A DNA stretch of 64,000 nt from Streptomyces beigongshangae (GTDB lineage Bacteria > Actinomycetota > Actinomycetes > Streptomycetales > Streptomycetaceae), in NCBI RefSeq assembly GCF_019710745.1, contig NZ_JAHKJW010000014.1, positions 1-64,000 on the forward strand. The letters are read 5' to 3'. A program made the translations under genes and the position numbers. Below, piece after piece: positions 1 through 64,000 of the stretch (positions within the stretch are counted from its first letter, which is position 1; each line of letters starts with the position of its first letter). The notes under the pieces are model-generated. The model saw only the letters and a list, made by a program, of their open reading frames with translations, had not been told where the DNA came from and ran no database searches.

Positions 1-302
1 CCGCCGGAGCCGCTGCCGAGACCGGTGCCGCCGTTGCCGCCCTTGCCGCCGGCCCCGCCCAGGACCCCGTTGCCGCCGGGGCCGCCCGCGCCGCCGGCGC
101 AGTCCCCCGTTCCGGTCGCGGGGCCGCCCGCGGTGCCGGGATAGCCGTTGGGGTGGCCGGCGTTGCCGTCGGCACCCGCGACGCCGGCGGTGCCGGCGGT
201 GCAGGCGAGGGCGGAGGCTCCGGCCGGAGAGCCGAGGAAGAGTGCGGTGCTCGCGAAGAGAGCGGGGACGGCGAGAAGGATGGTGGTCTGTTTCCTGTTC
301 AT
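1..302 (-). CDS. Secreted Gly-rich low-complexity protein, 3' end outside window
   Basis: The protein begins with a signal peptide: a basic start (MNRKQ), a hydrophobic stretch and an Ala-rich cleavage region about residues 25-33. After that it is mostly Gly/Ala/Asn/Pro with GGAGG, GGNGG and GTGL repeats, like collagen-type or PGRS-like exported proteins. Two Cys residues lie in the mature part seen here. The ATG at 302 is preceded by an AGAGGA ribosome site. The reading frame is open to the window edge, so the length is unknown. It is probably secreted or cell-wall associated. No enzymatic function can be inferred from this composition. Confidence 0.7.
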   Translation of the reverse strand, partial: MNRKQTTILLAVPALFASTALFLGSPAGASALACTAGTAGVAGADGNAGHPNGYPGTAGGPATGTGDCAGGAGGPGGNGVLGGAGGKGGNGGTGLGSGSG

Positions 303-1030
303 GACGGGTTTTCCTCTGACTCGGATGGAGCACGGCCTCCTGCCGTCGGGCAGTCGGCGATGGTTCGACTGCTTCCACAGAACACGTATTTCTTAATATT
401 TGTAATCGAATGAAGAGTTTGGTATTGAGGGGGATTTACCCGGGGGAAGGCTCATCTGTCTGCGGTACGCAAATCCAACCGCGTCAAGTGTTTGGCCGGA
501 TCCGCCGGCCCGGCTCGCGAAGAATCGGAGACCGTCCGGCATCTTCCGGTTCTCTGCCTTCGTAGGCGCTGAACTGGAGGTTCTGTCGAATTCTGGTAGC
601 CGGTGGCCGCTTCGGGCTGCCCGGCGCTCGGGGGCCTGTGAATACGCGGGTGCAGCGCCGGAGCACACGGGGCCGGACGGTAGCGGGCCGTTGCGTCCGC
701 CGTGTTCCCCGTCCTTGTTTGGGTCGGCATCATCCGATCCCCGACATTTGCACTCTGATATTCGAACGGTGAGCTGAAAGCTTCATATATTTCCTGTGAA
801 GACTGCCGGAAAACATGCGAGGAAATCCGGGCACGCGGACCGTGACCGGATTTCCGGTCTGCGTGGCTTCGACGGCATGACCCCGGCGCCGGACATCACC
901 CGCAGGGCCGTCGGGGCGAGCGGCGGGCCCGCTGGGTGGAGGGCGAGGTGCGTACGGCGCTCCTGGTGCCGACCGTGCGGTGGCCTTCGGTGCCGGGGTA
1001 CGCCGTACCGGAGGAGGAGGCGGGCGCGTA
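303..1030. other. Long intergenic stretch with no convincing gene
   Basis: The part next to 302 (about 380-430) is AT-rich for this genome and probably carries the promoter of the Gly-rich gene. Open frames of 60-140 codons occur on both strands, but none has a ribosome site and codon pattern that stand out. A short stretch ending with the TAA at 1029-1031 (in one frame ...LLVPTVRWPSVPGYAVPEEE) looks like the tail of a decayed gene, but I cannot name it. Confidence 0.45.
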
Positions 1031-1290
1031 AGGCCGGTGGAGGTGGTCGAGGACGGCGGTCTCCGCCGGGCCCGGGTCGCGCCGCTGCTGAACGAAGCCC
1101 AGGGCCGGGGTGTCGGGGGCCGGATGATGAACGAGTTCTTCACCTGGGCGGGAAGCTCGCCTATGCGCCTATGCGCCTATGCGCCTATGCGCCTATACGC
1201 CTGTGGGTCGCCGAATACGACGAGCGAGCGGTCCACTTCCACGAGCGCTACGGACTCAAGACCACAGGCCCGAACCAGCACTACCGACCC
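1031..1290 (+). pseudogene. Broken GNAT acetyltransferase fragment with a frameshift at a tandem repeat
   Basis: The frame from 1031 reads into RGVGGRMMNEFFTWA, the acetyl-CoA binding (R/Q-x-x-G-x-G) segment of a GNAT N-acetyltransferase. The C-terminal GNAT segment (RLWVAEYDERAVHFHERYG) continues in a different frame from about 1198. The frame change lies across an 8-bp tandem repeat at 1158-1205. There is no recognisable N-terminal half. The gene is therefore truncated and frameshifted. Family identification rests on these two motifs in the right order. Confidence 0.6.
1158..1205. repeat. 8-bp tandem repeat (CGCCTATG), six copies
   Basis: Copies start at 1158, 1166, 1174, 1182, 1190 and 1198. 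The fifth ends CGCCTATA and the sixth is CGCCTGTG. Each unit gained or lost shifts the reading frame by two, so the repeat can explain the frameshift in the GNAT fragment. Confidence 0.9.
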
Positions 1291-1333
1291 TCACCACCAC
1301 CGACACCAAACCGAGAGATCGCACCTTGGTTCC

Positions 1334-3076
1334 TCACGCCTCGTCAAAGGTCTCGAGCAGGCGCTCGTACGCCGGCTTCGGCCGCAAGGCCGCGTCCCAC
1401 GGCAGGGAATCGGCCGTGCGCGGAGGATAGATCTCGGTGTCGGCGGTGGAACCGTACCGGTCGGTGAATCCCCATGTGGAGAACGATGTGCAGTTCGGCT
1501 CCTCCAGGCAGACCCGCAGCTTGCCCGCCATCTCGTCAGCCTGGGTCTGCCGCCCGTCCTCCTCGTCCTCACCTACGGGGACGTCCATCTCCGACACCCG
1601 CGCCTGAACCCCGAGCTCCGCCAGATCCCGCACATGGCTGCGGAAGGTCTCCGGGTCGGTGCGGTCGCCGGGTGCGTACTCATGGTTCTGGAAACCCACG
1701 CCGTCGATCGGTACGCCGCGCTCCTTGAGCCGCTTGACCAGATCGTAGAGGGCGTCCCACCGCTCGCCTTCCTCCTCGACCCCGTACTCGTTGAGGAACA
1801 GCCGTGCCTTCGGATCGGCCCGGTGGGCGGCCCTGAACGCCTCGTCGATGTACTCCTCGCCCATGGCCTCGAACCACGGGCTCTGCTCGGAGCGCAGACC
1901 GAGATCCCCGTTGGTGTAGCTCTCCTCGTCGTCGGACATGGGCTCGTTGACCACATCCCATTCCGCGACCTTTCCCTTGAAGTGCCCGGCGACCACGGCG
2001 ATGTGCCGGAGCATGGTCCGGCGCACCTCCTCGGGGTCGTCGTTCTCCCGCATCCAGTTGGGCAGAGCCTCGTGCCAGACGAGGGTGTGCGCGTGCACCT
2101 TCATGTCGTTCGCGCGGGCGAAGCGTACGAGCAGGTCCGCGTCGCGGAAGTCGTAGACGCCCCGGCGTGGGTGGAGGAACTGTGGCTTGAACGCGTTCTC
2201 CGGAGTGAGCATGGAGAACTGGCTCCCCGCGAGCGCCCGGTAGCGTGAGTCGGTGAGCAGCGGGTTCTCGGCCAGGGCGGTGCCGACGTCGAACGGCCGC
2301 CCCACCTCTGCGGCCCGCGCACGCAGCGAGTCGTCGGACTGCTCCTGGCGTAGCTGCGGCGCCTTGATCACGCGGAGCGAGTCACCGCTCTCCGCCCGCG
2401 CGGTCAGCTGCGTCAGACGCCATCCCTCGCGGCGCTCGTCTTCGCCCGCGTCCGCCTCCAGACCGAACCAGACAGTGCCCTCGGCGAACACCCCCGGGTC
2501 CCGCACGGTTCCCAGCCGCCGCCCGTCGGCTTTCACGCGGAAGGTGTCGCCGATGCTCGACACGGCGAGCGTCACCGTCCCGGAGCAGCCGCAGTCGAAA
2601 CCCTCGGAGATGGCCGGCTCATCGCCCGCACCGTCCCATATCTGTACCTTCACGTGTCCGTCGGCGGTCACGCCGACGCGGAGTGAGGGCCGCTCCTGCC
2701 GCCACTCGTCGTAGATGACCGGTACCCGTCCGTACAGCCGCAGCCATGAGCCGCCGTCATCGTCACCCACACCGGACATGCGCGCGGTGACGGTGAAGTC
2801 GCCATCGGACCTGAGATGCGGGCCGGCCAGGTTCAGCGGGGGGTTGGGCTGGCCGCCGGAGGAGTCCTGTTCCACGATGTGCCGATCCGATGCGCTGACC
2901 CGCAGGATGTCGTTCCGCACGGTGGTGCCCGGCATCTGCGTCCAGTCGTGGTTCCGCAGCAGGTCTTCGTCGTTTCCGCCGCCCGCGCCCGCGCCTTGCC
3001 CCGTACACCCGGCCGCCACCGCCATGACGAGCGCCACGGCGGTCAGCCGCTGCCACGTCCCCCCACCAAGGTCCAC
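1334..3076 (-). CDS. GH10 endo-1,4-beta-xylanase-like lipoprotein
   Basis: This is a 580-residue exported glycoside hydrolase. Residues 1-24 form a lipoprotein signal ending in the lipobox AAGC, with Cys24 as the lipidation site. Residues about 30-240 look like a beta-sandwich accessory module. Residues about 260-578 are a GH10 catalytic barrel: the acid/base is Glu378 in WDVVNEP and the nucleophile is Glu496 in RVSEMDV, with the usual HTLVWH element before them. I chose the GTG at 3076 because GGGAGGG lies five bases upstream and it gives a clean signal peptide; an ATG 18 codons earlier is less likely. The likely role is cutting xylan or a related beta-1,4-linked polymer at the cell surface. 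The motif SEMD in place of the usual TELD is a mild departure. Confidence 0.88.
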   Translation of the reverse strand: MDLGGGTWQRLTAVALVMAVAAGCTGQGAGAGGGNDEDLLRNHDWTQMPGTTVRNDILRVSASDRHIVEQDSSGGQPNPPLNLAGPHLRSDGDFTVTARMSGVGDDDGGSWLRLYGRVPVIYDEWRQERPSLRVGVTADGHVKVQIWDGAGDEPAISEGFDCGCSGTVTLAVSSIGDTFRVKADGRRLGTVRDPGVFAEGTVWFGLEADAGEDERREGWRLTQLTARAESGDSLRVIKAPQLRQEQSDDSLRARAAEVGRPFDVGTALAENPLLTDSRYRALAGSQFSMLTPENAFKPQFLHPRRGVYDFRDADLLVRFARANDMKVHAHTLVWHEALPNWMRENDDPEEVRRTMLRHIAVVAGHFKGKVAEWDVVNEPMSDDEESYTNGDLGLRSEQSPWFEAMGEEYIDEAFRAAHRADPKARLFLNEYGVEEEGERWDALYDLVKRLKERGVPIDGVGFQNHEYAPGDRTDPETFRSHVRDLAELGVQARVSEMDVPVGEDEEDGRQTQADEMAGKLRVCLEEPNCTSFSTWGFTDRYGSTADTEIYPPRTADSLPWDAALRPKPAYERLLETFDEA

Positions 3077-3315
3077 GGTCCCTCCCACTTTCTTGTTCGA
3101 GACGAGACCAACGTCTCGAAACAGGGTCACAGTTCATCACACATGGGGTACGGCGGCCTTGTGCGGCACGTCCCAGCTCGTGTGGCGGAGCGGGCCCGAA
3201 TCGTTGCGGCCTGCGCGGAAGGCGCATCAAACACGTGTGTGCCAGCGGACTTCAAGGTGTCCATGAAGACGGTACGCAAGTAGCGCTCACGGTTCGCTTG
3301 GAGGAAGGCGGTGCT

Positions 3316-3349
3316 GAGGGTCACCCCCGCACGTGCGGGGGTGACCCTC
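3316..3349 (-). terminator. Perfect 17-bp palindrome, likely terminator
   Basis: Two perfectly complementary 17-base arms (GAGGGTCACCCCCGCAC and its complement) meet with no spacer, five bases beyond the stop of the secreted-protein gene ending at 3355. Position and strength fit a factor-independent terminator without a U tract, as is common in Streptomyces. Confidence 0.75.
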
Positions 3350-3354
3350 CGGTA

Positions 3355-4170
3355 CTACGGGCGGGCGCGCGAGATGTTGGTGACCGGGAGGAACTCGTAC
3401 GCGCCGGCCACGTAGAGATCCCTCGGGGCCGTACTCAGCCTGAAGGTGTCGTCGTAGTCCCTGATGCGGGTGGTCAGCATGAAGGAGCCGTCGTCGTTGG
3501 CGGTCGTCTTCGCCGCGTACTGGTTCTCCCAGTGGGTCTGCAGGAAGACCTCGGTGCCACCGGGCTCGACCCCCTCGGGAAGGGTCACCCTGCCCTGGAC
3601 GATGAGGTGGTCGCCCGTCTTCACCCTCCTCTTGTTGACCGTGTAGCCGACGGAGCTGGACTTGGCGTCGACGGTCACGGTGGTGTCCGCGTAGTAGCCG
3701 TCCTGCGGGGTGTTGAGGTCGCCGTCCTCGTCGTAGAAGGCCGTGATCTGCACCTCGTGACGGACGTTGAGCAGGCTGCTGTCGCCCTCGTGGTCGATGG
3801 TGACGTCCGGGACGGTGAACTCGCCGTTGGCGTCGGAGACCGGCTCGCCCAGATCGCGCGTCTCGTAGTAGTTGGGGTCGATCGGGTCGCCCCACGGATT
3901 CCAGGTGGTGAAGCGGACGACCTCCTGGAGGGTGACGGGGATGTTGGGCGCCGGGGTGCCGTCGGCCTTGGTGACGGTGCCGGTGACGTCGACCCGGCGG
4001 TTGTCGTAGTCGGTGCCGGCCGGGTCGGTGGTGACGGTCAGCACGTAGGCGTCACCGGGCGAGGCGTCCGAGGGCTTCGCCGACGCGGCGGGTGCGGACG
4101 ACAGGACTCCTGCGGCGAGCAGGAACGCGAGGGTGGCGGCGAGCCGCGTGGGCAGGGACTTCCTGGGCAT
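3355..4170 (-). CDS. Secreted beta-sandwich (Ig/transthyretin-like) protein of unknown function
   Basis: A 271-residue protein with a clear Sec signal (MPRKSLPTRLAATLAF..., Ala-rich cleavage region near residues 28-31). The mature part has repeated segments of the kind VTGTVTKADGTPAPNIPVTLQ and VQGRVTLPEGVEPGGTEVFL, typical of carboxypeptidase-regulatory or Ig-like sandwich repeats in exported actinobacterial proteins. No catalytic motif is visible. The ATG at 4170 was chosen because it starts the signal peptide; the open frame upstream has no export signal. A strong hairpin follows the stop codon, so it is probably transcribed alone. Confidence 0.75.
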   Translation of the reverse strand: MPRKSLPTRLAATLAFLLAAGVLSSAPAASAKPSDASPGDAYVLTVTTDPAGTDYDNRRVDVTGTVTKADGTPAPNIPVTLQEVVRFTTWNPWGDPIDPNYYETRDLGEPVSDANGEFTVPDVTIDHEGDSSLLNVRHEVQITAFYDEDGDLNTPQDGYYADTTVTVDAKSSSVGYTVNKRRVKTGDHLIVQGRVTLPEGVEPGGTEVFLQTHWENQYAAKTTANDDGSFMLTTRIRDYDDTFRLSTAPRDLYVAGAYEFLPVTNISRARP

Positions 4171-4210
4171 GGGGCAACTCCGAAGGTTGGCCGGGACCGC
4201 AATCGACAAT

Positions 4211-4249
4211 CGATCGGGACTGGAGTCGATCGGGACTGGAGTCGATCGG
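4211..4249. repeat. 16-bp direct repeat upstream of the secreted-protein gene
   Basis: Unit CGATCGGGACTGGAGT occurs at 4211-4226 and 4227-4242, and a partial third copy begins at 4243. It lies 40-80 bases upstream of the start at 4170 and could be part of the promoter region or a simple duplication. Confidence 0.8.
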
Positions 4250-4527
4250 TATGTGAGGAGTCGCGCCGCGCGGCACACCGGGTTCGACCGGCACGGACGG
4301 GCGGGAGTTGTATCCCTACGGTCCGCGTTACACGGCTGTGGCAAAAGGGTGTTTTGTATGACTTTGCGGTTCACCTGGGTGTCGGCCGCAGGTCGCTCCT
4401 TGTTGCCGCGTCCGCCCACGCAACCGCCGCATCCGCCCACGCCGCCGCCGCGAAAACCCGTTGGCGGACCACGGAGACCGTTGTTAACCTCCCGGAGGCC
4501 GTGCGAGAGAACAAGGAGGTGGTCCCC

Positions 4528-4581
4528 GTGAACGCAGTATCGACATGGGTGCTCCCCTCCGGGGTCACGGTCGGGCGATAG
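4528..4581 (+). CDS. Possible 17-codon leader peptide
   Basis: A short frame starting GTG at 4528 is preceded by a perfect AAGGAGG ribosome site at 4513-4519, much stronger than the site of the hydrolase 45 bases downstream. It encodes VNAVSTWVLPSGVTVGR and stops with TAG. It may be a translated leader of the hydrolase mRNA or the start of a deleted gene. The evidence is only the ribosome site and the position. Confidence 0.4.
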   Translation: MNAVSTWVLPSGVTVGR

Positions 4582-4625
4582 GTCGTCCGGGAGCGCCGCC
4601 CTGAGCCCTCCCGAAAGGCACGACC

Positions 4626-5351
4626 GTGCGCTTCACCTCCGAACAGCACCTCGACGACGGCGTCCTGGAACGCGAGTTCACCCTCGGCGAGATCCCCGGC
4701 ACCCTGTGGACGCCCGCATCCGCCGCACCGGCCCCGCTGGTCCTGATGGCCCACAACAACGGCCTGCCCAAGGCGGATCCCCGGCTGGTGGCACGGGCCC
4801 GGTACACCACGGCGCGCGGCTACGCGGTGGCCACCATCGACGCCGCCGGATGCGGTGACCGTCCCCGCTCCGCCGCCGACGAGCAGGTCCGCGACGACCT
4901 CCGGCGGGCGATGCGGGCCGGCGAGCCGGTCGACGAGATCTTCGAGTCCTTCATCGGCCCGCTGGTCGAGAACGCGGTCCCGGAGTGGCGGACGACGCTG
5001 GACGCCCTCCTCGATCTGCCCGGGATCCGTGGCCCGGTCGGTTACTCCGGTGGCTGGACCGCCCTCGGTATCCGGCTGGCGGTGACCGAGCCGCGCGTCG
5101 CGGCCGCGGGCTTCTTCGCCGGGGGGTACGTGCCCCGCGCCCAGCGGGAGGAGGCCCGGCAGGTCACCGTCCCGCTGCTGTTCCTGTTGCAGTGGGACGA
5201 CGAGGGCAACCCCCGGCAACGGGCCCTGGACCTGTTCGACGCCTTCGGCAGCGAGGAGAAGACACTGCACGCCAACGTGGGAGGCCACACCGGCACCCCA
5301 CGGTTCGAGTTGGAGGACGGGTGCCGGTTCCTGGACCGCCATCTCAAGTAG
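4626..5351 (+). CDS. Alpha/beta hydrolase (dienelactone-hydrolase-like)
   Basis: A 241-residue cytoplasmic protein with the alpha/beta-hydrolase layout. The nucleophile elbow GYSGGW places Ser141, the acid is Asp191 or Asp192 in LLQWDDEGNP, and the catalytic His is His221 in VGGHTGTP. HNNG at residues 43-46 fits the oxyanion region. There is no signal peptide. The start is GTG at 4626, preceded by GAAAGG. The gene is bounded by a leader-like sequence upstream and a hairpin at 5380-5410. The substrate cannot be predicted. Confidence 0.82.
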   Translation: MRFTSEQHLDDGVLEREFTLGEIPGTLWTPASAAPAPLVLMAHNNGLPKADPRLVARARYTTARGYAVATIDAAGCGDRPRSAADEQVRDDLRRAMRAGEPVDEIFESFIGPLVENAVPEWRTTLDALLDLPGIRGPVGYSGGWTALGIRLAVTEPRVAAAGFFAGGYVPRAQREEARQVTVPLLFLLQWDDEGNPRQRALDLFDAFGSEEKTLHANVGGHTGTPRFELEDGCRFLDRHLK

Positions 5352-5379
5352 GACCGGCTCGGGACGTCAGCCGTCAGCC

Positions 5380-5410
5380 GTCAGCCGTCAGCCGCCGGCT
5401 GACGGCTGAC
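5380..5410 (+). terminator. Hairpin terminator after hydrolase gene
   Basis: Fifteen-base perfect arms (GTCAGCCGTCAGCCG and complement) are separated by a single base, 28 bases after the hydrolase stop codon. The left arm sits in a run of GTCAGCC repeats that begins near 5365. Confidence 0.75.
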
Positions 5411-5468
5411 GACCAGCCCCAGGTGGTGGCTTGTGAGCACCGCGCCCTGCACTGCACATCAGGTGTCG

Positions 5469-5579
5469 CTATTTGTTTCGGCCTCTGAGTGTGACGAAGA
5501 TTCCGATGGAAAGGCCGATCACCAGCATCGCGATAGTTACTGGCGGATTGTCAGTCACGGCCGCGCTCAACAAATTCAT
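5469..5579 (-). CDS. Tiny single-span membrane protein (36 aa), last member of the Rhs-linked array
   Basis: The ATG at 5579 follows GGAAGG. The product is a short polar start (MNLLSAAVTDNPP), one hydrophobic helix about residues 13-29 and a basic tail (LRGRNK). This predicts one span with the tail inside. It is the most distal of ten such genes found 3' of the Rhs gene and its remnants. It is about 80 bases from the next tiny gene (5663-5782) on the same strand. No sequence family is recognised; the architecture is the shared feature. It could be an immunity or holin-like protein. Confidence 0.6.
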   Translation of the reverse strand: MNLLSAAVTDNPPVTIAMLVIGLSIGIFVTLRGRNK

Positions 5580-5662
5580 TCGATCCTTCCTCAGGCGTCT
5601 TCAGCTGTCTCCCTGGATTGCTGATGTCATCTGTCCGCAGAATGACGCAACTTCCTGAATCG

Positions 5663-5782
5663 TCAACGCCTATTTTTGGTAGCGACGTAGAACACCAATG
5701 CGATGCACCCTAGAAACACGGAAAAGGCAAGCCACTCGTAGCCTTTGGGGGCGAATCCGGTCAGCGCAGCCAGTTCGTTCAC
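5663..5782 (-). CDS. Tiny single-span membrane protein (39 aa) directly 3' of an Rhs remnant
   Basis: GTG at 5782 is preceded by GGAGGG at the ideal distance. The product VNELAALTGFAPKGYEW then has one strongly hydrophobic helix (about residues 17-34) and the basic end TKNRR. The reading frame starts just 3' of an Rhs fragment ending ...GTLNSM near 5809, the position an immunity gene would have in an Rhs locus. The open frame extends upstream through the remnant, but the ribosome site fixes the start at 5782. Function unknown. Confidence 0.62.
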   Translation of the reverse strand: MNELAALTGFAPKGYEWLAFSVFLGCIALVFYVATKNRR

Positions 5783-5783
5783 C

Positions 5784-5866
5784 GCTGGTCCCTCCGCTTC
5801 TTCAGCGCATGGAATTGAGTGTGCCCCCGGTTTCGCGAACAAATCCCGTGTGCACACCGGCAGTGT
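5784..5866 (-). pseudogene. Rhs remnant A
   Basis: Bases 5809-5864 match, with only a few differences, 10825-10880 inside the intact Rhs gene (encoding AGVDTGFVREPGGTLNSM). In translation the remnant reads AGVHTGFVRETGGTLNSMR followed by a stop. Everything else of the Rhs protein is missing. It is a scar of a displaced Rhs 3' module. Confidence 0.8.
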
Positions 5867-5875
5867 CATCGGCTT

Positions 5876-6346
5876 TCAGTCGCCGTACGGCGCGCAGAGG
5901 CTGCGCACCTTCTCATGGGCGGACTTCGCCTCCGCGCCCTTCACGTTGTAGGTCACCACGTGTTGCCGCACGTTCTGCAGCGCCTTGTCCAGGTCCTCGT
6001 AGCGGTCGTCCAGCGCGGCCGCGGACTGGGCCAGTGCGGCGGCGGCCTCCACCCGTTCGTAGCGGGACTGAGAAGTGTTCTTGAAGTCGCTGAAGACGGT
6101 GCTCAGTTCCGGAACCCGGCGGAACGCCTGACAGGCACCCACCGCGTCGGCGCGGGCGTCGTCCGGATCGGTGCTGGACGCCGGGCTGCCCCCATCGGCC
6201 CAGAGCAACCAGCCGAGACCAACGCCTGCGCCACAGGCCACGACCGCAGCGATAAGCGGCACTCTCCATCGGGAGGCAGGACGGCTGTCTGCCGCGGAGG
6301 CCGGCGGATGGGCGGGAGGAGGCGGCGCGGGGGCGGGGACGGTCAT
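5876..6346 (-). CDS. Membrane-anchored protein of unknown function, inside the Rhs array
   Basis: A 156-residue protein with a Pro/Ala-rich cytoplasmic start (residues 1-27), one membrane helix about residues 29-48 (VPLIAAVVACGAGVGLGWLL) and an outside domain of about 105 residues rich in helix formers, with Cys at about 71 and near the end. The outer part resembles the small helical domains of many Streptomyces membrane proteins without a known role. GGAGAG precedes the ATG at 6346. Its stop codon adjoins Rhs remnant A, so it lies within the array; it could be cargo, an immunity protein, or unrelated. Confidence 0.65.
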   Translation of the reverse strand: MTVPAPAPPPPAHPPASAADSRPASRWRVPLIAAVVACGAGVGLGWLLWADGGSPASSTDPDDARADAVGACQAFRRVPELSTVFSDFKNTSQSRYERVEAAAALAQSAAALDDRYEDLDKALQNVRQHVVTYNVKGAEAKSAHEKVRSLCAPYGD

Positions 6347-6608
6347 CGACTCGGCTCTCTCCGACGGGGCGGGTGGTACCGCTGCGGGTGAACGGCAGCA
6401 AGGTATCGGCCGCCGCGCCCCTCTGTCCGACGTTCGCTCGAACAGTCGTACGTCGGAGTGTTTCCATGCCTACTGACCACGCCGGATGTTGCCGAACACG
6501 GCGTGCTCGATCGGCCGCTGCCGCCGGCGGCAGCGCAGAAGACCGCCAAACCTCGTGCTGATGACCAAGGTGACCAACCGGAGCGTCCCACCGACGCCCT
6601 TCGCACGG

Positions 6609-6749
6609 TCAGGCTCTCTTCCTGTTCCTCCTGGAAGCAGCGACAGCGGCGTACACCAGTCCGAGCACAAGTAGTGCTATGACGACCCCAATGGGCAGTC
6701 CGCCGAGTCCCTTGTAGGCCAGATCGCTCCAGTCGTCGCTTTCGTGCAT
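6609..6749 (-). CDS. Tiny single-span membrane protein (46 aa) in the Rhs array
   Basis: The ATG at 6749 has GAAGGGA about ten bases upstream. The product has an acidic start (MHESDDWSDLAYKG), one helix about residues 18-38 and a very basic tail (SRRNRKRA). The acidic outside and basic inside ends give the same predicted topology as its neighbours. It follows the tiny gene 6809-6931 on the same strand by 59 bases. No family recognised. Confidence 0.6.
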   Translation of the reverse strand: MHESDDWSDLAYKGLGGLPIGVVIALLVLGLVYAAVAASRRNRKRA

Positions 6750-6808
6750 CAGATTACTTTCCCTTCTGTGTGTTGATACAGATTTCCGCTTTAGTCAGTG
6801 CCTGCAAG

Positions 6809-6931
6809 CTACTTCTTCTCCTTCTTGTACCGCCAGTATCTCAGTGCGAATCCAACAACCAAGACGATTCCGCCCAAAATCCACGTCGCCGCGGGATTAC
6901 CCTGGAAGCCGATGCCGATAGCTTCAGTCAT
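6809..6931 (-). CDS. Tiny single-span membrane protein (40 aa) directly 3' of Rhs remnant B
   Basis: GAGGAGGAGTG lies just before the ATG at 6931, among the best ribosome sites in the window. The product MTEAIGIGFQGNPAATW has one helix about residues 16-31 and the basic tail RYWRYKKEKK. The Rhs-derived frame upstream (ending ...NSMNRDRK...) closes over this start, so the gene sits where an immunity gene follows an Rhs tip. Function unknown. Confidence 0.65.
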   Translation of the reverse strand: MTEAIGIGFQGNPAATWILGGIVLVVGFALRYWRYKKEKK

Positions 6932-6944
6932 CACTCCTCCTCAG

Positions 6945-7065
6945 GGTCGGATATGGGAGAGGCCGGCTTTTTCGGTCACGGTTCATGGAGTTCAGCGTGC
7001 CCTCAGGTTCGCGAACGAATCCCGTGTCCACACCGGCAGGTGTCCCCGGAACCAGGCCGGGCGCG
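6945..7065 (-). pseudogene. Rhs remnant B
   Basis: Bases 6985-7040 match 10825-10880 of the intact Rhs gene. The translation reads AGVDTGFVREPEGTLNSMNRDRK and then passes directly into sequence like that found 3' of the YD core (near 10660), so the core-coding part between has been deleted. No start or complete domain remains. Confidence 0.8.
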
Positions 7066-7316
7066 GCCGCCGTGGTGGACGGCAACCTATGGGCAGTCAT
7101 TCCGTGCGGAGTGGCCCGTCCGAGCCGGCGCCAGGGGATCCCGGACGGGTCATATGCATCGAAAGCGCCTCCGGTGTTGGACGATCGATAAACATTGCTG
7201 GACTCCACGTTATGGAAAATACGCTCCGCGACGGCAACGATGGGTGCCTGGCAGCGAGAGCCGCCAGGCGTGAGGAGTCCACTCATGCCGGATCGACGCG
7301 AGGAGCAAAGAGACGT

Positions 7317-8327
7317 ATGCGATACCGATTTCTCGGAAGGTCGGGGCTGCGGGTGTCGGAACTGTCGCTGGGGACAGGTAATTTCGGCATGCGCTGGGGG
7401 CACGGGGCGCATGCGCCCGAGGCCAAGGCGATGTACGACACCTACAGAGAAGCGGGAGGAAACTTCATCGATACCGCTTCCAACTATCAGGCGGGGGAGG
7501 CCGAGGAGTACCTCTCGGATATTATCTCCTCGGATCGCGAGGACATAGTTCTGTCGACGAAGTACACCATGGGGACTTCAGCGAGCAGTGGCCTCCAGCT
7601 GACCGGGAACAGCCGAAAGGCGATGGTCCAGTCGCTGGAGCAGAGCTTGCGTCGACTGGGCACCGACCGGGTGGACGTGTTCTGGGCCCATGTGGCCGAC
7701 GATTCCACGCCCATCGAAGAAATACTGCGGACCTTCGACGATCTGACGCGCGCCGGCAAGATTCTGTATGCCGGTCTCTCCAATTTTCCCGCCTGGCGTG
7801 TGGCGACGGGAGTCACCATGGCGCAGCAGCAGGGCTGGGCCCCTCTCGTGGCAATCCAGACCGAGTACAGTCTCGTCCAGCGTGACGCCGACCGGGAGCT
7901 GGTGCCGATGGCAGAAGCCTCTGGCCTGGGCGTCCTCGGGTTTTCGCCTCTCGGCGGTGGTCTTCTGACGGGCAAGTACCGGCGGGGCGCAACGGGTCGC
8001 GCCCAGAGCTCGATCAGCCAGTTCCTCCACAGGGAGGACGACCCCGTCAAGGCGAAAATCCTGGATGCTGTCGAGAGCGTCGCCCGGGACCTCGATACGA
8101 CTCCGGAGCGAGTGGCCCTCAAGTGGTTGATGTCGAAGGGGGTGCTCCCCATCCTCGGACCGAGGAACGTGGATCAGCTCACGTCAAACCTCGCGGCCGG
8201 CGATCTGGACATCCCAGTGCGTCAGCTCGAATGGCTGGACGAGGTGAGCGCGCCACGGCTGGGATACCCCCACGGAATGTGGTCGGAGCACGAACAGGTG
8301 GACAGGAAGCGGTTCTCTCAACCGTAG
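7317..8327 (+). CDS. Aldo/keto reductase
   Basis: A 336-residue NADPH-dependent (beta/alpha)8 reductase. The catalytic tetrad is visible: Asp52, Tyr57 (FIDTASNYQ), Lys82 (LSTKYT) and His125 (WAHVAD). The NADPH-binding end has GFSPLGGGLLTGKY and ILGPRN. The ATG at 7317 has GAGGAG about ten bases upstream; the longer open frame upstream lacks family similarity. It is the only plus-strand gene within the Rhs array and separates two groups of tiny membrane genes, so it probably arrived by insertion. It likely reduces an aldehyde or ketone; the substrate is unknown. Confidence 0.9.
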   Translation: MRYRFLGRSGLRVSELSLGTGNFGMRWGHGAHAPEAKAMYDTYREAGGNFIDTASNYQAGEAEEYLSDIISSDREDIVLSTKYTMGTSASSGLQLTGNSRKAMVQSLEQSLRRLGTDRVDVFWAHVADDSTPIEEILRTFDDLTRAGKILYAGLSNFPAWRVATGVTMAQQQGWAPLVAIQTEYSLVQRDADRELVPMAEASGLGVLGFSPLGGGLLTGKYRRGATGRAQSSISQFLHREDDPVKAKILDAVESVARDLDTTPERVALKWLMSKGVLPILGPRNVDQLTSNLAAGDLDIPVRQLEWLDEVSAPRLGYPHGMWSEHEQVDRKRFSQP

Positions 8328-8532
8328 GGATCGTCCGGCGAATCTGATCGAGAGGACGACATGAGGGCCTCATTCGAGGACAGGGCCATCGCGCAGGGCC
8401 GTCCGGGCAGCCGGTGGTTCGCGCGGCTCTGATCCATGAGGCATCCCGGTGGTGCAGCGCCTGGACTGTTCCATCGGGAGACCTCGGCTCGTCACCAGGA
8501 GCCACCGACGCTGTCCCTCTCCGTTCAGCGCT

Positions 8533-8673
8533 CTACTTTACGCGGTTGCGCAGCAGGCCGACCGCGAAGAAGATCGCGCCCGCCATGACCACCACACCGA
8601 AGATGATCCCAGGCCGCGGAGGACCGTCGGGCCCTCCTCCGGGTGCCGCCAGTTCCGCTCCGAATATTTCCAT
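8533..8673 (-). CDS. Tiny single-span membrane protein (46 aa) in the Rhs array
   Basis: The ATG at 8673 has AGAAGGG upstream. The product starts MEIFGAELAAPGGGP, has one helix about residues 22-41 (GIIFGVVVMAGAIFFAVGLL) and ends RNRVK. It shares its layout, not its sequence, with the neighbouring tiny genes. It is the last of four consecutive tiny genes (9343 to 8533) on the minus strand. The 205 bases between it and the reductase hold nothing clear. Confidence 0.6.
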   Translation of the reverse strand: MEIFGAELAAPGGGPDGPPRPGIIFGVVVMAGAIFFAVGLLRNRVK

Positions 8674-8722
8674 GGCCCTTCTGTTACCAAGTTTTCTTGA
8701 TAGTTGTTTCAGGATTTCAATC

Positions 8723-8869
8723 TCAACGGCCGCGCTTACGGGTGATCCTTCCGTAGATAATCATTCCTATAAGGGCGGCAATGGCTATGGCAAGGATTAC
8801 CAGCCCTGCGGTGCCCTCGGGCATCGCGCGTCCCTCATTGGCTATCAGTTGGGTACTCGTCGATTCCAC
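8723..8869 (-). CDS. Tiny single-span membrane protein (48 aa) in the Rhs array
   Basis: GTG at 8869 is preceded by GAGGGA; an internal ATG at 8824 is a possible shorter start. The product has a polar N-terminus with an acidic patch, one helix about residues 20-39 (TAGLVILAIAIAALIGMIIY) and a basic tail (GRITRKRGR). It belongs to the chain of four tiny genes with spacings of about 50-130 bases. Unknown function. Confidence 0.6.
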   Translation of the reverse strand: MESTSTQLIANEGRAMPEGTAGLVILAIAIAALIGMIIYGRITRKRGR

Positions 8870-8991
8870 TTGTCTCCCTCTCTCGCGCTTGACGTCCTGG
8901 ACGGGTGTCGTGGAAGGATGGGGAAACTGAAATTACGCAGAATTCGCCCTCTCCGTTCCGCGACCCTGGCGAGATCCCAAGTACCGGGAAG

Positions 8992-9129
8992 TCAGCTACC
9001 GCCGCCGTTCCGTTTGCGCATCAGAGTTCCGGTCACCAGTGCGATGCCTGCGACAGCAATGATGATGAGCAGCCAGGTCGGCATCCCAGGCGTCGAGGCT
9101 CCGCGAGCAAATGTCTCGTACGACTCCAT
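8992..9129 (-). CDS. Tiny single-span membrane protein (45 aa) in the Rhs array
   Basis: AAGAGGAA precedes the ATG at 9129. The product MESYETFARGASTPG is followed by one helix about residues 17-35 (TWLLIIIAVAGIALVTGTL) and the tail MRKRNGGGS. The predicted topology is outside N-terminus and inside C-terminus, as for the other members. Unknown function. Confidence 0.6.
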   Translation of the reverse strand: MESYETFARGASTPGMPTWLLIIIAVAGIALVTGTLMRKRNGGGS

Positions 9130-9259
9130 GGGGTTCCTCTTTTTGCGAGTTATGGTTGGTTGGCGCACACGGGCGCCTCGGGAGCTTTCCGCGGAGCGAA
9201 CAGCCGGTTGCCTACTCCTCTCTGTTGGGTGAGCTCTTCCGCTGAGCTCTCCTGTGGAT

Positions 9260-9343
9260 TTACCGCCGCCTTCCCATGAGAACGACGCTGAGTCCACCGA
9301 TCACCGCCCCCACGACAAGGCCGACAATCCAAATGGGATCCAT
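9260..9343 (-). CDS. Minimal membrane peptide (27 aa) following Rhs remnant C
   Basis: The ATG at 9343 with GGAG upstream encodes a peptide that is almost only a membrane helix: MDPIW, a helix of about 18 residues (IVGLVVGAVIGGLSVVLM) and GRRR. It follows the decayed tip of Rhs remnant C. At 27 residues it is the shortest candidate and is supported by the ribosome site, the position and the shared layout with its neighbours. Confidence 0.5.
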   Translation of the reverse strand: MDPIWIVGLVVGAVIGGLSVVLMGRRR

Positions 9344-9399
9344 TTTCGAACTCCGTTCGACATGGTGCGATGTCAGCCGAAGCTTTCTGATCGGGTGTA

Positions 9400-9783
9400 G
9401 TCGACAGCACTGTCACCAGACCACCCGCGCCACCTGTGACGGCACCGATTCCGCATCCGGCCACGGCACCGGACCCGCCCATATGGATCCGAGAGCGCCC
9501 GCCGCGCAACCTCCGGCTCCACCGCCTACGCCTACGCCAAGGGCTTTGCTGGCGAACCTGTCCCAGTCCCACAACCCGTTGGGGGCGGGGCGGCCGACGG
9601 GATCGACTGCGGCGTACAGGGCGTACAGGTAGGGGTTCTTCTCCAGGCCCGACGGGGCCTGCTGGGTGAAGCGGTACGGCTGGGAGAGGCCGGCTTTTCG
9701 GTGGTGGTGGAGCGGGTGACGCCGCAAGGGCTGTAGGCGTACGTGTTCACCTTCGTGCCGGACTCGTCGGCGAATGCGACGAC
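9400..9783 (-). pseudogene. Rhs remnant C: end of the YD core plus a Gly-rich tip, frameshifted
   Basis: The translation contains GTKVNTYAYSPCGVTRSTTTEK, then after a frameshift KAGLSQPYRF, EKNPYLYA and DPVGRPAPNGL, matching the end of the Rhs core. About 25 residues (the HLGARYYDP segment) are deleted relative to the intact gene. The tip that follows is Gly/Ala-rich (VGVGGGAGGCAAGALGSIW..., then GAVAGCGIGAVTGGAGG) and also crosses a frame change near 9480. It is a displaced Rhs tip of the same hydrophobic, glycine-zipper type as the intact one. Confidence 0.8.
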
Positions 9784-9787
9784 GGCT

Positions 9788-9979
9788 TCACCCAGCGTTT
9801 CGCCTCCCTCTCGAATAAATGAAAATGCCTACAATCAAAAAAACTACTGGCGCGAACATGATGGGGATGAACCGCGCCCCGCTGATCAGCATTGCCATGA
9901 CCAACGCCGCCATCACCAAGGTGAAAAATAGCACCACCGCGCCGAGAATTTTTACAATCTGCGCAGACTGGCGATCCAT
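9788..9979 (-). CDS. Small two-span membrane protein (63 aa) in the Rhs array
   Basis: AGGAAG precedes the ATG at 9979. The product MDRQSAQIVK is followed by two hydrophobic segments (about residues 11-33 and 38-55) and a basic end SRGRRNAG. It is the largest of the tiny proteins and the only one with two predicted spans. It lies between the gene directly 3' of the intact Rhs gene and Rhs remnant C. Possible immunity protein; no family recognised. Confidence 0.68.
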   Translation of the reverse strand: MDRQSAQIVKILGAVVLFFTLVMAALVMAMLISGARFIPIMFAPVVFLIVGIFIYSRGRRNAG

Positions 9980-10016
9980 ATTGCTTCCTATCGGATTGGG
10001 TTGATCGACCCGTATT

Positions 10017-10157
10017 CTATTTTTTCATCCGATTCCCAATGAACTTTCCAATGAGCCCCAGGATGACAACTGCAACAATAGATCCAATAAAGATTGGAAT
10101 TTCCATTCCTTCTGGAATCCAGGATCCTTTCCCGACGTTCTCGGCCATTTTGATCAT
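10017..10157 (-). CDS. Tiny membrane protein (46 aa) directly 3' of the intact Rhs gene; candidate cognate immunity
   Basis: GAGGAG lies just before the ATG at 10157. The product MIKMAENVGKGSWIPEGME is followed by one helix about residues 20-39 (IPIFIGSIVAVVILGLIGKF) and a basic tail (IGNRMKK). It starts 64 bases after the stop of the 1139-residue Rhs protein, the classic place for the immunity gene of an Rhs toxin. The hydrophobic Rhs tip would suit a membrane-embedded immunity partner; this pairing is an inference from position. Confidence 0.65.
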   Translation of the reverse strand: MIKMAENVGKGSWIPEGMEIPIFIGSIVAVVILGLIGKFIGNRMKK

Positions 10158-10220
10158 GTGCACTCCTCATGTTCAGGGCTCTGCGGGGGAGGCGTTACCC
10201 TCCCCCGCACAACTACTTTC

Positions 10221-13200
10221 CTAGGACCATGCCTTCGTTGTCTGGTCCTCGGCAAAATTGCCGGCTGCATCAGCTCCGACAGCACATGCCGGGGATGCCG
10301 CGGCACCCCCTACAGGGCCAAACGTCATGGTTGCTCCGGCGATGCACGCCGTCCCAACGGCAGCGCCGAACGCGGCACCAAATCCGATTGAGGCAGCCTG
10401 TCCCCACTCACCGTCACCGACGGCCTGGCCGAACTCAACAGCCGTCTTTATGTCCCCCAGAGGGGTGAGGGCCTCGGCGGCGTCCATGAGAGAAAACAGG
10501 CCGGTGGGGTCGATGCGGTTGACCGGGTCGCCTTCGGCGTAGAGGTAGGGGTTCTTCTCCTGGCCGGAGGGGTCGGGCTGGGTGAAGCAGCCGATGTTGG
10601 GGTCGTAGTAGCGGGCGCCGAGGTGGTACATGCCGGTGGGGTCCTGGTGGCCGCCGGCGAAGCGGTACGGCTGGGAGACTCCGGCCTTCTCGGTGGTGGT
10701 GGAGCGGGTGACGCCGCGGGGGCTGTAGGCGTACGTGTTCACCTTCGCGCCGGACTCGTCGGTGAGCGCGACGACGGAGCCGAGGGCGTCGGTGAGGTAG
10801 TAGTACGCCTTGCCGTCACGGGTCATGGAATTCAGCGTGCCCCCGGGCTCGCGAACAAATCCCGTGTCCACACCGGCAGTTGTCTCGGCCGCCAGGCCGA
10901 TGGGACCGGGGTGGAAGTAGGTGTCGCCCAGGCGGTGGCGCTCGCTGGAGTCGGTGGAGCCGTACTCACCGGGGTAGGTCTTGCCGCCCACGGTGAGGGA
11001 GGTGAGCTGGGAGAAGTCCGACCACGTCTCGGCCGTGCGGGTCTCCTCCGGGGTGGAGGCGCCCGCGGTCTCGTTGCCGGCCTTGTCGTAGGACCAGTTC
11101 GCCGTGGAGCCGTTCTTGCTCGTCAGCTGCGAGGCGTCGTCGTAGGTGTAGGTGGTGCCGCGGGGGCAGCCGGGCTCCACGCCCTGGGAGGTGAGGTTCC
11201 CGGCGGCGTCGTAGCAGTACTGCCAGGACGCGTTGAGCGTGGTGCCCTTCTCCTCCTTGGCGTAGGAGAAGCGGCCCGCGGTGTCGTAGCTGTAGGTCGT
11301 CTTCATCCCCGAGACCGCGTCCGTGCTGGTGCGGATCTTCGATCCGTCCGCGGTCCTGCCGTTGGCGTCGGTGTAGGCGTACGTGTAGGCCAGGCTGACC
11401 AGGGTGCCCTTGGACGAAGTGGTCCTGATGGTCTCGGGGCGGCCGGACTTGTCGGGCTTGACCGTCTGCACGGTGCCGCCGGGGTAGGCGGTCTCGGTGC
11501 GCGCGTCGTTCTCGTTGTGCTTGTACGTCGTCAGACGGCCCTGGGGGTCCTTGAGGGACTTCAGGCGGTTGGCCTCGTCCCAGGTGTAGTCGACCGTGCC
11601 CTGGGGGTCGGTGTAGGTGTCGACGTTGCCGGCCGGGGTGTAGGTCAGGACGGTCTGGGAGCCGTCCTGGAGGGTGCGGACCGTCTCGCGGGAGAGCGGG
11701 TCGAAGTCGTACTCCATCGTGCCGATGTCGTCGGTACGGGTCTTCAGGTTCCCGTCACCGTCGTAGGAGTAGGTGACGGTCGTGTTGGTCGTGGAGACTT
11801 CCTTGACGCGGTCGCGGTGGTCGTAGGTATAGACGCTCTTGATGCCGCGGCCGTCGACGGCCGTCTCCGTGCGCCCCAGCGCGTCGTAGGTGTAGACGGT
11901 GGGGGTGGTGTTCAGCGGCGCGGGCGGGGTGACCTTCTTGAGGTTGCCCTTGGCGTCGTACTCGAACGACGTCACCTTGGAGCGCGCGTCCTTGGCCGTG
12001 CAGCGCTGGCCCTCGAAGCCGCCGCAGGTGGGGGTGGCCGGGTTGTAGGTGAAGGACCGCGTGCCGCCGCCCGTTCCGGTCACCGCCACCGACATGGTGT
12101 TGCCGGCCGTGTCGTACTTGTAGTCCGACTTCTCGCCGTCGGCCGTGGTCATGCTGCCGGGCAGGTCGGAACCGGCGATCGTCTGGTAGCCGGTGACCGA
12201 CGAGGAGGCGCCGGTGGGCAGCGTGGCGCCGGTGGGGTTGTTGCGCGCGTCCCACCCGTACTTGGTGACGTTGCCGCCCACACCGTTCACGCCCATGGCG
12301 TCGGTGGCCGTGTCGATGTTGTTGTTCGCGTCGTAGGTCCGCGGGCGGGAGTGTCCCAGCGCGTCGGTGACCTTGGAGACCCTGCCCTTGGCGTCGTGCT
12401 CGTACTTCGTGGCGTGGTTCTCGGGGTCGGTCGCCGTGGTGGTGCCCGCCGCGAACGGGTCGGTGGCGGTGTAGGAGTAGCGGTAGGTGGGGCCGGTGTG
12501 GCCGGAGCCGTTGAACTCGGTGGCGCGCAGCATGCTGGTGACGCGGTTGGCCGCGTCGTAGGTGAAGGCGGTGACCCGGCCCTCGGGTGTCGTGATCTTC
12601 GTCAGGCGCCGGGAGGAGTCGTAGTCGAAGACGGTGGTCTTGCCCTCGGTGTCGGTCGTCCTGGCGAGGTCGCCGGCGGGGTTGAGGTCGAAGACGGCGG
12701 TGCGGCCGGTGTGGTCCTTGGCCTGCCACTGCGAGGCGTCCGTCTTCAGCAGGTCGACGGAGCGGCCGGAGCGGGTCTCGGTGAGCTCGAAGCCCTTGTG
12801 CTCGGTGCCCTCGTCGTGCTGGTCGACGGTGATGACGCCCTTGTTCTTGTCCGTGACCTTCGTCAGTGTCCCGTGCTCGTCGTACGTGTCCTTCGACCCC
12901 GACTTGCGGTCGGTCAGGGTGAAGGTGCCGTCCGCGTTCGCCTTCAGGTCCTTGGAGTACCCGGTGGGCGTCTTGTACGTTCCGTCGGCGTTCTCGGTGA
13001 ACGTCCACGACGCGCCGGTGGAGTCGTAGTGCACGAACTCCGTGTCGCTGACCTGCGCGTAACGCTCGTACGTCTGCCACCAGCGCTGGGAGACCTTGCC
13101 CCAGGGGGCATCCAGCGAGTTGTAGGTACGGGCGAGCTGGAGCTTCTGCCCGACGCCCGCGACGTCGAAGTCGGTGCCGGCCAGCATCAGATTGCCGGTG

Positions 13201-13640
13201 GAGTAGTCGATCCGCGCCACCAGCGAGTCGGTGACACGGATGTCCGTGATCTGGTGCCAGGGGACGTCGCCCTGGCCCTCGGGCACATAGGACGCGGCAG
13301 CGGCCCGGGCGGTGTCGCCCGCCGCGCCGGAGCGCGCGCCCTTGCCGGTGGCCGAGGTCGCGCGCTCCTTCTGTGCCTTGCGCCAGGCATCCCGCTCCGG
13401 TGACAGGGGTGCCTCGGCCACCGGCTCGGCCGGCTTCGTCTCGCCGACCTTGACCGCCGGCACGGCGGCCTTGGGGTTGTCCTTGCCCCATGCGGAGGCC
13501 GGCTTGGGGTCCGCCGGATCGGCGGCCGGTGCCGCCAGGGCCGGTACGGCGCCCGCGGCCAGCGACAGCGCCGCCACGGTCGCCACGAGACCGTGTCTCG
13601 CACGGAAATGGGCATGTTTGTGCGCATGCGAATGCGGCAT
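10221..13640 (-). CDS. Rhs/YD-repeat secreted protein with a hydrophobic Gly-rich C-terminal tip
   Basis: A 1139-residue protein of the polymorphic-toxin type. Residues 1-36 form a Sec signal (MPHSHAHKHAHFRARHG, then a hydrophobic stretch ending ALAAPA). Residues about 130-200 match the conserved Rhs entry region (TDSLVARIDYSTGNL). Many YD repeats follow (YDANN, YDALGR, YDAAGN, YDGDGNLKTR), then the Rhs-associated core ending NPYLYAEGDPVNRIDPTGL near residue 1048. The remaining 91 residues are the variable tip: helical start, then GFGAAFGAAVGTACIAGATM and GPVGGAAASPACAVGA, a glycine-zipper pattern that suggests membrane insertion rather than a nuclease. The ATG at 13640 has GGGGGGAA upstream. 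It heads the array of remnants and tiny membrane genes. Confidence 0.9.
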   Translation of the reverse strand: MPHSHAHKHAHFRARHGLVATVAALSLAAGAVPALAAPAADPADPKPASAWGKDNPKAAVPAVKVGETKPAEPVAEAPLSPERDAWRKAQKERATSATGKGARSGAAGDTARAAAASYVPEGQGDVPWHQITDIRVTDSLVARIDYSTGNLMLAGTDFDVAGVGQKLQLARTYNSLDAPWGKVSQRWWQTYERYAQVSDTEFVHYDSTGASWTFTENADGTYKTPTGYSKDLKANADGTFTLTDRKSGSKDTYDEHGTLTKVTDKNKGVITVDQHDEGTEHKGFELTETRSGRSVDLLKTDASQWQAKDHTGRTAVFDLNPAGDLARTTDTEGKTTVFDYDSSRRLTKITTPEGRVTAFTYDAANRVTSMLRATEFNGSGHTGPTYRYSYTATDPFAAGTTTATDPENHATKYEHDAKGRVSKVTDALGHSRPRTYDANNNIDTATDAMGVNGVGGNVTKYGWDARNNPTGATLPTGASSSVTGYQTIAGSDLPGSMTTADGEKSDYKYDTAGNTMSVAVTGTGGGTRSFTYNPATPTCGGFEGQRCTAKDARSKVTSFEYDAKGNLKKVTPPAPLNTTPTVYTYDALGRTETAVDGRGIKSVYTYDHRDRVKEVSTTNTTVTYSYDGDGNLKTRTDDIGTMEYDFDPLSRETVRTLQDGSQTVLTYTPAGNVDTYTDPQGTVDYTWDEANRLKSLKDPQGRLTTYKHNENDARTETAYPGGTVQTVKPDKSGRPETIRTTSSKGTLVSLAYTYAYTDANGRTADGSKIRTSTDAVSGMKTTYSYDTAGRFSYAKEEKGTTLNASWQYCYDAAGNLTSQGVEPGCPRGTTYTYDDASQLTSKNGSTANWSYDKAGNETAGASTPEETRTAETWSDFSQLTSLTVGGKTYPGEYGSTDSSERHRLGDTYFHPGPIGLAAETTAGVDTGFVREPGGTLNSMTRDGKAYYYLTDALGSVVALTDESGAKVNTYAYSPRGVTRSTTTEKAGVSQPYRFAGGHQDPTGMYHLGARYYDPNIGCFTQPDPSGQEKNPYLYAEGDPVNRIDPTGLFSLMDAAEALTPLGDIKTAVEFGQAVGDGEWGQAASIGFGAAFGAAVGTACIAGATMTFGPVGGAAASPACAVGADAAGNFAEDQTTKAWS

Positions 13641-13661
13641 TTCCCCCCCAGGGAAAAGTAG

Positions 13662-13688
13662 ACCCAGTGACCCCTCCGGTCACTGGGT
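13662..13688 (-). promoter_or_regulatory. Hairpin/operator just upstream of the Rhs start
   Basis: Ten-base perfect arms (ACCCAGTGAC / GTCACTGGGT) with a seven-base loop lie 22 bases upstream of the Rhs start codon. They could be an operator or an mRNA leader hairpin controlling the Rhs gene. Confidence 0.55.
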
Positions 13689-13850
13689 GTACGCAGCATT
13701 CACCACACAGGCATCAAGCGGTCGGACGTTCCCTCAAACAGGTTTTCTATACCCCCCAGAATGCGCCAAAGGGCTGATCAAGCCTCAGAAGCGTTCCCCC
13801 GCACAGAAAACGTCCGCTTCGAGATGGGGGAGGGCGGATCGGGGGGCGGC

Positions 13851-14288
13851 TCAGTACCAGCCGTTGGACTGCCAGAAGTTCCACGCGCCGACCGGGCTGC
13901 CGTAGCGGGAGTTCATGTAGTCGAGGCCCCACTTGATCTGGGTCTTCGGGTTCGTCTTCCAGTCGGGGCCCGCGGCGGCCATCTTCGAGCCCGGCAGTGC
14001 CTGCATCAGGCCGTACGCGCCGGAGGAGGCGTTCGTCGCGTCGACGTCCCAGCCGCTCTCGTGCTCGACGATCCTGGCGAACGCGCTGTACTGGGCGTCG
14101 TCGTGGATCATCTTCTGCGCGGTCGCCTTCGCCGCCGAGGCGGCCGGGACGGAGGTGGCAGCCGTGGGGGCCGCGGCCTGGGCCGGGCCCGCCGCGAGGA
14201 CCATGCCGGTGGTGGCGGCTGCCACGGCGGCGCCGGTGAGGGCCTTCTTCGGGGTGGCGATGCGGCGGATGCGGGTGGAGAAGGGCAC
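13851..14288 (-). CDS. Secreted lytic-transglycosylase-like (SLT) protein
   Basis: A 145-residue exported protein. Residues 1-39 are a signal peptide ending AGPAQAAA. A low-complexity Ala linker follows, then a single small SLT/lysozyme-like domain, residues about 58-145. The candidate catalytic Glu is Glu77 in VEHESGWD, followed by AYGLMQALPGSK (the GLMQ motif) and the closing YGSPVGAWNFWQ. The family cleaves peptidoglycan glycan strands. The start is GTG at 14288 behind AAAAGG. A leader of more than 200 bases precedes it, so post-transcriptional control is possible but unproven. Confidence 0.85.
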   Translation of the reverse strand: MPFSTRIRRIATPKKALTGAAVAAATTGMVLAAGPAQAAAPTAATSVPAASAAKATAQKMIHDDAQYSAFARIVEHESGWDVDATNASSGAYGLMQALPGSKMAAAGPDWKTNPKTQIKWGLDYMNSRYGSPVGAWNFWQSNGWY

Positions 14289-14616
14289 GGAGAACCTTTT
14301 CTACGGGGACGGGGGGTCGCTCGTACGTCCTTGACGTGCGCCGGCGCCGAGGCCCTGAGGGTCCGTCGGCGCCTTGCGACTGCTCCAGAGAAACAGGCGG
14401 GACCCGGTGTCCGCAATGCCCCCTTTTGCTAGTGGTGATCGTACGAACCGCGGAACGTCCCTCTGTGGCGTGGCTCTCAATGCCCAGGTCAGAGGGGGTG
14501 AGTACGCGGGCATGACAAGTAGGGCAAGCTACGGCCGTGCTTAGTGGAGGACCAAGGTCCTGTGGGCCGCTTCACGCGGCGAACACTGTACGCATGACGC
14601 AAAACAGTCGCTGCCC
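14289..14616 (-). other. Long leader/intergenic region of the SLT gene
   Basis: No gene is supported. A hairpin with arms GGCGCCGA (14343-14350) and TCGGCGCC (14366-14373) lies about 55 bases upstream of the SLT start. Promoter-like AT-richer DNA occurs near 14430-14445. I looked for the conserved segments of a c-di-AMP riboswitch, often found before such genes, and did not find them. Confidence 0.5.
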
Positions 14617-15501
14617 TCACTCTGTGCGGCCGGACGGTGTGACGGGTGCCGCACCGGCCGGGTCCTCGAATGTGACCGGCGTCTCGAAAGCCGCCCTCCG
14701 CGTGGCCCGGCGCAGCGCCTTGAGGAGCGTCGCGCCCAGGGTGAGCGTCAGCACGACGGTCACCGTGGCCCGGCCCAGGTCCCAGCCGAGGGACGTGGCC
14801 AGGCAGTACGCGACGAAGCGGGCCAGATTGGTGTCCACGGCGTCGTGCGGGTCGAAGGCCACGCTCGACGACAACGCGTCCATGAAGGGCCAGCCGGCCA
14901 GGTTCATGAGCGTGCCGTACGCGAAGGCCGCCAGGAAGCCGTACGCGGCCAGCAGCGCCAGCTCGCCCCTGCCCCGCAGCCGGTCGGGGCCCGGAAGCAG
15001 TCCCGCCCCCATCGTGAACCAGCCCATGGAGAGCATCTGGAACGGCATCCAGGGCCCGACCCCGCCCGTGAGCAGCGCCGACGCGAACATCGTGACCGCC
15101 CCGAGCACGAAGCCGAACCCCGGTCCCAGCACCCGCCCACTCAGCACCATCAGGAAGAACATCGGCTCGATGCCCGCCGTACCGGCACCGATCGGCCGCA
15201 ACGCCGCCCCGGTCGCGGCCAGCACCCCCAGCATGGCCACGGCCTTGGGACCCAGTCCCGACTCGGAGATCGTCGCCGCGACGACTGCGACCAGCAGTAC
15301 GAGCAGCCCGGCGAACAGCCAGGGCGCGTCCTTCGAGTGGGCGCCGACCTGTGAGGTCGGCCCGCTGAGGAAGGGCCAGGTGAACGCGGCGAGACCGATG
15401 GCGCCGACCAGGACGAGGACGGCGACGGAACGGGGACCCAGCCGGATCGCACGGGCCTGGGGCCGGGGAGCACGCCGGAGCTGGAGTCGGGGGCTCGTCA
15501 A
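14617..15501 (-). CDS. ECF transporter substrate-binding membrane component (S), probable cobalamin type
   Basis: A 294-residue membrane protein with six to seven hydrophobic segments (e.g. VAVLVLVGAIGLAAF, LFAGLLVLLVAVVAA, FFLMVLSGRVLGPGFGFVLG, MLSMGWFTMGAGLL). It fits S components of group II ECF importers, which bind the vitamin and dock to a shared energising module. The start is TTG at 15501, overlapping the stop of the ATPase gene as TTGA, with GGGAG upstream. It is the last gene of an operon with A and T components behind a cobalamin riboswitch, so the substrate is most likely vitamin B12 or a corrinoid. The specificity is inferred from the riboswitch, not from residues. Confidence 0.8.
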   Translation of the reverse strand: MTSPRLQLRRAPRPQARAIRLGPRSVAVLVLVGAIGLAAFTWPFLSGPTSQVGAHSKDAPWLFAGLLVLLVAVVAATISESGLGPKAVAMLGVLAATGAALRPIGAGTAGIEPMFFLMVLSGRVLGPGFGFVLGAVTMFASALLTGGVGPWMPFQMLSMGWFTMGAGLLPGPDRLRGRGELALLAAYGFLAAFAYGTLMNLAGWPFMDALSSSVAFDPHDAVDTNLARFVAYCLATSLGWDLGRATVTVVLTLTLGATLLKALRRATRRAAFETPVTFEDPAGAAPVTPSGRTE

Positions 15502-17270
15502 CGGGGATCTCCCGTCGGCCCGCCGGACGCGCGCAGGGCCTCGCGCACCTGGGACACGGTCAGCCACTTCTGCGGGGCCAGGACCTTGGTGACCTGCGGG
15601 GCGAAGGGCGGGGAGGCGACGACCACCTCGGCCGTCGGGCCGTCCGCGACGGGTTCGCCGTCGGCCAGGATCACGATCCGGTGGGAGAGCTCGGCGGCCA
15701 GCTCGACGTCGTGGGTGGCCAGCACGATGGCGTGACCCTCGGCCGCGAGGCCCCGCAACAGGGTGACCAGGCGGGACTTGGCCGCGTAGTCGAGGCCGCG
15801 GGTCGGCTCGTCGAGGAGGACCAGGGGCGGCCTGGCCGTCAGGACGACGGCCAGGGCGAGGGTCAGCCGCTGGCCCTCCGACAGGTCCCGCGGATGCGTG
15901 CCGTCCGCGATGTCCGGGAGCAGCTCGGACACCAGGGCCCGGCAGGTGCCCGGCTCGGCCCCCGCGTCGCCGTCCGCCGCCGCGCACTCACCGGCCACCG
16001 TGTCCGCGTACAGCAGGTCGCGCGGTTCCTGCGGTACGAGGCCGACGCGGCGGATGAGGTCCGCGGGTGCCGTGCGGTCGGGCCGGAGCCCGCCCACGCG
16101 TACGGATCCGGCCGCGGGCGGGACCAGGCCGACGAGGGCGGAGAGCAGCGTCGACTTGCCTGCGCCGTTGCGGCCCATGAGGGCGACGGTCTCCCCGGGG
16201 GCGACGGTCAGGCCGACGTCGTGCAACACCTCGGCGCGGCCACGGCGGACGGACAGTCCCTCGACCACCGCCGGGCGGTGCGTGACGGGGGTGCGGGTGG
16301 CGCCGGTGTCGCGGGTGCCGGAGGTCTGGGGCGTGCGTCTGCGGAAGAGCCGGGGGGTGCGACGGGAGGGCGACGTACCGCCGCCCCTCGCGGGCACGGG
16401 ACCGGCCGTGCCCGCATCCTCGTACGGGCTCTCGTGAGGGCTCTCGTACGGGATGCCCGCCAGGCGTTCCCGCAGGGCCTCCGCCCGCCGCCGGGCGTCC
16501 CGGACCGTCAGGGGCAGGGGGGACCACCCGCCGAGCCGGCCCAGGGCCACCACCGGCGGGTACACCGGGGACACGGCCATCACCTCGGCGGGCGGGCCCA
16601 CCGTCAGCGGGGCGCCCGGTGACGGGAGGAGGGCGACGCGGTCGGCGTACTGCACGACGCGTTCCAGGCGGTGCTCGGCCATGAGGACCGTCGTGCCGAG
16701 GTCGTGGACGAGGCGCTGGAGGACGGCGAGGACCTCCTCGGCGGCGGCCGGGTCGAGGGCCGAGGTCGGCTCGTCGAGCACCAGGACCCGTGGGTGCGGG
16801 GTGAGGACCGAGCCGATCGCGACCCGCTGTTGCTGTCCGCCGGAGAGCGTGGAGACCGGGCGGTCGCGCAGGCCGGCGAGGCCGAGCAGGTCCAGGGTCT
16901 CCTCGACGCGGCGGCGCATCACGTCCGGCGCCAGCCCCAGCGACTCCATGCCGTACGCGAGTTCGTCCTCGACCGTGTCCGTCACGAAGTGCGCGAGCGG
17001 GTCCTGGCCCACCGTGCCCACCACGTCGGCCAGTTCGCGGGGCTTGTGCGTGCGGGTGTCGCGGCCCGCGACCGTCACGCGCCCGCGCAGCGTGCCGCCC
17101 GTGAAGTGCGGGACCAGTCCGCTCACCGCGCCGAGGAGCGTCGACTTGCCGACCCCGGAGGGGCCGACGAGGAGCATCAACTCGCCCTCCTGGACCGATA
17201 GTCCGATGCCCTGGACGGTGGGTCGCGTCGCCCCGTCGTACGTCACCGTGACGTCCTCGAAGCGGATCAT
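15498..17270 (-). CDS. Fused two-domain ECF transporter ATPase (A1A2, CbiO-like)
   Basis: A 590-residue protein with two ABC ATPase domains in one chain. The first (about 1-230) has Walker A GPSGVGKST at 36-44, signature LSGGQQQR and Walker B VLVLDEPTS. The second (about 350-575) has Walker A GRNGAGKST, a variant signature LSEGQR and Walker B LVLLDEPT. A polar linker of about 100 residues joins them. It powers the ECF importer encoded around it. The ATG at 17270 overlaps the T-component stop (ATGA), and the end overlaps the S gene, so translation is coupled. Fused ATPases are usual in actinobacterial ECF systems. Confidence 0.9.
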   Translation of the reverse strand: MIRFEDVTVTYDGATRPTVQGIGLSVQEGELMLLVGPSGVGKSTLLGAVSGLVPHFTGGTLRGRVTVAGRDTRTHKPRELADVVGTVGQDPLAHFVTDTVEDELAYGMESLGLAPDVMRRRVEETLDLLGLAGLRDRPVSTLSGGQQQRVAIGSVLTPHPRVLVLDEPTSALDPAAAEEVLAVLQRLVHDLGTTVLMAEHRLERVVQYADRVALLPSPGAPLTVGPPAEVMAVSPVYPPVVALGRLGGWSPLPLTVRDARRRAEALRERLAGIPYESPHESPYEDAGTAGPVPARGGGTSPSRRTPRLFRRRTPQTSGTRDTGATRTPVTHRPAVVEGLSVRRGRAEVLHDVGLTVAPGETVALMGRNGAGKSTLLSALVGLVPPAAGSVRVGGLRPDRTAPADLIRRVGLVPQEPRDLLYADTVAGECAAADGDAGAEPGTCRALVSELLPDIADGTHPRDLSEGQRLTLALAVVLTARPPLVLLDEPTRGLDYAAKSRLVTLLRGLAAEGHAIVLATHDVELAAELSHRIVILADGEPVADGPTAEVVVASPPFAPQVTKVLAPQKWLTVSQVREALRASGGPTGDPR

Positions 17271-18469
17271 GAGGGCTCCTTGCCGGTGGCTGTGGCGGTG
17301 GCGGTGGCGGTACGGGTGTCTGTGGGGGAGGGGGCCGCGAAGGCGGGGAGCAGTCCGAGCAGGACGGCCGCCGCGGGCCACAGCGGAAGTGTCGGCGCCG
17401 TCAGCGGGACGACACCGGGGTGCAGGGCCGCCGCGGCGTACACGTCGTGTGCCGCGTACAGGATCAGCAGCGCCGCGACGGCCGCCCCGGACCCGGCGAC
17501 GAGCCAGGCCCGCACACCCCACGCGTCCGGCCGGTACCGGGTGCGCAGCGAGCGGCGGCCCCCGAGCCACAGACCGCCGAGGGCGGCGCCGAGCCCGGCG
17601 AGCAGGACGGGCAGGCCGTAGCCGCCGCCCTCCGCGGTGAGCAGGCCGTACGTTCCCGCGCAGACCCCGACCAGACCGCCCAGGGTGAGCACGGCGGTGG
17701 TGCGGCGCACGCCGGGCGGCACCTCGGCGGAGCGGCCGTAGCCCCGCGCGTCCATCGCCGCGGCGAGGGCCACCGAACGCTCCAGCGCACCCTCCAGCAC
17801 CGGCAGTCCGACGTGGAGCAGGCCGCGCAGGCCGCGGTCGGGCCGACCGCGCAGCCGCCGGGCCGCACGCAGCCGCTGGACGTCCGCGATCAGGTTCGGG
17901 GCGAAGGTGAGGGCGACCACGACGGCCACGCCCGCCTCGTACAGGGCACCCGGCAGTGACTTGAGGAGGCGGGCCGGGTTCGCGAGGGCGTTCGCGGCGC
18001 CGACGCAGATGAGGAGTGCGGCGAGTTTCAGGCCGTCGTACAGGGCGAAGACCAGGCCCTCCGCGGTGACCCGGCCGCCGACGCGGATGCCCTCGGCCCA
18101 GTCGGGGAGAGGGAGTTCGGGGAGGGTGACGAGCACGTGCGTGCCCGGGACGGGGGAGCCGAGGAGGACGGCGAAGGCCAGCCGGATGCCGAGTACGGCG
18201 AGGGCGAGCTTGACGAAGGCCCCGTAGGAGCGGGCCCAGGGGGCCTCCGTCCGGCGCGCCGCCACCACGTAGCCGGCGACGGCGACGAGCAGCGCGAGCA
18301 GGAGGGGGTTCGTGGTGCGGGACGCGGCGGTGCCCAGTCCCAGGGCCCAGATCCACCAGGCGCCGGGATGCAGGGCGTTGGTACGGGTCGCACGCGGCGC
18401 GCGCAGCCGCAGCCGCAGCCGCAGCCGTGGTCTTGGCCGTGGTCGCGGCCGGCCTTTGGCGGCGATCAT
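17267..18469 (-). CDS. ECF transporter transmembrane energy-coupling component (T, CbiQ-like)
   Basis: A 400-residue membrane protein. It starts with an unusual Arg/Pro/Leu-rich tract (residues about 7-25, RPRPRPRLRLRLRLRAP) from a hexanucleotide-type DNA repeat, then has several membrane helices and a cytoplasmic coupling part. That part contains the two EcfT signatures, AARRLRGR and MDARGYG, which contact the ATPase. It has extra C-terminal helices beyond the usual T length. The end is another repeat-derived tract (TRTATATATATG). The ATG is at 18469; the gene follows the secreted-protein genes by 13 bases. Confidence 0.87.
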   Translation of the reverse strand: MIAAKGRPRPRPRPRLRLRLRLRAPRATRTNALHPGAWWIWALGLGTAASRTTNPLLLALLVAVAGYVVAARRTEAPWARSYGAFVKLALAVLGIRLAFAVLLGSPVPGTHVLVTLPELPLPDWAEGIRVGGRVTAEGLVFALYDGLKLAALLICVGAANALANPARLLKSLPGALYEAGVAVVVALTFAPNLIADVQRLRAARRLRGRPDRGLRGLLHVGLPVLEGALERSVALAAAMDARGYGRSAEVPPGVRRTTAVLTLGGLVGVCAGTYGLLTAEGGGYGLPVLLAGLGAALGGLWLGGRRSLRTRYRPDAWGVRAWLVAGSGAAVAALLILYAAHDVYAAAALHPGVVPLTAPTLPLWPAAAVLLGLLPAFAAPSPTDTRTATATATATGKEPS

Positions 18470-18482
18470 CGTGTACGTCCCG

Positions 18483-19178
18483 TCAGCCGCGTCGCCGGCG
18501 TGCCTGCCGGAGCGCGGCGGCGCCCAGTACGGCCACGGCGGCGATCCCGGCCACCAGACCCACCGACGGTCCGCCGTCCCCGGATCCGGGCCCGGACTCG
18601 CTCCGCGTGTCAGGCGAGGTGGAGGACTTCGGCCGGTCGCCCGACACGGCCTCGCCGCACCCGGTCCGGGGGTAGCCCGCGATGGCGCACAGCAGGGCGT
18701 TCGTGTCGTAACGCAGCGGCCCGGCGACGGCGGCGAGGGCGTCCGCGGTCGTCGCGTCCTCCCCGACGCGGGCGCAGGCGGTGTCCGGGTTCGGGTCCGG
18801 CGGTGTCGAGCCGGCCGGCGCGTCCGCGGCCGTACCGAAGTCGAGGACCAGGGCGATCCGCTTGGCCCCCTCCCGCGCGGGCGTCCTCGCGCAGATCGTG
18901 GTGAAGTCGGCCGCCCCGCGGGGCCGCGCCGCGTCCTCGGAGTCCCCGCTCACCGAGAAGCGGAAACCCTGGACGTCTCCGTCGGAAGGGCGCGCCGTCG
19001 ACGGGCCCTGCGTCGCGTACACCCACTTGCCGCCGCCGCTGCCACTGCCGTCGCTGCCGTCGGAGGCGCGGTCCCAGAAGGACCAGTAGCGGTAGCCGAC
19101 CGCCTGGGCCTGGCCCGCCGTGCCGAGTACGGCGAGCAGGAGGCCCAGGACCAGGAGGGTCGGGCGGTGGCGGGTCAC
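18483..19178 (-). CDS. Exported, membrane-anchored protein of the B12-uptake operon (SCO2322-like)
   Basis: A 231-residue protein with a signal peptide (VTRHRPTLLVLGLLLAVLG...AQAV), a folded outside domain about residues 28-165 beginning YRYWSFWDRASD with several Trp/Tyr and Cys residues, a Ser/Pro/Gly linker and a C-terminal membrane anchor (GLVAGIAAVAVLGAAALRQ) followed by RRRRG. It resembles the Streptomyces family named after SCO2322, of unknown function. GTG at 19178 overlaps the previous stop (GTGA). In this operon it may help capture or hand over corrinoid at the cell surface; that is inference from context. Confidence 0.75.
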   Translation of the reverse strand: MTRHRPTLLVLGLLLAVLGTAGQAQAVGYRYWSFWDRASDGSDGSGSGGGKWVYATQGPSTARPSDGDVQGFRFSVSGDSEDAARPRGAADFTTICARTPAREGAKRIALVLDFGTAADAPAGSTPPDPNPDTACARVGEDATTADALAAVAGPLRYDTNALLCAIAGYPRTGCGEAVSGDRPKSSTSPDTRSESGPGSGDGGPSVGLVAGIAAVAVLGAAALRQARRRRG

Positions 19179-20512
19179 GGTCGCTGCTTCTTGTTGCGGC
19201 CGCTGAGGAGGAAGCCGATGCCGATGCCGCCGACCAGACCGGCCCCGACGATCCACCAGACACCGGCCCCGCTGTCCTCCCCGTTCCCGTCCCCCTCCCC
19301 GTCCTGCCGGTTCTGCTGGTCGTCCTTGCCGTCCTTGCCGTCGGCGGGGGCGTCGGAGCGGTCGGCGGTCCGGGCCGCCGGGCCGGTCGCACCGAGCTGC
19401 TTCACGAGGTCGGCGCCGCCGAAGTCGCGCGGGTCCGCCCCGGTGGCGTGCGCCGCGAAGATCAGTTGCGCGTACGCGGCCGGGCCGCTCTTCGCCGCCC
19501 AGGCGCCGGAGTTCTTCTTCAGCCAGGCCAGCGGCTTCCGTGCGTCGGCCGTCCGGCCCGCCGCGGCGAGCGCGACGACCGCGTCGGCGGTGTTGCCGTG
19601 GTCGGGCCGGTCCTCGGCGCCCGCGAGCGCGGACTCCAGGTGGCCGGTCCCGGCGACCGCGCCGGCCAGGTACGCGGCGCCGTTGCCCGCCGCCTGCTCC
19701 GGGGTCGGCGAGTCGCCGCCCGCGCATGTCGTGTCCTTCGCGTCGTCGCCCCCGGTGCCCCCGGTCTCCTCGGGGTCCGTCACCAGGCCCGCACCGAGCG
19801 CCCCGAGCACGCCCGCCGCCGTGGCGTCGGCGTTCGCCGCGAGCCCGCCCTTCTTGTCGGGCTGGAAGGCGAAGGCGCCCCCGCCGTCCTGGTCGCAGGG
19901 CACGGAGAGGCCGCGCAGGGCGTCGTACGGCGTCCGGTCGTCCTTGGACCGCAGGTCCCGCGTGTCGGTGTCCGCGGCCTCCAGGGCCCCGATCACGAGT
20001 GACGTCGAGTTGGTGTCGCTGGCCCCGCCGGGCAGGTAGCCCCAGCCGCCGTCCCCGTTCTGCACGGTCTTCAGCCACTTCACGGCCGCGCCGGTCACGG
20101 CGTCCTCCGCGTCGAGCGCCTCCAGGGCCTGGAGGGCGGCGGCGGTGCTGTTCGTGTCGGCTTGCGGGATCTGTGCGTCCTGCGCGCCCTGTGCACCCTG
20201 GGCGCCCCGCGTCCTGGTGGCGCACTTCGTGGCCGGGTCGGGGCGGTAGGCCGGAAAGGCCCCGTTCGCGCACTGCTGCCCGGTGAGCCAGTCGACGGCC
20301 TCCGCCGCGGGCTCCACCCCCACGGTGTGCTGGGCGAGCAGCGCGAGCGACTGCCGCCAGACACCGTCGTACGTCGGATCGGTGCTGCCGTACAGGCCCG
20401 AAGGGAGCGCCGGGGAGGGGGAGGGCGACTCGTCGGCGAGGGCGGCCGGCGCGAACGCCGTGCCGATCACGGCGGTGGCGGCCAGTACCGCTGCGCTGCG
20501 GCGGACAAACAT
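19175..20512 (-). CDS. Exported alpha/alpha-toroid protein (prenyltransferase/intrinsic-factor-like), probable B12-binding
   Basis: A 445-residue protein with a signal peptide (MFVRRSAAVLAATAVIG...ALADE), then about 320 residues of toroid repeats (e.g. AVDWLTGQQCANGAFPAY, QNGDGGWGYLPGG, DQDGGGAFAFQPDKKGG), a polar linker, and a C-terminal anchor (GAGVWWIVGAGLVGGIGIGF) with basic end. The alpha/alpha toroid with GDGGWG-type repeats is shared by terpene cyclases and by the intrinsic factor/transcobalamin family. Export, Cys residues and a cobalamin riboswitch upstream favour a corrinoid-binding role. I chose the ATG at 20512 because AGAGAGG precedes it; an ATG at 20539 is possible. Confidence 0.78.
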   Translation of the reverse strand: MFVRRSAAVLAATAVIGTAFAPAALADESPSPSPALPSGLYGSTDPTYDGVWRQSLALLAQHTVGVEPAAEAVDWLTGQQCANGAFPAYRPDPATKCATRTRGAQGAQGAQDAQIPQADTNSTAAALQALEALDAEDAVTGAAVKWLKTVQNGDGGWGYLPGGASDTNSTSLVIGALEAADTDTRDLRSKDDRTPYDALRGLSVPCDQDGGGAFAFQPDKKGGLAANADATAAGVLGALGAGLVTDPEETGGTGGDDAKDTTCAGGDSPTPEQAAGNGAAYLAGAVAGTGHLESALAGAEDRPDHGNTADAVVALAAAGRTADARKPLAWLKKNSGAWAAKSGPAAYAQLIFAAHATGADPRDFGGADLVKQLGATGPAARTADRSDAPADGKDGKDDQQNRQDGEGDGNGEDSGAGVWWIVGAGLVGGIGIGFLLSGRNKKQRP

Positions 20513-20724
20513 GATCGGCGGATGCCTCTCTGTACTCATCGGATCGCCGACGGGGTGCCACGGCCGGTCACGGGACGGCGACCGCGCCCGGCCCCTCGGG
20601 CCTGCGCGCGTTCGAAGCCTCTCACCGGTGCGCCCCTTCGGCTCTCCCTGCGGGGGGCCGGGCAGCCCGGAGCCCCGGGCGGCTCGGCTCCGTATGCCTC
20701 GACGGTGCCGGTCACCGGCGGTCC

Positions 20725-20875
20725 CGGTGACGCGAGCCGGTCACGGTCCGTACGGGGCATTCCGGCTCGCCGCCCGTGGGGACCGGGACGGCACACGGCT
20801 GCGGGTCAGCGCCGGATTTGCACCGGCTTCCCCCCGTACGAGTGTGATGACGACCCGCTCACTGTACCGGCCCGT
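20725..20875 (-). promoter_or_regulatory. Cobalamin (AdoCbl) riboswitch
   Basis: Read on the minus strand, 20842 to 20791 contains GGGGGGAAGCCGGTGCAAAT followed by CCGGCGCTGACCCGCAGCCGTG, the conserved core of cobalamin riboswitches. A B12-box-like GAGCCGGAATGCC lies about 30 bases further on. The segment CGTACGGGGG before the core can pair with CCCCGTACG after it. It lies 200-360 bases upstream of the first operon gene, leaving room for an expression platform of GC-rich hairpins. It should repress the transporter operon when B12 is plentiful. Confidence 0.9.
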
Positions 20876-20917
20876 AGCGATACCCCCAGGGGCCGGCCGG
20901 ACGAACCGGGCGGGCGT

Positions 20918-22117
20918 CTAGAGGCTCCGCCGGGTCGGGGGCGGTGCGGCGGCCGTGGGCTGCGTGGGTGGCGCGGGCTGGCAGAGGACGAGGGCCACGT
21001 CGTCGGTGGGTGCGGTGCCCGTGTGGGCGAGGAGCCGGGCGTGGAGGAGGTCGAGGGCCTCGTCGGGCAGGGGGTCGCGCAGGGCGCGGGCCGCCTCGGT
21101 GAGGAAGGGGAAGAAGGTGCCGTCGGGAGCGCGGGCCTCGGTGAGGCCGTCGGTGTAGAGGAGGAGCCGGTCGCCCGGCTGGAGGCGTACGCGGTACTGG
21201 CGCGGGTCGGGGCACAGGCCCAGCGGGAGCGTGGTGACGCCCGGTTCGAGGAGTTCGGTGCGGTGGCCGTGGCGCAGGGGCGCGGGGTGACCGCAGTTGA
21301 CGAGACGGACCTCGCCCGGTGCGAACTCGGCGAGGAGCGCGGTGACGAAGTCCTCCGGACCCAGACCGGGCGCGAGGCGTTCGTCCAGGCCGGTGGCGAC
21401 GGCGGGCAGGTCGGGGACCGTGTGGGCGAGTTCGCGGAAGCCGGCCACCGCCTCGGCGGTCAGCCGGACGGCTTCGAGCCCGTGTCCGCGCACGTCGCCG
21501 ATGAGGACCCGCAGGCCGAACGGTGTCACCGCGACGTCGTACAGGTCCCCGCCGAGCGCCGATCCGGGCACGGCGCAGTGGTAGCGCGTGGAGATGTGCG
21601 TACCGGCGAAGCTGCGGGAGATCGGCCGTACGACGGCTTCCTGGGTGATCCGGGCCACCTCGCGCACCTCGGCGAGCTGCGCGAGGAGCCGGTCCCGCTG
21701 CCGCACGGTGTGCGCGGTGAGCGCGCAGCCGATCAGCAGCTGCGCCAGCGTGACGGCGGGCGGGACCCGGTCCAGCAGCAGCGCGGGCGCGGCGATCAGC
21801 ACGCAGACCGCCGAGGGCGCGAGGAGGCGTCCCTCGGAGAACGGGCGGGGGCCGGTGACCGCGCCGAACCTGCCGGTCGCGCTGAGCCCGTCCGACGGGT
21901 TCGGGCGGGCCTCACCGGACGGACCGAACCCGTCGGACGGACCGGTCCCGCCTGTGGCGCCCGTCGTACCGGTGACGCCCGCCGCGCCGGCTCCGTCGGT
22001 CGCGGCGGTCCCGTCCGCCGTGCCCTTCGCCCCGGACCGGTGAGGGTCATCGTGTCCGCGGAGCCCTCGCCGACCGCCGGGTCGCCTCCACGGCGAGATC
22101 CGCGTCCACACTCGCAT
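20918..22117 (-). CDS. PP2C-type (RsbU/SpoIIE) serine/threonine phosphatase with membrane segments
   Basis: About 399 residues. After a low-complexity Gly/Thr start come two hydrophobic helices (LLAPSAVCVLIAAPALLL and VTLAQLLIGCALTAHTV), a short coiled linker (RQRDRLLAQLAEVREVARI) and a PP2C-like phosphatase domain. That domain has the metal-binding motifs GGDLYDV, GDVRGHG, NCGHPAP, LLYTDGLTEAR and TDDVALVL. Such proteins usually dephosphorylate anti-sigma-antagonist proteins. The start is uncertain: the ATG at 22117 is the first in-frame choice after a repetitive tract. The partner is not encoded nearby. Confidence 0.82.
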   Translation of the reverse strand: MRVWTRISPWRRPGGRRGLRGHDDPHRSGAKGTADGTAATDGAGAAGVTGTTGATGGTGPSDGFGPSGEARPNPSDGLSATGRFGAVTGPRPFSEGRLLAPSAVCVLIAAPALLLDRVPPAVTLAQLLIGCALTAHTVRQRDRLLAQLAEVREVARITQEAVVRPISRSFAGTHISTRYHCAVPGSALGGDLYDVAVTPFGLRVLIGDVRGHGLEAVRLTAEAVAGFRELAHTVPDLPAVATGLDERLAPGLGPEDFVTALLAEFAPGEVRLVNCGHPAPLRHGHRTELLEPGVTTLPLGLCPDPRQYRVRLQPGDRLLLYTDGLTEARAPDGTFFPFLTEAARALRDPLPDEALDLLHARLLAHTGTAPTDDVALVLCQPAPPTQPTAAAPPPTRRSL

Positions 22118-22488
22118 CAGCCCCAGCCCCAGCCCCAGTCCCAGCCCCGGTCCCGGCCTCGAACCCGACTCGGATCCCGGTCCTGGCATCCGCACCCGCG
22201 GGCGCCCTCGTTCCTGCTCCGACTTCCGTACCTGCCGCACCCGCACCCGTTCCCGTTCCCATGCCCTCCGCCCGTCTGCGCACGACAGTCTCCGAATATG
22301 TCGCTCCGCACCCGTACCGACGGGGTATTGATCACATCTCGTCGGAATGTGTCCGTGCGTGACGGCATCGGACCGACTTCGTGTCCGTCTTGCCGGAGCG
22401 GTCGGGGGGAGTCGGCCGAGGGGGTCACACTGGCCGCTGCGGGATCCCCTCCGGACTCGCTCTTGTGCCGTGTGAGAGGGGCGAAGCC
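22118..22488. other. Divergent regulatory region with a CCCCAG-type repeat tract
   Basis: Bases 22118-22165 are short repeats of CCCCAG type. The region about 22280-22380 is less GC-rich and is the likely promoter zone for the divergent phosphatase and regulator genes. No small gene with a convincing ribosome site was seen. Confidence 0.45.
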
Positions 22489-24687
22489 GTGCCGGAGAAC
22501 AGGGCGGTCGACGGATGGCCGGGGAATCTGCCGGCGGAGACGCGGAGTTTCGTCGGCAGGTCGCGGGAGCTGGCCCGGCTCGCGCGGCTCCTGGACCCGG
22601 CCGGGGGGCACGAGCCCCTGGTGACGCTCGTCGGGACCGGCGGCGTCGGGAAGACCCGGCTCGCCCTGCGGGCCGCCCGCCGCTCCTCCCCGCAGTACCC
22701 GGACGGCGTCTGGTTCGTCGAGCTCTCGCCGTTGCGGGCCCGGGGCCCGGTGGGTTTCGCCGTCGTGGAGGCGCTGCGGCTCGCCGACCAGTCGACGTCC
22801 CCGGTGACCGAGGTGCTCGCCGAATGGCTGGCGGACAAGGAGGCACTGATCGTCCTCGACTCCTGCGAACACGTACTCCCCGACTGCGCCGGACTCGTTC
22901 GCGCGCTGCTCCCCGCCGCGCCCGGCCTGCGCTTCCTGACCACCACGCGGGAACCCCTGGGCCATCCGTCCGAACTCCGGGTGGAGGTCTCCCCGTTACC
23001 GGTGAACCCGCCGGAAGCGGCGGCGCGGCCCGCGTGGAGCCGGGACCGCGGTGACGCCCTCGACCTGTTCGCCCAGCGGGCCCGCGAGGCACGCTCCGGC
23101 TTCGTCCTGGACGGGGCCTCGGCCGACAGGGCCGCCGCCGTCTGCCGCAGGCTCGACGGGATCCCGCTGGCCATCGAACTGGCCGCGGCCCGCCTCCGCG
23201 ACCTCTCCCTCGCCGAACTCGACGAGCGGCTCGGCGAACGGCTGCCGTCCCCGCTCGACCTGCTCGCGGCGGAACCGGACGAGGAGTTGGGCGAGGGGCC
23301 GGGCGGGGAACCCGGTGAGGGACCCGGCGGGGGACCTCTGCGGCACCGTACGCTGCGGACGGCCATCGGCTGGAGCCATGAACTGTGCGCACCCCTGGAG
23401 AGGCTGCTGTGGGCGAGGCTCTCGGTGTTCAGCGGCGGCTTCGACCTGCCCGCGGCCGAGGACGTCTGCGCCGGCGGCCCGCTGCCCACCGGTCGGATCA
23501 CGGCACTGCTCGAACGGCTCGTCGAGCAGTCGATCGTGCTGCGCCACCGCACGGACGGCAGCCGCTTCCACCTCCTGGACAGCGTCCGGGAGTTCGGCGG
23601 CGACTGGCTGCGCGCGCTGGGCGAGGAGCGGGCCCTGCGGCTGCGTCACCTCGGCCACTACGGGCGCCTCGCCCGCAGTGGCTGCGCGGAGTGGAACACC
23701 GGCCGCCAGGTGCTGTGGTGCGAGCGCGTGATCACCGAACACGCCAACCTCCGTACCGCCATGGACTGCGCGCTGTCCGAGCGCGACGCCCCCACCGCCC
23801 TGCGCACGGCGGCCGACATGGGGTTCCTGTGGCGCCACTGCGGCTATCTGCGGGACGCGCGGTACTGCCTCGACCGGGTGCTCACCGCCGATCCGGAGCC
23901 CGGCCCCGACCTCGTACGGGCGCTGTGGGCGAGGGGTGCGGTCGCCCTGTTCCAGGGCGACCTGGACGGCGCCGGCCGCTGGGCGGCGGTCTGCTCGGTG
24001 GCGTCCGTGGAGCAGGACGACCCCGTGGCGGTCGCCGCCACCGCGTACCTCACCGGCTCGCACCTGCTCCTCCTCGGCCGGCTCGACGAGGCGGAGGTGG
24101 TGCTGCGGGAGGCCGACCCGCTGCCGGTCCGCGACGACTGGCTGGGGTCCGCGCAGCTCCAGGTGCGGCTGGCGCTCTCCTTCAGCTATGTGCTGAGCGG
24201 AGACTTCGTGCGGGCCAGGGCGGTCGCCGAGGAGGTCCGCGAGGAGAGCGCGCGGCGCGGCGAGCGCTGGGCGGGCGCCTTCGCCGACTGCTTCGTCGCC
24301 CAGGCCGACCTGGACGCGGGCGACCTCCGGGCGGCGATGCGCGGTGCCCGTACGGCCATCGCCGGGCACTCGCTGCTGAACAGCACCATCGGGGTCGCCC
24401 TCACCCTCGACGTACTGGCCTCGGCGGTCGTCGCGAGCGGGGACGGGCTCCGGGCGGCCCGTCTGCTCGCCGTCGGCCAGCGCCTCTGGGAACGCGTCGG
24501 CCGCCTCCACATGCGGTCGCCGGACCTGCTGTCAGCCCGCCGAGCCCGTGCGCACCTGGTCCGCGGGAAGATCGGCCACGAGGCCTACACGAGGGCGTAC
24601 GCGCAGGGTCTGGCCATGTCGTACGAGCGGGGCATCGCCTACGCGGTGGGGGATGACCCACCGCTCCCCGGCACCCCCGGTCCCTGA
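22489..24687 (+). CDS. Large regulator-type ATPase with TPR-like repeats, lacking a visible DNA-binding domain
   Basis: A 732-residue protein. It has an NTPase domain with FVGRSRELARL, Walker A GTGGVGKT (about residues 46-53) and a Walker-B-like ALIVLDSCEH, then PLAIELAAARL, HRTLRTAIGWSHELC and a winged region, followed by about 300 residues of helical repeats. It matches the AfsR/LuxR-type regulator body, but neither an N-terminal SARP domain nor a C-terminal LuxR HTH is seen; the protein ends in a Gly/Pro tail. It may act through a partner. The GTG at 22489 has GAGAGGGG upstream; an in-frame GTG at 22474 is an alternative. Confidence 0.8.
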   Translation: MPENRAVDGWPGNLPAETRSFVGRSRELARLARLLDPAGGHEPLVTLVGTGGVGKTRLALRAARRSSPQYPDGVWFVELSPLRARGPVGFAVVEALRLADQSTSPVTEVLAEWLADKEALIVLDSCEHVLPDCAGLVRALLPAAPGLRFLTTTREPLGHPSELRVEVSPLPVNPPEAAARPAWSRDRGDALDLFAQRAREARSGFVLDGASADRAAAVCRRLDGIPLAIELAAARLRDLSLAELDERLGERLPSPLDLLAAEPDEELGEGPGGEPGEGPGGGPLRHRTLRTAIGWSHELCAPLERLLWARLSVFSGGFDLPAAEDVCAGGPLPTGRITALLERLVEQSIVLRHRTDGSRFHLLDSVREFGGDWLRALGEERALRLRHLGHYGRLARSGCAEWNTGRQVLWCERVITEHANLRTAMDCALSERDAPTALRTAADMGFLWRHCGYLRDARYCLDRVLTADPEPGPDLVRALWARGAVALFQGDLDGAGRWAAVCSVASVEQDDPVAVAATAYLTGSHLLLLGRLDEAEVVLREADPLPVRDDWLGSAQLQVRLALSFSYVLSGDFVRARAVAEEVREESARRGERWAGAFADCFVAQADLDAGDLRAAMRGARTAIAGHSLLNSTIGVALTLDVLASAVVASGDGLRAARLLAVGQRLWERVGRLHMRSPDLLSARRARAHLVRGKIGHEAYTRAYAQGLAMSYERGIAYAVGDDPPLPGTPGP

Positions 24688-24825
24688 CGCCCCGGCCCTC
24701 CGGTCCCTGACGCCCCGGCACCCTCGGCCCCTGACGCCCGGACGCGTAAGCCACCCCCCCAGCACGCAGGGCCCTCACAGTCCGCAGGACCCCCCGGCCC
24801 ACAGGGCAAAACCCCCGGTGGCCCG

Positions 24826-25848
24826 TCACACAGCCGTGTACCTCACCGGATCGCTTCCCGGTACCGTCTCCGCGCGGCCCAGTTTCACCAGCCGGCGCAG
24901 GTGCGCCTCCGCCTCCGAGACCGCGATGTTCCTGGAGCCGTACGGGATGTCGGCCCAGGGGCGGTTCCACTCCATGCGCTCGGCGACCTGCCACACGGTG
25001 CGCGGGGTGCCGAGGAGGGAGAGGAGACCGGTGAGGCGGTCCTCGTGATGATCGAGCAGCTCCCGCACCCGGGACGGGGCGTCGGTGAAGGGGTGCAGGT
25101 GGGCCGGGAGCACCTCGGCCGGTCCGAGGCCGCCGACCCGCTCCAGGGAGTCGAGGTAGTCGCCGAGCGGGTCGGGGACGGTGTCGTCGTCCGGGTCCTC
25201 GTACAGCCCGATGTGCGGGGTGATCCTCGGCAGCAGGTGGTCCCCGGAGAACAGGCGTCCGCGGCCCGGCAGTCGCGCGGGGTGGTCCTCCTCCAGGTGG
25301 AGGCAGACATGGCCGGGGGTGTGGCCCGGGGTCCAGATCGCGCGCAGGCGCCGGCCGGCGAGGCCGAGGAGTTCGCCGGGGACGATCTCCCGGTCGGGGA
25401 GCGCGGGGGAGAAGCCGGGGAAGCGCGAGCGGGCGGTGCGCAGCGGCGCCACGTGTTCCTCGGGGGCGCCGGCGGCGGTCAGCCGGTCCGCCATGTACGC
25501 CAGCCAGCGCTCGGGCCGCGTCTCCCGGGTGCGCCGTACGACGGAGATGTCGGCGGCGTGCATGGCCACCCAGGCGCCCGACGCCTCGCGCACCCTGCCC
25601 GACAGGCCGTGGTGGTCCGGGTGGTGGTGCGTGATCACCACGCCGTGGATCTCCGTGACGGCCGTCCCGCACGCCACCAGGCCGTCGGCGAGCGCCTCCC
25701 AGGAGGCCGGGTCGTCCCAGCCGGTGTCGATCAGCACCGGTCCGCGGTCGGTGTCCACGACGTACACGAGCGTGTTGCCGAGGGGGTTGTCCGGGATGGG
25801 GACCCCGACGGACCGTATGCCGCCGCCGTGGTCGGTCACCTGTGGCAT
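24826..25848 (-). CDS. Metallo-beta-lactamase-fold hydrolase
   Basis: A 340-residue cytoplasmic protein. The zinc-binding signature THHHPDHHG lies at about residues 74-82, with further ligands in TPGHTPGHVCLHL, FSGDHLL and PAHLHPF. A C-terminal extension of about 80 residues looks like a winged-helix segment (TVWQVAERM...AEAHLRRLVKLG), as in the LACTB2-like thioesterase/glyoxalase group. The ATG at 25848 is preceded by GGGGA. It is divergent from the aldehyde dehydrogenase and shares the region that holds a KstR-like box, so both may belong to the same catabolic regulon. The substrate is unknown; a CoA thioester is plausible. Confidence 0.85.
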   Translation of the reverse strand: MPQVTDHGGGIRSVGVPIPDNPLGNTLVYVVDTDRGPVLIDTGWDDPASWEALADGLVACGTAVTEIHGVVITHHHPDHHGLSGRVREASGAWVAMHAADISVVRRTRETRPERWLAYMADRLTAAGAPEEHVAPLRTARSRFPGFSPALPDREIVPGELLGLAGRRLRAIWTPGHTPGHVCLHLEEDHPARLPGRGRLFSGDHLLPRITPHIGLYEDPDDDTVPDPLGDYLDSLERVGGLGPAEVLPAHLHPFTDAPSRVRELLDHHEDRLTGLLSLLGTPRTVWQVAERMEWNRPWADIPYGSRNIAVSEAEAHLRRLVKLGRAETVPGSDPVRYTAV

Positions 25849-25882
25849 GGGCTCCCCTGTCGCCGGCTCCCGTCACTATAAC

Positions 25883-25896
25883 TAGAACGGGTTCCT
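25883..25896. promoter_or_regulatory. KstR-like operator box (TAGAACGGGTTCCT)
   Basis: It fits TnnAACnnGTTnnA except at the last base. It lies 35 bases upstream of the metallo-hydrolase start and 150 upstream of the aldehyde dehydrogenase. KstR of mycobacteria and rhodococci binds this motif, and a KstR-like gene lies 2 kb away. Confidence 0.6.
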
Positions 25897-25963
25897 GTGG
25901 CAGTCCGTGTCCGGCAGTCCGTGTCGTGGCCGAGTGCTGTGCGCTCCGTGGACTCCTCCAAGT

Positions 25964-25981
25964 GGAACTGGTATCAGTTCC
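25964..25981. promoter_or_regulatory. Inverted repeat GGAACTG-N4-CAGTTCC
   Basis: Seven-base perfect arms with a four-base spacer lie 69 bases upstream of the aldehyde dehydrogenase start. A second candidate operator in this promoter, different in spacing from the KstR-like box. Confidence 0.5.
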
Positions 25982-25993
25982 CTTGTCCATCGT

Positions 25994-26008
25994 CTGATGC
26001 ATCGTCAG
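25994..26008. promoter_or_regulatory. 15-bp palindrome CTGATGCATCGTCAG
   Basis: One arm mismatch from CTGACG-N3-CGTCAG. The same palindrome occurs at 37329-37343 and 43950-43964, upstream of other catabolic genes. Here it lies 41 bases before the aldehyde dehydrogenase start. Confidence 0.55.
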
Positions 26009-26049
26009 GAAATCGGGAACGGGAACAGTCCCCGGAGAGGCGGTCGGCC

Positions 26050-27507
26050 ATGACCGAGCTCGTGGAACACGGACAGCTGTTCATCGGCGGGGAGCTGACC
26101 GCTCCCCGGGGACAGGACGTCATCGAGGTGGTCTCCCCGCACACCGAGGAGGTCATCGGCCGGGTGCCGCACGCCTCGCGGGAGGACGTCGACCGGGCCG
26201 TCGCGGCGGCGCGCACCGCCTTCGACGAGGGGCCCTGGCCGCGTACGCCCCTGGACGAGCGCATCGCGGCGGTCACCCGGATCAAGGACGCGATCGCCGT
26301 ACGGCACGAGGAGATCGCCCGCGTCATCTCCTCCCAGAGCGGCTCCCCGTACTCCTGGAGCGTCCTCGCGCAGGCGCTCGCCGCGATGATGGTGTGGGAC
26401 GCGACGATCACGGTCGCACGGGACTTCCGCTACGAGGAGACGCGCGACGGGGTGCTCGGGCGCATCCTCGTCCGGCGTGAACCGGTGGGGGTCGTGGCGG
26501 CCGTCGTCCCGTGGAACGCGCCGCAGTTCGTGGCGGCGGCCAAGATCGCGCCCGCGCTGCTCGCCGGCTGCGCGGTGGTGCTCAAGCCGTCGCCCGAGTC
26601 GCCGCTGGACTCGTACATCCTCGGCGAGATCGCGCGGGAGGCCGGGCTGCCGGAGGGGGTCCTGTCGATCCTGCCGGCGGACCGCGAGGTGGGCGAGTAC
26701 CTCGTCGGGCACCCCGGGATCGACAAGGTCTCCTTCACCGGGTCGGTCGCGGCCGGCCGGCGCGTCATGGAGGTCGCGTCGCGCAACCTCACGCGCGTGA
26801 CGCTGGAACTGGGCGGGAAGTCGGCGGCCGTCGTCCTGCCGGACGCGGACCTGGAGACCGCCGTGTCGGGCATCGTCCCGACGGCCTGGATGAACAACGG
26901 CCAGGCGTGCGTCGCCCAGACCCGCATCCTGCTGCCGCGCTCGCGCTACGACGAGTTCGCGGAGGCGTTCGCCGCGGCGGCGGACGCGCTGGTGGTCGGC
27001 GACCCGCTGGACCCCGCGACCCAGGTCGGCCCGCTGGTCGCGCAGCGGCAGCAGCAGCGCAGTCTCGACTACATCCGCATCGGGCAGGAGGAGGGCGCCA
27101 AGATCCTCGCGGGCGGTGGCCGGCCTGCCGCCCGGGACCGCGGCTGGTACGTCGAGCCGACGCTCTTCGGCGGCGTCGACAACTCCATGCGGATCGCCCG
27201 CGAGGAGATCTTCGGTCCGGTGGTCTGCCTGCTCCCGTACGGCGACGAGGAGGAGGCGGTCAAGATCGCCAACGACTCCGAGTACGGCCTGAGCGGCAGC
27301 GTCTGGACGGCCGACGTGGCCCGCGGCCTCGACGTGGCCCGGCGGGTCCGCACCGGCACGTACTCCGTCAACACCTTCAGCCTCGACATGCTCGGCCCAT
27401 TCGGCGGCTACAAGAACTCCGGTCTCGGCCGCGAGTTCGGGCCGGAGGGGTACGGCGAGTTCCTGGAGCACAAGATGATCCACCTGCCGGCCGGCTGGGA
27501 GGCGTGA
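26050..27507 (+). CDS. NAD(P)-dependent aldehyde dehydrogenase
   Basis: A 485-residue member of the aldehyde dehydrogenase superfamily with all key residues: Asn156 in PWNAPQ, Lys179 in VVLKP, general base Glu253 in LELGGK and nucleophile Cys287 in NNGQACVAQ. It oxidises an aldehyde to the acid. The ATG at 26050 follows GAGAGG; a longer open frame upstream runs through the operators and is not used. The next gene, a ferredoxin, starts three bases after the stop, so they are co-transcribed. The promoter carries three palindromic elements, including a KstR-like box. Confidence 0.92.
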   Translation: MTELVEHGQLFIGGELTAPRGQDVIEVVSPHTEEVIGRVPHASREDVDRAVAAARTAFDEGPWPRTPLDERIAAVTRIKDAIAVRHEEIARVISSQSGSPYSWSVLAQALAAMMVWDATITVARDFRYEETRDGVLGRILVRREPVGVVAAVVPWNAPQFVAAAKIAPALLAGCAVVLKPSPESPLDSYILGEIAREAGLPEGVLSILPADREVGEYLVGHPGIDKVSFTGSVAAGRRVMEVASRNLTRVTLELGGKSAAVVLPDADLETAVSGIVPTAWMNNGQACVAQTRILLPRSRYDEFAEAFAAAADALVVGDPLDPATQVGPLVAQRQQQRSLDYIRIGQEEGAKILAGGGRPAARDRGWYVEPTLFGGVDNSMRIAREEIFGPVVCLLPYGDEEEAVKIANDSEYGLSGSVWTADVARGLDVARRVRTGTYSVNTFSLDMLGPFGGYKNSGLGREFGPEGYGEFLEHKMIHLPAGWEA

Positions 27508-27510
27508 GGG

Positions 27511-27744
27511 ATGGGCGACCGCTGGCACGTCGAGGTCGACCGCTCCGTCTGCATCGGGTCGGCCCAGTGCGTCCACCTCGCCCCGGGTGCCTTCCGTCTC
27601 GACTCCGCCGTGCAGTCCCACGCCGTCGAGCCCGAGACGGACGCCGACGAGGAGATCCTCGGCGCGGCGGAGGGGTGTCCGGTGGAGGCGATCGCGATCA
27701 CCCTGCTGGGGAGCGGGGAGGCGGTGTTTCCTCCGGAGGAGTGA
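27511..27744 (+). CDS. Small [3Fe-4S]-type ferredoxin
   Basis: A 77-residue protein of the type that feeds electrons to cytochromes P450 or oxygenases. Cys14 and Cys20 (CIGSAQC) and Cys56 in GCPVEA give a three-Cys pattern; the position of the fourth ligand is Ala, which favours a 3Fe-4S cluster. It is translationally close to the aldehyde dehydrogenase (three-base gap). No P450 gene is next to it, so its partner is elsewhere or has been lost. Confidence 0.9.
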   Translation: MGDRWHVEVDRSVCIGSAQCVHLAPGAFRLDSAVQSHAVEPETDADEEILGAAEGCPVEAIAITLLGSGEAVFPPEE

Positions 27745-27781
27745 GGTGGGGGGTGCGGGTGGGTACGGGTGCCGGGCGGTG

Positions 27782-27846
27782 AGGGCTGGGCGCGCGATTC
27801 CCAGCGCCCCTTTCGTGGCGCGCGGTTCTCCGTGCCCCTTGCGGGG
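27782..27846. repeat. Degenerate Streptomyces intergenic repeats
   Basis: Two imperfect copies of the GCGCGCGATTCCCAGCGCCCC type (also seen at 51360 and 52166) lie between the convergent ferredoxin and TetR genes, ending in CCCCTTGCGGGG, a possible short terminator hairpin. Confidence 0.5.
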
Positions 27847-27852
27847 CCGGGG

Positions 27853-28500
27853 TCAGTCGTTCGGTGATGTCAGGTCGATCAGGCGGCAGACCGTCTCGAT
27901 GTCGATCTTGACCTGGGCGATCGAGGCGCGGCCCGAGAGCCAGGTGATCAGGGCCGAGTGCCAGGTGTGCTCGATGACGCGGACGGCGGAGAGCTGGGCG
28001 GGGGTGGGATCGGCCAGCCCCATCGCGTCCAGGATGATCACCGTGGTCTGACGGGAGACCTGGTCGACCTCCGGGCTGACGCTGCGGTCGGCGAACGTGA
28101 GCGCGCGGACCATCGCGTCGGCGAGGTGCGGCTCGCGCTGGAGCGCCCGGAAGGCCCGCATCAGGGTCTCCGCCACCCGCTCGGCCGCCGTGTCGCCCGC
28201 CGGCGGCCTCTTGCGGAGCGTCCCGTGCATGCGGGCCAGCTGGTCCTGCATGGTCGCGACCAGCAGATGCACCTTGGACGGGAAGTAGCGGTAGAGCGTG
28301 CCGAGCGCGACCTGCGAGGACTCGGCCACCTCCCGCATCTGGACCGCGTCGAAGCCGCCCCGGCTCGCCAGCTGCGCGCTCGCGTGCAGGATGCGCCGGC
28401 GACGTGCCTCCTGGCGCTCGGTGAGCGGGGGAGTGACCGGCTGCGCGGTCCGTACGGGCGGCTGCGCGGCCTTTGCCGCAGTCTTGGCTTCCGCAGGCAT
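27853..28500 (-). CDS. TetR-family regulator, KstR-like
   Basis: A 215-residue repressor. After a Lys/Ala/Pro tail, residues about 34-84 form the TetR HTH: RRRRILHASAQLASRGGFDA, VQMREVAESSQVALGTLYRYFPSKVHLL. The VQMR and GTLYRYFPSKVHLLV stretches and the C-terminal domain (EVDQVSRQTTVIILDAMG, IEHTWHSALITWLSGRAS) closely resemble KstR, the steroid-catabolism repressor of mycobacteria, which responds to a CoA-linked steroid. The ATG is at 28500. A perfect TnnAACnnGTTnnA box lies at 28663-28676, suggesting autoregulation. The effector in this organism may differ. Confidence 0.85.
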   Translation of the reverse strand: MPAEAKTAAKAAQPPVRTAQPVTPPLTERQEARRRRILHASAQLASRGGFDAVQMREVAESSQVALGTLYRYFPSKVHLLVATMQDQLARMHGTLRKRPPAGDTAAERVAETLMRAFRALQREPHLADAMVRALTFADRSVSPEVDQVSRQTTVIILDAMGLADPTPAQLSAVRVIEHTWHSALITWLSGRASIAQVKIDIETVCRLIDLTSPND

Positions 28501-28662
28501 GGATCCCGTTCCGTGACGTTCGTACAGCAGAGGGCGGTAGGGGGTGGTGGGGTGGATGGGGCGACAGCAGAATAGGGCCCGGTCGTGGTGCGAATCACCC
28601 GATCCACCGCTCACAGGAGGACTACCTGCCGGTAGATTCAGTGCTCCCTGAACGATCAAGTC

Positions 28663-28676
28663 TGAAACTTGTTCTA
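28663..28676. promoter_or_regulatory. KstR-like operator box (TGAAACTTGTTCTA)
   Basis: Exact TnnAACnnGTTnnA match between the divergent KstR-like gene and the glycosyltransferase operon. It overlaps a CAAGT-N5-ACTTG inverted repeat at 28657-28671. Confidence 0.65.
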
Positions 28677-28730
28677 GATTACCGTCCCGAAGTAATCTCG
28701 CGGGAACGTGCTGGAAGAAGGGGGCCGGGA

Positions 28731-30194
28731 GTGACCCATGAGGCCAAGGAGGCAGGCCTCCACGCGGGCTCGGCCGCCGACGCCGGCCGACCGCTGCGCA
28801 TCGCGCTCCTCACCTACAAGGGGAACCCGTTCTGCGGCGGCCAGGGCGTCTACGTACGGCACCTCTCGCGCGAGCTCGTCCGCCTGGGCCACCAGGTCGA
28901 GGTCATCGGCTCCCAGCCGTACCCCGTGCTCGACGAGGGCGAGGGGCTCGCAGGGCTCTCCCTCACCGAGCTGCCGAGCCTGGACCTGTACCGGCAGCCG
29001 GACCCCTTCCGCACCCCGGGGCGCGACGAGTTCCGCGACTGGATCGACGCCGTCGAGGTGGGCACGATGTGGACCGGGGGCTTCCCCGAGCCGCTGACGT
29101 TCTCGCTGCGCGCCCGCCGCCATCTGCGCGGCCGGCGCGGCGACTTCGATGTCGTGCACGACAACCAGACGCTGGGGTACGGACTGCTGGGTGACGTGGG
29201 CGCCCCGCTGGTCACCACCATCCACCACCCCATCACCGTGGACCGGCAGCTGGAGCTGGACGCGGCGGAAAGCCTGCGCAAACGGCTGTCCCTCCACCGC
29301 TGGTACGGGTTCACCCGCATGCAGAAGCGGGTCGCGCGCCGGCTGCCGTCCGTCCTGACCGTCTCGGGCACGTCCCGCCAGGAGATCGTCGACCACCTCG
29401 GCGTACGGGACGAGCGGATCCACGTCGTGCACATCGGCGCCGACGCCGACCTCTTCTCCCCCGATCCGTCCGTGCCGAAGGTGCCGGGCCGGATCGTCAC
29501 GACGTCCAGCGCGGACGTCCCCCTCAAGGGCCTCGTCTTCCTCGTGGAGGCGCTCGCCAAGCTCCGTACCGAGCACCCCGCGGCGCACCTCGTCGTCGTC
29601 GGCCGGCGCGCCGAGGACGGCCCGGTCGCCCAGCTCATCGAGCGGTACGGGCTGGAGGGTGCCGTCGAGTTCGTCAAGGGCATCCCGGACGCGGAGCTGG
29701 TCGACCTGGTCCGGTCCGCGGAGGTCGCCTGCGTGCCCTCCCTGTACGAGGGCTTCTCCCTGCCCGCCGCGGAGGCGATGGCGACCGGTACGCCGCTGGT
29801 GGCCACCACCGGCGGGGCCATCCCCGAGGTGGCGGGTCCCGACGGCGGGACCTGCCTGGCGGTCCCGCCCGGCGACGCGGGGGCGCTGGCCGCGGCCCTG
29901 AGGCGGCTGCTGGACGACCCCGGCCTGCGCGCGCGGCTCGGCGCGGCCGGGCGCGCGCGTGTGCTGGAGAAGTTCACCTGGGCCCGCGCGGCCGAGGGCA
30001 CGGTGGCCCGCTACCGCGAGGCGATCGCGGACGCCCACCGTTCCCGGGCCGGAAGCATCACCACCGAACCCCCGGCGGCAGCCGGCAGCCGCTCCGCGGC
30101 CACCCGGGAGGCGGCCCCCGCCGCCCCCGCCTCCGTCCCCGCCGCCCCCGCCTCCGCGGACTCCCCTCACCGTGAAAGCAGGACCACGTGCTGA
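28731..30194 (+). CDS. Family 4 glycosyltransferase
   Basis: A 487-residue GT-B protein. The N-terminal half starts RIALLTYKGNPFCGGQGVYV (acceptor side with GGQGVY loop). The C-terminal half has TTSSADVPLKGL, VVVGRRAEDGP and the donor-binding YEGFSLPAAEAMATGTPLV with the E-x7-E pair. The last 60 residues are Ala/Pro-rich low complexity. The GTG at 28731 has GGGGGCCGGGA upstream. It overlaps the next gene by seven bases. With a methyltransferase and a toroid protein it forms a three-gene operon that probably builds or modifies a glycoconjugate. Confidence 0.87.
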   Translation: MTHEAKEAGLHAGSAADAGRPLRIALLTYKGNPFCGGQGVYVRHLSRELVRLGHQVEVIGSQPYPVLDEGEGLAGLSLTELPSLDLYRQPDPFRTPGRDEFRDWIDAVEVGTMWTGGFPEPLTFSLRARRHLRGRRGDFDVVHDNQTLGYGLLGDVGAPLVTTIHHPITVDRQLELDAAESLRKRLSLHRWYGFTRMQKRVARRLPSVLTVSGTSRQEIVDHLGVRDERIHVVHIGADADLFSPDPSVPKVPGRIVTTSSADVPLKGLVFLVEALAKLRTEHPAAHLVVVGRRAEDGPVAQLIERYGLEGAVEFVKGIPDAELVDLVRSAEVACVPSLYEGFSLPAAEAMATGTPLVATTGGAIPEVAGPDGGTCLAVPPGDAGALAAALRRLLDDPGLRARLGAAGRARVLEKFTWARAAEGTVARYREAIADAHRSRAGSITTEPPAAAGSRSAATREAAPAAPASVPAAPASADSPHRESRTTC

Positions 30195-30955
30195 CCGTCG
30201 ACTTCTCCCGGTTCCCGCTCGCCCCGGGGGACCGTGTGCTGGATCTCGGGTGCGGGGCGGGACGCCACGCCTTCGAGTGCTACCGGCGCGGCGCGCAGGT
30301 CGTCGCGCTGGACCGGAACGGCGAGGAGATCCGCGAGGTCGCCAAGTGGTTCGCCGCGATGAAGGAGGCGGGCGAGGCCCCGGAGGGCGCCACCGCCACC
30401 GCGATGGAGGGCGACGCGCTCCGCCTGCCCTTCCCCGACGAGTCGTTCGACGTCGTCATCATCTCCGAGGTGATGGAGCACATACCGGACGACAAGGGTG
30501 TGCTCGCCGAGATGGTGCGCGTGCTCAGGCCGGGCGGGCGCATAGCGATCACCGTGCCGCGCTACGGGCCCGAGAAGGTCTGCTGGTCGCTGTCGGACGC
30601 GTACCACGAGGTCGAGGGCGGGCACATCCGCATCTATAAGGCGGACGAACTGCTCGGCAGGATCCGCGAGGCCGGCCTGCGGCCGTACGGCACGCACCAC
30701 GCCCATGCGCTGCACAGCCCCTACTGGTGGCTGAAGTGCGCGTTCGGCGTCGACAACGACAAGGCGCTGCCGGTGCGGGCGTACCACAAGCTCCTCGTCT
30801 GGGACATCATGAAGAAGCCCCTCGCGACCCGGGTCGCCGAGCAGGCGCTGAACCCGCTGATGGGCAAGAGCTTCGTGGCGTACGCGACCAAGCCCCATCT
30901 GCCCGCCGCCGCCCTCGGCGACACCGCCCGGGCCGCCCAGACGGACGCTTCGTGA
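30188..30955 (+). CDS. Class I SAM-dependent methyltransferase
   Basis: A 255-residue enzyme. Motif I is VLDLGCGAGRHAFE (about residues 18-31), the acidic residue after strand 2 is in VVALDRNG, and FDVVIISEVMEHIPD and RVLRPGGRIAITVP are the later methyltransferase motifs. The C-terminal part (SPYWWLKCAFGVD, KLLVWDIMKKP) is longer than in simple methyltransferases and may bind a large or lipid-like acceptor. GTG at 30188 overlaps the glycosyltransferase gene and the end overlaps the following gene (GTGA). Confidence 0.88.
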   Translation: MLTVDFSRFPLAPGDRVLDLGCGAGRHAFECYRRGAQVVALDRNGEEIREVAKWFAAMKEAGEAPEGATATAMEGDALRLPFPDESFDVVIISEVMEHIPDDKGVLAEMVRVLRPGGRIAITVPRYGPEKVCWSLSDAYHEVEGGHIRIYKADELLGRIREAGLRPYGTHHAHALHSPYWWLKCAFGVDNDKALPVRAYHKLLVWDIMKKPLATRVAEQALNPLMGKSFVAYATKPHLPAAALGDTARAAQTDAS

Positions 30956-32022
30956 CGACACCGCGTACCGAACACCTCGTCCTGGCGGGGGTGCTCACGG
31001 CGGAGGAGGCCGCCCAGACCGTGCGCGGCATCCTGGCCGTACAGCGTGCGGACGGCGCCATCCCGTGGTTCCGCGGGCACCACCTCGACCCGTGGGACCA
31101 CACCGAGGCGGCCATGGCCCTGGACGCGGCCGGCGAGCACGAGGCCGCCGCCCGGGCGTACGCGTGGCTGGCCCGGCACCAGAACCAGGACGGCTCCTGG
31201 TACGCGGCCTACGCCGACGGGGACGCGGCCGACGTCACCGACCGCGGGCGCGAGACCAACTTCTGCGCGTACATAGCCGTCGGCGTGTGGCACCACTACC
31301 TGGCCACCGGCGACGACGCCTTCCTGGACCGGATGTGGCCGTCCGTGGTCGCCGCCGTCGAGTTCGTGCTGGAACTCCAGCGGCCGGGCGGCCAGATCGG
31401 CTGGAAGCGCGAGGACGACGGGACGGCCGTCGAGGACGCGCTGCTGACGGGGAGCTCCTCCGTCCACCACGCGCTGCGGTGCGCGCTCGCCATCGCCGAG
31501 GAACGCGAGGAGCCGCAGCCGGACTGGGAGCTGGCGGTGGGCGCGCTGCGCCACGCGATCCGCCGGCACCCCGAGCGGTTCCTCGACAAGGACCGCTACT
31601 CGATGGACTGGTACTACCCGGTGCTCGGCGGCGCCCTGACCGGCGTCGAGGCGAAGGAGCGCATCGAGCGGGACTGGGACCGGTTCGTGGTCCCGGGGCT
31701 CGGCGTGCGGTGCGTGGTGCCCAACCCCTGGGTGACGGGCGGCGAATCGGCCGAACTCGCCCTGGCGCTGTGGGCCGTGGGCGAGTCCGACCGCGCCCTG
31801 GAGGTCCTGCAGTCCATCCAGCACCTGCGCGACCCGTCGACGGGCCTGTACTGGACCGGTTACGTCTTCGACTCCGGGGCGCTCTGGCCGGAGGAGCTCA
31901 CTTCCTGGACAGCGGGCTCCCTGCTCCTCGCCGTCGCCGCGCTCGGCGGCGACGAGGCGACCTGCGCGGTCTTCGGCGGCGACCGCCTGCCGCTGGGCCT
32001 GGACCCCGACTGCTGCCAGTAG
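30952..32022 (+). CDS. Alpha/alpha-toroid (prenyltransferase-like) cytoplasmic protein
   Basis: A 356-residue protein made of alpha-hairpin repeats with the motifs RADGAIPWF, NQDGSWYAAY, RPGGQIGWK, STGLYWTGYVF. It has no signal peptide and no DxDD terpene-cyclase motif is visible. In this fold it could be a glycoside-processing enzyme (GH-like toroid) or a prenyl-chain-binding protein. GTG at 30952 overlaps the methyltransferase stop. The tight coupling with a glycosyltransferase and methyltransferase supports a shared pathway acting on a glycan or polyprenyl-linked sugar; that is inference. Confidence 0.75.
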   Translation: MTTPRTEHLVLAGVLTAEEAAQTVRGILAVQRADGAIPWFRGHHLDPWDHTEAAMALDAAGEHEAAARAYAWLARHQNQDGSWYAAYADGDAADVTDRGRETNFCAYIAVGVWHHYLATGDDAFLDRMWPSVVAAVEFVLELQRPGGQIGWKREDDGTAVEDALLTGSSSVHHALRCALAIAEEREEPQPDWELAVGALRHAIRRHPERFLDKDRYSMDWYYPVLGGALTGVEAKERIERDWDRFVVPGLGVRCVVPNPWVTGGESAELALALWAVGESDRALEVLQSIQHLRDPSTGLYWTGYVFDSGALWPEELTSWTAGSLLLAVAALGGDEATCAVFGGDRLPLGLDPDCCQ

Positions 32023-32086
32023 GGGCTCGGTCGTGCTGCTGTGCGTGGGAGTGGTCGCGCTGGTGTGGGACGGGTGGGCCGGCGGG

Positions 32087-32380
32087 TCAGTGGCGCTGTA
32101 CGCGATTGGCGATCGCGTGTCCGACGAAGAGGTAGACGACCGCCGCGAGACCGTAACCGGCGACGACCCGTGCCCACTGCTCGTCGAACGTGAACAGGTC
32201 GTGCGACCAGCCGGCGAGCCAGCGGGCGGCGTCATGGACGAACTGGACGAATGAGTTGCCCTGGTTGGCGTCCAGCAGGTACATGAGGATCCAGAGGCCC
32301 AGGATGAAGGCCATGATGTCGGCGACGACCGCGACGACCGTGCCGGCTTGATTCGAACCGCTGCGAGATCGAGGGGACAT
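32087..32380 (-). CDS. Small two-span membrane protein
   Basis: A 97-residue protein: polar start MSPRSRSGSNQ, a helix about residues 12-37 (VVAVVADIMAFILGLWILMYLL), an outside or periplasmic loop with HDAARWLAG and FTFDEQWARV, and a second helix (GYGLAAVVYLFVGHAIA) ending NRVQRH. It is a common type of small Streptomyces membrane protein of unknown role. The start at 32380 gives the shortest protein covering both helices. It converges on the toroid gene. Confidence 0.75.
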   Translation of the reverse strand: MSPRSRSGSNQAGTVVAVVADIMAFILGLWILMYLLDANQGNSFVQFVHDAARWLAGWSHDLFTFDEQWARVVAGYGLAAVVYLFVGHAIANRVQRH

Positions 32381-32560
32381 GTCATGCGGATGACCCTTGA
32401 ACCCCGTATGAAACATGTCACTTGACCGGACCCCGACCGCGGATCCGCGCACGGCGCCTCCGGCGCTCCGCAATCCCGGATTCAACTCCCGTTCGCCTTG
32501 CGTTGGTTCGGCCGTAAGGGTGATGGCCGATGATCCTGCCCCACGGTAGGGGGGGCGCCG

Positions 32561-33841
32561 GTGCCTGCGAACAGAGCCGAAAGACCCGAAAGACCCGCCA
32601 GACCCGCCGGATCCGAGAGTCCTGAGGAGGAGCCCCGGCTGGTGGTCGGCGGGCCCGTACGGAGCCGGCTGCGCCGCACGCTGGCCCTCGCGCTGCCCGT
32701 CCCCGTCATCGGCCTCGTCCTGCTGCTCTTCTCCGGGCACCTGGCGCTGCCGCTCGACCGGGTCGTCACCATCGAGGCGAAGATGGCCTCCAAACGGGAC
32801 TTCTTCGAGGACCCGGAGGTCCGGCGCATCCTCATGGAGCACGGCTTCCGGCTGAACATCACCCGCATGGGCTCGCGCGACATCGCCACCCAGGACGTCG
32901 CCGGGTACGACGTCGTCTTCCCCTCGGGACAGCCCGCCGCGGACCTGATCACCCGCGACCGTGCGAAGGCCGGGCACCCCGTCCTCACCTACCGCCCCTT
33001 CGTCAGCCCCATCGTCCTCGCCACCTACCGGGAGTACGCCGAGACGCTGAGGGACGCGGAGATCGCCCGCGCGCAGCCCGGTGGGACCTCCGGCGGAACC
33101 TCCGGTGGTGCCTCCGGTCCGCTCTACTACCGGCTCGACATGGAGAAGTTCCTGCGGCAGACCAGCGAGGGAAAGCGGTGGGACGACCTCCGCATCGAGC
33201 GCCACGGGGTGCGGAACGGCAACAAGGTCCTCGCCCAGACCTCCGACGTCTGCGAGTCCAACTCCGGCGGCACCTACCTCGGACTCGTCTCCTTCGTGTG
33301 GCACCGCAACAACGCACCGCGTGGCCTGCAGGAGGCCGACGCGCACGCCCGCGACATCAAGGACCTGCTCAACGAGCAGGGGCTGCCGGGCTCCGAGCGC
33401 GCCGAGACCTACCTGTCCGTGGACGGCAAGGGCATCGCCCCCATCTCGGTGATCTACGAGCACCAGTTCCTGGCCCACCAGATCCGGTACCAGGCCACGC
33501 ACGGCAAGCCGGACCACGGGCGCGTCCTGCTCTACCCCTCGACCCGGTTCGTCACCGAACCCCAGCTCGTCGCCCTCACCGACGACGGCGAACGGCTCGG
33601 CGAACTGGTCACGGAGGACCCCGAACTCCAGCACCGGGCGATGGAACTGGGCTTTCGCGTGCGGGACGCCACCAGTGACTCGACCAGCGACCGGCTGGCC
33701 GCCTTCCTGGCGGAGCGCGGTATCCAGGTGCCGGTCACCTCGGCCGACGACACCAAGGCCGTCCTTCCGCGCCTGCCCCTCCTGGAACGGATGATCCAGA
33801 CGGTCGGCGAGTGCCCGCCGGCGCAGCAGGACGCCCGGTGA
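32561..33841 (+). CDS. Membrane-anchored extracytoplasmic protein, first gene of a VWA operon
   Basis: A 426-residue protein. A polar cytoplasmic start with Glu/Arg/Pro is followed by one anchor helix (LALALPVPVIGLVLLLFSGHLAL, about residues 42-64) and a large outside domain. That domain resembles a solute-binding-protein fold (IEAKMASKRDFFEDPEVRRILMEHGFRLNITRM...YDVVFPSGQPA...). Two internal Gly/Ser/Thr repeats (GGTSGGTSGG) sit in a loop. The start is GTG at 32561; the end overlaps the next start (GTGA). No precise family is recognised. With the VWA lipoprotein it may form a surface complex. Confidence 0.7.
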   Translation: MPANRAERPERPARPAGSESPEEEPRLVVGGPVRSRLRRTLALALPVPVIGLVLLLFSGHLALPLDRVVTIEAKMASKRDFFEDPEVRRILMEHGFRLNITRMGSRDIATQDVAGYDVVFPSGQPAADLITRDRAKAGHPVLTYRPFVSPIVLATYREYAETLRDAEIARAQPGGTSGGTSGGASGPLYYRLDMEKFLRQTSEGKRWDDLRIERHGVRNGNKVLAQTSDVCESNSGGTYLGLVSFVWHRNNAPRGLQEADAHARDIKDLLNEQGLPGSERAETYLSVDGKGIAPISVIYEHQFLAHQIRYQATHGKPDHGRVLLYPSTRFVTEPQLVALTDDGERLGELVTEDPELQHRAMELGFRVRDATSDSTSDRLAAFLAERGIQVPVTSADDTKAVLPRLPLLERMIQTVGECPPAQQDAR

Positions 33842-35529
33842 GGCGCCCCTCGGGCGTCCTGGCGCTGTGCCTCGGTCTCACCTTGACCATGGCCGTGACC
33901 GCGACCGTGACCGCCGGCTGTTCCGGCGACGGGGACCGGACCACCCTGCGCGTCCTGGCCGGCCCCGACCTCGCCGTACTGGAGCCGCTCCTGGACGAGC
34001 TGAGATCCGAGACCGGTGTCGAACTCGCCATGGACTACCGGGCCGACGCCGACACCGGAGAGGGGCTGGCCGACGAGGAAGGGAACGCGGAGGGGAACGA
34101 GGAGGGAAACGCGGAAGGGAACACCGCCGGGCGGAGCCGCGCCGAGCGGAACGGCGGCGGACGGAACGGCGGCGGGCGGAACAGTGACGGCTACGACCTG
34201 GCCTGGCTCTCCACCGACCGCTCCTTCCGGCTGCGCCACCAGGACGCCGCGCGGGGGATGCCACGCACTCCGACCATGCTCTCGCCGGTCGTCGTCGGCC
34301 TGCGCCCGCAGACGGCCCGCGCCCTGCGCGCCGAGTCGGGCACCACCCGCCTCAGCTGGGCCGACGTCGCGGACGCCGCCGCCACCGGCACCGTACGCTT
34401 CGGCATGGCCGACCCCCGGCGGACGGGCACCGGCCTCGCCGCGCTCGTCGGGGTCGCCACCGCCGCGGCCGGCACCGGCGGGGCCCTGCGCGAGGACGAC
34501 GTCTCCTGCGACCGCCTGCGCGGTTTCCGCTCCGGGCAGCGCCTCACCGCCGCCTCCACCCGCGACCTGCTCGACGACTTCGTCGCCCGCCCCGGCACGG
34601 CGAACGCGCTCATCACCTACGAGTCCGACCTGCTCGCCCTCAACTCCGGCGGCCGGTTGGAGGAGGAGCTGGAGATCGTGCGCCCGGAGGACGGCACGGT
34701 CCTCGCCGACTTCCCCCTGCTCCTCCTCGACCCGGACCGGCGGGCCGCGTACGACGAGGTCGTGCGGTGGCTCCGCAAGGACTCCGTGCAGCGGGAGATC
34801 ATGCGGACGGCGCAGCGGCGCCCGGTGAACCCCGCGGTCGCCCGCGAGGGATCCCTGCGCGCACCGGTCGGCAACGCGCTCTACTTCCCCGACCGCCCCG
34901 GCGTCCTGGAACGGCTGCTGGACGACTACGGCGACCCCCGCCACCGGGTCGCCGACCAGGTGATCTTCCTGCTCGACTTCTCCGGTTCGATGCGCGGCAG
35001 GCGTATGGCGGACCTGCGGAAGGCCTTCGCCGACCTCAGCGGCGCGGACCCCTCGACGACGGGCGCCTTCGCGCGGTTCCACCAGGGCGAGCGGCTGACC
35101 GTCGTACGGTTCGGCGGGCGGGTCCTGGAGGAGCGGACCGTCACCGTCCGGGGACAGGAGGACCTGCGGAACCTCGCCGACGTCGTCGCGCGGGGCGGCT
35201 ACGGGGACGCGACCGCTCTCTGGACGGCCCTCGACCACGGCTACCGCACGGCCTCGTCCGCGGTGGCCGACGACCCCCGGCGGGACGTGGCCATCGTGCT
35301 GATGACGGACGGCGAGAACAACGCGGGCATCGCGTACGAGGAGTTCGTACGCCGCTACGAGGCACGGTCCGCCGGGACCCGCACCGCGGTCCGCACCTAC
35401 CCCGTGCACTTCGGCGACGCCGACGCCGGAGCCCTGCGGCGCGCCGCCGCGAAGACCGGCGGACGCATGGTGGACGCGCGGGAATCGTCCCTTTCCGAGG
35501 CATTCAAGGAGATCCGTGGGTGTCGTTGA
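33838..35529 (+). CDS. Lipoprotein with solute-binding-like and C-terminal VWA domains
   Basis: A 563-residue protein. Its signal ends in the lipobox VTAGC (Cys near residue 25). Residues about 30-320 resemble an extracellular binding protein (TLRVLAGPDLAVLEPLLDEL...) with an inserted Glu/Gly/Asn-rich repeat tract. Residues about 375-560 are a von Willebrand A domain with the metal-ion site LLDFSGSMRG (DxSxS), a Thr in DATALW and MTDGENNAG. VWA domains bind protein partners through a metal ion. It is coupled to the genes before (GTGA) and after (14-base overlap). The system is not characterised to my knowledge. Confidence 0.8.
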   Translation: MRRPSGVLALCLGLTLTMAVTATVTAGCSGDGDRTTLRVLAGPDLAVLEPLLDELRSETGVELAMDYRADADTGEGLADEEGNAEGNEEGNAEGNTAGRSRAERNGGGRNGGGRNSDGYDLAWLSTDRSFRLRHQDAARGMPRTPTMLSPVVVGLRPQTARALRAESGTTRLSWADVADAAATGTVRFGMADPRRTGTGLAALVGVATAAAGTGGALREDDVSCDRLRGFRSGQRLTAASTRDLLDDFVARPGTANALITYESDLLALNSGGRLEEELEIVRPEDGTVLADFPLLLLDPDRRAAYDEVVRWLRKDSVQREIMRTAQRRPVNPAVAREGSLRAPVGNALYFPDRPGVLERLLDDYGDPRHRVADQVIFLLDFSGSMRGRRMADLRKAFADLSGADPSTTGAFARFHQGERLTVVRFGGRVLEERTVTVRGQEDLRNLADVVARGGYGDATALWTALDHGYRTASSAVADDPRRDVAIVLMTDGENNAGIAYEEFVRRYEARSAGTRTAVRTYPVHFGDADAGALRRAAAKTGGRMVDARESSLSEAFKEIRGCR

Positions 35530-36274
35530 CGCACAGTGGTGGGGCGTGTGGTGGCCGTGGATGACGGTGTGGCTGGTCACCGCCGCCGGGTTCGTGACGC
35601 TCGGCGCCGTACTGGCGCGGCACGTCCGCGCGCGCGGACGCCGGACCGGCGGGCAGCGGTCCGCGTACAGCGTCTGCTTCTACCTGGACGAGAAGGCGGT
35701 GATGGACCTGTACCGGATGGGCAACTACAGCGTGGCCCTGGAACAGGCCGTCGAGCACCGGACCAACGTCAACACCAGCGTGGGACTGTGGGGCAGGCTG
35801 CTCCGCTGGGGCGTCAGGGCCAACCGGGACGTCACGCAGGAGAAGTTCAGCAGCTATGTGCAGAAGAGCGAGCCGATCTCCGTGATCGGGGTGCTCATGG
35901 AGGCATTCGAGCAGGCCGACGTCATCGTCCACGCGGACCTGCGCTCCGGGGACGTCGTCCCGAACCGGGCCCTCGCCGACGCGCTCGGCCCGGGCGCCGC
36001 CCAGGGCGGGGTCGCGCTCAGCGACATCGAGGAGTTCGTCTCGGTGCGCGGACGCTTCCTGGTGGAGACGGAGACCACGCGGGAGATCGTGCTGCGCGCG
36101 CCGTACGGCGACCCGGAGCGCCCCGCCCACGTCCGCGTCACCTGCGCCGCCGACGGCCTGCGCAACGAGCGCATCAACAGTGGCACGTTCCAGGCCCGCT
36201 GCCTCGGGAAGATGACCGGCTGGCGGGAGGACACCCGCGAGGTCACGCTGGAGGCGATAGCGGTCTTCCGCTGA
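35516..36274 (+). CDS. Membrane protein of unknown function, third gene of the VWA operon
   Basis: A 252-residue protein with one N-terminal membrane helix (WMTVWLVTAAGFVTLGAVLA, about residues 14-33), an Arg-rich stretch, and a cytoplasmic domain starting YSVCFYLDEKAVMDLYRMGNY. That domain contains predicted alpha/beta segments and a closing small-molecule- or RNA-binding-like barrel. The YLDE...VMDLY start loosely recalls DUF6414-type proteins; I am not sure. GTG at 35516 has AAGGAG upstream and lies inside the VWA gene. It could transmit signals from the VWA lipoprotein. Confidence 0.65.
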   Translation: MGVVDAQWWGVWWPWMTVWLVTAAGFVTLGAVLARHVRARGRRTGGQRSAYSVCFYLDEKAVMDLYRMGNYSVALEQAVEHRTNVNTSVGLWGRLLRWGVRANRDVTQEKFSSYVQKSEPISVIGVLMEAFEQADVIVHADLRSGDVVPNRALADALGPGAAQGGVALSDIEEFVSVRGRFLVETETTREIVLRAPYGDPERPAHVRVTCAADGLRNERINSGTFQARCLGKMTGWREDTREVTLEAIAVFR

Positions 36275-36311
36275 GGGCTGAGGGCTGAGGGCTGACGGCG
36301 GGGCGTTCGGT

Positions 36312-37319
36312 TCAGTTCAGGTCGGCCAGCGTCCGCAGTGTGTGCGGGTCCGGTGACAGCACCAGCAGATCGGTCACCGGCCCCTTCCGCCACAGCTCCA
36401 GCCGCTCCGCGATCCGCGCGCGCGGCCCGACGAGGGAGATCTCGTCGGCGAACGCGTCGGGCACGGCCCGCACGGCCTCCTCCCGCCGCCCCGCCAGGAA
36501 CAGCTCCTGGATCCGCCGGGCCTCGTCCTCGAACCCCATCCGTCCCATCAGGTCGGCGTGGAAGTTGCGTGCCGCGTGCCCCATGCCCCCGATGTAGAAG
36601 CCGAGCATCGCCTTGACGGGCAGGAGCCCCTCGGAGACGTCGTCGCAGACCGCCGCCCGGACCATGGGCGCGACGAGGAACCCCTCGGGCGCCCCGCCGA
36701 GCGATGCCCCGTACACCCCGGTCCGGGTCGGCGACCAGTACAACGGCAGCCATCCGTCGGCGATCCGGGTCGTCTGCGCGATGTTCCTCGGCCCCTCGGC
36801 CCCCAGCAGGACGGGCAGTCCGGACCGCAGCGGATGCGTGATGGGTTTGAGGGCCTTGCCGAGCCCCGTGCCGTCCGCCCCCCGGTAGGGATGCGGGTGG
36901 AAGCGTCCGTCCAGCTCGACCGGTCCCTCCCGCCGCAGGACCTGGCGTACGACGTCGACGTACTCCCGTGTCGCGGTGAGCGGTGACTTCGGGAACGGGC
37001 GCCCGTACCAGCCCTCGACGACCTGCGGACCCGACAGCCCGAGGCCGAGCAGCACCCGCCCGCCGGAGAGGTGGTCGAGGGTGAGCGCGTGCATCGCGGT
37101 CGTGGTGGGGGAGCGGGCCGCCATCTGGGCGACCGCCGTGCCGAGCTTGATCCTCGATGTCCGCGCGGCGATCCAGGTGAGCGGGGTGAAGGCGTCGGAT
37201 CCCCATGCCTCGGCGGTCCACACGGAGTCGTAGCCGAGCCGTTCCGCCTCCCGGGCCAGGGACACGTGGTCCGCGGAGGGGCCGCGACCCCAGTAACCGA
37301 GGGCGAGTCCGAGCCGCAT
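36312..37319 (-). CDS. F420-dependent LLM-class oxidoreductase
   Basis: A 335-residue TIM-barrel flavin/F420 oxidoreductase (luciferase-like). Family features seen are LGLALGYWGRGPS, YDSVWTAEAWGSDAFTPLTW, GTAVAQMAARSPTTTAMHA, LDHLSGGRVLLGLGLSGPQVVEGWYGRPF and IADGWLPLYWSPT. It is typical of actinobacteria, where such enzymes act on lipids, steroids or xenobiotics. The ribosome site CAGGAG adjoins a 15-bp palindrome at 37329-37343, so this palindrome probably controls it. It diverges from no other gene; a terminator hairpin lies beyond its promoter. Confidence 0.9.
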   Translation of the reverse strand: MRLGLALGYWGRGPSADHVSLAREAERLGYDSVWTAEAWGSDAFTPLTWIAARTSRIKLGTAVAQMAARSPTTTAMHALTLDHLSGGRVLLGLGLSGPQVVEGWYGRPFPKSPLTATREYVDVVRQVLRREGPVELDGRFHPHPYRGADGTGLGKALKPITHPLRSGLPVLLGAEGPRNIAQTTRIADGWLPLYWSPTRTGVYGASLGGAPEGFLVAPMVRAAVCDDVSEGLLPVKAMLGFYIGGMGHAARNFHADLMGRMGFEDEARRIQELFLAGRREEAVRAVPDAFADEISLVGPRARIAERLELWRKGPVTDLLVLSPDPHTLRTLADLN

Positions 37320-37328
37320 ACACCACTC

Positions 37329-37343
37329 CTGACGGTACGTCAG
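37329..37343. promoter_or_regulatory. 15-bp palindrome CTGACGGTACGTCAG
   Basis: Perfect 6-3-6 palindrome ending ten bases before the F420 oxidoreductase start and abutting its ribosome site. Related copies are at 25994-26008 and 43950-43964. Confidence 0.65.
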
Positions 37344-37375
37344 ACAATGCGCTGCCGGGCCGACTGTACGGGAAC

Positions 37376-37422
37376 GGCCCCCCGCCCGGAAGAGATCCGA
37401 AGATCTCTCGGGGCGGGGGGCC
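37376..37422 (-). terminator. Long hairpin terminator
   Basis: Twelve-base arms (GGCCCCCCGCCC / GGGCGGGGGGCC) enclose an inner AGAGAT...ATCTCT stem. It lies 67 bases after the stop of the membrane-protein gene ending at 37489. Confidence 0.75.
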
Positions 37423-37488
37423 GTGACGGGACCGGCGCCAAGACCGGCGGAACCGGTGACGGAGCCGTCGGCGGAACCGGTGGCGGGG

Positions 37489-38361
37489 TCAGCCGCGCTG
37501 GATTCCCGAGGTGTCCTGCAGCACGCCGCGGCGGCCGTCCTGCGTCTGGGCCACCAGGCTCGGGCCGCGCTGCTCGACGGCCAGGTACCAGGTGCCGGGC
37601 GCCAGTTCGGCGATCGGCGTCGGCGAACCGTCCTCCGCGAACAGCGGACGCGTCACCGGCACCGCGAACCAGAACGGGGAGAAGTCCCCGGCGGGCGGCT
37701 GCGGCTGCGGGGCCTGCGCCTGCTGCGGAGCCTGCGGCTGACCGGGCTGACCGGACTGCGGCTGGCCGGGCTGGGCGCCGAACGGCTGGCCCTGCTGGAC
37801 CTGCCCGCCGAAGGACGGACCGGGCTGCTGGGCGCCCTGGGCACCGGGGTAGCCGTAACCGCCCTGCGGCTGACCGCCGTAGGGCTGGGGGGCGGCGGGC
37901 TTGGGGGCGGGGACGAGCGCGCCCTTGAGGGCCGGGACGAGCGGGGTGGCGACCGCGGCACCGGCGAGGAGCAGGGTGGCGACGAGGCTGAGGATGAGAC
38001 CGGTGCCGGCACCGATGGTGTCGAGCCCGCCGTTGTTGTCGAAGCCGCCGGCCGGGTCGAAGATGTTCCCGAGCGCGCTCCAGGCGGCGAACACCGTGAA
38101 GGCGACGCCGACCTGGCCCAGGTCGAGACCGGCGACCTTCGGCGCCTGCGGCAGACCGCGGGCGACGACGATCAGCGCGGCGCCGATGATGCCGGCCAGC
38201 GTGACGCTCATGAGGACGGGGCCGCTGCCCCAGGCGTTCGGGATGTCGGCGCTGTCGGGGGCGTTCTCGATCGAGTAGATGTCGAGGAACGACGCGATCA
38301 ACAGCAGTACCGCTGCTCCGATCACCACGCCGTCGCCTCGAGTGAGGGAGCGGATATTCAC
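37489..38361 (-). CDS. Four-span membrane protein with Pro/Gln-rich region
   Basis: A 290-residue protein. Residues about 10-150 hold four membrane helices (VVIGAAVLLLIASFL, VLMSVTLAGIIGAALIVVA, VGVAFTVFAAWSALG, GLILSLVATLLLAGAAVAT). A tract of about 80 residues rich in Gln, Pro, Gly and Tyr (PQGGYGYPGAQGAQQ) follows, and then a small beta-rich end (WFAVPVTRPLFAEDG...LAPGTWYLAVEQRG). It resembles DUF5336-like actinobacterial membrane proteins. GTG at 38361 has AAGGA upstream. Its role is unknown. Confidence 0.75.
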   Translation of the reverse strand: MNIRSLTRGDGVVIGAAVLLLIASFLDIYSIENAPDSADIPNAWGSGPVLMSVTLAGIIGAALIVVARGLPQAPKVAGLDLGQVGVAFTVFAAWSALGNIFDPAGGFDNNGGLDTIGAGTGLILSLVATLLLAGAAVATPLVPALKGALVPAPKPAAPQPYGGQPQGGYGYPGAQGAQQPGPSFGGQVQQGQPFGAQPGQPQSGQPGQPQAPQQAQAPQPQPPAGDFSPFWFAVPVTRPLFAEDGSPTPIAELAPGTWYLAVEQRGPSLVAQTQDGRRGVLQDTSGIQRG

Positions 38362-38532
38362 TTCAGGTCCTTCGTCAGTCGTCTCGTCGTCGGTGGAGGC
38401 GTCGCTGTCACCATGTCCCCGGAAGATGTCCCCGGAAGGCCGCGGTGCGAGGCGCGGGGATGGCCCCTCATCGTAGGGACGACACTATCGTCCGCCCCGT
38501 ACGGGTGTCCGCCCCGGTGAACCCCCTGCCCG

Positions 38533-39519
38533 CTACCCGCGCAGGAAACTCACGATTCCCTCGGAGATCCCCTGCGCCGCCTTCTGCCGCCAGGTGCCGC
38601 TGGTCAGCCGTGCGGAGTCCTCGCTGTCACGCATGTTCCCGCACTCGATGAACACTTTCGGAACCGTTGACAGATTGAGACCGCCGAGGTCTTCGCGCAC
38701 GTCGATGCCGGTGCCGCCGCCGACGTAGTTGGAGGGCGGGGTCCCGGTGGCGCGCAGGAAGCCGCCGGCGACGCGCTCGCCCAGGACGCGGGACGCGGCC
38801 ACGATGGGACGGGTGTCGGCGGCGCCGGAGTGCACCGGGCCCGGCAGGATCACGTGGAAGCCGCGGTTGCCGGCCGCCGAACCGTCCGCGTGGACCGACA
38901 CGACGGCGTCCGCCCGCGCCTTGTTGCCGATCTCGGCCCGCTCGTCGATACAGGGGCCCCAGGGGCGGTCGCCGTCCTGGGTGAACTTCACCGTGGCACC
39001 CTCCTTCTCCAGGGCGGTGCGCAGCCGCCGCGAGACGTCGAGGGTGAACTCGGCCTCCGTGTAACCGCTGTTGGAGGCGGTGCCGGTGGTGTCGCACTCC
39101 TTCCGGTTCGTCCCGATGTCCACCGTGCGGTTGATGTCGGACGGGTGCCGGAAGTTGCCGGGATTGTGCCCGGGGTCGACGACGACGACCTTGCCCTTGA
39201 GGGGCCCGGAGGCGGCAGGGCCGGACGCCTCGGCGGACGGTGACGTACGGGGCTCCTCGCCGCCGCCGGACCGGCCGGTTCCGCCGTCGGGCCGTTCCTT
39301 GCCGTCGTCCGGATCGCCCGACGGGGCGGAACGGCCGGCCGGGGCCGACGCCGACGCCCGCGCGGCGGAGCCGTTCCCGTCGTCGTCCCCCACCGCCTGC
39401 CACACCAGCCAGCCCACCAGGGCGCCCGGCACGAGCGTGGCGACGGCGACGGTCAGGGGTCGGCGCAGGGGGCGGCGCGGGGGACGAGGGGGTTCGAAGT
39501 CCGGGCCTACGTATGACAC
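38533..39519 (-). CDS. N-acetylmuramoyl-L-alanine amidase (Amidase_3), membrane-anchored
   Basis: A 328-residue protein with a short inside start, an anchor helix (LTVAVATLVPGALVGWLVWQAV, about residues 21-42), a Ser/Pro/Asp-rich linker and an Amidase_3 domain (about 105-327). Zinc ligands are visible in VVVVDPGHNPG (His), TEAEFTLDVSRRL (Glu) and AVVSVHADGSA (His); the catalytic Glu is in VFIECGNM. It cuts the amide between muramic acid and the stem peptide. The start (GTG 39519 or 39528) is uncertain because neither has a strong ribosome site. Confidence 0.88.
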   Translation of the reverse strand: MSYVGPDFEPPRPPRRPLRRPLTVAVATLVPGALVGWLVWQAVGDDDGNGSAARASASAPAGRSAPSGDPDDGKERPDGGTGRSGGGEEPRTSPSAEASGPAASGPLKGKVVVVDPGHNPGNFRHPSDINRTVDIGTNRKECDTTGTASNSGYTEAEFTLDVSRRLRTALEKEGATVKFTQDGDRPWGPCIDERAEIGNKARADAVVSVHADGSAAGNRGFHVILPGPVHSGAADTRPIVAASRVLGERVAGGFLRATGTPPSNYVGGGTGIDVREDLGGLNLSTVPKVFIECGNMRDSEDSARLTSGTWRQKAAQGISEGIVSFLRG

Positions 39520-39656
39520 GGCTGCCACTTTACGGGTCGGCCGGACCACGGGCCGGGAAGGAGGGTGCCCGTACGCGTCCGTGCGCGTCCGTACGCACCT
39601 GTATACGTACCTGTGTATACGTACCTGTACATGCACCTGTTACGGGCGCGTACCGC

Positions 39657-40307
39657 TCAGATCCCGTCGCCCGTGCGCCGCAGCACCCGCAGGGAGTCGG
39701 TCGCCGAGACCTCGGTGAACGCGCCGGACCCCAGTGCCCGGAGGTACACCCGGTAGGGCGCCTGCCCGGTGAACTCGTCGACCGGGTCCGGGAACACGTC
39801 GTGGATGAGCAGCAGGCCGCCCTCGGCGACATGGGGCGCCCAGCCCTCGTAGTCGCCGGTCGCGTGCTCGTCGGTGTGGCCGCCGTCGATGAAGACGAGG
39901 CCGAGGGGGGAGTTCCAGAAGGCCGCGACCTGCGGTGAGCGGCCGACGACCGCGACCACGTGGTCCTCCAGGCCGGCCCGGTGGAGCGTACGGCGGAAGG
40001 TCGGCAGGGTGTCCATGCGGCCGAGTTCCGGATCGACCGTCGAGGGGTCGTGGTACTCCCACCCGGGCTGCTGCTCCTCGCTGCCCCGGTGGTGGTCGAC
40101 GGTGACGGCCGTGACCCCGGCCGCCCGCGCCGCGCCGGCGAGCAGGACGGTGGACCGCCCGCAGTAGGTGCCCACCTCCAGCAAGGGCAGCCCCAGCCGC
40201 CCCGCCTCGACGGCGGCCGCGTACAGGGCGAGCCCCTCCCCCACGGGCATGAACCCCTTGGCCTCCTCGAAAGCGGCAAGGATCTCCGGCTCGGGTGCCG
40301 TGGGCAT
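39657..40307 (-). CDS. Class I SAM-dependent methyltransferase
   Basis: A 216-residue O-methyltransferase-like protein. Motif I is LPLLEVGTYCGRSTVLLAGAA, with GVTAVTVDHHRGSEEQQPGW following and LGLVFIDGGHTDEHATGDYEGW (metal or substrate acidic site) and LLLIHDVFPDP after. This pattern is typical of cephalosporin-hydroxylase/CmcI- or TylF-like methyltransferases in Streptomyces. GGAGG precedes the ATG at 40307. Downstream DNA (39590-39640) is a repetitive CGTACCTGT tract. Substrate unknown. Confidence 0.82.
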   Translation of the reverse strand: MPTAPEPEILAAFEEAKGFMPVGEGLALYAAAVEAGRLGLPLLEVGTYCGRSTVLLAGAARAAGVTAVTVDHHRGSEEQQPGWEYHDPSTVDPELGRMDTLPTFRRTLHRAGLEDHVVAVVGRSPQVAAFWNSPLGLVFIDGGHTDEHATGDYEGWAPHVAEGGLLLIHDVFPDPVDEFTGQAPYRVYLRALGSGAFTEVSATDSLRVLRRTGDGI

Positions 40308-40460
40308 GGGATTCCTCCAGGTAGTACGTGTAATACATGCACGCGTGTGGGCGCCATGGTGCCGCATGCATGCACCCCGACGCCCTGCTGAGGGCCGCGT
40401 GCCCGGGCGACCGCACGTCCGGGCGACCGCGCGACCGCGTGGCCGGGCGCGTGCCGAGCG

Positions 40461-42206
40461 CTACGCGGGGACCGTGGCCCCGGGCAGCGCGAGGTCCGTC
40501 CGGACGACCCGCGTCCCGCCGGGGTGACTCGCCCCGGACGCGAGGGGTCCGTGCCCGTCCGCCGTGACGGCCAGCACGTACGCCCCCTCGCCGGGCACGG
40601 CCAGGGCGTACGCGCCGTCCGGGGAGGACAGCGTCGCCCCCGCCTGCCGCCCGCGCCGGTCGATCAACGTCACCTTGGCCCGCGCCACCGGAACACCGCC
40701 GGCGTCGAGCACCCGCCCGCTGAACCCGGCCCGGTCCACGGGACCGTCCGCACTGGACGCCACCAGGCGGAGCTCCTCCGCACCGGCACCCGTACCCGTG
40801 GCCGCCCGCCGTCCCGGCAGGAACGCCGCGAACACCAGCCCCAGCAGCACCGCCCCCGTGGCGATCAGGAACGACACCCGGAACCCGTACATCGTGGGCA
40901 CCGCCACCCCGCCCACCTGGTCGGCCGTGTTCGCCAGCACCATGCCGATCACCGCGCTGGACACGGACGTGCCGATCGACCGCATCAGTGTGTTGAGCCC
41001 GTTGGCCGCCCCGGTCTCGGACGCCGGCACGGCACCGATGATCAGCGCGGGCAGCGAGGAGTACGCGAGACCGATCCCCGCGCCCAGGACCACCGCGATG
41101 ACGACGGTCTGCCAGGCGGCGTTCATCAGGCCGAGCCCGGCGCCGTACCCGACCGCGATGATCAGCATGCCGGTCATCAGGGTGACCTTGGGGCCGTACC
41201 TGGCGGACAGCCGGGCGTACACCGGCGCGGTGAACATCATCGTCAGACCGAGCGGCGCCACGCACAGCCCCGCCACGACCATGGACTGGCCGAGGCCGTG
41301 ACCGGTCGACGCGGGCAGCTGGAGCAGCTGGGGCAGGACCAGGGAGACGGCGTAGAAGGCGACGCCGACCATGATCGAGGCGAGGTTGGTGAAGAGCACC
41401 GCGGGCCGGGCCGTGGTGCGCAGGTCGACCAGCGGCGCCTTGACGCGCAGCTCCATCACGCCCCACAGGAGGAGGACGGCCGCCGCCGAGCCGAACAGAC
41501 CGAGGGTCGTACCGGACGTCCAGCCCCAGTCGCCGCCCTTGGTGATCGGCAGGAGGAAGAGGAGGAGACCGGCGGACAGCCCGAGCGCCCCGAGGACGTC
41601 GAAGGTGCCCGGCGCCCGCATCGGGGACTCGGGCACGAGGGCGAGGGTGAGCAGGATGGCGAGGACACCGAGGCCCGCCGAGGCGAAGAACAGCGCGTGC
41701 CAGTCCGCGTGCTGCGCCACCAGCGCCGCGACCGGCAGCGCGAGTCCGCCGCCGACGCCGATCGAGGAACTCATCAGGGCCATCGCCGAGCCGAGCTTCT
41801 CCGGCGGCAGCCCGTCGCGCATCAGCCCGATGCCGAGCGGTATGGCGCCCATCGCGAAGCCCTGGAGGGCGCGGCCGACGATCATCACGAGCAGGTCGCT
41901 GGTGAATCCGGCGACGAGCGAGCCCACGACCATCACCGCGAGGCTGGCGATCAGCATGCGCCGCTTGCCGTAGAGGTCACCGAGGCGGCCCATGATCGGT
42001 GTGGACACGGCGCCGGCGAGCAGGGTCGAGGTCATGACCCAGGTGGCGTTGCCGGGGGAGGTGTCCAGCAGCTCCGGCAGGTCCTTGATGACCGGTACGA
42101 GGAGGGTCTGCATGACCGCGACGACGATGCCGGCGAAGGCCAGTACCGGGACGATTCCGCTGCCGCCCCGCCTCGGTGTGCGCGGGTCCGCCGTGGTCGG
42201 GGTCAT
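40461..42206 (-). CDS. MFS (DHA2-like) exporter fused to a carboxypeptidase-regulatory-like domain
   Basis: A 581-residue protein. Residues about 15-465 form a 14-helix drug:H+ antiporter with the MFS motif GRLGDLYGKRRM and the antiporter-type IGVGGGLALPVAA. The last about 105 residues (GFSGRVLDAGGVPVARAKVTLID...GAYALAVPGEGAYVLAVTADGH) are a transthyretin/CarboxypepD_reg-like beta-sandwich, unusual for an MFS protein and predicted inside the cell. AGGAGG precedes the ATG at 42206. It is divergent from a second MFS gene, with repeats of GTGATCGGG type in the intergenic region. Confidence 0.87.
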   Translation of the reverse strand: MTPTTADPRTPRRGGSGIVPVLAFAGIVVAVMQTLLVPVIKDLPELLDTSPGNATWVMTSTLLAGAVSTPIMGRLGDLYGKRRMLIASLAVMVVGSLVAGFTSDLLVMIVGRALQGFAMGAIPLGIGLMRDGLPPEKLGSAMALMSSSIGVGGGLALPVAALVAQHADWHALFFASAGLGVLAILLTLALVPESPMRAPGTFDVLGALGLSAGLLLFLLPITKGGDWGWTSGTTLGLFGSAAAVLLLWGVMELRVKAPLVDLRTTARPAVLFTNLASIMVGVAFYAVSLVLPQLLQLPASTGHGLGQSMVVAGLCVAPLGLTMMFTAPVYARLSARYGPKVTLMTGMLIIAVGYGAGLGLMNAAWQTVVIAVVLGAGIGLAYSSLPALIIGAVPASETGAANGLNTLMRSIGTSVSSAVIGMVLANTADQVGGVAVPTMYGFRVSFLIATGAVLLGLVFAAFLPGRRAATGTGAGAEELRLVASSADGPVDRAGFSGRVLDAGGVPVARAKVTLIDRRGRQAGATLSSPDGAYALAVPGEGAYVLAVTADGHGPLASGASHPGGTRVVRTDLALPGATVPA

Positions 42207-42454
42207 TGCGTGCGGCCTCCTGGGGCGTGATCGGGGTATGCGATCGGATTACGTGATCGGGACAGGTGGGTGCAGGGTGAACCCCGTGCCCCAAGGCAAC
42301 TATTCCGTTGCTTCGGGACGCTAACGAAATCTTGACCTTCCCATTACATCCGGCCCAACCGCGTCCGGGTCCCGCGGTGCGCGGGGGGTGTACGGCGGAG
42401 GTGTACGGGGGTGCAACCGAATTCCGATGTACGGGGCAGAGGGGCCCTGCGAGC

Positions 42455-43897
42455 ATGACCCCCATGCCCTCGCTCAGAGCTCCCGAAGAGATACCCGTGT
42501 CCCGTCGTCCCGCACCGCCCACCTGGGTGGTGGTCGCCCTGGCCTGCGCGGGCCAGTTCCTCGTCGTCCTGGACGTGTCCGTCGTCAACGTGGCGTTGCC
42601 GTCGATGCGGTCCGACCTGGGGCTGAGCGCGCCAGGACTCCAGTGGGTCGTGAACGCGTACACCATCGCCTTCGCCGGGTTCATGCTGCTCGGCGGACGG
42701 GCCGGCGACCTGTACGGACGCAAGCGGATGTTCCTGGTCGGGCTGGCGCTCTTCACGCTCGCCTCCCTCGCGGGCGGACTCGCGCAGGAGGAGTGGCAGT
42801 TGCTGGCCGCGCGGGCCGTGCAGGGGCTCGGCGCGGCCGTGCTCGCCCCCTCCACGCTGACGATCCTGACGTCCGCCGTGCCGGAGGGGCCCGCACGCGC
42901 CCGTGCCATAGCGACCTGGACCGCGGTCGGCGGGGGCGGCGGCGCGGCGGGCGGGCTCGTCGGCGGCCTCCTGGTCGACGGGCTGAACTGGCGGTGGGTC
43001 CTGCTCATCAACGTGCCCGTCGGTGCCGTGGTGCTGGCCGGGGCGTTGTGCCGGCTCGCGGAGAGCCGGGTGGGCGGCGGGCGGCGGCTCGACCTGCCGG
43101 GTGCCGTACTGGTGACGTCGGGCCTCGCGGTCCTCGCGTACGGGATCGTGCAGACCGAGGCCGAGGGGTGGGGGTCGGCCGCGACCCTGGTCCCGCTGTC
43201 CGGCGGCGCCGTCCTGATCGGGCTCTTCCTGCTCGTGGAGGCGCGGACGAAGGCGCCGCTGATGCCGCTGGAGCTGTTCCGGCTGCGCTCCGTGTCCTCG
43301 GCGAACGTGGCGATGTTCCTGTGCGGCTCGGCGATGTTCTGCATGTGGTTCTTCATGACGCTGTACGCGCAGAACGTGCTCGGCTACACGCCCCTGGAGG
43401 CCGGGCTCGCGCTCGTGCCCAGCTCGCTGGCGGTGATCCTGGGGTCGAAGGCCGCGCCGAGGTTCCTGCCGGCCGTGGGGGCGCGCAACGTCGCGGTGAT
43501 CGGGACGCTGGTGGCGGCGGCCGGGTTCGGCTGGCAGTCCACGATGGGCGCGGACGGGTCGTACCTCACCGCGATCATGTTCCCCGGCATCCTCATGATG
43601 CTCGGTGCGGGGCTCGCGGCGACACCGCTCGCCGCGCTCGCCACGTCGGAGGCGGACGCGCAGGACGCGGGGCTGGTGTCGGGGCTGATCAACACCTCGC
43701 GGACGATGGGGGGTTCGCTCGGACTGTCGGTGATGGCGACGATCGCGGCCGCGCGGACGGGGGCGGGGGGCGAGGAGTCGCCCGCGGCGCTCACGGAGGG
43801 GTACGCGCTGGTGTTCCGCACGGGGTGCGGGGTGCTGCTCGCGGGTGCGGCGCTGATGTGGGTGTGGCTGCCGCGGAAGGCCGCCGACCGCGGCTGA
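42455..43897 (+). CDS. MFS (DHA2) drug-type exporter
   Basis: A 480-residue, 14-helix exporter. Motifs include VVLDVSVVNVALPSM (DHA2 start), GGRAGDLYGRKRM (motif A), LAPSTLTILTS and AVGGGGGAAGGLVGGLLV (motif C). It probably exports hydrophobic small molecules by proton antiport. The start is uncertain: ATG 42455 is chosen, while ATG 42464 and a GTG (VSRRPAPP) further down are alternatives; the longer open frame upstream is not typical of the family. It is divergent from the other MFS gene 248 bases away. Confidence 0.87.
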   Translation: MTPMPSLRAPEEIPVSRRPAPPTWVVVALACAGQFLVVLDVSVVNVALPSMRSDLGLSAPGLQWVVNAYTIAFAGFMLLGGRAGDLYGRKRMFLVGLALFTLASLAGGLAQEEWQLLAARAVQGLGAAVLAPSTLTILTSAVPEGPARARAIATWTAVGGGGGAAGGLVGGLLVDGLNWRWVLLINVPVGAVVLAGALCRLAESRVGGGRRLDLPGAVLVTSGLAVLAYGIVQTEAEGWGSAATLVPLSGGAVLIGLFLLVEARTKAPLMPLELFRLRSVSSANVAMFLCGSAMFCMWFFMTLYAQNVLGYTPLEAGLALVPSSLAVILGSKAAPRFLPAVGARNVAVIGTLVAAAGFGWQSTMGADGSYLTAIMFPGILMMLGAGLAATPLAALATSEADAQDAGLVSGLINTSRTMGGSLGLSVMATIAAARTGAGGEESPAALTEGYALVFRTGCGVLLAGAALMWVWLPRKAADRG

Positions 43898-43949
43898 ACG
43901 TGGCCTTCGCCGGGGGTGCTGCCGGCGGTCGTCGGCGGCCCGTCCGTAT

Positions 43950-43964
43950 CTGACATGACGTCAG
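43950..43964. promoter_or_regulatory. 15-bp palindrome CTGACATGACGTCAG
   Basis: One mismatch from CTGACG-N3-CGTCAG; as at the F420 oxidoreductase gene, it runs straight into a ribosome-site-like CAGGAG followed by ATG (43975). It lies 155 bases before the MaoC start. Confidence 0.55.
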
Positions 43965-44012
43965 GAGACTTCCCATGTGTCCGGGGCTCGGCTATACAGG
44001 GGGTCGCCGGAC

Positions 44013-44026
44013 TGGAACGCGTTCTA
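44013..44026. promoter_or_regulatory. KstR-like operator box (TGGAACGCGTTCTA)
   Basis: Exact TnnAACnnGTTnnA match, followed at 44024 by a second half-related TAGAACGGGCGGGTTC, about 93 bases upstream of the MaoC gene. Confidence 0.65.
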
Positions 44027-44118
44027 GAACGGGCGGGTTCCCCGGCCCAGACGACCCCGGTGCGGCCGACGGTGCGGACGGCCGCACCGGGGTCTTCCCG
44101 CCGGCAGTCAGGAGTCCC

Positions 44119-44976
44119 ATGCCCATCGACGTCGCCCGGGCCCTCGCGGCCGGGCCCCGGTCCGCCGAGATCACCTGGGACCACAAGGACGTCCAGCTCT
44201 ACCACCTCGGCCTCGGAGCCGGCGTACCGGCGACCGACCCCGGCGAACTGCGCTACACCCTGGAGTCCAGGCTGCACGTCCTGCCGAGCTTCGCGACCGT
44301 CGCCGGCGCCGGCTCCCCGGGCGTGATCAGCGGCCTCTCCCTGCCGGGCATCGACGTCGACCTGGCCCGTGTCCTGCACGGCGGCCAGAGCCTCACGCTG
44401 CACCGGCCGATCCCGGCAGCGGGCCGGGCGGTCGCCGCCGCACGCATCGCGGCCGTGTACGACAAGGTCGAGGCCGCCGTCCTCGTCGTACGCACCGAGG
44501 CCGCCGACGAGCGGGGCCCGCTGTGGACCAACGACGCCCAGATCTTCGTACGCGGCGAGGGCGGCTTCGGCGGCGACCGCGGCCCCTCCGCCCGCCCCGC
44601 CCCGCCGCAGGGCCCGCCGGACAGGACGGTCGAGCGCCCGGTCCGCGAGGACCAGGCGCTCCTGTACCGGCTCTCCGGCGACCGGAACCCGCTGCACGCC
44701 GACCCCGAGTTCGCCAAGCTCGCCGGCTTCGACCGGCCGATCCTGCACGGGCTGTGCACGTACGGGATGACGCTGAAGGCGGTCGTGGACACGGTGCTGG
44801 ACGGCGACGTGGGCCGGGTCCGCTCCTGCGCCACGCGCTTCGCCGGGGTGGTGTACCCGGGCGAGACCCTGCGCGTCCGGATGTGGCGGGAGGACGGCCG
44901 GGTCCGGGTGACGGTGGGCGCGGCGGAGCGGGACGACGCACCGGTCCTCACCGACGCCGTCGTGGAGCACGCCTGA
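44119..44976 (+). CDS. MaoC-like (R)-specific enoyl-CoA hydratase, Hsd4B-like
   Basis: A 285-residue double-hotdog protein. The hydratase-2 motif is in the second half: LYRLSGDRNPLHADPEFAKL, followed by FDRPILHGLCTYG. It hydrates trans-2-enoyl-CoA. It resembles the Hsd4B/HSD17B4 hydratase used in steroid side-chain or branched-chain beta-oxidation. The ATG at 44119 has GGAG upstream; the frame also opens at ATG 43975, but that extension runs through the operator region. It leads an operon with an alcohol dehydrogenase and an Hsd4A-like SDR, behind a KstR-like box. Confidence 0.87.
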   Translation: MPIDVARALAAGPRSAEITWDHKDVQLYHLGLGAGVPATDPGELRYTLESRLHVLPSFATVAGAGSPGVISGLSLPGIDVDLARVLHGGQSLTLHRPIPAAGRAVAAARIAAVYDKVEAAVLVVRTEAADERGPLWTNDAQIFVRGEGGFGGDRGPSARPAPPQGPPDRTVERPVREDQALLYRLSGDRNPLHADPEFAKLAGFDRPILHGLCTYGMTLKAVVDTVLDGDVGRVRSCATRFAGVVYPGETLRVRMWREDGRVRVTVGAAERDDAPVLTDAVVEHA

Positions 44977-45112
44977 GTCGGCGGGTACGCGTGCTGTACC
45001 CACGGGTGCCGTACCCGCGAGTGTCGTACCTACGTAGTTACGTACCTGCGTAGCCACGCCACGTACCCACGTACCCACGTGTCGTACGCAGGTCTCCGAG
45101 GGGAGCCGCACC

Positions 45113-46204
45113 ATGCGCGCAGCCGTACTGCACGAGATCGGCCAGGACAAGCTGGAGATATTCGACGACGTCGAGGCGACGGGCTTCGGCCCCGGCCGGG
45201 TACGGATCCGGGTACGGGCCACCGGCCTGTGCCACTCGGACCTCTCGGCGATGGCCGGGGTGCTGCCGCAGCCCGCGCCGTTCGTCCCCGGACACGAGGG
45301 CGCCGGCGAGGTCGTGGAGGTCGGCGAGGGCGTCACCGGCGTCGGGCCCGGCGACCGGGTCGTCATCTGCTGGCTGCCCGCGTGCGGAGCGTGCGCCGCC
45401 TGCAAGCGCGGCCAGACCCAACTGTGTCTCGCCGGGTTCATGAACGCCGGCACGCCCAACTTCAAGCGCCTGGGCGGAGGTTCCGCGGGCGCGGACGTGT
45501 TCGGCTTCGCGGGCACCGGGACCTTCACGGAGGAGGTCGTCGTGGACGCGGGCTGCGCCGTGCCGATCCCGGACGACGTGCCCTTCGACGTCGCCGCGCT
45601 CATCGGCTGCGGGGTCACCACGGGACTCGGCGCCGCCCTCAACACCGCCGACGTGGCGGCCGGTTCGTCGGTCGCCGTCATCGGCTGCGGAGGCGTCGGC
45701 ATCTCCGCGATCCAGGGTGCCCGGCTGAAGGGCGCCGCGGAGATCGTCGCGGTCGACCCCGTCCTGCCGCGCCGCGAGGCCGCGCTGAGGTTCGGCGCCA
45801 CCCGGGCCGTCGCACCCGAGGAACTCGCGGACGCCAAGCGGTCGCTGACCGCGGACGAGGGCTTCGACTACGTCTTCGAGGTCGTCGGCCGCTCCGCCAC
45901 CGCCCGCACGGCGTACGAGAACACCCGCCGCGGCGGCACGCTGGTCGTCGTCGGCGCGGGCGCCGTGGACGACTTCCTCCAGCTCAGCATGTTCGAGCTG
46001 TTCTTCGACGAGAAGCGGATCCTGCCGTCCATGTACGGCGGAGGGGACGCCCTGCGGTCCTACGAGCGGGCCATCGCCCTGTGGCGCGCCGGGCGCATCG
46101 ACCTGGAGGGCCTGATCACGCACCGGGTGCCGCTGGCGGACGTCAACGAGGCGCTCGACCAGATGCGTACGGGTGTGGCGCTGCGGACGTGCATCGAGAT
46201 CTGA
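45113..46204 (+). CDS. Zinc-dependent medium-chain alcohol dehydrogenase
   Basis: A 363-residue MDR enzyme. Catalytic zinc ligands are in GLCHSDLSA (Cys, Asp) and GHEGAGEV (His, Glu). The structural zinc site has four Cys in the stretch [19 protein letters not shown]. The NAD-binding fingerprint is [16 protein letters not shown], with Asp at the end of the next strand (VAVDPV), indicating NAD. GAGGGGAG precedes the ATG at 45113. The 136-base gap to the MaoC gene is a repetitive CGTACCCAC tract. In mycobacteria similar enzymes belong to lipid/steroid catabolism. Confidence 0.9.
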
Positions 46205-46219
46205 GGTTCCGACCCTGAG

Positions 46220-46314
46220 CCACACGGGCCACACGGGCCACACGGGCCACACGGGCCACACGGGCCACACGGGCCACACGGGCCACACGGGCCACACGGG
46301 CCACACGGGCCACA
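46220..46314. repeat. 9-bp minisatellite (CCACACGGG), ten perfect copies plus a half
   Basis: Identical units start every nine bases from 46220 to 46301 and a partial copy ends at 46314. It fills the gap between the alcohol dehydrogenase and the SDR. Because the unit is 9 bp it stays open in most frames, giving spurious HTG and VAR repeat peptides. Confidence 0.95.
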
Positions 46315-46338
46315 GTCGAGTCAGCAGGAAGGGGCACG

Positions 46339-47310
46339 ATGTCGCTGCCACTTGAGGGGCGTACCGCGGTCGTCACGGGCGCGGGCCGCGGTCTCGGCCG
46401 GGCGGAGGCGCTGGAACTCGCCCGGCTCGGTGCCGCCGTCGTCGTCAACGACTTCGGGCAGCCCGGCCGGGACGGCTCCGGCGAGGCGTCGGCCGTACCC
46501 GCCGAGGAGGTCGTCGCCGAGATCCGGGCGGCGGGCGGCCGTGCGGTCGCGCACACCGGCGACGTGGCCGACCACGAACAGGCCCGCGAACTCGTCGAGT
46601 CGGCGGTCGCGGAGTTCGGACGGCTGGACATCCTGGTCAACAACGCGGGCATCCTGCGCGACCGGATGGTCTTCTCCATGACCGAGGACGAGTGGGACTC
46701 CGTGGTCCGGGTCCATCTGAAGGGCCACTTCAACACCACGCGCTTCGCGTCCGCGTACTGGCGGGCGCGGTCCAAGGCGGCGGACGCGCCGGTGTACGGG
46801 CGGATCGTGAACACCTCCTCGGAGGCGTTCCTCGCGGGCTCCGCGGGCCAGCCCAACTACGCCGCCGCGAAGGGCGGCATCGTCGGGCTGACCACCTCGA
46901 CGGCGCTGGCGCTCGCGAAGTACGGCGTCACGGCGAACGTGATCTGCCCGCGTGCCAGGACCCGTATGACGGCGGACGTGTTCGCGGGGTTCCAGGGACC
47001 GCGTGGCCGGAGGGCGGGGGCGGCCGGGGGGCGGCTCGACCCGCTCGCCCCCGAGCATGTCGCCCCGCTGGTCGGTTACCTGGCGTCCCCGGCGGCCGGA
47101 CGCGTCAACGGCCAGCTCCTCGTCGTGCACGGCGGGATGGTCGCGATCGTCGAGCGGCCGCGGGTGGCGGCGAAGTTCGACACGAAGCAGGAAGCCTTCA
47201 CGTACGACGAACTGGACGCGCTGCTCACGCCCCACTACGTGGATCGGCCCGCGGGGGAGACGTTCGCGGCGACGGAGGTGCTGGGTCTCACGCACGGGTT
47301 CCCCGCTTAG
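46339..47310 (+). CDS. Short-chain dehydrogenase, Hsd4A/HSD17B4-like 3-hydroxyacyl-CoA dehydrogenase
   Basis: A 323-residue SDR with the canonical motifs TGAGRGLG (13-20), NNAG (101-104), Ser160/161, Tyr174 and Lys178 (YAAAK). The start LEGRTAVVTGAGRGLGRAEA and VVVNDFG are hallmarks of the dehydrogenase unit of peroxisomal multifunctional enzyme 2 and of mycobacterial Hsd4A, which oxidises the (3R/3S)-hydroxyacyl-CoA formed by the partner hydratase. The 70-residue C-terminal extension fits that group. AGGAAGGGG precedes the ATG at 46339. A terminator follows at 47347-47380. Confidence 0.88.
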   Translation: MSLPLEGRTAVVTGAGRGLGRAEALELARLGAAVVVNDFGQPGRDGSGEASAVPAEEVVAEIRAAGGRAVAHTGDVADHEQARELVESAVAEFGRLDILVNNAGILRDRMVFSMTEDEWDSVVRVHLKGHFNTTRFASAYWRARSKAADAPVYGRIVNTSSEAFLAGSAGQPNYAAAKGGIVGLTTSTALALAKYGVTANVICPRARTRMTADVFAGFQGPRGRRAGAAGGRLDPLAPEHVAPLVGYLASPAAGRVNGQLLVVHGGMVAIVERPRVAAKFDTKQEAFTYDELDALLTPHYVDRPAGETFAATEVLGLTHGFPA

Positions 47311-47346
47311 GGGGAACCCGGGAACCAGCCTCGCCCGGTCAGGGAA

Positions 47347-47380
47347 ACGGCCCCGCCCGAGGAGTACCGGGCGGGGCCGT
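47347..47380 (+). terminator. Hairpin terminator after the SDR gene
   Basis: Thirteen-base perfect arms (ACGGCCCCGCCCG / CGGGCGGGGCCGT) with an eight-base loop, 36 bases after the stop codon. It may also serve the small gene on the other strand. Confidence 0.8.
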
Positions 47381-47405
47381 GCCGTGTCGCGGGCCCGAGC
47401 TGTGG

Positions 47406-47582
47406 TCAGGCCGTCATGTCGCCCTGCTCGGCCGGCCTGCGGTGCCGCCCGCGGGGGATCGCCCCGTCCTCCTGGGCGGAGACGGGCCCCCGGTGCCGGC
47501 CGTGGCCACCGTCGTCGCCGACCTGCGCCGACGCCCCCCGCACTTCGGTGGCCGTCATCTCCATGGTGTTCGTGTCACTCAT
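47406..47582 (-). CDS. Small His/Arg-rich peptide, possible precursor peptide
   Basis: A 58-residue peptide. It starts MSDTNTMEMTATEVRGA, and its second half has two imperfect copies of GRHRxP: GHGRHRGPVSAQEDGA and PRGRHRRPAEQGDMTA. There is no signal peptide or membrane helix. An acidic start with a repetitive, His/Arg/Gly-rich end is the layout of some ribosomal peptide precursors, but no modification enzyme is next door. The ATG at 47582 has GGGTGGA upstream. It follows the propeller-like gene on the same strand by 97 bases. Confidence 0.55.
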   Translation of the reverse strand: MSDTNTMEMTATEVRGASAQVGDDGGHGRHRGPVSAQEDGAIPRGRHRRPAEQGDMTA

Positions 47583-47679
47583 CTGCAATCCACCCCGTCA
47601 CAAGATCCTTCGATACAGCGCCGGAGATTCTAACGGTCGGCCATGACCGTCCGGAGGGGTGGGCGGGGCTACTCGGCGG

Positions 47680-49521
47680 TCACTTCGAGGGGGGTGCGGG
47701 AGGGGCGCCTCCGGCACCCACCCGCAACGCACGAAAGCCCGCCGGAGCCCGGTCACTGACCTGCTCGACACGCAACGGCCGGGCGGGTTCGGGGGCGGTG
47801 GGGGAAGGAGGGTAAGGAGGGCGAGGGGGTGGCGGGCTTACGTCGGCCCGGCCCTCGACCGAACCCCCGCCCGGGTCTGGGGCCGTCGGCGGCAGGTTCC
47901 CCGACCCTCCGTCCTGGAAGGCGTTCCCGCCCGGAGGGGGACGCTTTTCCGTGCCTGACGAAGGGTTCTCCTCCGGGCCCGGGGAGGGACTCCCCTCCGT
48001 CCCCTCCCCGAGCCCTCGCCCTCGTCCCTGCCCCTGCTCCAGCCCTCGCCCCATCGTCGACTGCGCTGCCCGCCGCCCCGCGAAGGCGCTCGCGACCATC
48101 CGGCTCGTCAGCGGACTCCGGCGAGGCGGAACCAGGTGGGCCGGGGCCCGTTGGAGCGGGTCCGGACAGGGCGGGGCCTGCCGGAGCGGGGCCTGTTGGA
48201 GCGGCACGGGACCGGGCGACGCCGGGTCCTGAGGACCTGCCGCGGACGGCCTCCGCGACATGTCCCCCGACACCTCGACCGTACGATCCGGACCCCCGGG
48301 GTCCGCGTCCACCGCTCCCGCGTCCACCACCCCCGCACCCATTACCCCCGTGCCCGTCACCTCCGCGCTTCCCACCTCCGCACCCTTGACCTCCGTGTCC
48401 GTCCTCACGGGTGCCTCGACCAGTGCCATGCCGCACGGCACCGCCTCCGTCGCGTACGGCAGTCGAAGGACCCCGTCCCTGGTCCACCGGCCGGAACCGG
48501 TCAACCACCCCTCCGGGGCGCGAAGCTGATGGAGCCGGCGTTCCGCCGGACGCCACATCCCGAGCCAGCTGCCCGAGGCACCGTCGATCCGCAGAGCGAC
48601 CGCGCAGCTCTCCGGCGTCAGCACCAGCCCCGGCTGGATCGCGAACGGAGTGACCGTGCAGCCGGCCGGCTGGAGGCACTCCGGGAACCGGACCGGAAGC
48701 GTGCTCCCCAGCACGCCCCAGCCGAGCCGCTCCCGCCCCGGTGAGGGCGCGTCCGAGCGGACCAGGAGCAGCCCGCTGTCGGCGTCGGCCAGCAGCAGCC
48801 GGTCGTCGCTGTCCTCGGCGATCTGCAGCAGCGGCGACACCTCGCCCCCGCGTTCCAGATCGACCACCACCGTCTTGGTCCTGCCCCGTGGCACCTTCCG
48901 GTCCAGTGCGAGCAGCCGGTCCCCGCCGCCCAGCCACACCCCGCCCGAGCAGCGGCCCGGCACCTCCGCGAGGTGCTCGGGCCCGAAGGCACCGCCCGCC
49001 ACCAGCCACACGGCCGTCGAACCGGGTCCCACGGCGAGGGCGTACGCGCGCGTGCCGCCAGGAGCGGGCGGCAGCAGCCACAGCTCCGTTCCGGGATCGG
49101 GGCATTCGACCGCGCCGAGCGGTACCTCGCCCGTCCCGGGCCCCGTCGGATGTCCCGTCGGATACAGCAGCGAGAACATGTGCCGACCGTCGGCGAGCCG
49201 GTGGACGAGCACCCGCCCGTCCGCCATCGGCAGCACCTCCGTGCCGGGTTCTTCGGGCTGGCTGCCGGGCAGCGGCACGGCGTAGGGCTCGGGGCCGTCC
49301 AGCGTCCAGCGTTCCGGGAACCAGGACGCGCCGCCGCGGGCCAGCCGGGCCGCGTAGGACCCGTCGAAGCTGATCACGCACCCTGCCCGTGCGACGGACC
49401 CGCTCCCGTCCCCGCTTCCGACCCCGTTCCCCTCCCTCTCCCTGTCCCTTGTCTTCCTGTCCCTTGTCTTCCTGTCCCCGTTTCCGGACGCCGCCGCGGA
49501 CTCGATCGCACAGGCCGCCAT
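47680..49521 (-). CDS. Propeller-like protein with long Pro/Gly-rich tail
   Basis: A 613-residue protein without signal peptide. Residues about 40-400 have repeated short beta-rich segments of propeller type (GRVLVHRLADGRHMFSLLYP, TELWLLPPAPGGTRAYALAVG, DRLLALDRKVPRGRTKTVVVDL, DRLLLADADSGLLLVRSD). The last about 200 residues are low complexity (Pro, Gly, Val/Asp and Gln-rich runs). GGAGGTG precedes the ATG at 49521. An N-terminal tract with DRKTRDRKTRDRE comes from a short DNA repeat. Function unknown. Confidence 0.7.
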   Translation of the reverse strand: MAACAIESAAASGNGDRKTRDRKTRDREREGNGVGSGDGSGSVARAGCVISFDGSYAARLARGGASWFPERWTLDGPEPYAVPLPGSQPEEPGTEVLPMADGRVLVHRLADGRHMFSLLYPTGHPTGPGTGEVPLGAVECPDPGTELWLLPPAPGGTRAYALAVGPGSTAVWLVAGGAFGPEHLAEVPGRCSGGVWLGGGDRLLALDRKVPRGRTKTVVVDLERGGEVSPLLQIAEDSDDRLLLADADSGLLLVRSDAPSPGRERLGWGVLGSTLPVRFPECLQPAGCTVTPFAIQPGLVLTPESCAVALRIDGASGSWLGMWRPAERRLHQLRAPEGWLTGSGRWTRDGVLRLPYATEAVPCGMALVEAPVRTDTEVKGAEVGSAEVTGTGVMGAGVVDAGAVDADPGGPDRTVEVSGDMSRRPSAAGPQDPASPGPVPLQQAPLRQAPPCPDPLQRAPAHLVPPRRSPLTSRMVASAFAGRRAAQSTMGRGLEQGQGRGRGLGEGTEGSPSPGPEENPSSGTEKRPPPGGNAFQDGGSGNLPPTAPDPGGGSVEGRADVSPPPPRPPYPPSPTAPEPARPLRVEQVSDRAPAGFRALRVGAGGAPPAPPSK

Positions 49522-49740
49522 GGTTCGGTCACCTCCGGCGTCGAAAGTAGTTTTCGCACGCACAGACGTGGGACCCGCAGCTAGCCCCTTCACACATAAG
49601 AGTGGCCACTTCCCGGTTCGCCTGAGGGAACGGAGGCGGATGTGCTGAGCGGGACGGGGAAGGGCGAGGAGGGACGCCCGGCCAGGTGATCACCGGAGCG
49701 GCCGGTCGGACGGACCCCCGAGGCAGGTAGCCTTTTGTGC

Positions 49741-50580
49741 GTGCCCCGTCTGTCTGAAGCAATCGCCGCGCTCGACGCCCTCTGGCCCCCCGGGAGCGCG
49801 GAGGCATGGGACGCGGTCGGGACGGTCTGCGGAGACCCCGACCAGGAGGTCACCCGTGTCCTGTTCGCCGTCGACCCGGTCCAGGAGATCGTGGACGAGG
49901 CGGTGAAGCTGGGCGCGGACCTGCTGGTCACCCACCACCCGCTCTACCTGCGCGGTACGACGACGGTGGCGGCCTCGACCTTCAAGGGCCGCGTCGTGCA
50001 CACGCTCATCAGGAACGACATCGCCCTGCACGTCGCCCACACGAACGCGGACCGCGCCGATCCGGGGGTGAGTGACGCCCTCGCGGGCGCGCTGGACCTG
50101 CGGGTCCTGCGGCCCCTCGTGCCGGATCCCGCCGACCCCGAGGGCCGTCGCGGCCTCGGCCGTGTCTGTGAACCGGACCACCCGCTGACCGTCCGCGAGT
50201 TCGCCGCCCGCGCCGCCGAGCGGCTGCCCGCCACCGCGCAGGGCATCCGCGTCGCGGGCGACCCCGAGGCGCTCGTGCGGACCGTCGCGGTCAGCGGCGG
50301 CTCCGGCGACAGCCTCTTCGCCGACGTACGCGCCGCCGGCGTGGACGCCTTCCTCACCGCGGACCTGCGCCACCACCCGGTGTCGGAAGCCCGCGCCCAG
50401 AGCCCCCTCGCGCTGCTCGACGCGGCGCACTGGGCCACCGAGTGGCCCTGGTGCGAGCTGGCCGCAGCCCAGCTCGACGAGATCTCCGACCGTCACGGCT
50501 GGGGCCTGCGGGTCCACGTCTCGAGGACGGTCACCGACCCGTGGAACTCCCACGCCCCTTCACCTGGAGCCCCCAACTGA
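49741..50580 (+). CDS. Nif3-like dinuclear-metal-centre protein
   Basis: A 279-residue member of the widely conserved Nif3/YbgI family. Metal ligands are visible in LLVTHHPLYL, HVAHTNAD and, near the end, LTADLRHHPVSEA and LLDAAHWATE. It forms a hexameric ring with paired metal ions; a GTP cyclohydrolase-I-type activity has been claimed for relatives, but the role is not settled. I chose the GTG at 49741 (VPRLSEAIAALD); a TTG two codons earlier is possible. It is followed directly by the zinc-ribbon gene, a conserved actinobacterial order. Confidence 0.88.
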   Translation: MPRLSEAIAALDALWPPGSAEAWDAVGTVCGDPDQEVTRVLFAVDPVQEIVDEAVKLGADLLVTHHPLYLRGTTTVAASTFKGRVVHTLIRNDIALHVAHTNADRADPGVSDALAGALDLRVLRPLVPDPADPEGRRGLGRVCEPDHPLTVREFAARAAERLPATAQGIRVAGDPEALVRTVAVSGGSGDSLFADVRAAGVDAFLTADLRHHPVSEARAQSPLALLDAAHWATEWPWCELAAAQLDEISDRHGWGLRVHVSRTVTDPWNSHAPSPGAPN

Positions 50581-51320
50581 ACGCCGCGCCCGCCGACCAG
50601 ATCCGACTCCTCGACGTCCAGTCCCTCGACGCCCGCCTCCAGCAGCTCGCGCACAAGCGGCGGTCGCTGCCGGAGCACGCCGAGATCGAGTCGCTGACCA
50701 AGGACCTCACGCAGCTGCGGGACCTGCTCGTCGCCGCGCAGACGGAGGAGAGCGACTGCTCCCGCGAGCAGACCAAGGCGGAGCAGGACGTCGACCAGGT
50801 GCGCCAGCGCGCCTCCCGCGACCAGCAGCGGCTGGACTCCGGGGCCGTCACGTCCCCCAAGGACCTGGAGAACCTCCAGCGCGAGATCACCTCGCTGGCC
50901 AAGCGGCAGGGCGACCTGGAGGACGTCGTCCTGGAGATCATGGAGCGCCGCGAGTCCGCGCAGGAGCGGGTCGCCGAGCTGACCGGCCGGGTCTCCTCCG
51001 TCCAGTCGAAGATCGACGACGCGACGTCCCGCCGGGACGCGGCGTTCGAGTCCTTCGACGGCGAGAGCGCGACGCTGGCCAAGGAGCGCGAGGTCGTCGC
51101 GGGCTCGGTGCCCGCCGACCTCCTGAAGCTCTACGAGAAGCTCCGCGAGCAGCAGGGCGGCGTCGGCGCGGCCCGCCTCTACCAGCGCCGCTGCGAGGGC
51201 TGCCGCCTGGAGCTCAACATCACCGAGATCAACGACGTGAAGGCGGCGGCCCCGGACGCGGTCCTGCGCTGCGAGAACTGCCGCCGCATCCTGATCCGCA
51301 CGTCGGACTCGGGCCTGTAG
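50541..51320 (+). CDS. Coiled-coil zinc-ribbon protein (C4-type)
   Basis: About 259 residues. Residues about 15-190 form long charged coiled-coil helices (e.g. HAEIESLTKDLTQLRDLL, ENLQREITSLAKRQGDLE). The end is a zinc ribbon with CEGC and CENC pairs. It resembles the DUF164/zf-RING_7 family, thought to bind nucleic acid or act in chromosome biology. The start is ambiguous: GTG 50541 lies inside the Nif3 gene, but the family usually begins NAAPADQIRLLD, which here follows CTG at 50577 with GGAG upstream, overlapping the Nif3 stop as CTGA. Confidence 0.85.
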   Translation: MELPRPFTWSPQLNAAPADQIRLLDVQSLDARLQQLAHKRRSLPEHAEIESLTKDLTQLRDLLVAAQTEESDCSREQTKAEQDVDQVRQRASRDQQRLDSGAVTSPKDLENLQREITSLAKRQGDLEDVVLEIMERRESAQERVAELTGRVSSVQSKIDDATSRRDAAFESFDGESATLAKEREVVAGSVPADLLKLYEKLREQQGGVGAARLYQRRCEGCRLELNITEINDVKAAAPDAVLRCENCRRILIRTSDSGL

Positions 51321-51326
51321 TCCTCC

Positions 51327-51350
51327 GGGGCCCGGGCCGACCCGGGCCCC
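51327..51350 (+). terminator. Hairpin terminator after the zinc-ribbon gene
   Basis: Ten-base perfect arms GGGGCCCGGG / CCCGGGCCCC with a CCGA loop, six bases after the stop codon. Confidence 0.75.
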
Positions 51351-51359
51351 GGGCCCCGC

Positions 51360-51381
51360 AAAGGGCGCGGGGAACTGCGCG
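51360..51381. repeat. Interspersed Streptomyces repeat, copy 1
   Basis: AAAGGGCGCGGGGAACTGCG type sequence; an inverted copy lies at 52166-52189, so the pair flanks the histidine phosphatase gene. Confidence 0.7.
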
Positions 51382-51439
51382 CCCGGCCACGACGGGCAGT
51401 CGGCCGACCTACGACCTCCACCCCCGGGCAGCCCACCAC

Positions 51440-52120
51440 ATGACCGAGCCACCCCCCGATCTGGGCACCCCCACCACCTTCGTCCTCCTCCGGCACGGCG
51501 AGACCCCCCTGACCCCGCAGAAGCGGTTCTCGGGAAGCGGCGGACACGACGGCCGCGACCCCAGCCTGTCGGACACCGGCCGCCACCAGGCCGAGCGCGT
51601 CGCCCACGCACTGGCCGCGCGCGGGAGCGTACAGGCCGTGGTCTCCTCCCCCCTGGCCCGCTGCCGTGAGACCGCCGGCATCGTGGCCGCCCGACTGGGA
51701 CTGGCCGTGCGGACGGAGGACGGCCTCCGCGAGACGGACTTCGGCGCCTGGGAGGGCCTCACCTTCGCCGAGGTCCGCGAACGCCACCCGGCCGACATGA
51801 ACGCCTGGCTGGCGTCACCCGACGCGCAGCCCACCGGCGGTGGCGAGAGCTTCGCCGCGGTCGCCCGCCGCGTGGCCGCGGCCCGCGACGGTCTGCTCGC
51901 GGCCCACCCGGCCCGGACCGTGCTCGTCGTCTCGCACGTCACGCCGATCAAGACCCTCGTACGGCTGGCCCTGGGCGCCCCGCCCGAGTCCCTGTTCCGC
52001 ATGGAACTGTCGGCGGCGTCGCTGTCGGAGGTGGCGTACTACGGGGACGGGAACGCGAGCGTGCGGCTCCTGAACGACACGTCCGCGCTGCGCTGGGCTG
52101 CGCTAGCCGAGCTGGACTGA
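51440..52120 (+). CDS. Histidine phosphatase; stand-alone domain of the RNase H/acid phosphatase fusion
   Basis: A 226-residue phosphoglycerate-mutase-like phosphatase. The phosphohistidine is in LLRHGETP, followed by SSPLARCRETA, the acid LRETDFGAWEG and the second His in VVSHVTPIKTL. The sequence closely matches the C-terminal half of the bifunctional RNase H/acid phosphatase that usually follows the zinc-ribbon gene in streptomycetes. Here the RNase H half is absent: only 119 bases, with a terminator and a repeat, separate it from the zinc-ribbon gene. The ATG is at 51440. In the fusion this domain removes phosphate from alpha-ribazole-phosphate-like substrates. Confidence 0.85.
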   Translation: MTEPPPDLGTPTTFVLLRHGETPLTPQKRFSGSGGHDGRDPSLSDTGRHQAERVAHALAARGSVQAVVSSPLARCRETAGIVAARLGLAVRTEDGLRETDFGAWEGLTFAEVRERHPADMNAWLASPDAQPTGGGESFAAVARRVAAARDGLLAAHPARTVLVVSHVTPIKTLVRLALGAPPESLFRMELSAASLSEVAYYGDGNASVRLLNDTSALRWAALAELD

Positions 52121-52165
52121 ACTGCGCTGAGCTGTGTCGTCGGCCGCGGGCCGGTGAGGGCCGGT

Positions 52166-52189
52166 CGCGCAGTTCCCCGCGCCCCTTTT
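52166..52189. repeat. Interspersed Streptomyces repeat, inverted copy 2
   Basis: CGCGCAGTTCCCCGCGCCCC followed by TTTT, the reverse complement of the copy at 51360-51381. It runs into a CCCCTTTTCAGGGG hairpin that could end transcription of the phosphatase and aldolase genes. Confidence 0.7.
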
Positions 52190-52836
52190 CAGGGGGCCAG
52201 CCCTGCCGCCTCGCGTGCAAGCTTCTCCACCCGCGCCCAGTCGTGTTCCCGGATCGCGTCCGCGGGCAGCATCCAACTCCCGCCCACGCAGAGCACGTTG
52301 GGCAGCGCCAGGTACTCCGGCGCGGCGGCGGGACCGATACCCCCCGTCGGGCAGAAACGGGCCTGCGGCAGCGGCCCGCCCAGCGACTTCAGGTACGCCG
52401 TGCCGCCGGCCGCCTCCGCCGGGAAGAACTTCATGTCGGTGACGCCCCGCTCCAGCAGCGCCACGACCTCCGACGTCGTCGACACCCCGGGCAGGAACGG
52501 CACCCCGGACCCCTTCATCGCGTCGAGCAGCGCGTCCGTCCATCCGGGACTGACGAGGAAACGCGCCCCGGCGGCCACGGAGTCCGCCACCTGGCCGGCC
52601 GAGATGACCGTGCCCGCCCCGACCACCGCTTCCGGCACCTCGTCCGCGATCGCCCGTATCGCGTCGAGCGCGGCCGGTGTCCGCAGGGTCACCTCGATCG
52701 CGGGCAGCCCGCCCGCGACGAGCGCCCGCGCCAGCGGAACGGCATCGGAGACGTCCTCGACGACGACCACGGGCACGACGGGCGCGAGTTCGAGCACGGA
52801 GGAGGGCAGCGGCGAGGAGGACGAGGACGGGACCAT
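52189..52836 (-). CDS. eda: KDPG/KHG aldolase (2-keto-3-deoxy-6-phosphogluconate aldolase)
   Basis: A 215-residue class I aldolase. The Schiff-base lysine is Lys136 in DMKFFPAEA and the general acid/base is Glu48 in AIEVTLRT; FCPTGGIGP is the phosphate loop. It splits 2-keto-3-deoxy-6-phosphogluconate into pyruvate and glyceraldehyde-3-phosphate. The ATG at 52836 (AGGA upstream) begins with a Ser-rich tail; the longer frame upstream is not family-like. No other Entner-Doudoroff gene is nearby. Confidence 0.9.
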   Translation of the reverse strand: MVPSSSSSPLPSSVLELAPVVPVVVVEDVSDAVPLARALVAGGLPAIEVTLRTPAALDAIRAIADEVPEAVVGAGTVISAGQVADSVAAGARFLVSPGWTDALLDAMKGSGVPFLPGVSTTSEVVALLERGVTDMKFFPAEAAGGTAYLKSLGGPLPQARFCPTGGIGPAAAPEYLALPNVLCVGGSWMLPADAIREHDWARVEKLAREAAGLAP

Positions 52837-52926
52837 GCGCTCATCCTGCACGCACCACACACCCTGCGCAAAGGCCGTTGCGCACACTGCAACGTAATGA
52901 GCTGTCCGGCGCCGCAGGCGAACCAC

Positions 52927-53706
52927 TCAGTGCACCTCGTCCACGAGCACGTCCAGCATCCACACCCTGCCCGCCCCGCCCGGCGCCGCCTCCACCGCGT
53001 ACCCCAGGTCCCGCAGCGCCTCCACCAGTTCGGCCGGACCCGCAGGCGCGGCCCCGGACTCCAGGAGGCTGCGCACGATCCGCCCCTTGGTCGCCTTGTT
53101 GAAGTGGCTGACGACCTTCCGGGTCGGCGCGTGCAGCACCCGTACGCTCGCCGTCCGCCCCGCGACCTCCCCCTTCGGCCTCCACGCGGCCGCGTACGCC
53201 GAGGAGCGCAGGTCCAGTACGAGCCCGCTCCCCGCCGCCTCGGGCAGCACGGCGGCCATCGGGGCCCGCCAGTGCGAGCCCAGCGCCCCGAGGCCCGGCA
53301 ACTTCACACCCATCGAGCAGCGGTACGAGGGAATCCGGTCCGTCACCCGGACCGCGCCCCAGAGCCCGGAGAAGACGAGCAGCGACCGCGCCGCCCGCCG
53401 CTTGCCCGCGGTGTCGAGCGAGGCCAGGTCCAGGGCGTCGTACAGCACACCCGTGTAGATCTCCCCGGCGGGCCGTGCCCCCGCGGTCCGCAGCTCCGTG
53501 TTCTTGGCGACCTCGCCGCGCAGCCCCTCGCTCAGGCCCAGCACCTCGCGCGCCTTCTCCTCGTCGGCCGCGCACAGCTCGACCAGCTCGTCCAGGACCG
53601 CCTGCCGCGCCCCGGCGAGCCCCGGCAGCGACAGCGACTCCGGCTTCAGCGGCACGCCCCGCCCGGAGGGAGCCTTTCCTTCGGACGGCGGCAGCAACAC
53701 GAGCAC
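52927..53706 (-). CDS. yaaA: YaaA-family (peroxide stress) protein
   Basis: A 259-residue protein of the YaaA/DUF328 family, recognised from the start LVLLPPSEGKAPSG and the internal IYTGVLYDALDLASLD, LVFSGLWGAVRVTDRIPSYR and VSHFNKATKGRIVR. In Escherichia coli, YaaA limits intracellular iron and DNA damage during peroxide stress and has a DNA-binding fold. The start is GTG at 53706. It lies directly upstream of, and divergent from, the RNase P RNA gene. Confidence 0.9.
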   Translation of the reverse strand: MLVLLPPSEGKAPSGRGVPLKPESLSLPGLAGARQAVLDELVELCAADEEKAREVLGLSEGLRGEVAKNTELRTAGARPAGEIYTGVLYDALDLASLDTAGKRRAARSLLVFSGLWGAVRVTDRIPSYRCSMGVKLPGLGALGSHWRAPMAAVLPEAAGSGLVLDLRSSAYAAAWRPKGEVAGRTASVRVLHAPTRKVVSHFNKATKGRIVRSLLESGAAPAGPAELVEALRDLGYAVEAAPGGAGRVWMLDVLVDEVH

Positions 53707-53838
53707 GGCGGTTCTCCCTGGAGCTTTCGGTACGGGGCCCTCGGCACGTACGCACGAAGAGCACCCGCCAGCCTACGGGGCCGCCTCGTGCCACCCCTGC
53801 CACTCCGTGGGCCCGACGCCCGGTAGCATGGTCGGCAC

Positions 53839-54251
53839 GGCAGACGAGCCGGGCGGACGGCCGCGTGGAGCCCCTTCGGGGTGCTTCCCGAGGAACGTCC
53901 GGGCTCCACAGGGCAGGGTGGTGGCTAACGGCCACCCGGGGTGACCCGCGGGACAGTGCCACAGAAAACAGACCGCCCGGGACCTCGGTCCCGGGTAAGG
54001 GTGAAACGGTGGTGTAAGAGACCACCAGTGCCCAGGGTGACCTGGGCAGCTAGGTAAACCCCACCCGGAGCAAGGTCAAAAGGAGCGCCGTAAAACGTGC
54101 TCTGCGCGGACGTTCGAGGGCTGCCCGCCCGAGTCCGCGGGTGGACCGCACGAGGCCGGCGGCAACGCCGGCCCTAGATGGATGGCCGTCTCCCCGGCCG
54201 CCGCGAGGCAGCCGGGCGACAGAACCCGGCGTACAGCCCGACTCGTCTGCC
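53839..54251 (+). ncRNA. rnpB: RNase P RNA
   Basis: Bacterial type A RNase P RNA. Conserved elements are GAGGAACGTCCGGGCTCCAC near 53891, AGGGCAGGGTGGTGGCTAAC, GGGACAGTGCCACAGAAAAC, the GTAAGGGTGAAACGGTG segment, GGTAAACCCCACCCGGAGCA and AGATGGATGGCCG. The ends pair: GGCAGACGAG (53839-53848) with CTCGTCTGCC (54242-54251). It is the catalytic subunit of tRNA 5' processing. Confidence 0.97.
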
Positions 54252-54663
54252 GCCATCCGCGGGTACCCACGGTCGCCGCCACCGGAGCGGATCGGGCCCG
54301 TCGCCCACCGCCGCGAACACCGCCTCGGTCCCCGGAACCGGCTGCATCCCCGGATGTCGGCCGATGACCGCCAGTGGCCCGCGCCGCCCCGGCCGGCCGG
54401 ACGCCCCGTCCGGCCCCGGGATGTGACGGCAGTCCGCCGGGCGGATTCGGCTCCGGATGTTTGAATTCGCTTCCCGGTCACCCGGTGGCCCATTTCGCGG
54501 TTCTCTGCATACATAAGGCGCGAAAATCGAGCAGATCACCCAGCGTCCACGTTGCGCCACCGATCGATCAGAATGAGACACTCAATGATCAAGCGACGAC
54601 AAAGAGTGATGGACATAAGGATTCACGTCTGGTCAAACGGCGCGCTTCGCACTTAAGGATCCC
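54252..54663. other. Intergenic region and promoter zone of the LuxR pair
   Basis: The first 200 bases are GC-rich with no convincing gene. From about 54480 the composition drops sharply (AT-rich runs near 54510, 54590 and 54620), typical of a regulated or horizontally acquired promoter. No operator-like palindrome stands out. Confidence 0.5.
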
Positions 54664-55497
54664 TTGCTGGGTCTGCCTCGGGTGGGTAAATTTTCAAGCA
54701 GGGAGAACCTGGAGGTCGACATCAATCGGGATCAGACCGAAACAGGCAGTACACAATTCACTCGCGACCCCGTGGAACACGCACTGCTGGAAGCGCGGAA
54801 CCTCATTGATTCCGCCCTTCTGGAATTCCGTTCTCTTCCCGCGCCGCGTTTCGTTCAGTTGTCCGCCGACCGGCGGCAGGAGGCGACCGGCGCCACCCTG
54901 ACGGACCTGGTGGCCCGGGCCCGGCGTACCGTGCTGATCTCGCTGTCCGGCCGGAGCGGGCAGCTGGCGGCCGTACGCACCGTGCTGGGCGACCTGGAGA
55001 CCCGGACCAGGACCGGTCCGGGCCGGATCACCGTCCGCGTGCTCGGGTCCGCCTCGGCGCTGCGGGAGCTGTCGGCCGGCTCCGGGGCGGCCGAACTCGC
55101 GGAACTGCGGGTGACCGGCCGCCCGCTCGCCGAGTCCCTGGTGAGGGACGTCGCGGAGGCGCTGGTCCACGCGCCGGGCGACAGCACGGGCGGGCTGCTG
55201 GTCCGCGACCGGGCCGCGGTCCGCGTGCTGGCCTCGCTCTTCATGGGGGCCTGGGATGCCTCGCTGCCCTGGCGCGACCACCTCCTGCTGGACGCCTACC
55301 TCACCACCGACACCGCGCGCGAGGTGCTGGCCCGGCTGTACGCCGGCTCCACGGACGCGGTCGCGGCCCGTGAACTGGGCCTGTCCTTACGCACGTACCG
55401 TCGGCACGTCGCCAGAATCCTGGAGTCGCTGGGGGTCGGTTCGCGTTTTTCCGGTGGCACCCGAGCGGCCGAGATGCAGATGTTCGACGTGCTGTGA
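54664..55497 (+). CDS. LuxR-type HTH regulator 1 of the ATP-grasp/SDR cluster
   Basis: About 277 residues. The N-terminal part (about 60-170) is an alpha/beta domain (VARARRTVLISLSGRSGQ, GRITVRVLGSASALRE) as found in TrmB/phospholipase-D-like regulators. The C-terminus is a LuxR-type HTH (DAVAARELGLSLRTYRRHVARILESLG). The start is uncertain: TTG 54664 has AAGGA upstream; GTG 54682 is possible; GGAGG at 54711 points to an ATC at 54721 in the same frame. It is followed 14 bases later by a paralogue. They probably control the convergent operon. Confidence 0.8.
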   Translation: MLGLPRVGKFSSRENLEVDINRDQTETGSTQFTRDPVEHALLEARNLIDSALLEFRSLPAPRFVQLSADRRQEATGATLTDLVARARRTVLISLSGRSGQLAAVRTVLGDLETRTRTGPGRITVRVLGSASALRELSAGSGAAELAELRVTGRPLAESLVRDVAEALVHAPGDSTGGLLVRDRAAVRVLASLFMGAWDASLPWRDHLLLDAYLTTDTAREVLARLYAGSTDAVAARELGLSLRTYRRHVARILESLGVGSRFSGGTRAAEMQMFDVL

Positions 55498-55511
55498 AAG
55501 GAATAAACGTG

Positions 55512-56309
55512 ATGCCGACCACAAAAATCCTTGAGCAAGATCTGCTCGAGGTCCGAGGTCTGGTGGAATCATTGGCCGAACAACGGCGTAGCCAGACGAC
55601 GAACGATTCGCTCGTCACCCAGCTTCCCTTAAACCGGGAAGCCCTGGGAGAGGCAGTCGAAAACATAATGTCCCAGGCTTCCGATTCCCTCCGCCTGATA
55701 ATCGGCGAACATTCCGAGGTGACCACCGCCGTCGTCGCCGCCTTCGGCCGGGTCGCCCCGACGCTGCCCGCGGACGTCACCGTGCGGGCGCTCGTCCCAC
55801 CGGTCACCCGGACCCGGTGCGCGGTCGACGCGCTGTTCCCGGACGGGGTCGAGGTGCGGCTCGCCGCACTCCCGGGACTCACCGCGGTCGTCGCCGACAC
55901 GCGGTCGACACTGGTGTCGAACTCCCCGGGCGACCCGGCACTCATCCACAGCACGCCCGTGGCGACGAACCTGCGCGCGCTCTTCGACACCATCTGGCCG
56001 ACCGCGACGGTACTGGACCCGCATCTGCGCTTCAGGGAACACGCCCTGGCCGAGGAGTTGAGCCGGGTCCTCGGCTGTCTCCAGGAAGGGCTCATCGACG
56101 ACGTCGCGGCCCGCAAGCTCTCCATGTCCGTGCGCACCTACCGGCGCTACGTCGCCGACGTCATGGCGCTGCTGGGCACCAGCTCCCGGTTCCAGGCCGG
56201 CGCCCGGGCGATCGAGACGGGCCTGCTGCCACGGCGGTTGACGCGCGTAGCGGACAGACCCGTCCCCGCGGACATCGTCAGCCGCGTATCTCCAGCGTGC
56301 AGCACTTGA
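55512..56309 (+). CDS. LuxR-type HTH regulator 2, paralogue of regulator 1
   Basis: A 265-residue protein with the same layout: an N-terminal helical segment, a central alpha/beta domain (SDSLRLIIGEHSEVTTAVVAAF, DVTVRALVPPVTRTR) and a C-terminal HTH (DDVAARKLSMSVRTYRRYVADVMALLG). The ATG at 55512 follows AAAGGA. The HTH recognition part is similar but not identical to regulator 1, so they may bind together or to related sites. Its last 32 bases overlap the end of the convergent hydrolase gene. Confidence 0.82.
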   Translation: MPTTKILEQDLLEVRGLVESLAEQRRSQTTNDSLVTQLPLNREALGEAVENIMSQASDSLRLIIGEHSEVTTAVVAAFGRVAPTLPADVTVRALVPPVTRTRCAVDALFPDGVEVRLAALPGLTAVVADTRSTLVSNSPGDPALIHSTPVATNLRALFDTIWPTATVLDPHLRFREHALAEELSRVLGCLQEGLIDDVAARKLSMSVRTYRRYVADVMALLGTSSRFQAGARAIETGLLPRRLTRVADRPVPADIVSRVSPACST

Positions 56310-57114
56310 CGCTGCCGCCGCCCTTGAGCAGCTCGGACAGGTCGATGCCGATGGGCTCGAAACCCCGCTCCCGGAGCTGATCGCTCAGCCGCTGGGCGGC
56401 CTCGGGCAGCACCACGTGCAGGCCGTCGCTGACGGCGTTGAGACCGAAGACCGCGGCTTCCCCGGGCCCGACCGGCACGGCGTCCGGGAACAGCCGGCGC
56501 AGCACCTCCCGGCTGCCCGGGGCGAACGCCTCGGGGTTGTACATGATCTCGTCGCCGTCCAGCACGGTCAGCGCGGTGTCGAGATGGTAGTAGCGCGGGT
56601 CGGTCAGCTCCAGTCCGATGACCGGGCGGCCGAAGAACTCCTGCGCCTCCTGATGGCCCTCGGCGGTGCTGCGGAAGCCGCGGCCGGCCAGTATCCAGCT
56701 GTCGGTGACGAGGAAGTCGCCCTCGCCCTCGTTGATGTGCTCCGGGTCGTGGGTCTCGGTGAAGCCGTGGGACCGGAACCACTCCAGATAGGCCGGGCCC
56801 TCGGCGGCTCGCTCCGCGTTGCGGAACCGGGCGCCGAGGACCTTGCCGTCCACCACGGTGGCGCCGTTGGCCGCGTAGACCATGTCGGGCAGCCCCGGCA
56901 GCGGGTCGATCAGGTCGACGGTGTGGCCGAGTTCGCGGTACAGGGCGTACAGCCGCTCCCACTGGGCGACGGCCAGCTCGGCGTCGACCGGTTTGGCGGG
57001 GTCCATCCAGGGGTTGATGGAGTACGACACCTCGAAGTGGACGGGTCGGCACATGAGGTAACGGCGGGGACGGAAGACGCGCTCGGAGGTGGTGGGCGCG
57101 GTGATGGGCGTCAT
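56278..57114 (-). CDS. Dimethylarginine dimethylaminohydrolase-like (amidinotransferase/deiminase fold) protein
   Basis: A 278-residue pentein-fold protein. Features seen are the early NPWMDPAKPVD, the acidic EGEGDFLV, the catalytic His in YYHLDTALTVLDGD and the C-terminal nucleophile Cys in GGGSVKCCTLEI. Family members hydrolyse methylated arginine or related guanidines to citrulline. The ATG at 57114 has GGAG five bases upstream. It is the most distal gene of the minus-strand operon seen here, which suggests an arginine-derived building block or regulation of arginine derivatives; that is inference. Confidence 0.83.
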   Translation of the reverse strand: MTPITAPTTSERVFRPRRYLMCRPVHFEVSYSINPWMDPAKPVDAELAVAQWERLYALYRELGHTVDLIDPLPGLPDMVYAANGATVVDGKVLGARFRNAERAAEGPAYLEWFRSHGFTETHDPEHINEGEGDFLVTDSWILAGRGFRSTAEGHQEAQEFFGRPVIGLELTDPRYYHLDTALTVLDGDEIMYNPEAFAPGSREVLRRLFPDAVPVGPGEAAVFGLNAVSDGLHVVLPEAAQRLSDQLRERGFEPIGIDLSELLKGGGSVKCCTLEIRG

Positions 57115-57219
57115 GTCGCTCCAGATTCGGGGTGAACAGGACTGACCCGGGGTGCGCGGCACGGTGGTGCCGGGCACCCCGGCGAGAGGGGGAGGGAGCC
57201 GGGGCGCGGCGCTCGCGGG

Positions 57220-57804
57220 TCAGCGAGCCGTGGCCAGCAGCGCCTCCATGTGCGGGAACCGGGACGCGATCGGGTCGCCGGTGAAGGCCTCGTCCCAGTC
57301 GGTCTCGGCGGCGTAGACGTGCAGGGCGGCGAAGTCGGGCGTCTGCCCCATGTCGAACCAGTGCCGTACGCCGGAGGGCGTGCACACCAGGTCGCCCGCC
57401 TCGGCGACCAGCACGTGGACGGTGTCGTCGCCGGCCAGCCGCAGGTAGAAGCCGCACCGGCCCCGGGCGAAGAACCAGACCTCGTCCGAGCCGTGGGTGT
57501 GCTCGTTGAAGTAGCGGTCACGGGAGGCGCGGGCCTCGGCGGCCCACCGCGGGTCGGAGTCGTCCGGCGCCATCCGGACCACCTCGACGTGCCCCAGGCC
57601 GGTCTCGGCGGAGAACCGGTCCGCCTCCGCCCGGTACAGGCCGAGCACGTCGTCGTCGCCGAAGCCGGCCGGCAGCTCCTTGAGGGGCCACCGTTCGAAC
57701 CGGGCGCCGTGCGCCCCGAGCAGGGCCGCGATCCGGTCGGGGTCCTGGGTGCTGAGCAGCGGCTCGGCCTCGCCCGTGGAGGGCAGGACCTGGAGCAGTG
57801 TCAT
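57220..57804 (-). CDS. Acireductone-dioxygenase-like cupin
   Basis: A 194-residue cupin. Metal ligands of the ARD type are present: His-x-His-x4-Glu in NEHTHGSDEVWFF and the last His in TPSGVRHWFDMG. True ARD enzymes (methionine salvage) cleave acireductone with Fe or Ni. Here the protein stands in a biosynthetic-type operon, so it may act on a different enediol. The ATG at 57804 has AAAGG upstream. The 105-base gap to the DDAH-like gene is G-rich with no gene. Confidence 0.82.
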   Translation of the reverse strand: MTLLQVLPSTGEAEPLLSTQDPDRIAALLGAHGARFERWPLKELPAGFGDDDVLGLYRAEADRFSAETGLGHVEVVRMAPDDSDPRWAAEARASRDRYFNEHTHGSDEVWFFARGRCGFYLRLAGDDTVHVLVAEAGDLVCTPSGVRHWFDMGQTPDFAALHVYAAETDWDEAFTGDPIASRFPHMEALLATAR

Positions 57805-57848
57805 GGGAGTCGCCTTTCGGGGGTGCGGACGTACGGCGGACGTCCGGG

Positions 57849-58571
57849 TCAGTGGCCGGGCTCGAAGTGCAGCTGGCTGAGGAAGCAGTCCCGGGGCTGG
57901 TTGACGGCGAAGGTGACGCAGTCCGCGAGGGACTGCGCGGTCAGGGCGTCCTTCGGGGTGCGCGAGGCGCTTTCCCAGGCGGGCGACAGCGGGTCGGTGT
58001 TGTCGAAGTCCGGCGGGAACAGGGAGATGACACGGATGCCCTCCGCGCGCAGCCGCTTGGACAGGATGCCGGTGAACGCGGCCTGGCCGCCCTTGGCCGC
58101 GTAGAACGCCTCGTGGCCCACGCAGCCGGTGTAGTTCGGCGTCGCGGCGGCCGACACCAGGGTGACGATGTCGGGCCGCTGCGAGGCGCGCAGCAGCGGC
58201 AGGAAGTGCTTGACCATCAGGACGGTGCCGCCGGCGGACGCGGTGGTGGCGAGGATGTCGGCGTCGTCCGCGGTGGTCAGGTCCTCGCTCTCCAGCCAGT
58301 TGGCCCCGTTGTTGAGGAGCACGTCGACAGCGCCGGCCTTCTCCCGGACGCCGTCCGCGAAGGCGCGTACGGACGCCGGGTCGGTGATGTCGCAGGCGAA
58401 GGCGTGCACCCGGTCGTGGCCGAGATCACGGATCTCCCGCTCGGTGCGGCGGGCGCCCTCCAGGCTGCGTGCGGAGAGGAACACCTCGGCGCCCTGCCGG
58501 GCGAAGACGATGGCCAGGGTGCGCCCGAAGTCCCGGGCGGCACCGGTGATGACGACGCGGAGGTTCTCCAT
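57849..58571 (-). CDS. SDR-family protein with altered catalytic motif (copy 1)
   Basis: A 240-residue Rossmann SDR closely related to the protein at 62696-63466. The nucleotide motif is TGAARDFG (residues 9-16), where the usual central Gly is Asp14. The conserved NNAG is NNGA. At the active site the sequence is HEAFYAAKGGQ: counting back four from Lys160 gives Phe156, not Tyr, while a Tyr sits one position later. Ser140 is kept. It may be a non-canonical reductase, a cofactor-binding isomerase/dehydratase or a pseudo-enzyme. AAAGG precedes the ATG at 58571. Confidence 0.85.
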   Translation of the reverse strand: MENLRVVITGAARDFGRTLAIVFARQGAEVFLSARSLEGARRTEREIRDLGHDRVHAFACDITDPASVRAFADGVREKAGAVDVLLNNGANWLESEDLTTADDADILATTASAGGTVLMVKHFLPLLRASQRPDIVTLVSAAATPNYTGCVGHEAFYAAKGGQAAFTGILSKRLRAEGIRVISLFPPDFDNTDPLSPAWESASRTPKDALTAQSLADCVTFAVNQPRDCFLSQLHFEPGH

Positions 58572-58650
58572 TGCGGTGATGCCTTTCAGATCGCGAGCGG
58601 TGGTCCGCTCGTGCGGAGGGCGGTCGGCGCGGGGCGGCGGTGGCCCCGGG

Positions 58651-59649
58651 TCAGCCGCGGTGCGGGGAGCTGTCGGGGAGGGCCGCCGGCGCCCGGGGTG
58701 CCCGGTCCGCCGAGGCGGCCCGGCGGACCCCGGCGAGGCTGCCCCAGAGGATGAAACCGGTCAGCAGCAGCACCCCGACCAGGCTGTGCGCGGACTGGTC
58801 GATGCGCGGGTCGAAGAACTGGATGCCGAACGTCAGGATCAGGTTGCTGCCGAACAGCAGGGACACCGTCATCGGCTCGGTGCGGGTGATGCCCACCTGG
58901 AGCAGCAGCAGGGTGCCGGCCACGCCCAGGCCGAGCGCCGCGAACAGGGCGACGTGGGCGGGGGAGTAGGCGGCGGCACTGTCGCGGACCAGGAAGAGCA
59001 CGAGGGTGGAGACGAGCAGCAGCGGGAACCGGCAGGCCATCATCTGCCCCGGCGCCATCCCCGCCTCGCCCAGGCGCTTGGTGTAGAAGGTGTTGCCCGC
59101 CACCGCCGCCGCCGTCACCGCACAGCTCACCACGCCGAGCGCGAACCCGCCGGAGGAGACGGAACCGGTGCCCGAGGAACCCCCGAACGTCATGACGGCG
59201 AGGTAGCCCATGGCGGCCAGCACACCCAGCGAGGACAGCACCTCCGTCCGGGAGGGACGGGACTGCGGACGGAGCCGGCCGCCGATCACGATGGTCAGGA
59301 CCGGCACCATGCCCACGATCAGGGAGTTGGTCACCGCCGGCTCGAACACGCGCAACGCGTAGAGCACCGCCACCCAGCTCAGGGTCGTCGTCACGTTGTA
59401 CGCGAGGACGTCCGGCAGGCAGCGGCGGACGGACTCCAGCAGCGCCCGGTGGTCCCGGCACAGCGCCAGACAGAGCACCTGGGTCACGCAGAAGGCGTTG
59501 AACGCGTAGAACTCGGGGCTGATGTCCTGTACCAGCCGGCCCTCGACCACGGACTTGGCCGCGTTGGCCACGCAGTAGCTGAGCACCAGCAGCGGTCCGG
59601 CGAGCGCGCCGATCCGCCGGGCCCGCCCGGCCGGGTCAGGCGATGTCAT
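58651..59649 (-). CDS. EamA/DMT-family transporter
   Basis: A 332-residue, ten-helix membrane protein with two EamA halves (e.g. LLVLSYCVANAAKSVVEG, AVTNSLIVGMVPVLTIVIGG, LGVAGTLLLLQVGITRTEPMTVSLLFGSNLILTF). Such proteins export amino acids and small metabolites. Its start overlaps the end of the ATP-grasp gene by 14 bases, so the two are translationally coupled; this suggests export of the ligase product. The ATG is at 59649. Confidence 0.87.
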   Translation of the reverse strand: MTSPDPAGRARRIGALAGPLLVLSYCVANAAKSVVEGRLVQDISPEFYAFNAFCVTQVLCLALCRDHRALLESVRRCLPDVLAYNVTTTLSWVAVLYALRVFEPAVTNSLIVGMVPVLTIVIGGRLRPQSRPSRTEVLSSLGVLAAMGYLAVMTFGGSSGTGSVSSGGFALGVVSCAVTAAAVAGNTFYTKRLGEAGMAPGQMMACRFPLLLVSTLVLFLVRDSAAAYSPAHVALFAALGLGVAGTLLLLQVGITRTEPMTVSLLFGSNLILTFGIQFFDPRIDQSAHSLVGVLLLTGFILWGSLAGVRRAASADRAPRAPAALPDSSPHRG

Positions 59650-60910
59650 AGAACCCTTCCCCGTCCAGGTAGCGCACGGTCGCGTAGTCGCGCAGCACCA
59701 CGTCCTGCACCGGGTGCGCCAGGTCGACCAGCATCGGCACGGTGAAATCGGTCACGCTGCGCCGGATCTCCTGGCCCGCGTTCACGGAGACCTTCGCCTC
59801 GTGGAAGCTCTCCAGCGCCTTGACCTCCTCCAGCCTGGGGTAGCCGAGCAGGGTGCCGGAGCGCGGCGCGATCAGCGACATCGAGGAGACGTACTCGCGG
59901 ACGGCGTACGGTTCGCCGGCCCGGGCCCGGAACCGCTCCGGGTCGGTGTAGGCGTCGGCCGTCCAGTCCAGCTGGCTCTCCCCGACCGCCTTGCGCACCA
60001 GCCAGGGCAGGTCGCCGCCGCACAGCCGGGCGCCGGTCTCGATCAGACAGGGCCCGTCGGGGGTCAGCTTCAGCTCGGTGTGCGCGGGACCGTGCCGGAT
60101 GCCGAGGACGTCCAGGACGGAGAACGCGTACCGGGTCAGCTTCTCCTGGAGCGGCCCGTGCCGGTCCAGCAGCCAGGCACCGTCGAGCAGGTCGCGCACG
60201 CCGTTGGCGTTGATGTGGCTGGTCTTCCAGATGTCGCAGACCTGGTGCACGCCGTCGAGGCTGACGGTGTTGACGTAGTACTCGCCGCCGAACAGGTACT
60301 CCTGGGCCAGGACTTCGTCGTTGCGGATGGCGAGCGCGCTGTCGGTGCCGAGCAGGGAGCGGAACGCCGAGCGCAGCTCGTCCGCGTCGTCGCAGAAGAA
60401 CACCCCGTCGTTGCCGGCGCTCTTGACCGGCTTGAGCACCACCCGGGCGGGCCGGCCGTCACCCGCCGCGGCCCGGATCGTGGTGTCGTACCAGGCGAGC
60501 AGGGCGTCCTCGTCGGCGGTGAGGAACTGGCGGGCCGCCCGCAGTCCGGCCTCGCGGACCGTCTCCATCATGCGGTGCTTGTCCCGGCGGGCCGAGCTGA
60601 GCCGTGAGCCGTTGGTCCGCAGACCGCAGGTCTCGCTCAGGGTGTCGGCCAGTTCCACCCCGCTCTCGATGCCGGCTATCAGCGCCACCGGCTCGTGCTC
60701 GGCGACGCGGGCCGCGGTCTTCTCCGGGTCACCGTCGTGGACGATCTCGGCGTCGAAGTCGCCGGGGACGAAGGACGGCGCGTACACCGCGGGCACCACC
60801 GGTGTGCTGCGGATGTGGACGCAGGCGAAGCCGCGTTCCCGGAACAGGGGGGCGAGCCGGCGCCCGGAGGAGTAGGCGTCGACTATGGCGACTCTGCGGC
60901 GTGCTGACAT
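59636..60910 (-). CDS. ATP-grasp carboxylate-amine ligase
   Basis: A 424-residue ligase with a pre-ATP-grasp domain (RRVAIVDAYSSGRRLAPLF), the lysine-binding strand VVLKPVKSAGNDG (Lys160), the adenine loop LAQEYLFGGEYYVNTVSLDG and the catalytic GPAHTELKLTPDGPCLIETGARLCGG (Glu279, Glu291, Arg295). It resembles L-amino-acid ligases that join amino acids or related acids with ATP via acyl phosphate. ATG 60910 (AGGA upstream) is preferred to ATG 60943. It is coupled to the EamA exporter and paired with a degenerate paralogue upstream in the operon. Confidence 0.85.
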   Translation of the reverse strand: MSARRRVAIVDAYSSGRRLAPLFRERGFACVHIRSTPVVPAVYAPSFVPGDFDAEIVHDGDPEKTAARVAEHEPVALIAGIESGVELADTLSETCGLRTNGSRLSSARRDKHRMMETVREAGLRAARQFLTADEDALLAWYDTTIRAAAGDGRPARVVLKPVKSAGNDGVFFCDDADELRSAFRSLLGTDSALAIRNDEVLAQEYLFGGEYYVNTVSLDGVHQVCDIWKTSHINANGVRDLLDGAWLLDRHGPLQEKLTRYAFSVLDVLGIRHGPAHTELKLTPDGPCLIETGARLCGGDLPWLVRKAVGESQLDWTADAYTDPERFRARAGEPYAVREYVSSMSLIAPRSGTLLGYPRLEEVKALESFHEAKVSVNAGQEIRRSVTDFTVPMLVDLAHPVQDVVLRDYATVRYLDGEGFYDIA

Positions 60911-60968
60911 CTGGGCGTTCCTGTCGAATACGTGAAGGGACATGCTCGTCGGACGAGGGGGCGGGAGG

Positions 60969-61919
60969 TCACCGGGTGAGGGGTGGCAGGGCGTCGGCGG
61001 TGACGGAGAAGACGCCCTCCCGGTTGCGTTTCTGGCAGAACTCGACGTCGGCGAGGAGGATGTCCTCGTCCTGGTGCCTCAACAGGATGGCGCCCGCGCC
61101 GCCCTCACCGGTGGTCGGAGCGATCGTCTCGCCCGGAGTTGGCAGGAAGATGTCACCGGCGTAGGAGCGCAACGCCCGGATCTCGTCCAGCCGTTCGAAG
61201 CGGACCAGCCGGCCGCCCTCGCGCGCGATGAAGGCGTAGTCGGCGACGAAGCCCGGCTCACCGGGCCGTGCGGCCAGTGCCCGGGAGCCGTCGGCGAGCA
61301 CGGCCGCCTGGTCGGGCAGGCCGAGCAGGGAGCAGAGGTGCGGCAGGGGGTGGCCCGCGGCCCGGGCCGCGAACTTGACCACCTTCACCGTCCCGCCGGC
61401 GTCCGTGACCACCTCGAACGTGACGGGCCCCGAGGTCAGGCCCACGCCCTTCACCACGGGCGACAGCCGCCGTGCCAGTTCCCGCTGCCGCGGTGAGCCG
61501 GGTGCGAGGTTCACCACGCTGGTCAGCAGCGACCTGGGGCCTTCCTCCAGCGAGAAGCACCGCCAGACGTCGGTGAGGTGGAGCACGCCGTCGAGGACGA
61601 CTCCGTTGACGAAGCACGGTGTGCCGGGCACATGGTCGTGGGCGACGATCCGGCCGCACCGGTCCCACAGCCGCCGGATCTCGGTCTCCGGCGGTGCGGC
61701 ACCGGGCCGGACCAGCACGGCGGAGCCGGTGTCGTCGGAGACCTCCGGCCGCAGGACGACCGTACGGTCCCGGCGGGCCGCCAGGTGGGCGGCCAGCTCC
61801 GCCGGGCCGGTGAGGACACGCAGGTCGAAGGCGAGTTCCGGGTCGGCCGCCGCGACGGCCTCGTGCTGACGCGACTTGCTGGCCCACCGGTTGGCCGCCA
61901 CGGTGCCGGCTTCGGACAC
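60969..61919 (-). CDS. Degenerate ATP-grasp paralogue (probable pseudo-enzyme)
   Basis: A 316-residue protein that aligns by motif with the ATP-grasp ligase next to it: TVVLRPEVSDDTGSAV matches VVLKPVKSAGNDGV, HVPGTPCFVNGVVLDGVLHL matches YLFGGEYYVNTVSLDGVHQV, and GPVTFEVVTDAGGTVKVVKF matches the metal-binding segment. However, the ATP lysine is Arg57, the second metal Glu is replaced by Lys182 (VVKFAAR for LIETGAR), and the pre-ATP-grasp domain is missing. It may be a regulatory or structural partner. The GTG at 61919 has GGAGACGACC upstream. Confidence 0.78.
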   Translation of the reverse strand: MSEAGTVAANRWASKSRQHEAVAAADPELAFDLRVLTGPAELAAHLAARRDRTVVLRPEVSDDTGSAVLVRPGAAPPETEIRRLWDRCGRIVAHDHVPGTPCFVNGVVLDGVLHLTDVWRCFSLEEGPRSLLTSVVNLAPGSPRQRELARRLSPVVKGVGLTSGPVTFEVVTDAGGTVKVVKFAARAAGHPLPHLCSLLGLPDQAAVLADGSRALAARPGEPGFVADYAFIAREGGRLVRFERLDEIRALRSYAGDIFLPTPGETIAPTTGEGGAGAILLRHQDEDILLADVEFCQKRNREGVFSVTADALPPLTR

Positions 61920-61975
61920 GGTCGTCTCCTTCGGGTTGGTCCTCGTGCGGATCGCCTGCCGGGCCGCGGTCGGCC

Positions 61976-62686
61976 CTACGGCGAAGGGACGGTCAGCGAA
62001 GCCCCGTTGGGCTCCTTCGGTGCCTGGTGCAGCAGATAGTCGGCCGCCACCCGGGCCCAGGTGTCCGGGTCCGGGTACTCGGTGTGCTCGTCCGGCAGAC
62101 AGGTGGCGAGCATGGCGGTGTCCACGCCGCCGCCCGGGTCGACGGCGACGGCGGTGACGCCCGGCAGCAGCTCCGCGGCCTCCTGGGCGACGGCCCGGGT
62201 GAAGCCCTCCACGGCGAACTTGCTCGCGGTGTAGGCGGCCAGCCCGCCGCGCGGGTTGCGGCCCCAGCCCGAGGAGACGGCGACGAAGGTGCCGCCGGTC
62301 GCCATGCGGGGCAGGAAGGAGCGGGCCAGGGTGTAGACACCGAGGACGTTGACGTCGAGGGTGGCGCGGAAGTCGGCCGGGCCGACCTCCCACACCGGGG
62401 CCTGGGGACTGATGTACCCGGCGTTGGCGACGACCAGGGCGGGCGCGCCGAGACGCGTCACGGTCTGGTCGGCCCACCGCTCCACGGCGTCGGCGTCGGT
62501 GACGTCGGTGGCGGTGATCAGGTGGCGCTCGCCGAGGTCGGCGCGGAGCCGGTCCAGGGCCTCGCGGTCGCGGCCGCAGCCGGCGACGGGGTGGCCCAGT
62601 GCGGCGAAGCGCCGGGCCAGTGCGGCGCCGAGGCCCCGGCTCACGCCGGAGACCACGACGGGCGCGGAGGTGTCGATGGTTCCCAT
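61976..62686 (-). CDS. Canonical SDR oxidoreductase
   Basis: A 236-residue short-chain dehydrogenase with a normal active site: cofactor loop SGVSRGLG (13-20), NAG (88-90), Ser138/139 and Tyr152-x3-Lys156 (YTASK). It lies ten bases from the altered SDR copy 2 and would supply ordinary ketone/alcohol redox chemistry in the cluster. GAGAGAG precedes the ATG at 62686. Confidence 0.88.
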   Translation of the reverse strand: MGTIDTSAPVVVSGVSRGLGAALARRFAALGHPVAGCGRDREALDRLRADLGERHLITATDVTDADAVERWADQTVTRLGAPALVVANAGYISPQAPVWEVGPADFRATLDVNVLGVYTLARSFLPRMATGGTFVAVSSGWGRNPRGGLAAYTASKFAVEGFTRAVAQEAAELLPGVTAVAVDPGGGVDTAMLATCLPDEHTEYPDPDTWARVAADYLLHQAPKEPNGASLTVPSP

Positions 62687-62695
62687 GGTGCTCTC

Positions 62696-63466
62696 TCAGC
62701 TGGTCTGCTCGAAGTGGAACGCCTTGATGAAGCAGTCCCGTGGCTGGTCGACGGCGAACATGACGCACTCCACGAGGGAGTGGGCGGTGAGCTGGTCACC
62801 CGCCCCGCGGGGTGCCGTGTCCCACTCCGGGCCCAGGGGGTCGGGGTTGCTGAAGTCGGGCGGGTACAGCGAGATGACGCGCACGCCCTGCGGTCGCAGC
62901 TGCGGGGAGAGGAGGTCGGCGAGGCCGGCCTGCCCGTGCTTGGCCGCGTAGAACGCGGCGTGGGCCTGGGTACGGTGGTTGCCGGTGAGCCCGGCCGACG
63001 AGATCAGGTTGACCACGTCGGGCCGGTCGGACTTGAGCAGCAGTGGCAGCAGGTGCTTGGTGACGAGGACGGTGCCGGTCACGGTCGAGGCGACCGTGGC
63101 GGCGATGTCCTCGTCGGCGGCGGAGGCGAGGTCCTCGCCGGGCAGCCAGCTCGCCCCGTTGTTGACCAGCACGTCGATGTGGTCGGTCACCGTGGCGATC
63201 CCGTCGGCGAAGGCGCGTACCGACGCCGGGTCCGCCAGGTCGCAACGCAGGGCGTGCACCTTGTCGAACCCGAGGCCGCGGATCTCGGCGGCGACGTGCT
63301 CGACCGCCGCCAGGTTCCGGGCCGAGAGCAGGACCTCGTCACCGCGCCGGGCGAAGAAGAGGGCGAGTGTCCGGCCGAAGTCCCGGGCGGCTCCGGTGAT
63401 GACCACGCGCCGGGCACGGGGCTCGTGGCCCGCCGGGGCGGCCTGGTTGCCGTTCTGGAGTGTCAT
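62696..63466 (-). CDS. SDR-family protein with altered catalytic motif (copy 2)
   Basis: A 256-residue paralogue of the protein at 57849-58571. It shares VVITGAARDFGRTLA, the LSAR-L--EIR-LG pattern, DPASVRAFADG, NNGA and the end QPRDCF. The active-site stretch is HAAFYAAKHGQ: Lys176 minus four is Phe172. Both copies thus keep the same unusual features, pointing to a conserved different function rather than random decay. I chose the ATG at 63466; a longer frame upstream lacks similarity. The ribosome site is weak. Confidence 0.85.
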   Translation of the reverse strand: MTLQNGNQAAPAGHEPRARRVVITGAARDFGRTLALFFARRGDEVLLSARNLAAVEHVAAEIRGLGFDKVHALRCDLADPASVRAFADGIATVTDHIDVLVNNGASWLPGEDLASAADEDIAATVASTVTGTVLVTKHLLPLLLKSDRPDVVNLISSAGLTGNHRTQAHAAFYAAKHGQAGLADLLSPQLRPQGVRVISLYPPDFSNPDPLGPEWDTAPRGAGDQLTAHSLVECVMFAVDQPRDCFIKAFHFEQTS

Positions 63467-63494
63467 GGTGGGGCTTTCCGTGTTCGCGGTCGGT

Positions 63495-64000
63495 TCAGGG
63501 GTGCACGGGGCTGGGGCCGGCACCCGGCAGACCCTCGTACGTCCCGGCCGAGGTCAGCAAACCGTGGGGGTCCAATCCGGCCGCGACCAGGCAGCTTCGG
63601 GTGTCGGCGCCGTCGAGCACCTGGGCGGGCGGGAAGAACCCGTGCCCGGTGACGAGCACGAAGTCCATGCCGACCGCCCGGGCGGCGAGGAGGTCCTGGC
63701 GCGAGTCGCCGAGCAGGACCGCCTCGCCGGGGGCGGCGCCCACGACCGCGAGCGCCGTGGACAACCGACGTGCCTTCGGTTCCTCGCCGCCGAGCACGGC
63801 CCGGAACTCCCCGGCCAGCCCGTGTCCCTCCAGGACCCGTTCCGCCTCGGCGGTCAGGGTGCCGGTGGCCACGTACAGCGGCAGGCCGCGCGCGGCCAGG
63901 CCGCGCACCAGCCGGTCGGCGCCGGGACACAGCGGAGCCTTGGGGTAGCGCTCGGCGAGCAGCTCGGCGTACGCGCCCGCGTGGAGCTGGTAGAACGTCT
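63495..64000 (-). CDS. HAD-superfamily hydrolase, 5' end outside window
   Basis: The visible 168 residues are the C-terminal part of an HAD phosphatase: motif II in LYVATGTLT (Thr), motif III Lys in GGEEPKARR, and motif IV VLLGDSRQDLLAARAVGM (GDxxxD). A helical cap segment (FYQLHAGAYAELLAERYP) precedes them. The N-terminal DxDxT is beyond the window. It is likely the next gene of the minus-strand cluster operon, 28 bases before SDR copy 2, and would remove a phosphate from an intermediate. Confidence 0.8.
   Translation of the reverse strand, partial: TFYQLHAGAYAELLAERYPKAPLCPGADRLVRGLAARGLPLYVATGTLTAEAERVLEGHGLAGEFRAVLGGEEPKARRLSTALAVVGAAPGEAVLLGDSRQDLLAARAVGMDFVLVTGHGFFPPAQVLDGADTRSCLVAAGLDPHGLLTSAGTYEGLPGAGPSPVHP

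What the first reader, a model, noticed from the sequence alone, without database searches (positions are those of the whole stretch)
5469..10157. Array of ten tiny membrane proteins 3' of an Rhs gene and its remnants
Ten minus-strand genes of 27-63 codons (5469, 5663, 6609, 6809, 8533, 8723, 8992, 9260, 9788, 10017 as low ends) each have a ribosome site, a short polar or acidic start, one helix (two in one case) and a basic tail. Their sequences are not obviously related, so the common architecture is striking. They lie after an intact Rhs gene and after each of three Rhs scars. This looks like an archive of membrane-type immunity genes kept after their toxin tips were lost, or a family of membrane effectors. 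I know of no described array of this kind in Streptomyces.
Basis: partly seen in the sequence, partly recalled or inferred. Interest (0 to 1): 0.85.

Follow-up and report, generated by a model that had tools for sequence, protein, structure and literature searches.

The report
Archive of tiny toxin-immunity genes
Behind one seemingly working secreted toxin gene, this soil bacterium keeps ten very small membrane-protein genes that look like antidotes to toxins it once carried, most of whose toxin parts have since been lost.

Summary
In detail: ten minus-strand ORFs of 27-63 codons with SD-like sites, one helix (two in 9788) and basic tails lie 3' of an intact Rhs gene and three Rhs scars. A detector finds exactly these ten in the stretch; 300 Markov sequences gave 0 or 1. 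The immunity-archive reading is supported by comparison, not by experiment. Nine of the ten have relatives within 0.75 kb behind an Rhs tip elsewhere. Followers track the tip (r 0.46, 0 of 2000 permutations), hardly the Rhs core (r 0.10). Eight families tested evolve as coding DNA. The one relic tip left has two one-base deletions while its tiny gene is intact. Such a follower stands behind 46 of 77 intact Rhs genes and 1 of 347 other genes. Genome-wide, the four families searched are rare; of seven genomes with strong hits outside the query alignments, four have Rhs core or cognate tip beside the gene, three do not. Best reading: an orphan-immunity array left by repeated Rhs tip replacement, a known process, here with unusually small, mostly single-helix proteins. 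Side finding: one tip class is predicted to have the Rhodococcus Vap fold.

The parts
10221..13640 (-). Intact Rhs gene, 1139 aa; variable tip is the 3' end, 10224-10502
   Evidence: RHS repeats and Rhs-associated core above curated cut-offs; YD-shell fold; tip 43% identical to that of L106
10017..10157 (-). Tiny gene, one helix, directly behind the intact tip (likely present immunity gene)
   Evidence: Relative is first gene behind a similar tip in L106; motif GKGSWIP[ED]G shared with L098, L099
9788..9979 (-). Tiny gene, two helices, partner of 10017
   Evidence: 10017-9788 relatives lie 5 nt apart in L191; relative 744 nt behind the tip in L106 and in L197
9376..9819 (-). Scar 1: Rhs core pieces and a frameshifted tip relic
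   Evidence: Matches Rhs and the L134 tip with two one-base deletions
9260..9343 (-). Orphan tiny gene, 27 aa, partner of the scar 1 tip
   Evidence: 93% identical to the first gene behind the intact L134 tip; also L087; orphan in L018
8992..9129 (-). Orphan tiny gene, 45 aa
   Evidence: Weak relative (E 0.001, 38% over 37 aa) first behind the tip of L020/L091
8723..8869 (-). Orphan tiny gene, 48 aa
   Evidence: 73% identical relative 23 nt behind the L100 tip; same tip class before its relative in L192
8533..8673 (-). Orphan tiny gene, 46 aa, partner of a beta-class tip
   Evidence: Relative first behind the L104 tip; relic of that tip before its relative in L188
6966..7058 (-). Scar 2: 93 bp of Rhs core, no tip left
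6809..6931 (-). Orphan tiny gene, 40 aa
   Evidence: 54% identical relative 9 nt behind the L096 tip
6609..6749 (-). Orphan tiny gene, 46 aa
   Evidence: Relatives first behind related tips in L035, L108, L144
5808..5879 (-). Scar 3: 72 bp of Rhs core, no tip left
5663..5782 (-). Orphan tiny gene, 39 aa
   Evidence: 77% identical relative 266 nt behind the L128 tip, after a two-helix gene; also in L046
5469..5579 (-). Orphan tiny gene, 36 aa, tip unknown
   Evidence: 48% identical relative only in a relic array of L020

Best explanation
This is an orphan-immunity array left by repeated replacement of the toxic tip of one secreted Rhs protein. Each incoming cassette brought a short tip and its membrane immunity gene; recombination within the Rhs gene pushed the older tip-plus-immunity pair downstream, where tips decayed or were deleted and immunity genes were kept. 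The tips probably attack the cytoplasmic membrane; each tiny protein, N-terminus outside and basic tail inside, would block its cognate tip there, and the array would protect against relatives still using the older tips. Shown: genes, scars, tip-specific pairing, coding constraint, one dead tip beside an intact tiny gene. Inferred: toxicity, protection, topology, expression of the orphans, the order of events.
For: Ten ORFs against a null of 0-1. Followers behind 46 of 77 intact Rhs genes against 1 of 347 other genes. Tip-follower correlation 0.46, 0.45 with core similarity removed, 0 of 2000 permutations each; core-follower 0.10, 113 of 2000. Nine of ten window genes with relatives within 0.75 kb behind an Rhs tip. 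Relic tip with two one-base deletions beside an intact 93% identical gene. pS above pN in 22 of 23 comparisons, pooled 0.61 and 0.27. Same families are behind intact tips in some genomes and orphaned in others (9260: L134 and L087 against L018). 42 of 46 single-helix followers have the more positive flank at the C-terminus.
Against: No toxicity, protection or translation data. Nine of 77 intact Rhs genes show no such ORF even in a looser look, which had no control. The comparison loci were fetched with the Rhs core, so linkage to Rhs is built into them; outside the query alignments, 3 of 7 genomes with strong hits lack a carrier or tip beside the gene. An 8723 relative in L096 is broken, so retention is not universal. 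Constraint is weaker for 6609 (omega 0.26-0.73), and 8992 and 5469 were not tested.
Confidence: 0.82

Rival explanations
1. The tiny proteins are themselves membrane effectors or type I-like toxins, and the Rhs gene is only a neighbour.
For: Short helix with basic tail resembles small toxic membrane peptides (recalled); stand-alone copies occur.
Against: They co-vary with the tip and stay intact where the tip is dead; a toxin kept without its antidote is unlikely.
Confidence: 0.07
2. They are helpers of the Rhs protein (export, anchoring or release), not antidotes.
For: They follow the Rhs gene closely.
Against: A helper of the carrier should track the core; core-follower correlation is 0.10 (113 of 2000) and tip-follower 0.46. 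Helpers would not be expected as orphans. A helper specific for each tip is not excluded.
Confidence: 0.06
3. The array is a decaying graveyard: immunity genes once, now neutral remnants without function.
For: Scars and dead tip; a broken relative in L096.
Against: All ten frames intact with SD-like sites; coding constraint in the eight families tested, although those comparisons mix orphan and paired branches and so do not time the constraint to after tip loss.
Confidence: 0.2
4. Chance ORFs without biological meaning.
For: Short; no family above cut-off in Pfam (nine of the ten scanned) or, for six tiny proteins, NCBIfam.
Against: Markov null, conserved families, coding pattern.
Confidence: 0.01

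Closest known systems
Vibrio cholerae T6SS orphan immunity arrays by effector displacement (PMC5361080; abstract, part of the introduction and section list seen)
   Same: Arrays of orphan immunity genes 3' of an effector-immunity pair, matching immunity genes paired with effectors in other strains; new pairs displace old effectors and old immunity genes stay.
   Different: Carrier is a Rhs protein with a signal-peptide-like start in Streptomyces; the proteins are 27-63 aa membrane proteins; Rhs scars mark the replacements.
Polyimmunity loci (PMC3482391; passages and section 39 seen)
   Same: Tandem, same-orientation immunity genes of several families.
   Different: There, toxin genes or cassettes never intervene; here toxin remnants do and an intact toxin gene heads the array. 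The membrane immunity families in the passages seen have two helices (Imm17, Imm-CdiI).
Orphan Rhs/CdiA C-terminal toxin-immunity modules (PMC3150448; title and start of abstract in the listing)
   Same: Tip-and-immunity modules linked to Rhs genes, with orphans.
   Different: Here mostly the immunity half remains.
Tse5/Tsi5 and EsxX/ExiCD (PMC9637101, passages; PMC12744356, abstract and section 12)
   Same: Membrane-depolarising toxins (Tse5 an Rhs tip, EsxX with a glycine zipper) answered by membrane immunity proteins; ExiCD also occur as an orphan pair, as 10017-9788 relatives do in L191.
   Different: Tsi5 has two predicted helices and ExiCD are polytopic; most followers here have one. Depolarisation untested here.

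Membership tests
Rhs polymorphic toxin (10221-13640) | RHS/YD repeats and Rhs-associated core | tested here: met
   PF05593 160.5 bits against cut-off 22; TIGR03696 74 against 32.5
Rhs polymorphic toxin (10221-13640) | YD-shell fold | tested here: met
   AF2 model; Foldseek best matches are solved Rhs proteins, E 2e-43
Rhs polymorphic toxin (10221-13640) | Conserved core followed by a variable tip | tested here: met
   Core conserved in 29 aligned proteins, tips differ
Rhs polymorphic toxin (10221-13640) | Toxic tip | not testable with these tools
   Needs expression
Orphan immunity array by effector displacement (Vibrio type) | Orphan genes resemble immunity genes paired with effectors elsewhere | tested here: met
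   Nine of ten have relatives within 0.75 kb behind an Rhs tip
Orphan immunity array by effector displacement (Vibrio type) | Remnants of displaced effectors | tested here: met
   Three Rhs scars, one with a tip relic
Orphan immunity array by effector displacement (Vibrio type) | T6SS context | not tested
   No T6SS search was made; the Rhs protein starts with a signal-peptide-like segment (read by eye)
Orphan immunity array by effector displacement (Vibrio type) | Orphans protect | not testable with these tools
   Needs competition assay
Polyimmunity locus (Zhang et al. 2012) | Four or more tandem genes, same orientation | tested here: met
   Ten on the minus strand, if they are immunity genes
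Polyimmunity locus (Zhang et al. 2012) | Never interrupted by toxin genes or cassettes | tested here: not met
   Rhs scars and a tip relic intervene; so it is not filed here
Vap fold (beta-class tips, not in the window) | Eight-stranded barrel of the Vap type | tested here: inconclusive
   Model pLDDT 76; VapD Z 11.5, rmsd 2.4, 98 aligned, but Foldseek E 0.03
Vap fold (beta-class tips, not in the window) | Sequence similarity to Vap proteins | tested here: not met
   No Vap match for 11 of 11 tips in Pfam at E 1, nor by profile in PDB sequences at E 10

The most novel reading that the evidence does not exclude
Streptomyces carry a large arsenal of short membrane-attacking Rhs tips, answered by a superfamily of 27-50-residue single-helix immunity proteins that share a P-x-G motif outside the membrane, and bank old antidotes in arrays from which some travel on alone. 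One tip class has the Vap fold of Rhodococcus equi, which would link that virulence fold to weapons used between bacteria.
Probability: 0.2. Interest if true: 0.85.

Novelty: new variant of a known kind. Interest (0 to 1): 0.62.

Why it matters
If right, a single helix of 27-50 residues suffices for immunity, fewer helices than in the membrane immunity proteins of the papers seen, so the toxin-antidote contact inside a membrane could be dissected residue by residue. The array is also a readable record of toxins that a lineage has met, and for nine of ten entries a candidate tip can be named from relatives; that makes the open question whether orphan immunity genes are kept by selection testable gene by gene.

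Tried and rejected
Chance ORFs and a carrier helper were tested and found poor. No family above cut-off: Pfam for nine of the ten tiny proteins (9260 was not in that call), NCBIfam for six tiny proteins and three tips. Scars 2 and 3 keep overlapping pieces of Rhs; a DNA search of the own genome with scar 2 found itself, the intact Rhs, scar 3 and two short weak matches, so no wider repeat. Plasmid collection: no match by megablast. The Rhs model does not resolve the tip (pLDDT about 22). Profile comparison of 8533 with 8723 families was negative.

Correction made on checking: the genome-wide searches used alignments whose rows came from Rhs-derived loci, and four of five strong A1 hits and two of five strong A3 genomes are such rows. 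Independent genomes with E below 1e-6: A1 one of 391 (G203, a 10017-9788 pair without Rhs nearby), A2 three of 198 (G127 with a relic of the cognate tip; G123 none; G126 only a 21-residue Rhs match 3.2 kb off on the other strand), A3 three of 391 (G277 with cognate tip; G114 and G154 with Rhs core), A4 none of 198. So 4 of 7, not most. About 8-9 kb was examined on each side, except that the G127 contig ends 0.2 kb beyond.

Rows dropped: one of 23 (10017 against L191) was misframed to 2 codons (it is inside the pooled figure); four have infinite dS; one of 2 control hits among 348 was the window Rhs itself, hence 1 of 347. One search used 57 modules that have a follower, and left out pairs with tip similarity 0.85 or more. 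Of 43 loci, 40 were used (L053-L055 left out as distant). The 32 sequences were picked by hand (P-x-G in 15, shuffled mean 5.0, 0 of 2000 reach it), so that motif is only suggestive.

Papers: no such array in Streptomyces appeared in the listings (open-licence library, capped lists). One search lists 12 of 119 papers; none holds Vap and polymorphic-toxin terms together, and papers with more terms are listed first.
Full report
What is there. The window (G000:C46) is from a Streptomyces, judged by its relatives: the Rhs core is 95% identical to one in S. apricus. At 10221-13640 on the minus strand lies a 1139-aa Rhs protein with a signal-peptide-like start (read by eye), RHS repeats, an Rhs-associated core and a 94-aa Gly/Ala-rich tip. 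Behind it, over 4.7 kb on the same strand, lie ten ORFs of 27-63 codons: 10017 and 9788 behind the intact gene; 9260, 8992, 8723 and 8533 behind scar 1; 6809 and 6609 behind scar 2; 5663 and 5469 behind scar 3. A mechanical detector finds exactly these ten in the stretch, and 300 Markov sequences gave 0 or 1. The array also holds an aldo/keto reductase gene on the plus strand and a 156-aa ORF without a Pfam match.

The same arrangement elsewhere. The own genome has a second intact Rhs with another tip, followed 37 nt on by a 39-aa membrane ORF, and an Rhs fragment with a Gly-rich tip. From 40 of the 43 loci found with the core and 60 stretches that I picked from the hit list of 392 genus genomes, 128 distinct modules of core end plus tip came out; 78 have at least 600 aa open up to the core end. 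Of 77 with a 50-125 aa tip and enough sequence, 46 have a tiny membrane ORF starting within 150 nt, against 1 of 347 other genes in the same loci. Of the 31 without, 22 have a membrane ORF in a looser look that had no control, and nine have none. In the next 620 nt, 25 of 77 show two such ORFs, 20 of them one single-helix and one two-helix, as in the window pair 10017-9788. Relic modules with part of the core recur in many of the loci.

Pairing with tips. Across 57 modules, tip and first-follower similarity correlate at 0.46 and, with core similarity removed, at 0.45 (0 of 2000 permutations each); core and follower correlate at 0.10 (113 of 2000), tip and core at 0.15 (22 of 2000). Relatives of the window genes lie behind tips elsewhere: 10017 (L106), 9260 (L134, L087), 8992 (L020, weak), 8723 (L100), 8533 (L104), 6809 (L096) and 6609 (L035, L108, L144) as the first gene; 5663 (L128) 266 nt behind the tip after a two-helix gene; 9788 in L106, 744 nt behind the tip, 34% identical and without a detected SD. 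5469 has a relative only in a relic array of L020. These loci were fetched by their Rhs core, so they show which tip goes with which follower, not how often a follower occurs without Rhs.

Loss of tips, retention of followers. Scar 1 keeps a recognisable tip. Aligned with L134 and L087 it has two one-base deletions, while the 27-aa gene behind it is intact and 93% identical to that of L134. Scars 2 and 3 are 93 and 72 bp of Rhs that end about 35 and 26 nt before the start of the next tiny gene; no tip is detectable. The tiny frames evolve as coding DNA: 22 of 23 window-relative comparisons have pS above pN (the other was misframed), pooled 0.61 and 0.27; where dS is finite, omega is 0.04-0.41, and 0.26-0.73 for 6609 (eight of ten families). 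Those comparisons mix paired and orphan branches. Retention is not universal: an 8723 relative in L096 is frameshifted.

Genome-wide occurrence. Four families were searched in 199 or 392 genus genomes. Leaving out the own genome and the rows of the query alignments, strong hits lie in seven genomes: in four beside an Rhs core or a relic of the cognate tip (G127, G277, G114, G154), in three not (G123, G126 with only a 21-residue Rhs match 3.2 kb off, G203). In G203 a 10017-9788 pair, 5 nt apart, stands alone; in G123 an integrase-core transposase gene lies 1.6 kb off; in G127 an IS4/5 transposase piece lies just before the tip relic. All three genomes without neighbours have Rhs cores elsewhere. 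This fits antidotes that can move alone, but it also means that linkage to Rhs is not strict.

How it most likely works. Of 46 single-helix followers 42 have the more positive flank at the C-terminus, three the reverse, one equal; by the positive-inside rule (recalled) that means N-out, C-in. With hydrophobic Gly/Ala-rich tips this suggests tips that attack the cytoplasmic membrane from outside and antidotes that meet them in it, as Tsi5 and ExiCD do for Tse5 and EsxX. A second tip class (11 rows) is modelled as eight strands at pLDDT 76 and best matches Rhodococcus equi Vap barrels (Z 11.5 to 10.8, next 8.1), with weak Foldseek E-values and no sequence support. The window holds only the orphan partner of that class, 8533.

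Against the known. The process is that of the V. cholerae arrays and of orphan Rhs modules (listing). It is not a polyimmunity locus in the strict sense, as toxin remnants intervene. New are the carrier and genus, the very small, mostly single-helix proteins, the scars that mark replacements, and the tip classes. Hence: new variant of a known kind.

Noticed in passing
L029:10583-10876 and ten other tips (alignment A8): A four-cysteine Rhs tip class is predicted as an eight-stranded barrel that best matches Rhodococcus equi Vap proteins; no sequence match.
   Followed up: partly
window 6798-8327, plus strand: Aldo/keto reductase gene (Pfam PF00248) lying inside the array on the opposite strand.
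   Followed up: no
window 5876-6346, minus strand: 156-aa ORF with one hydrophobic segment inside the array, no Pfam match.
   Followed up: no
L011:3500-3813 (own genome, contig C133): Regular repeats at 61-nt spacing, CRISPR-like, about 2.5 kb from an Rhs fragment with a Gly-rich tip.
   Followed up: partly
window 3316-3349: Perfect inverted repeat, two 17-nt arms without spacer.
   Followed up: no
L191:9288-9613: Stand-alone 10017-9788 relatives 5 nt apart, no Rhs core within about 9 kb on either side.
   Followed up: partly
L188:7778-8596: Transposase piece, then a truncated beta-class tip, then an 8533 relative.
   Followed up: partly
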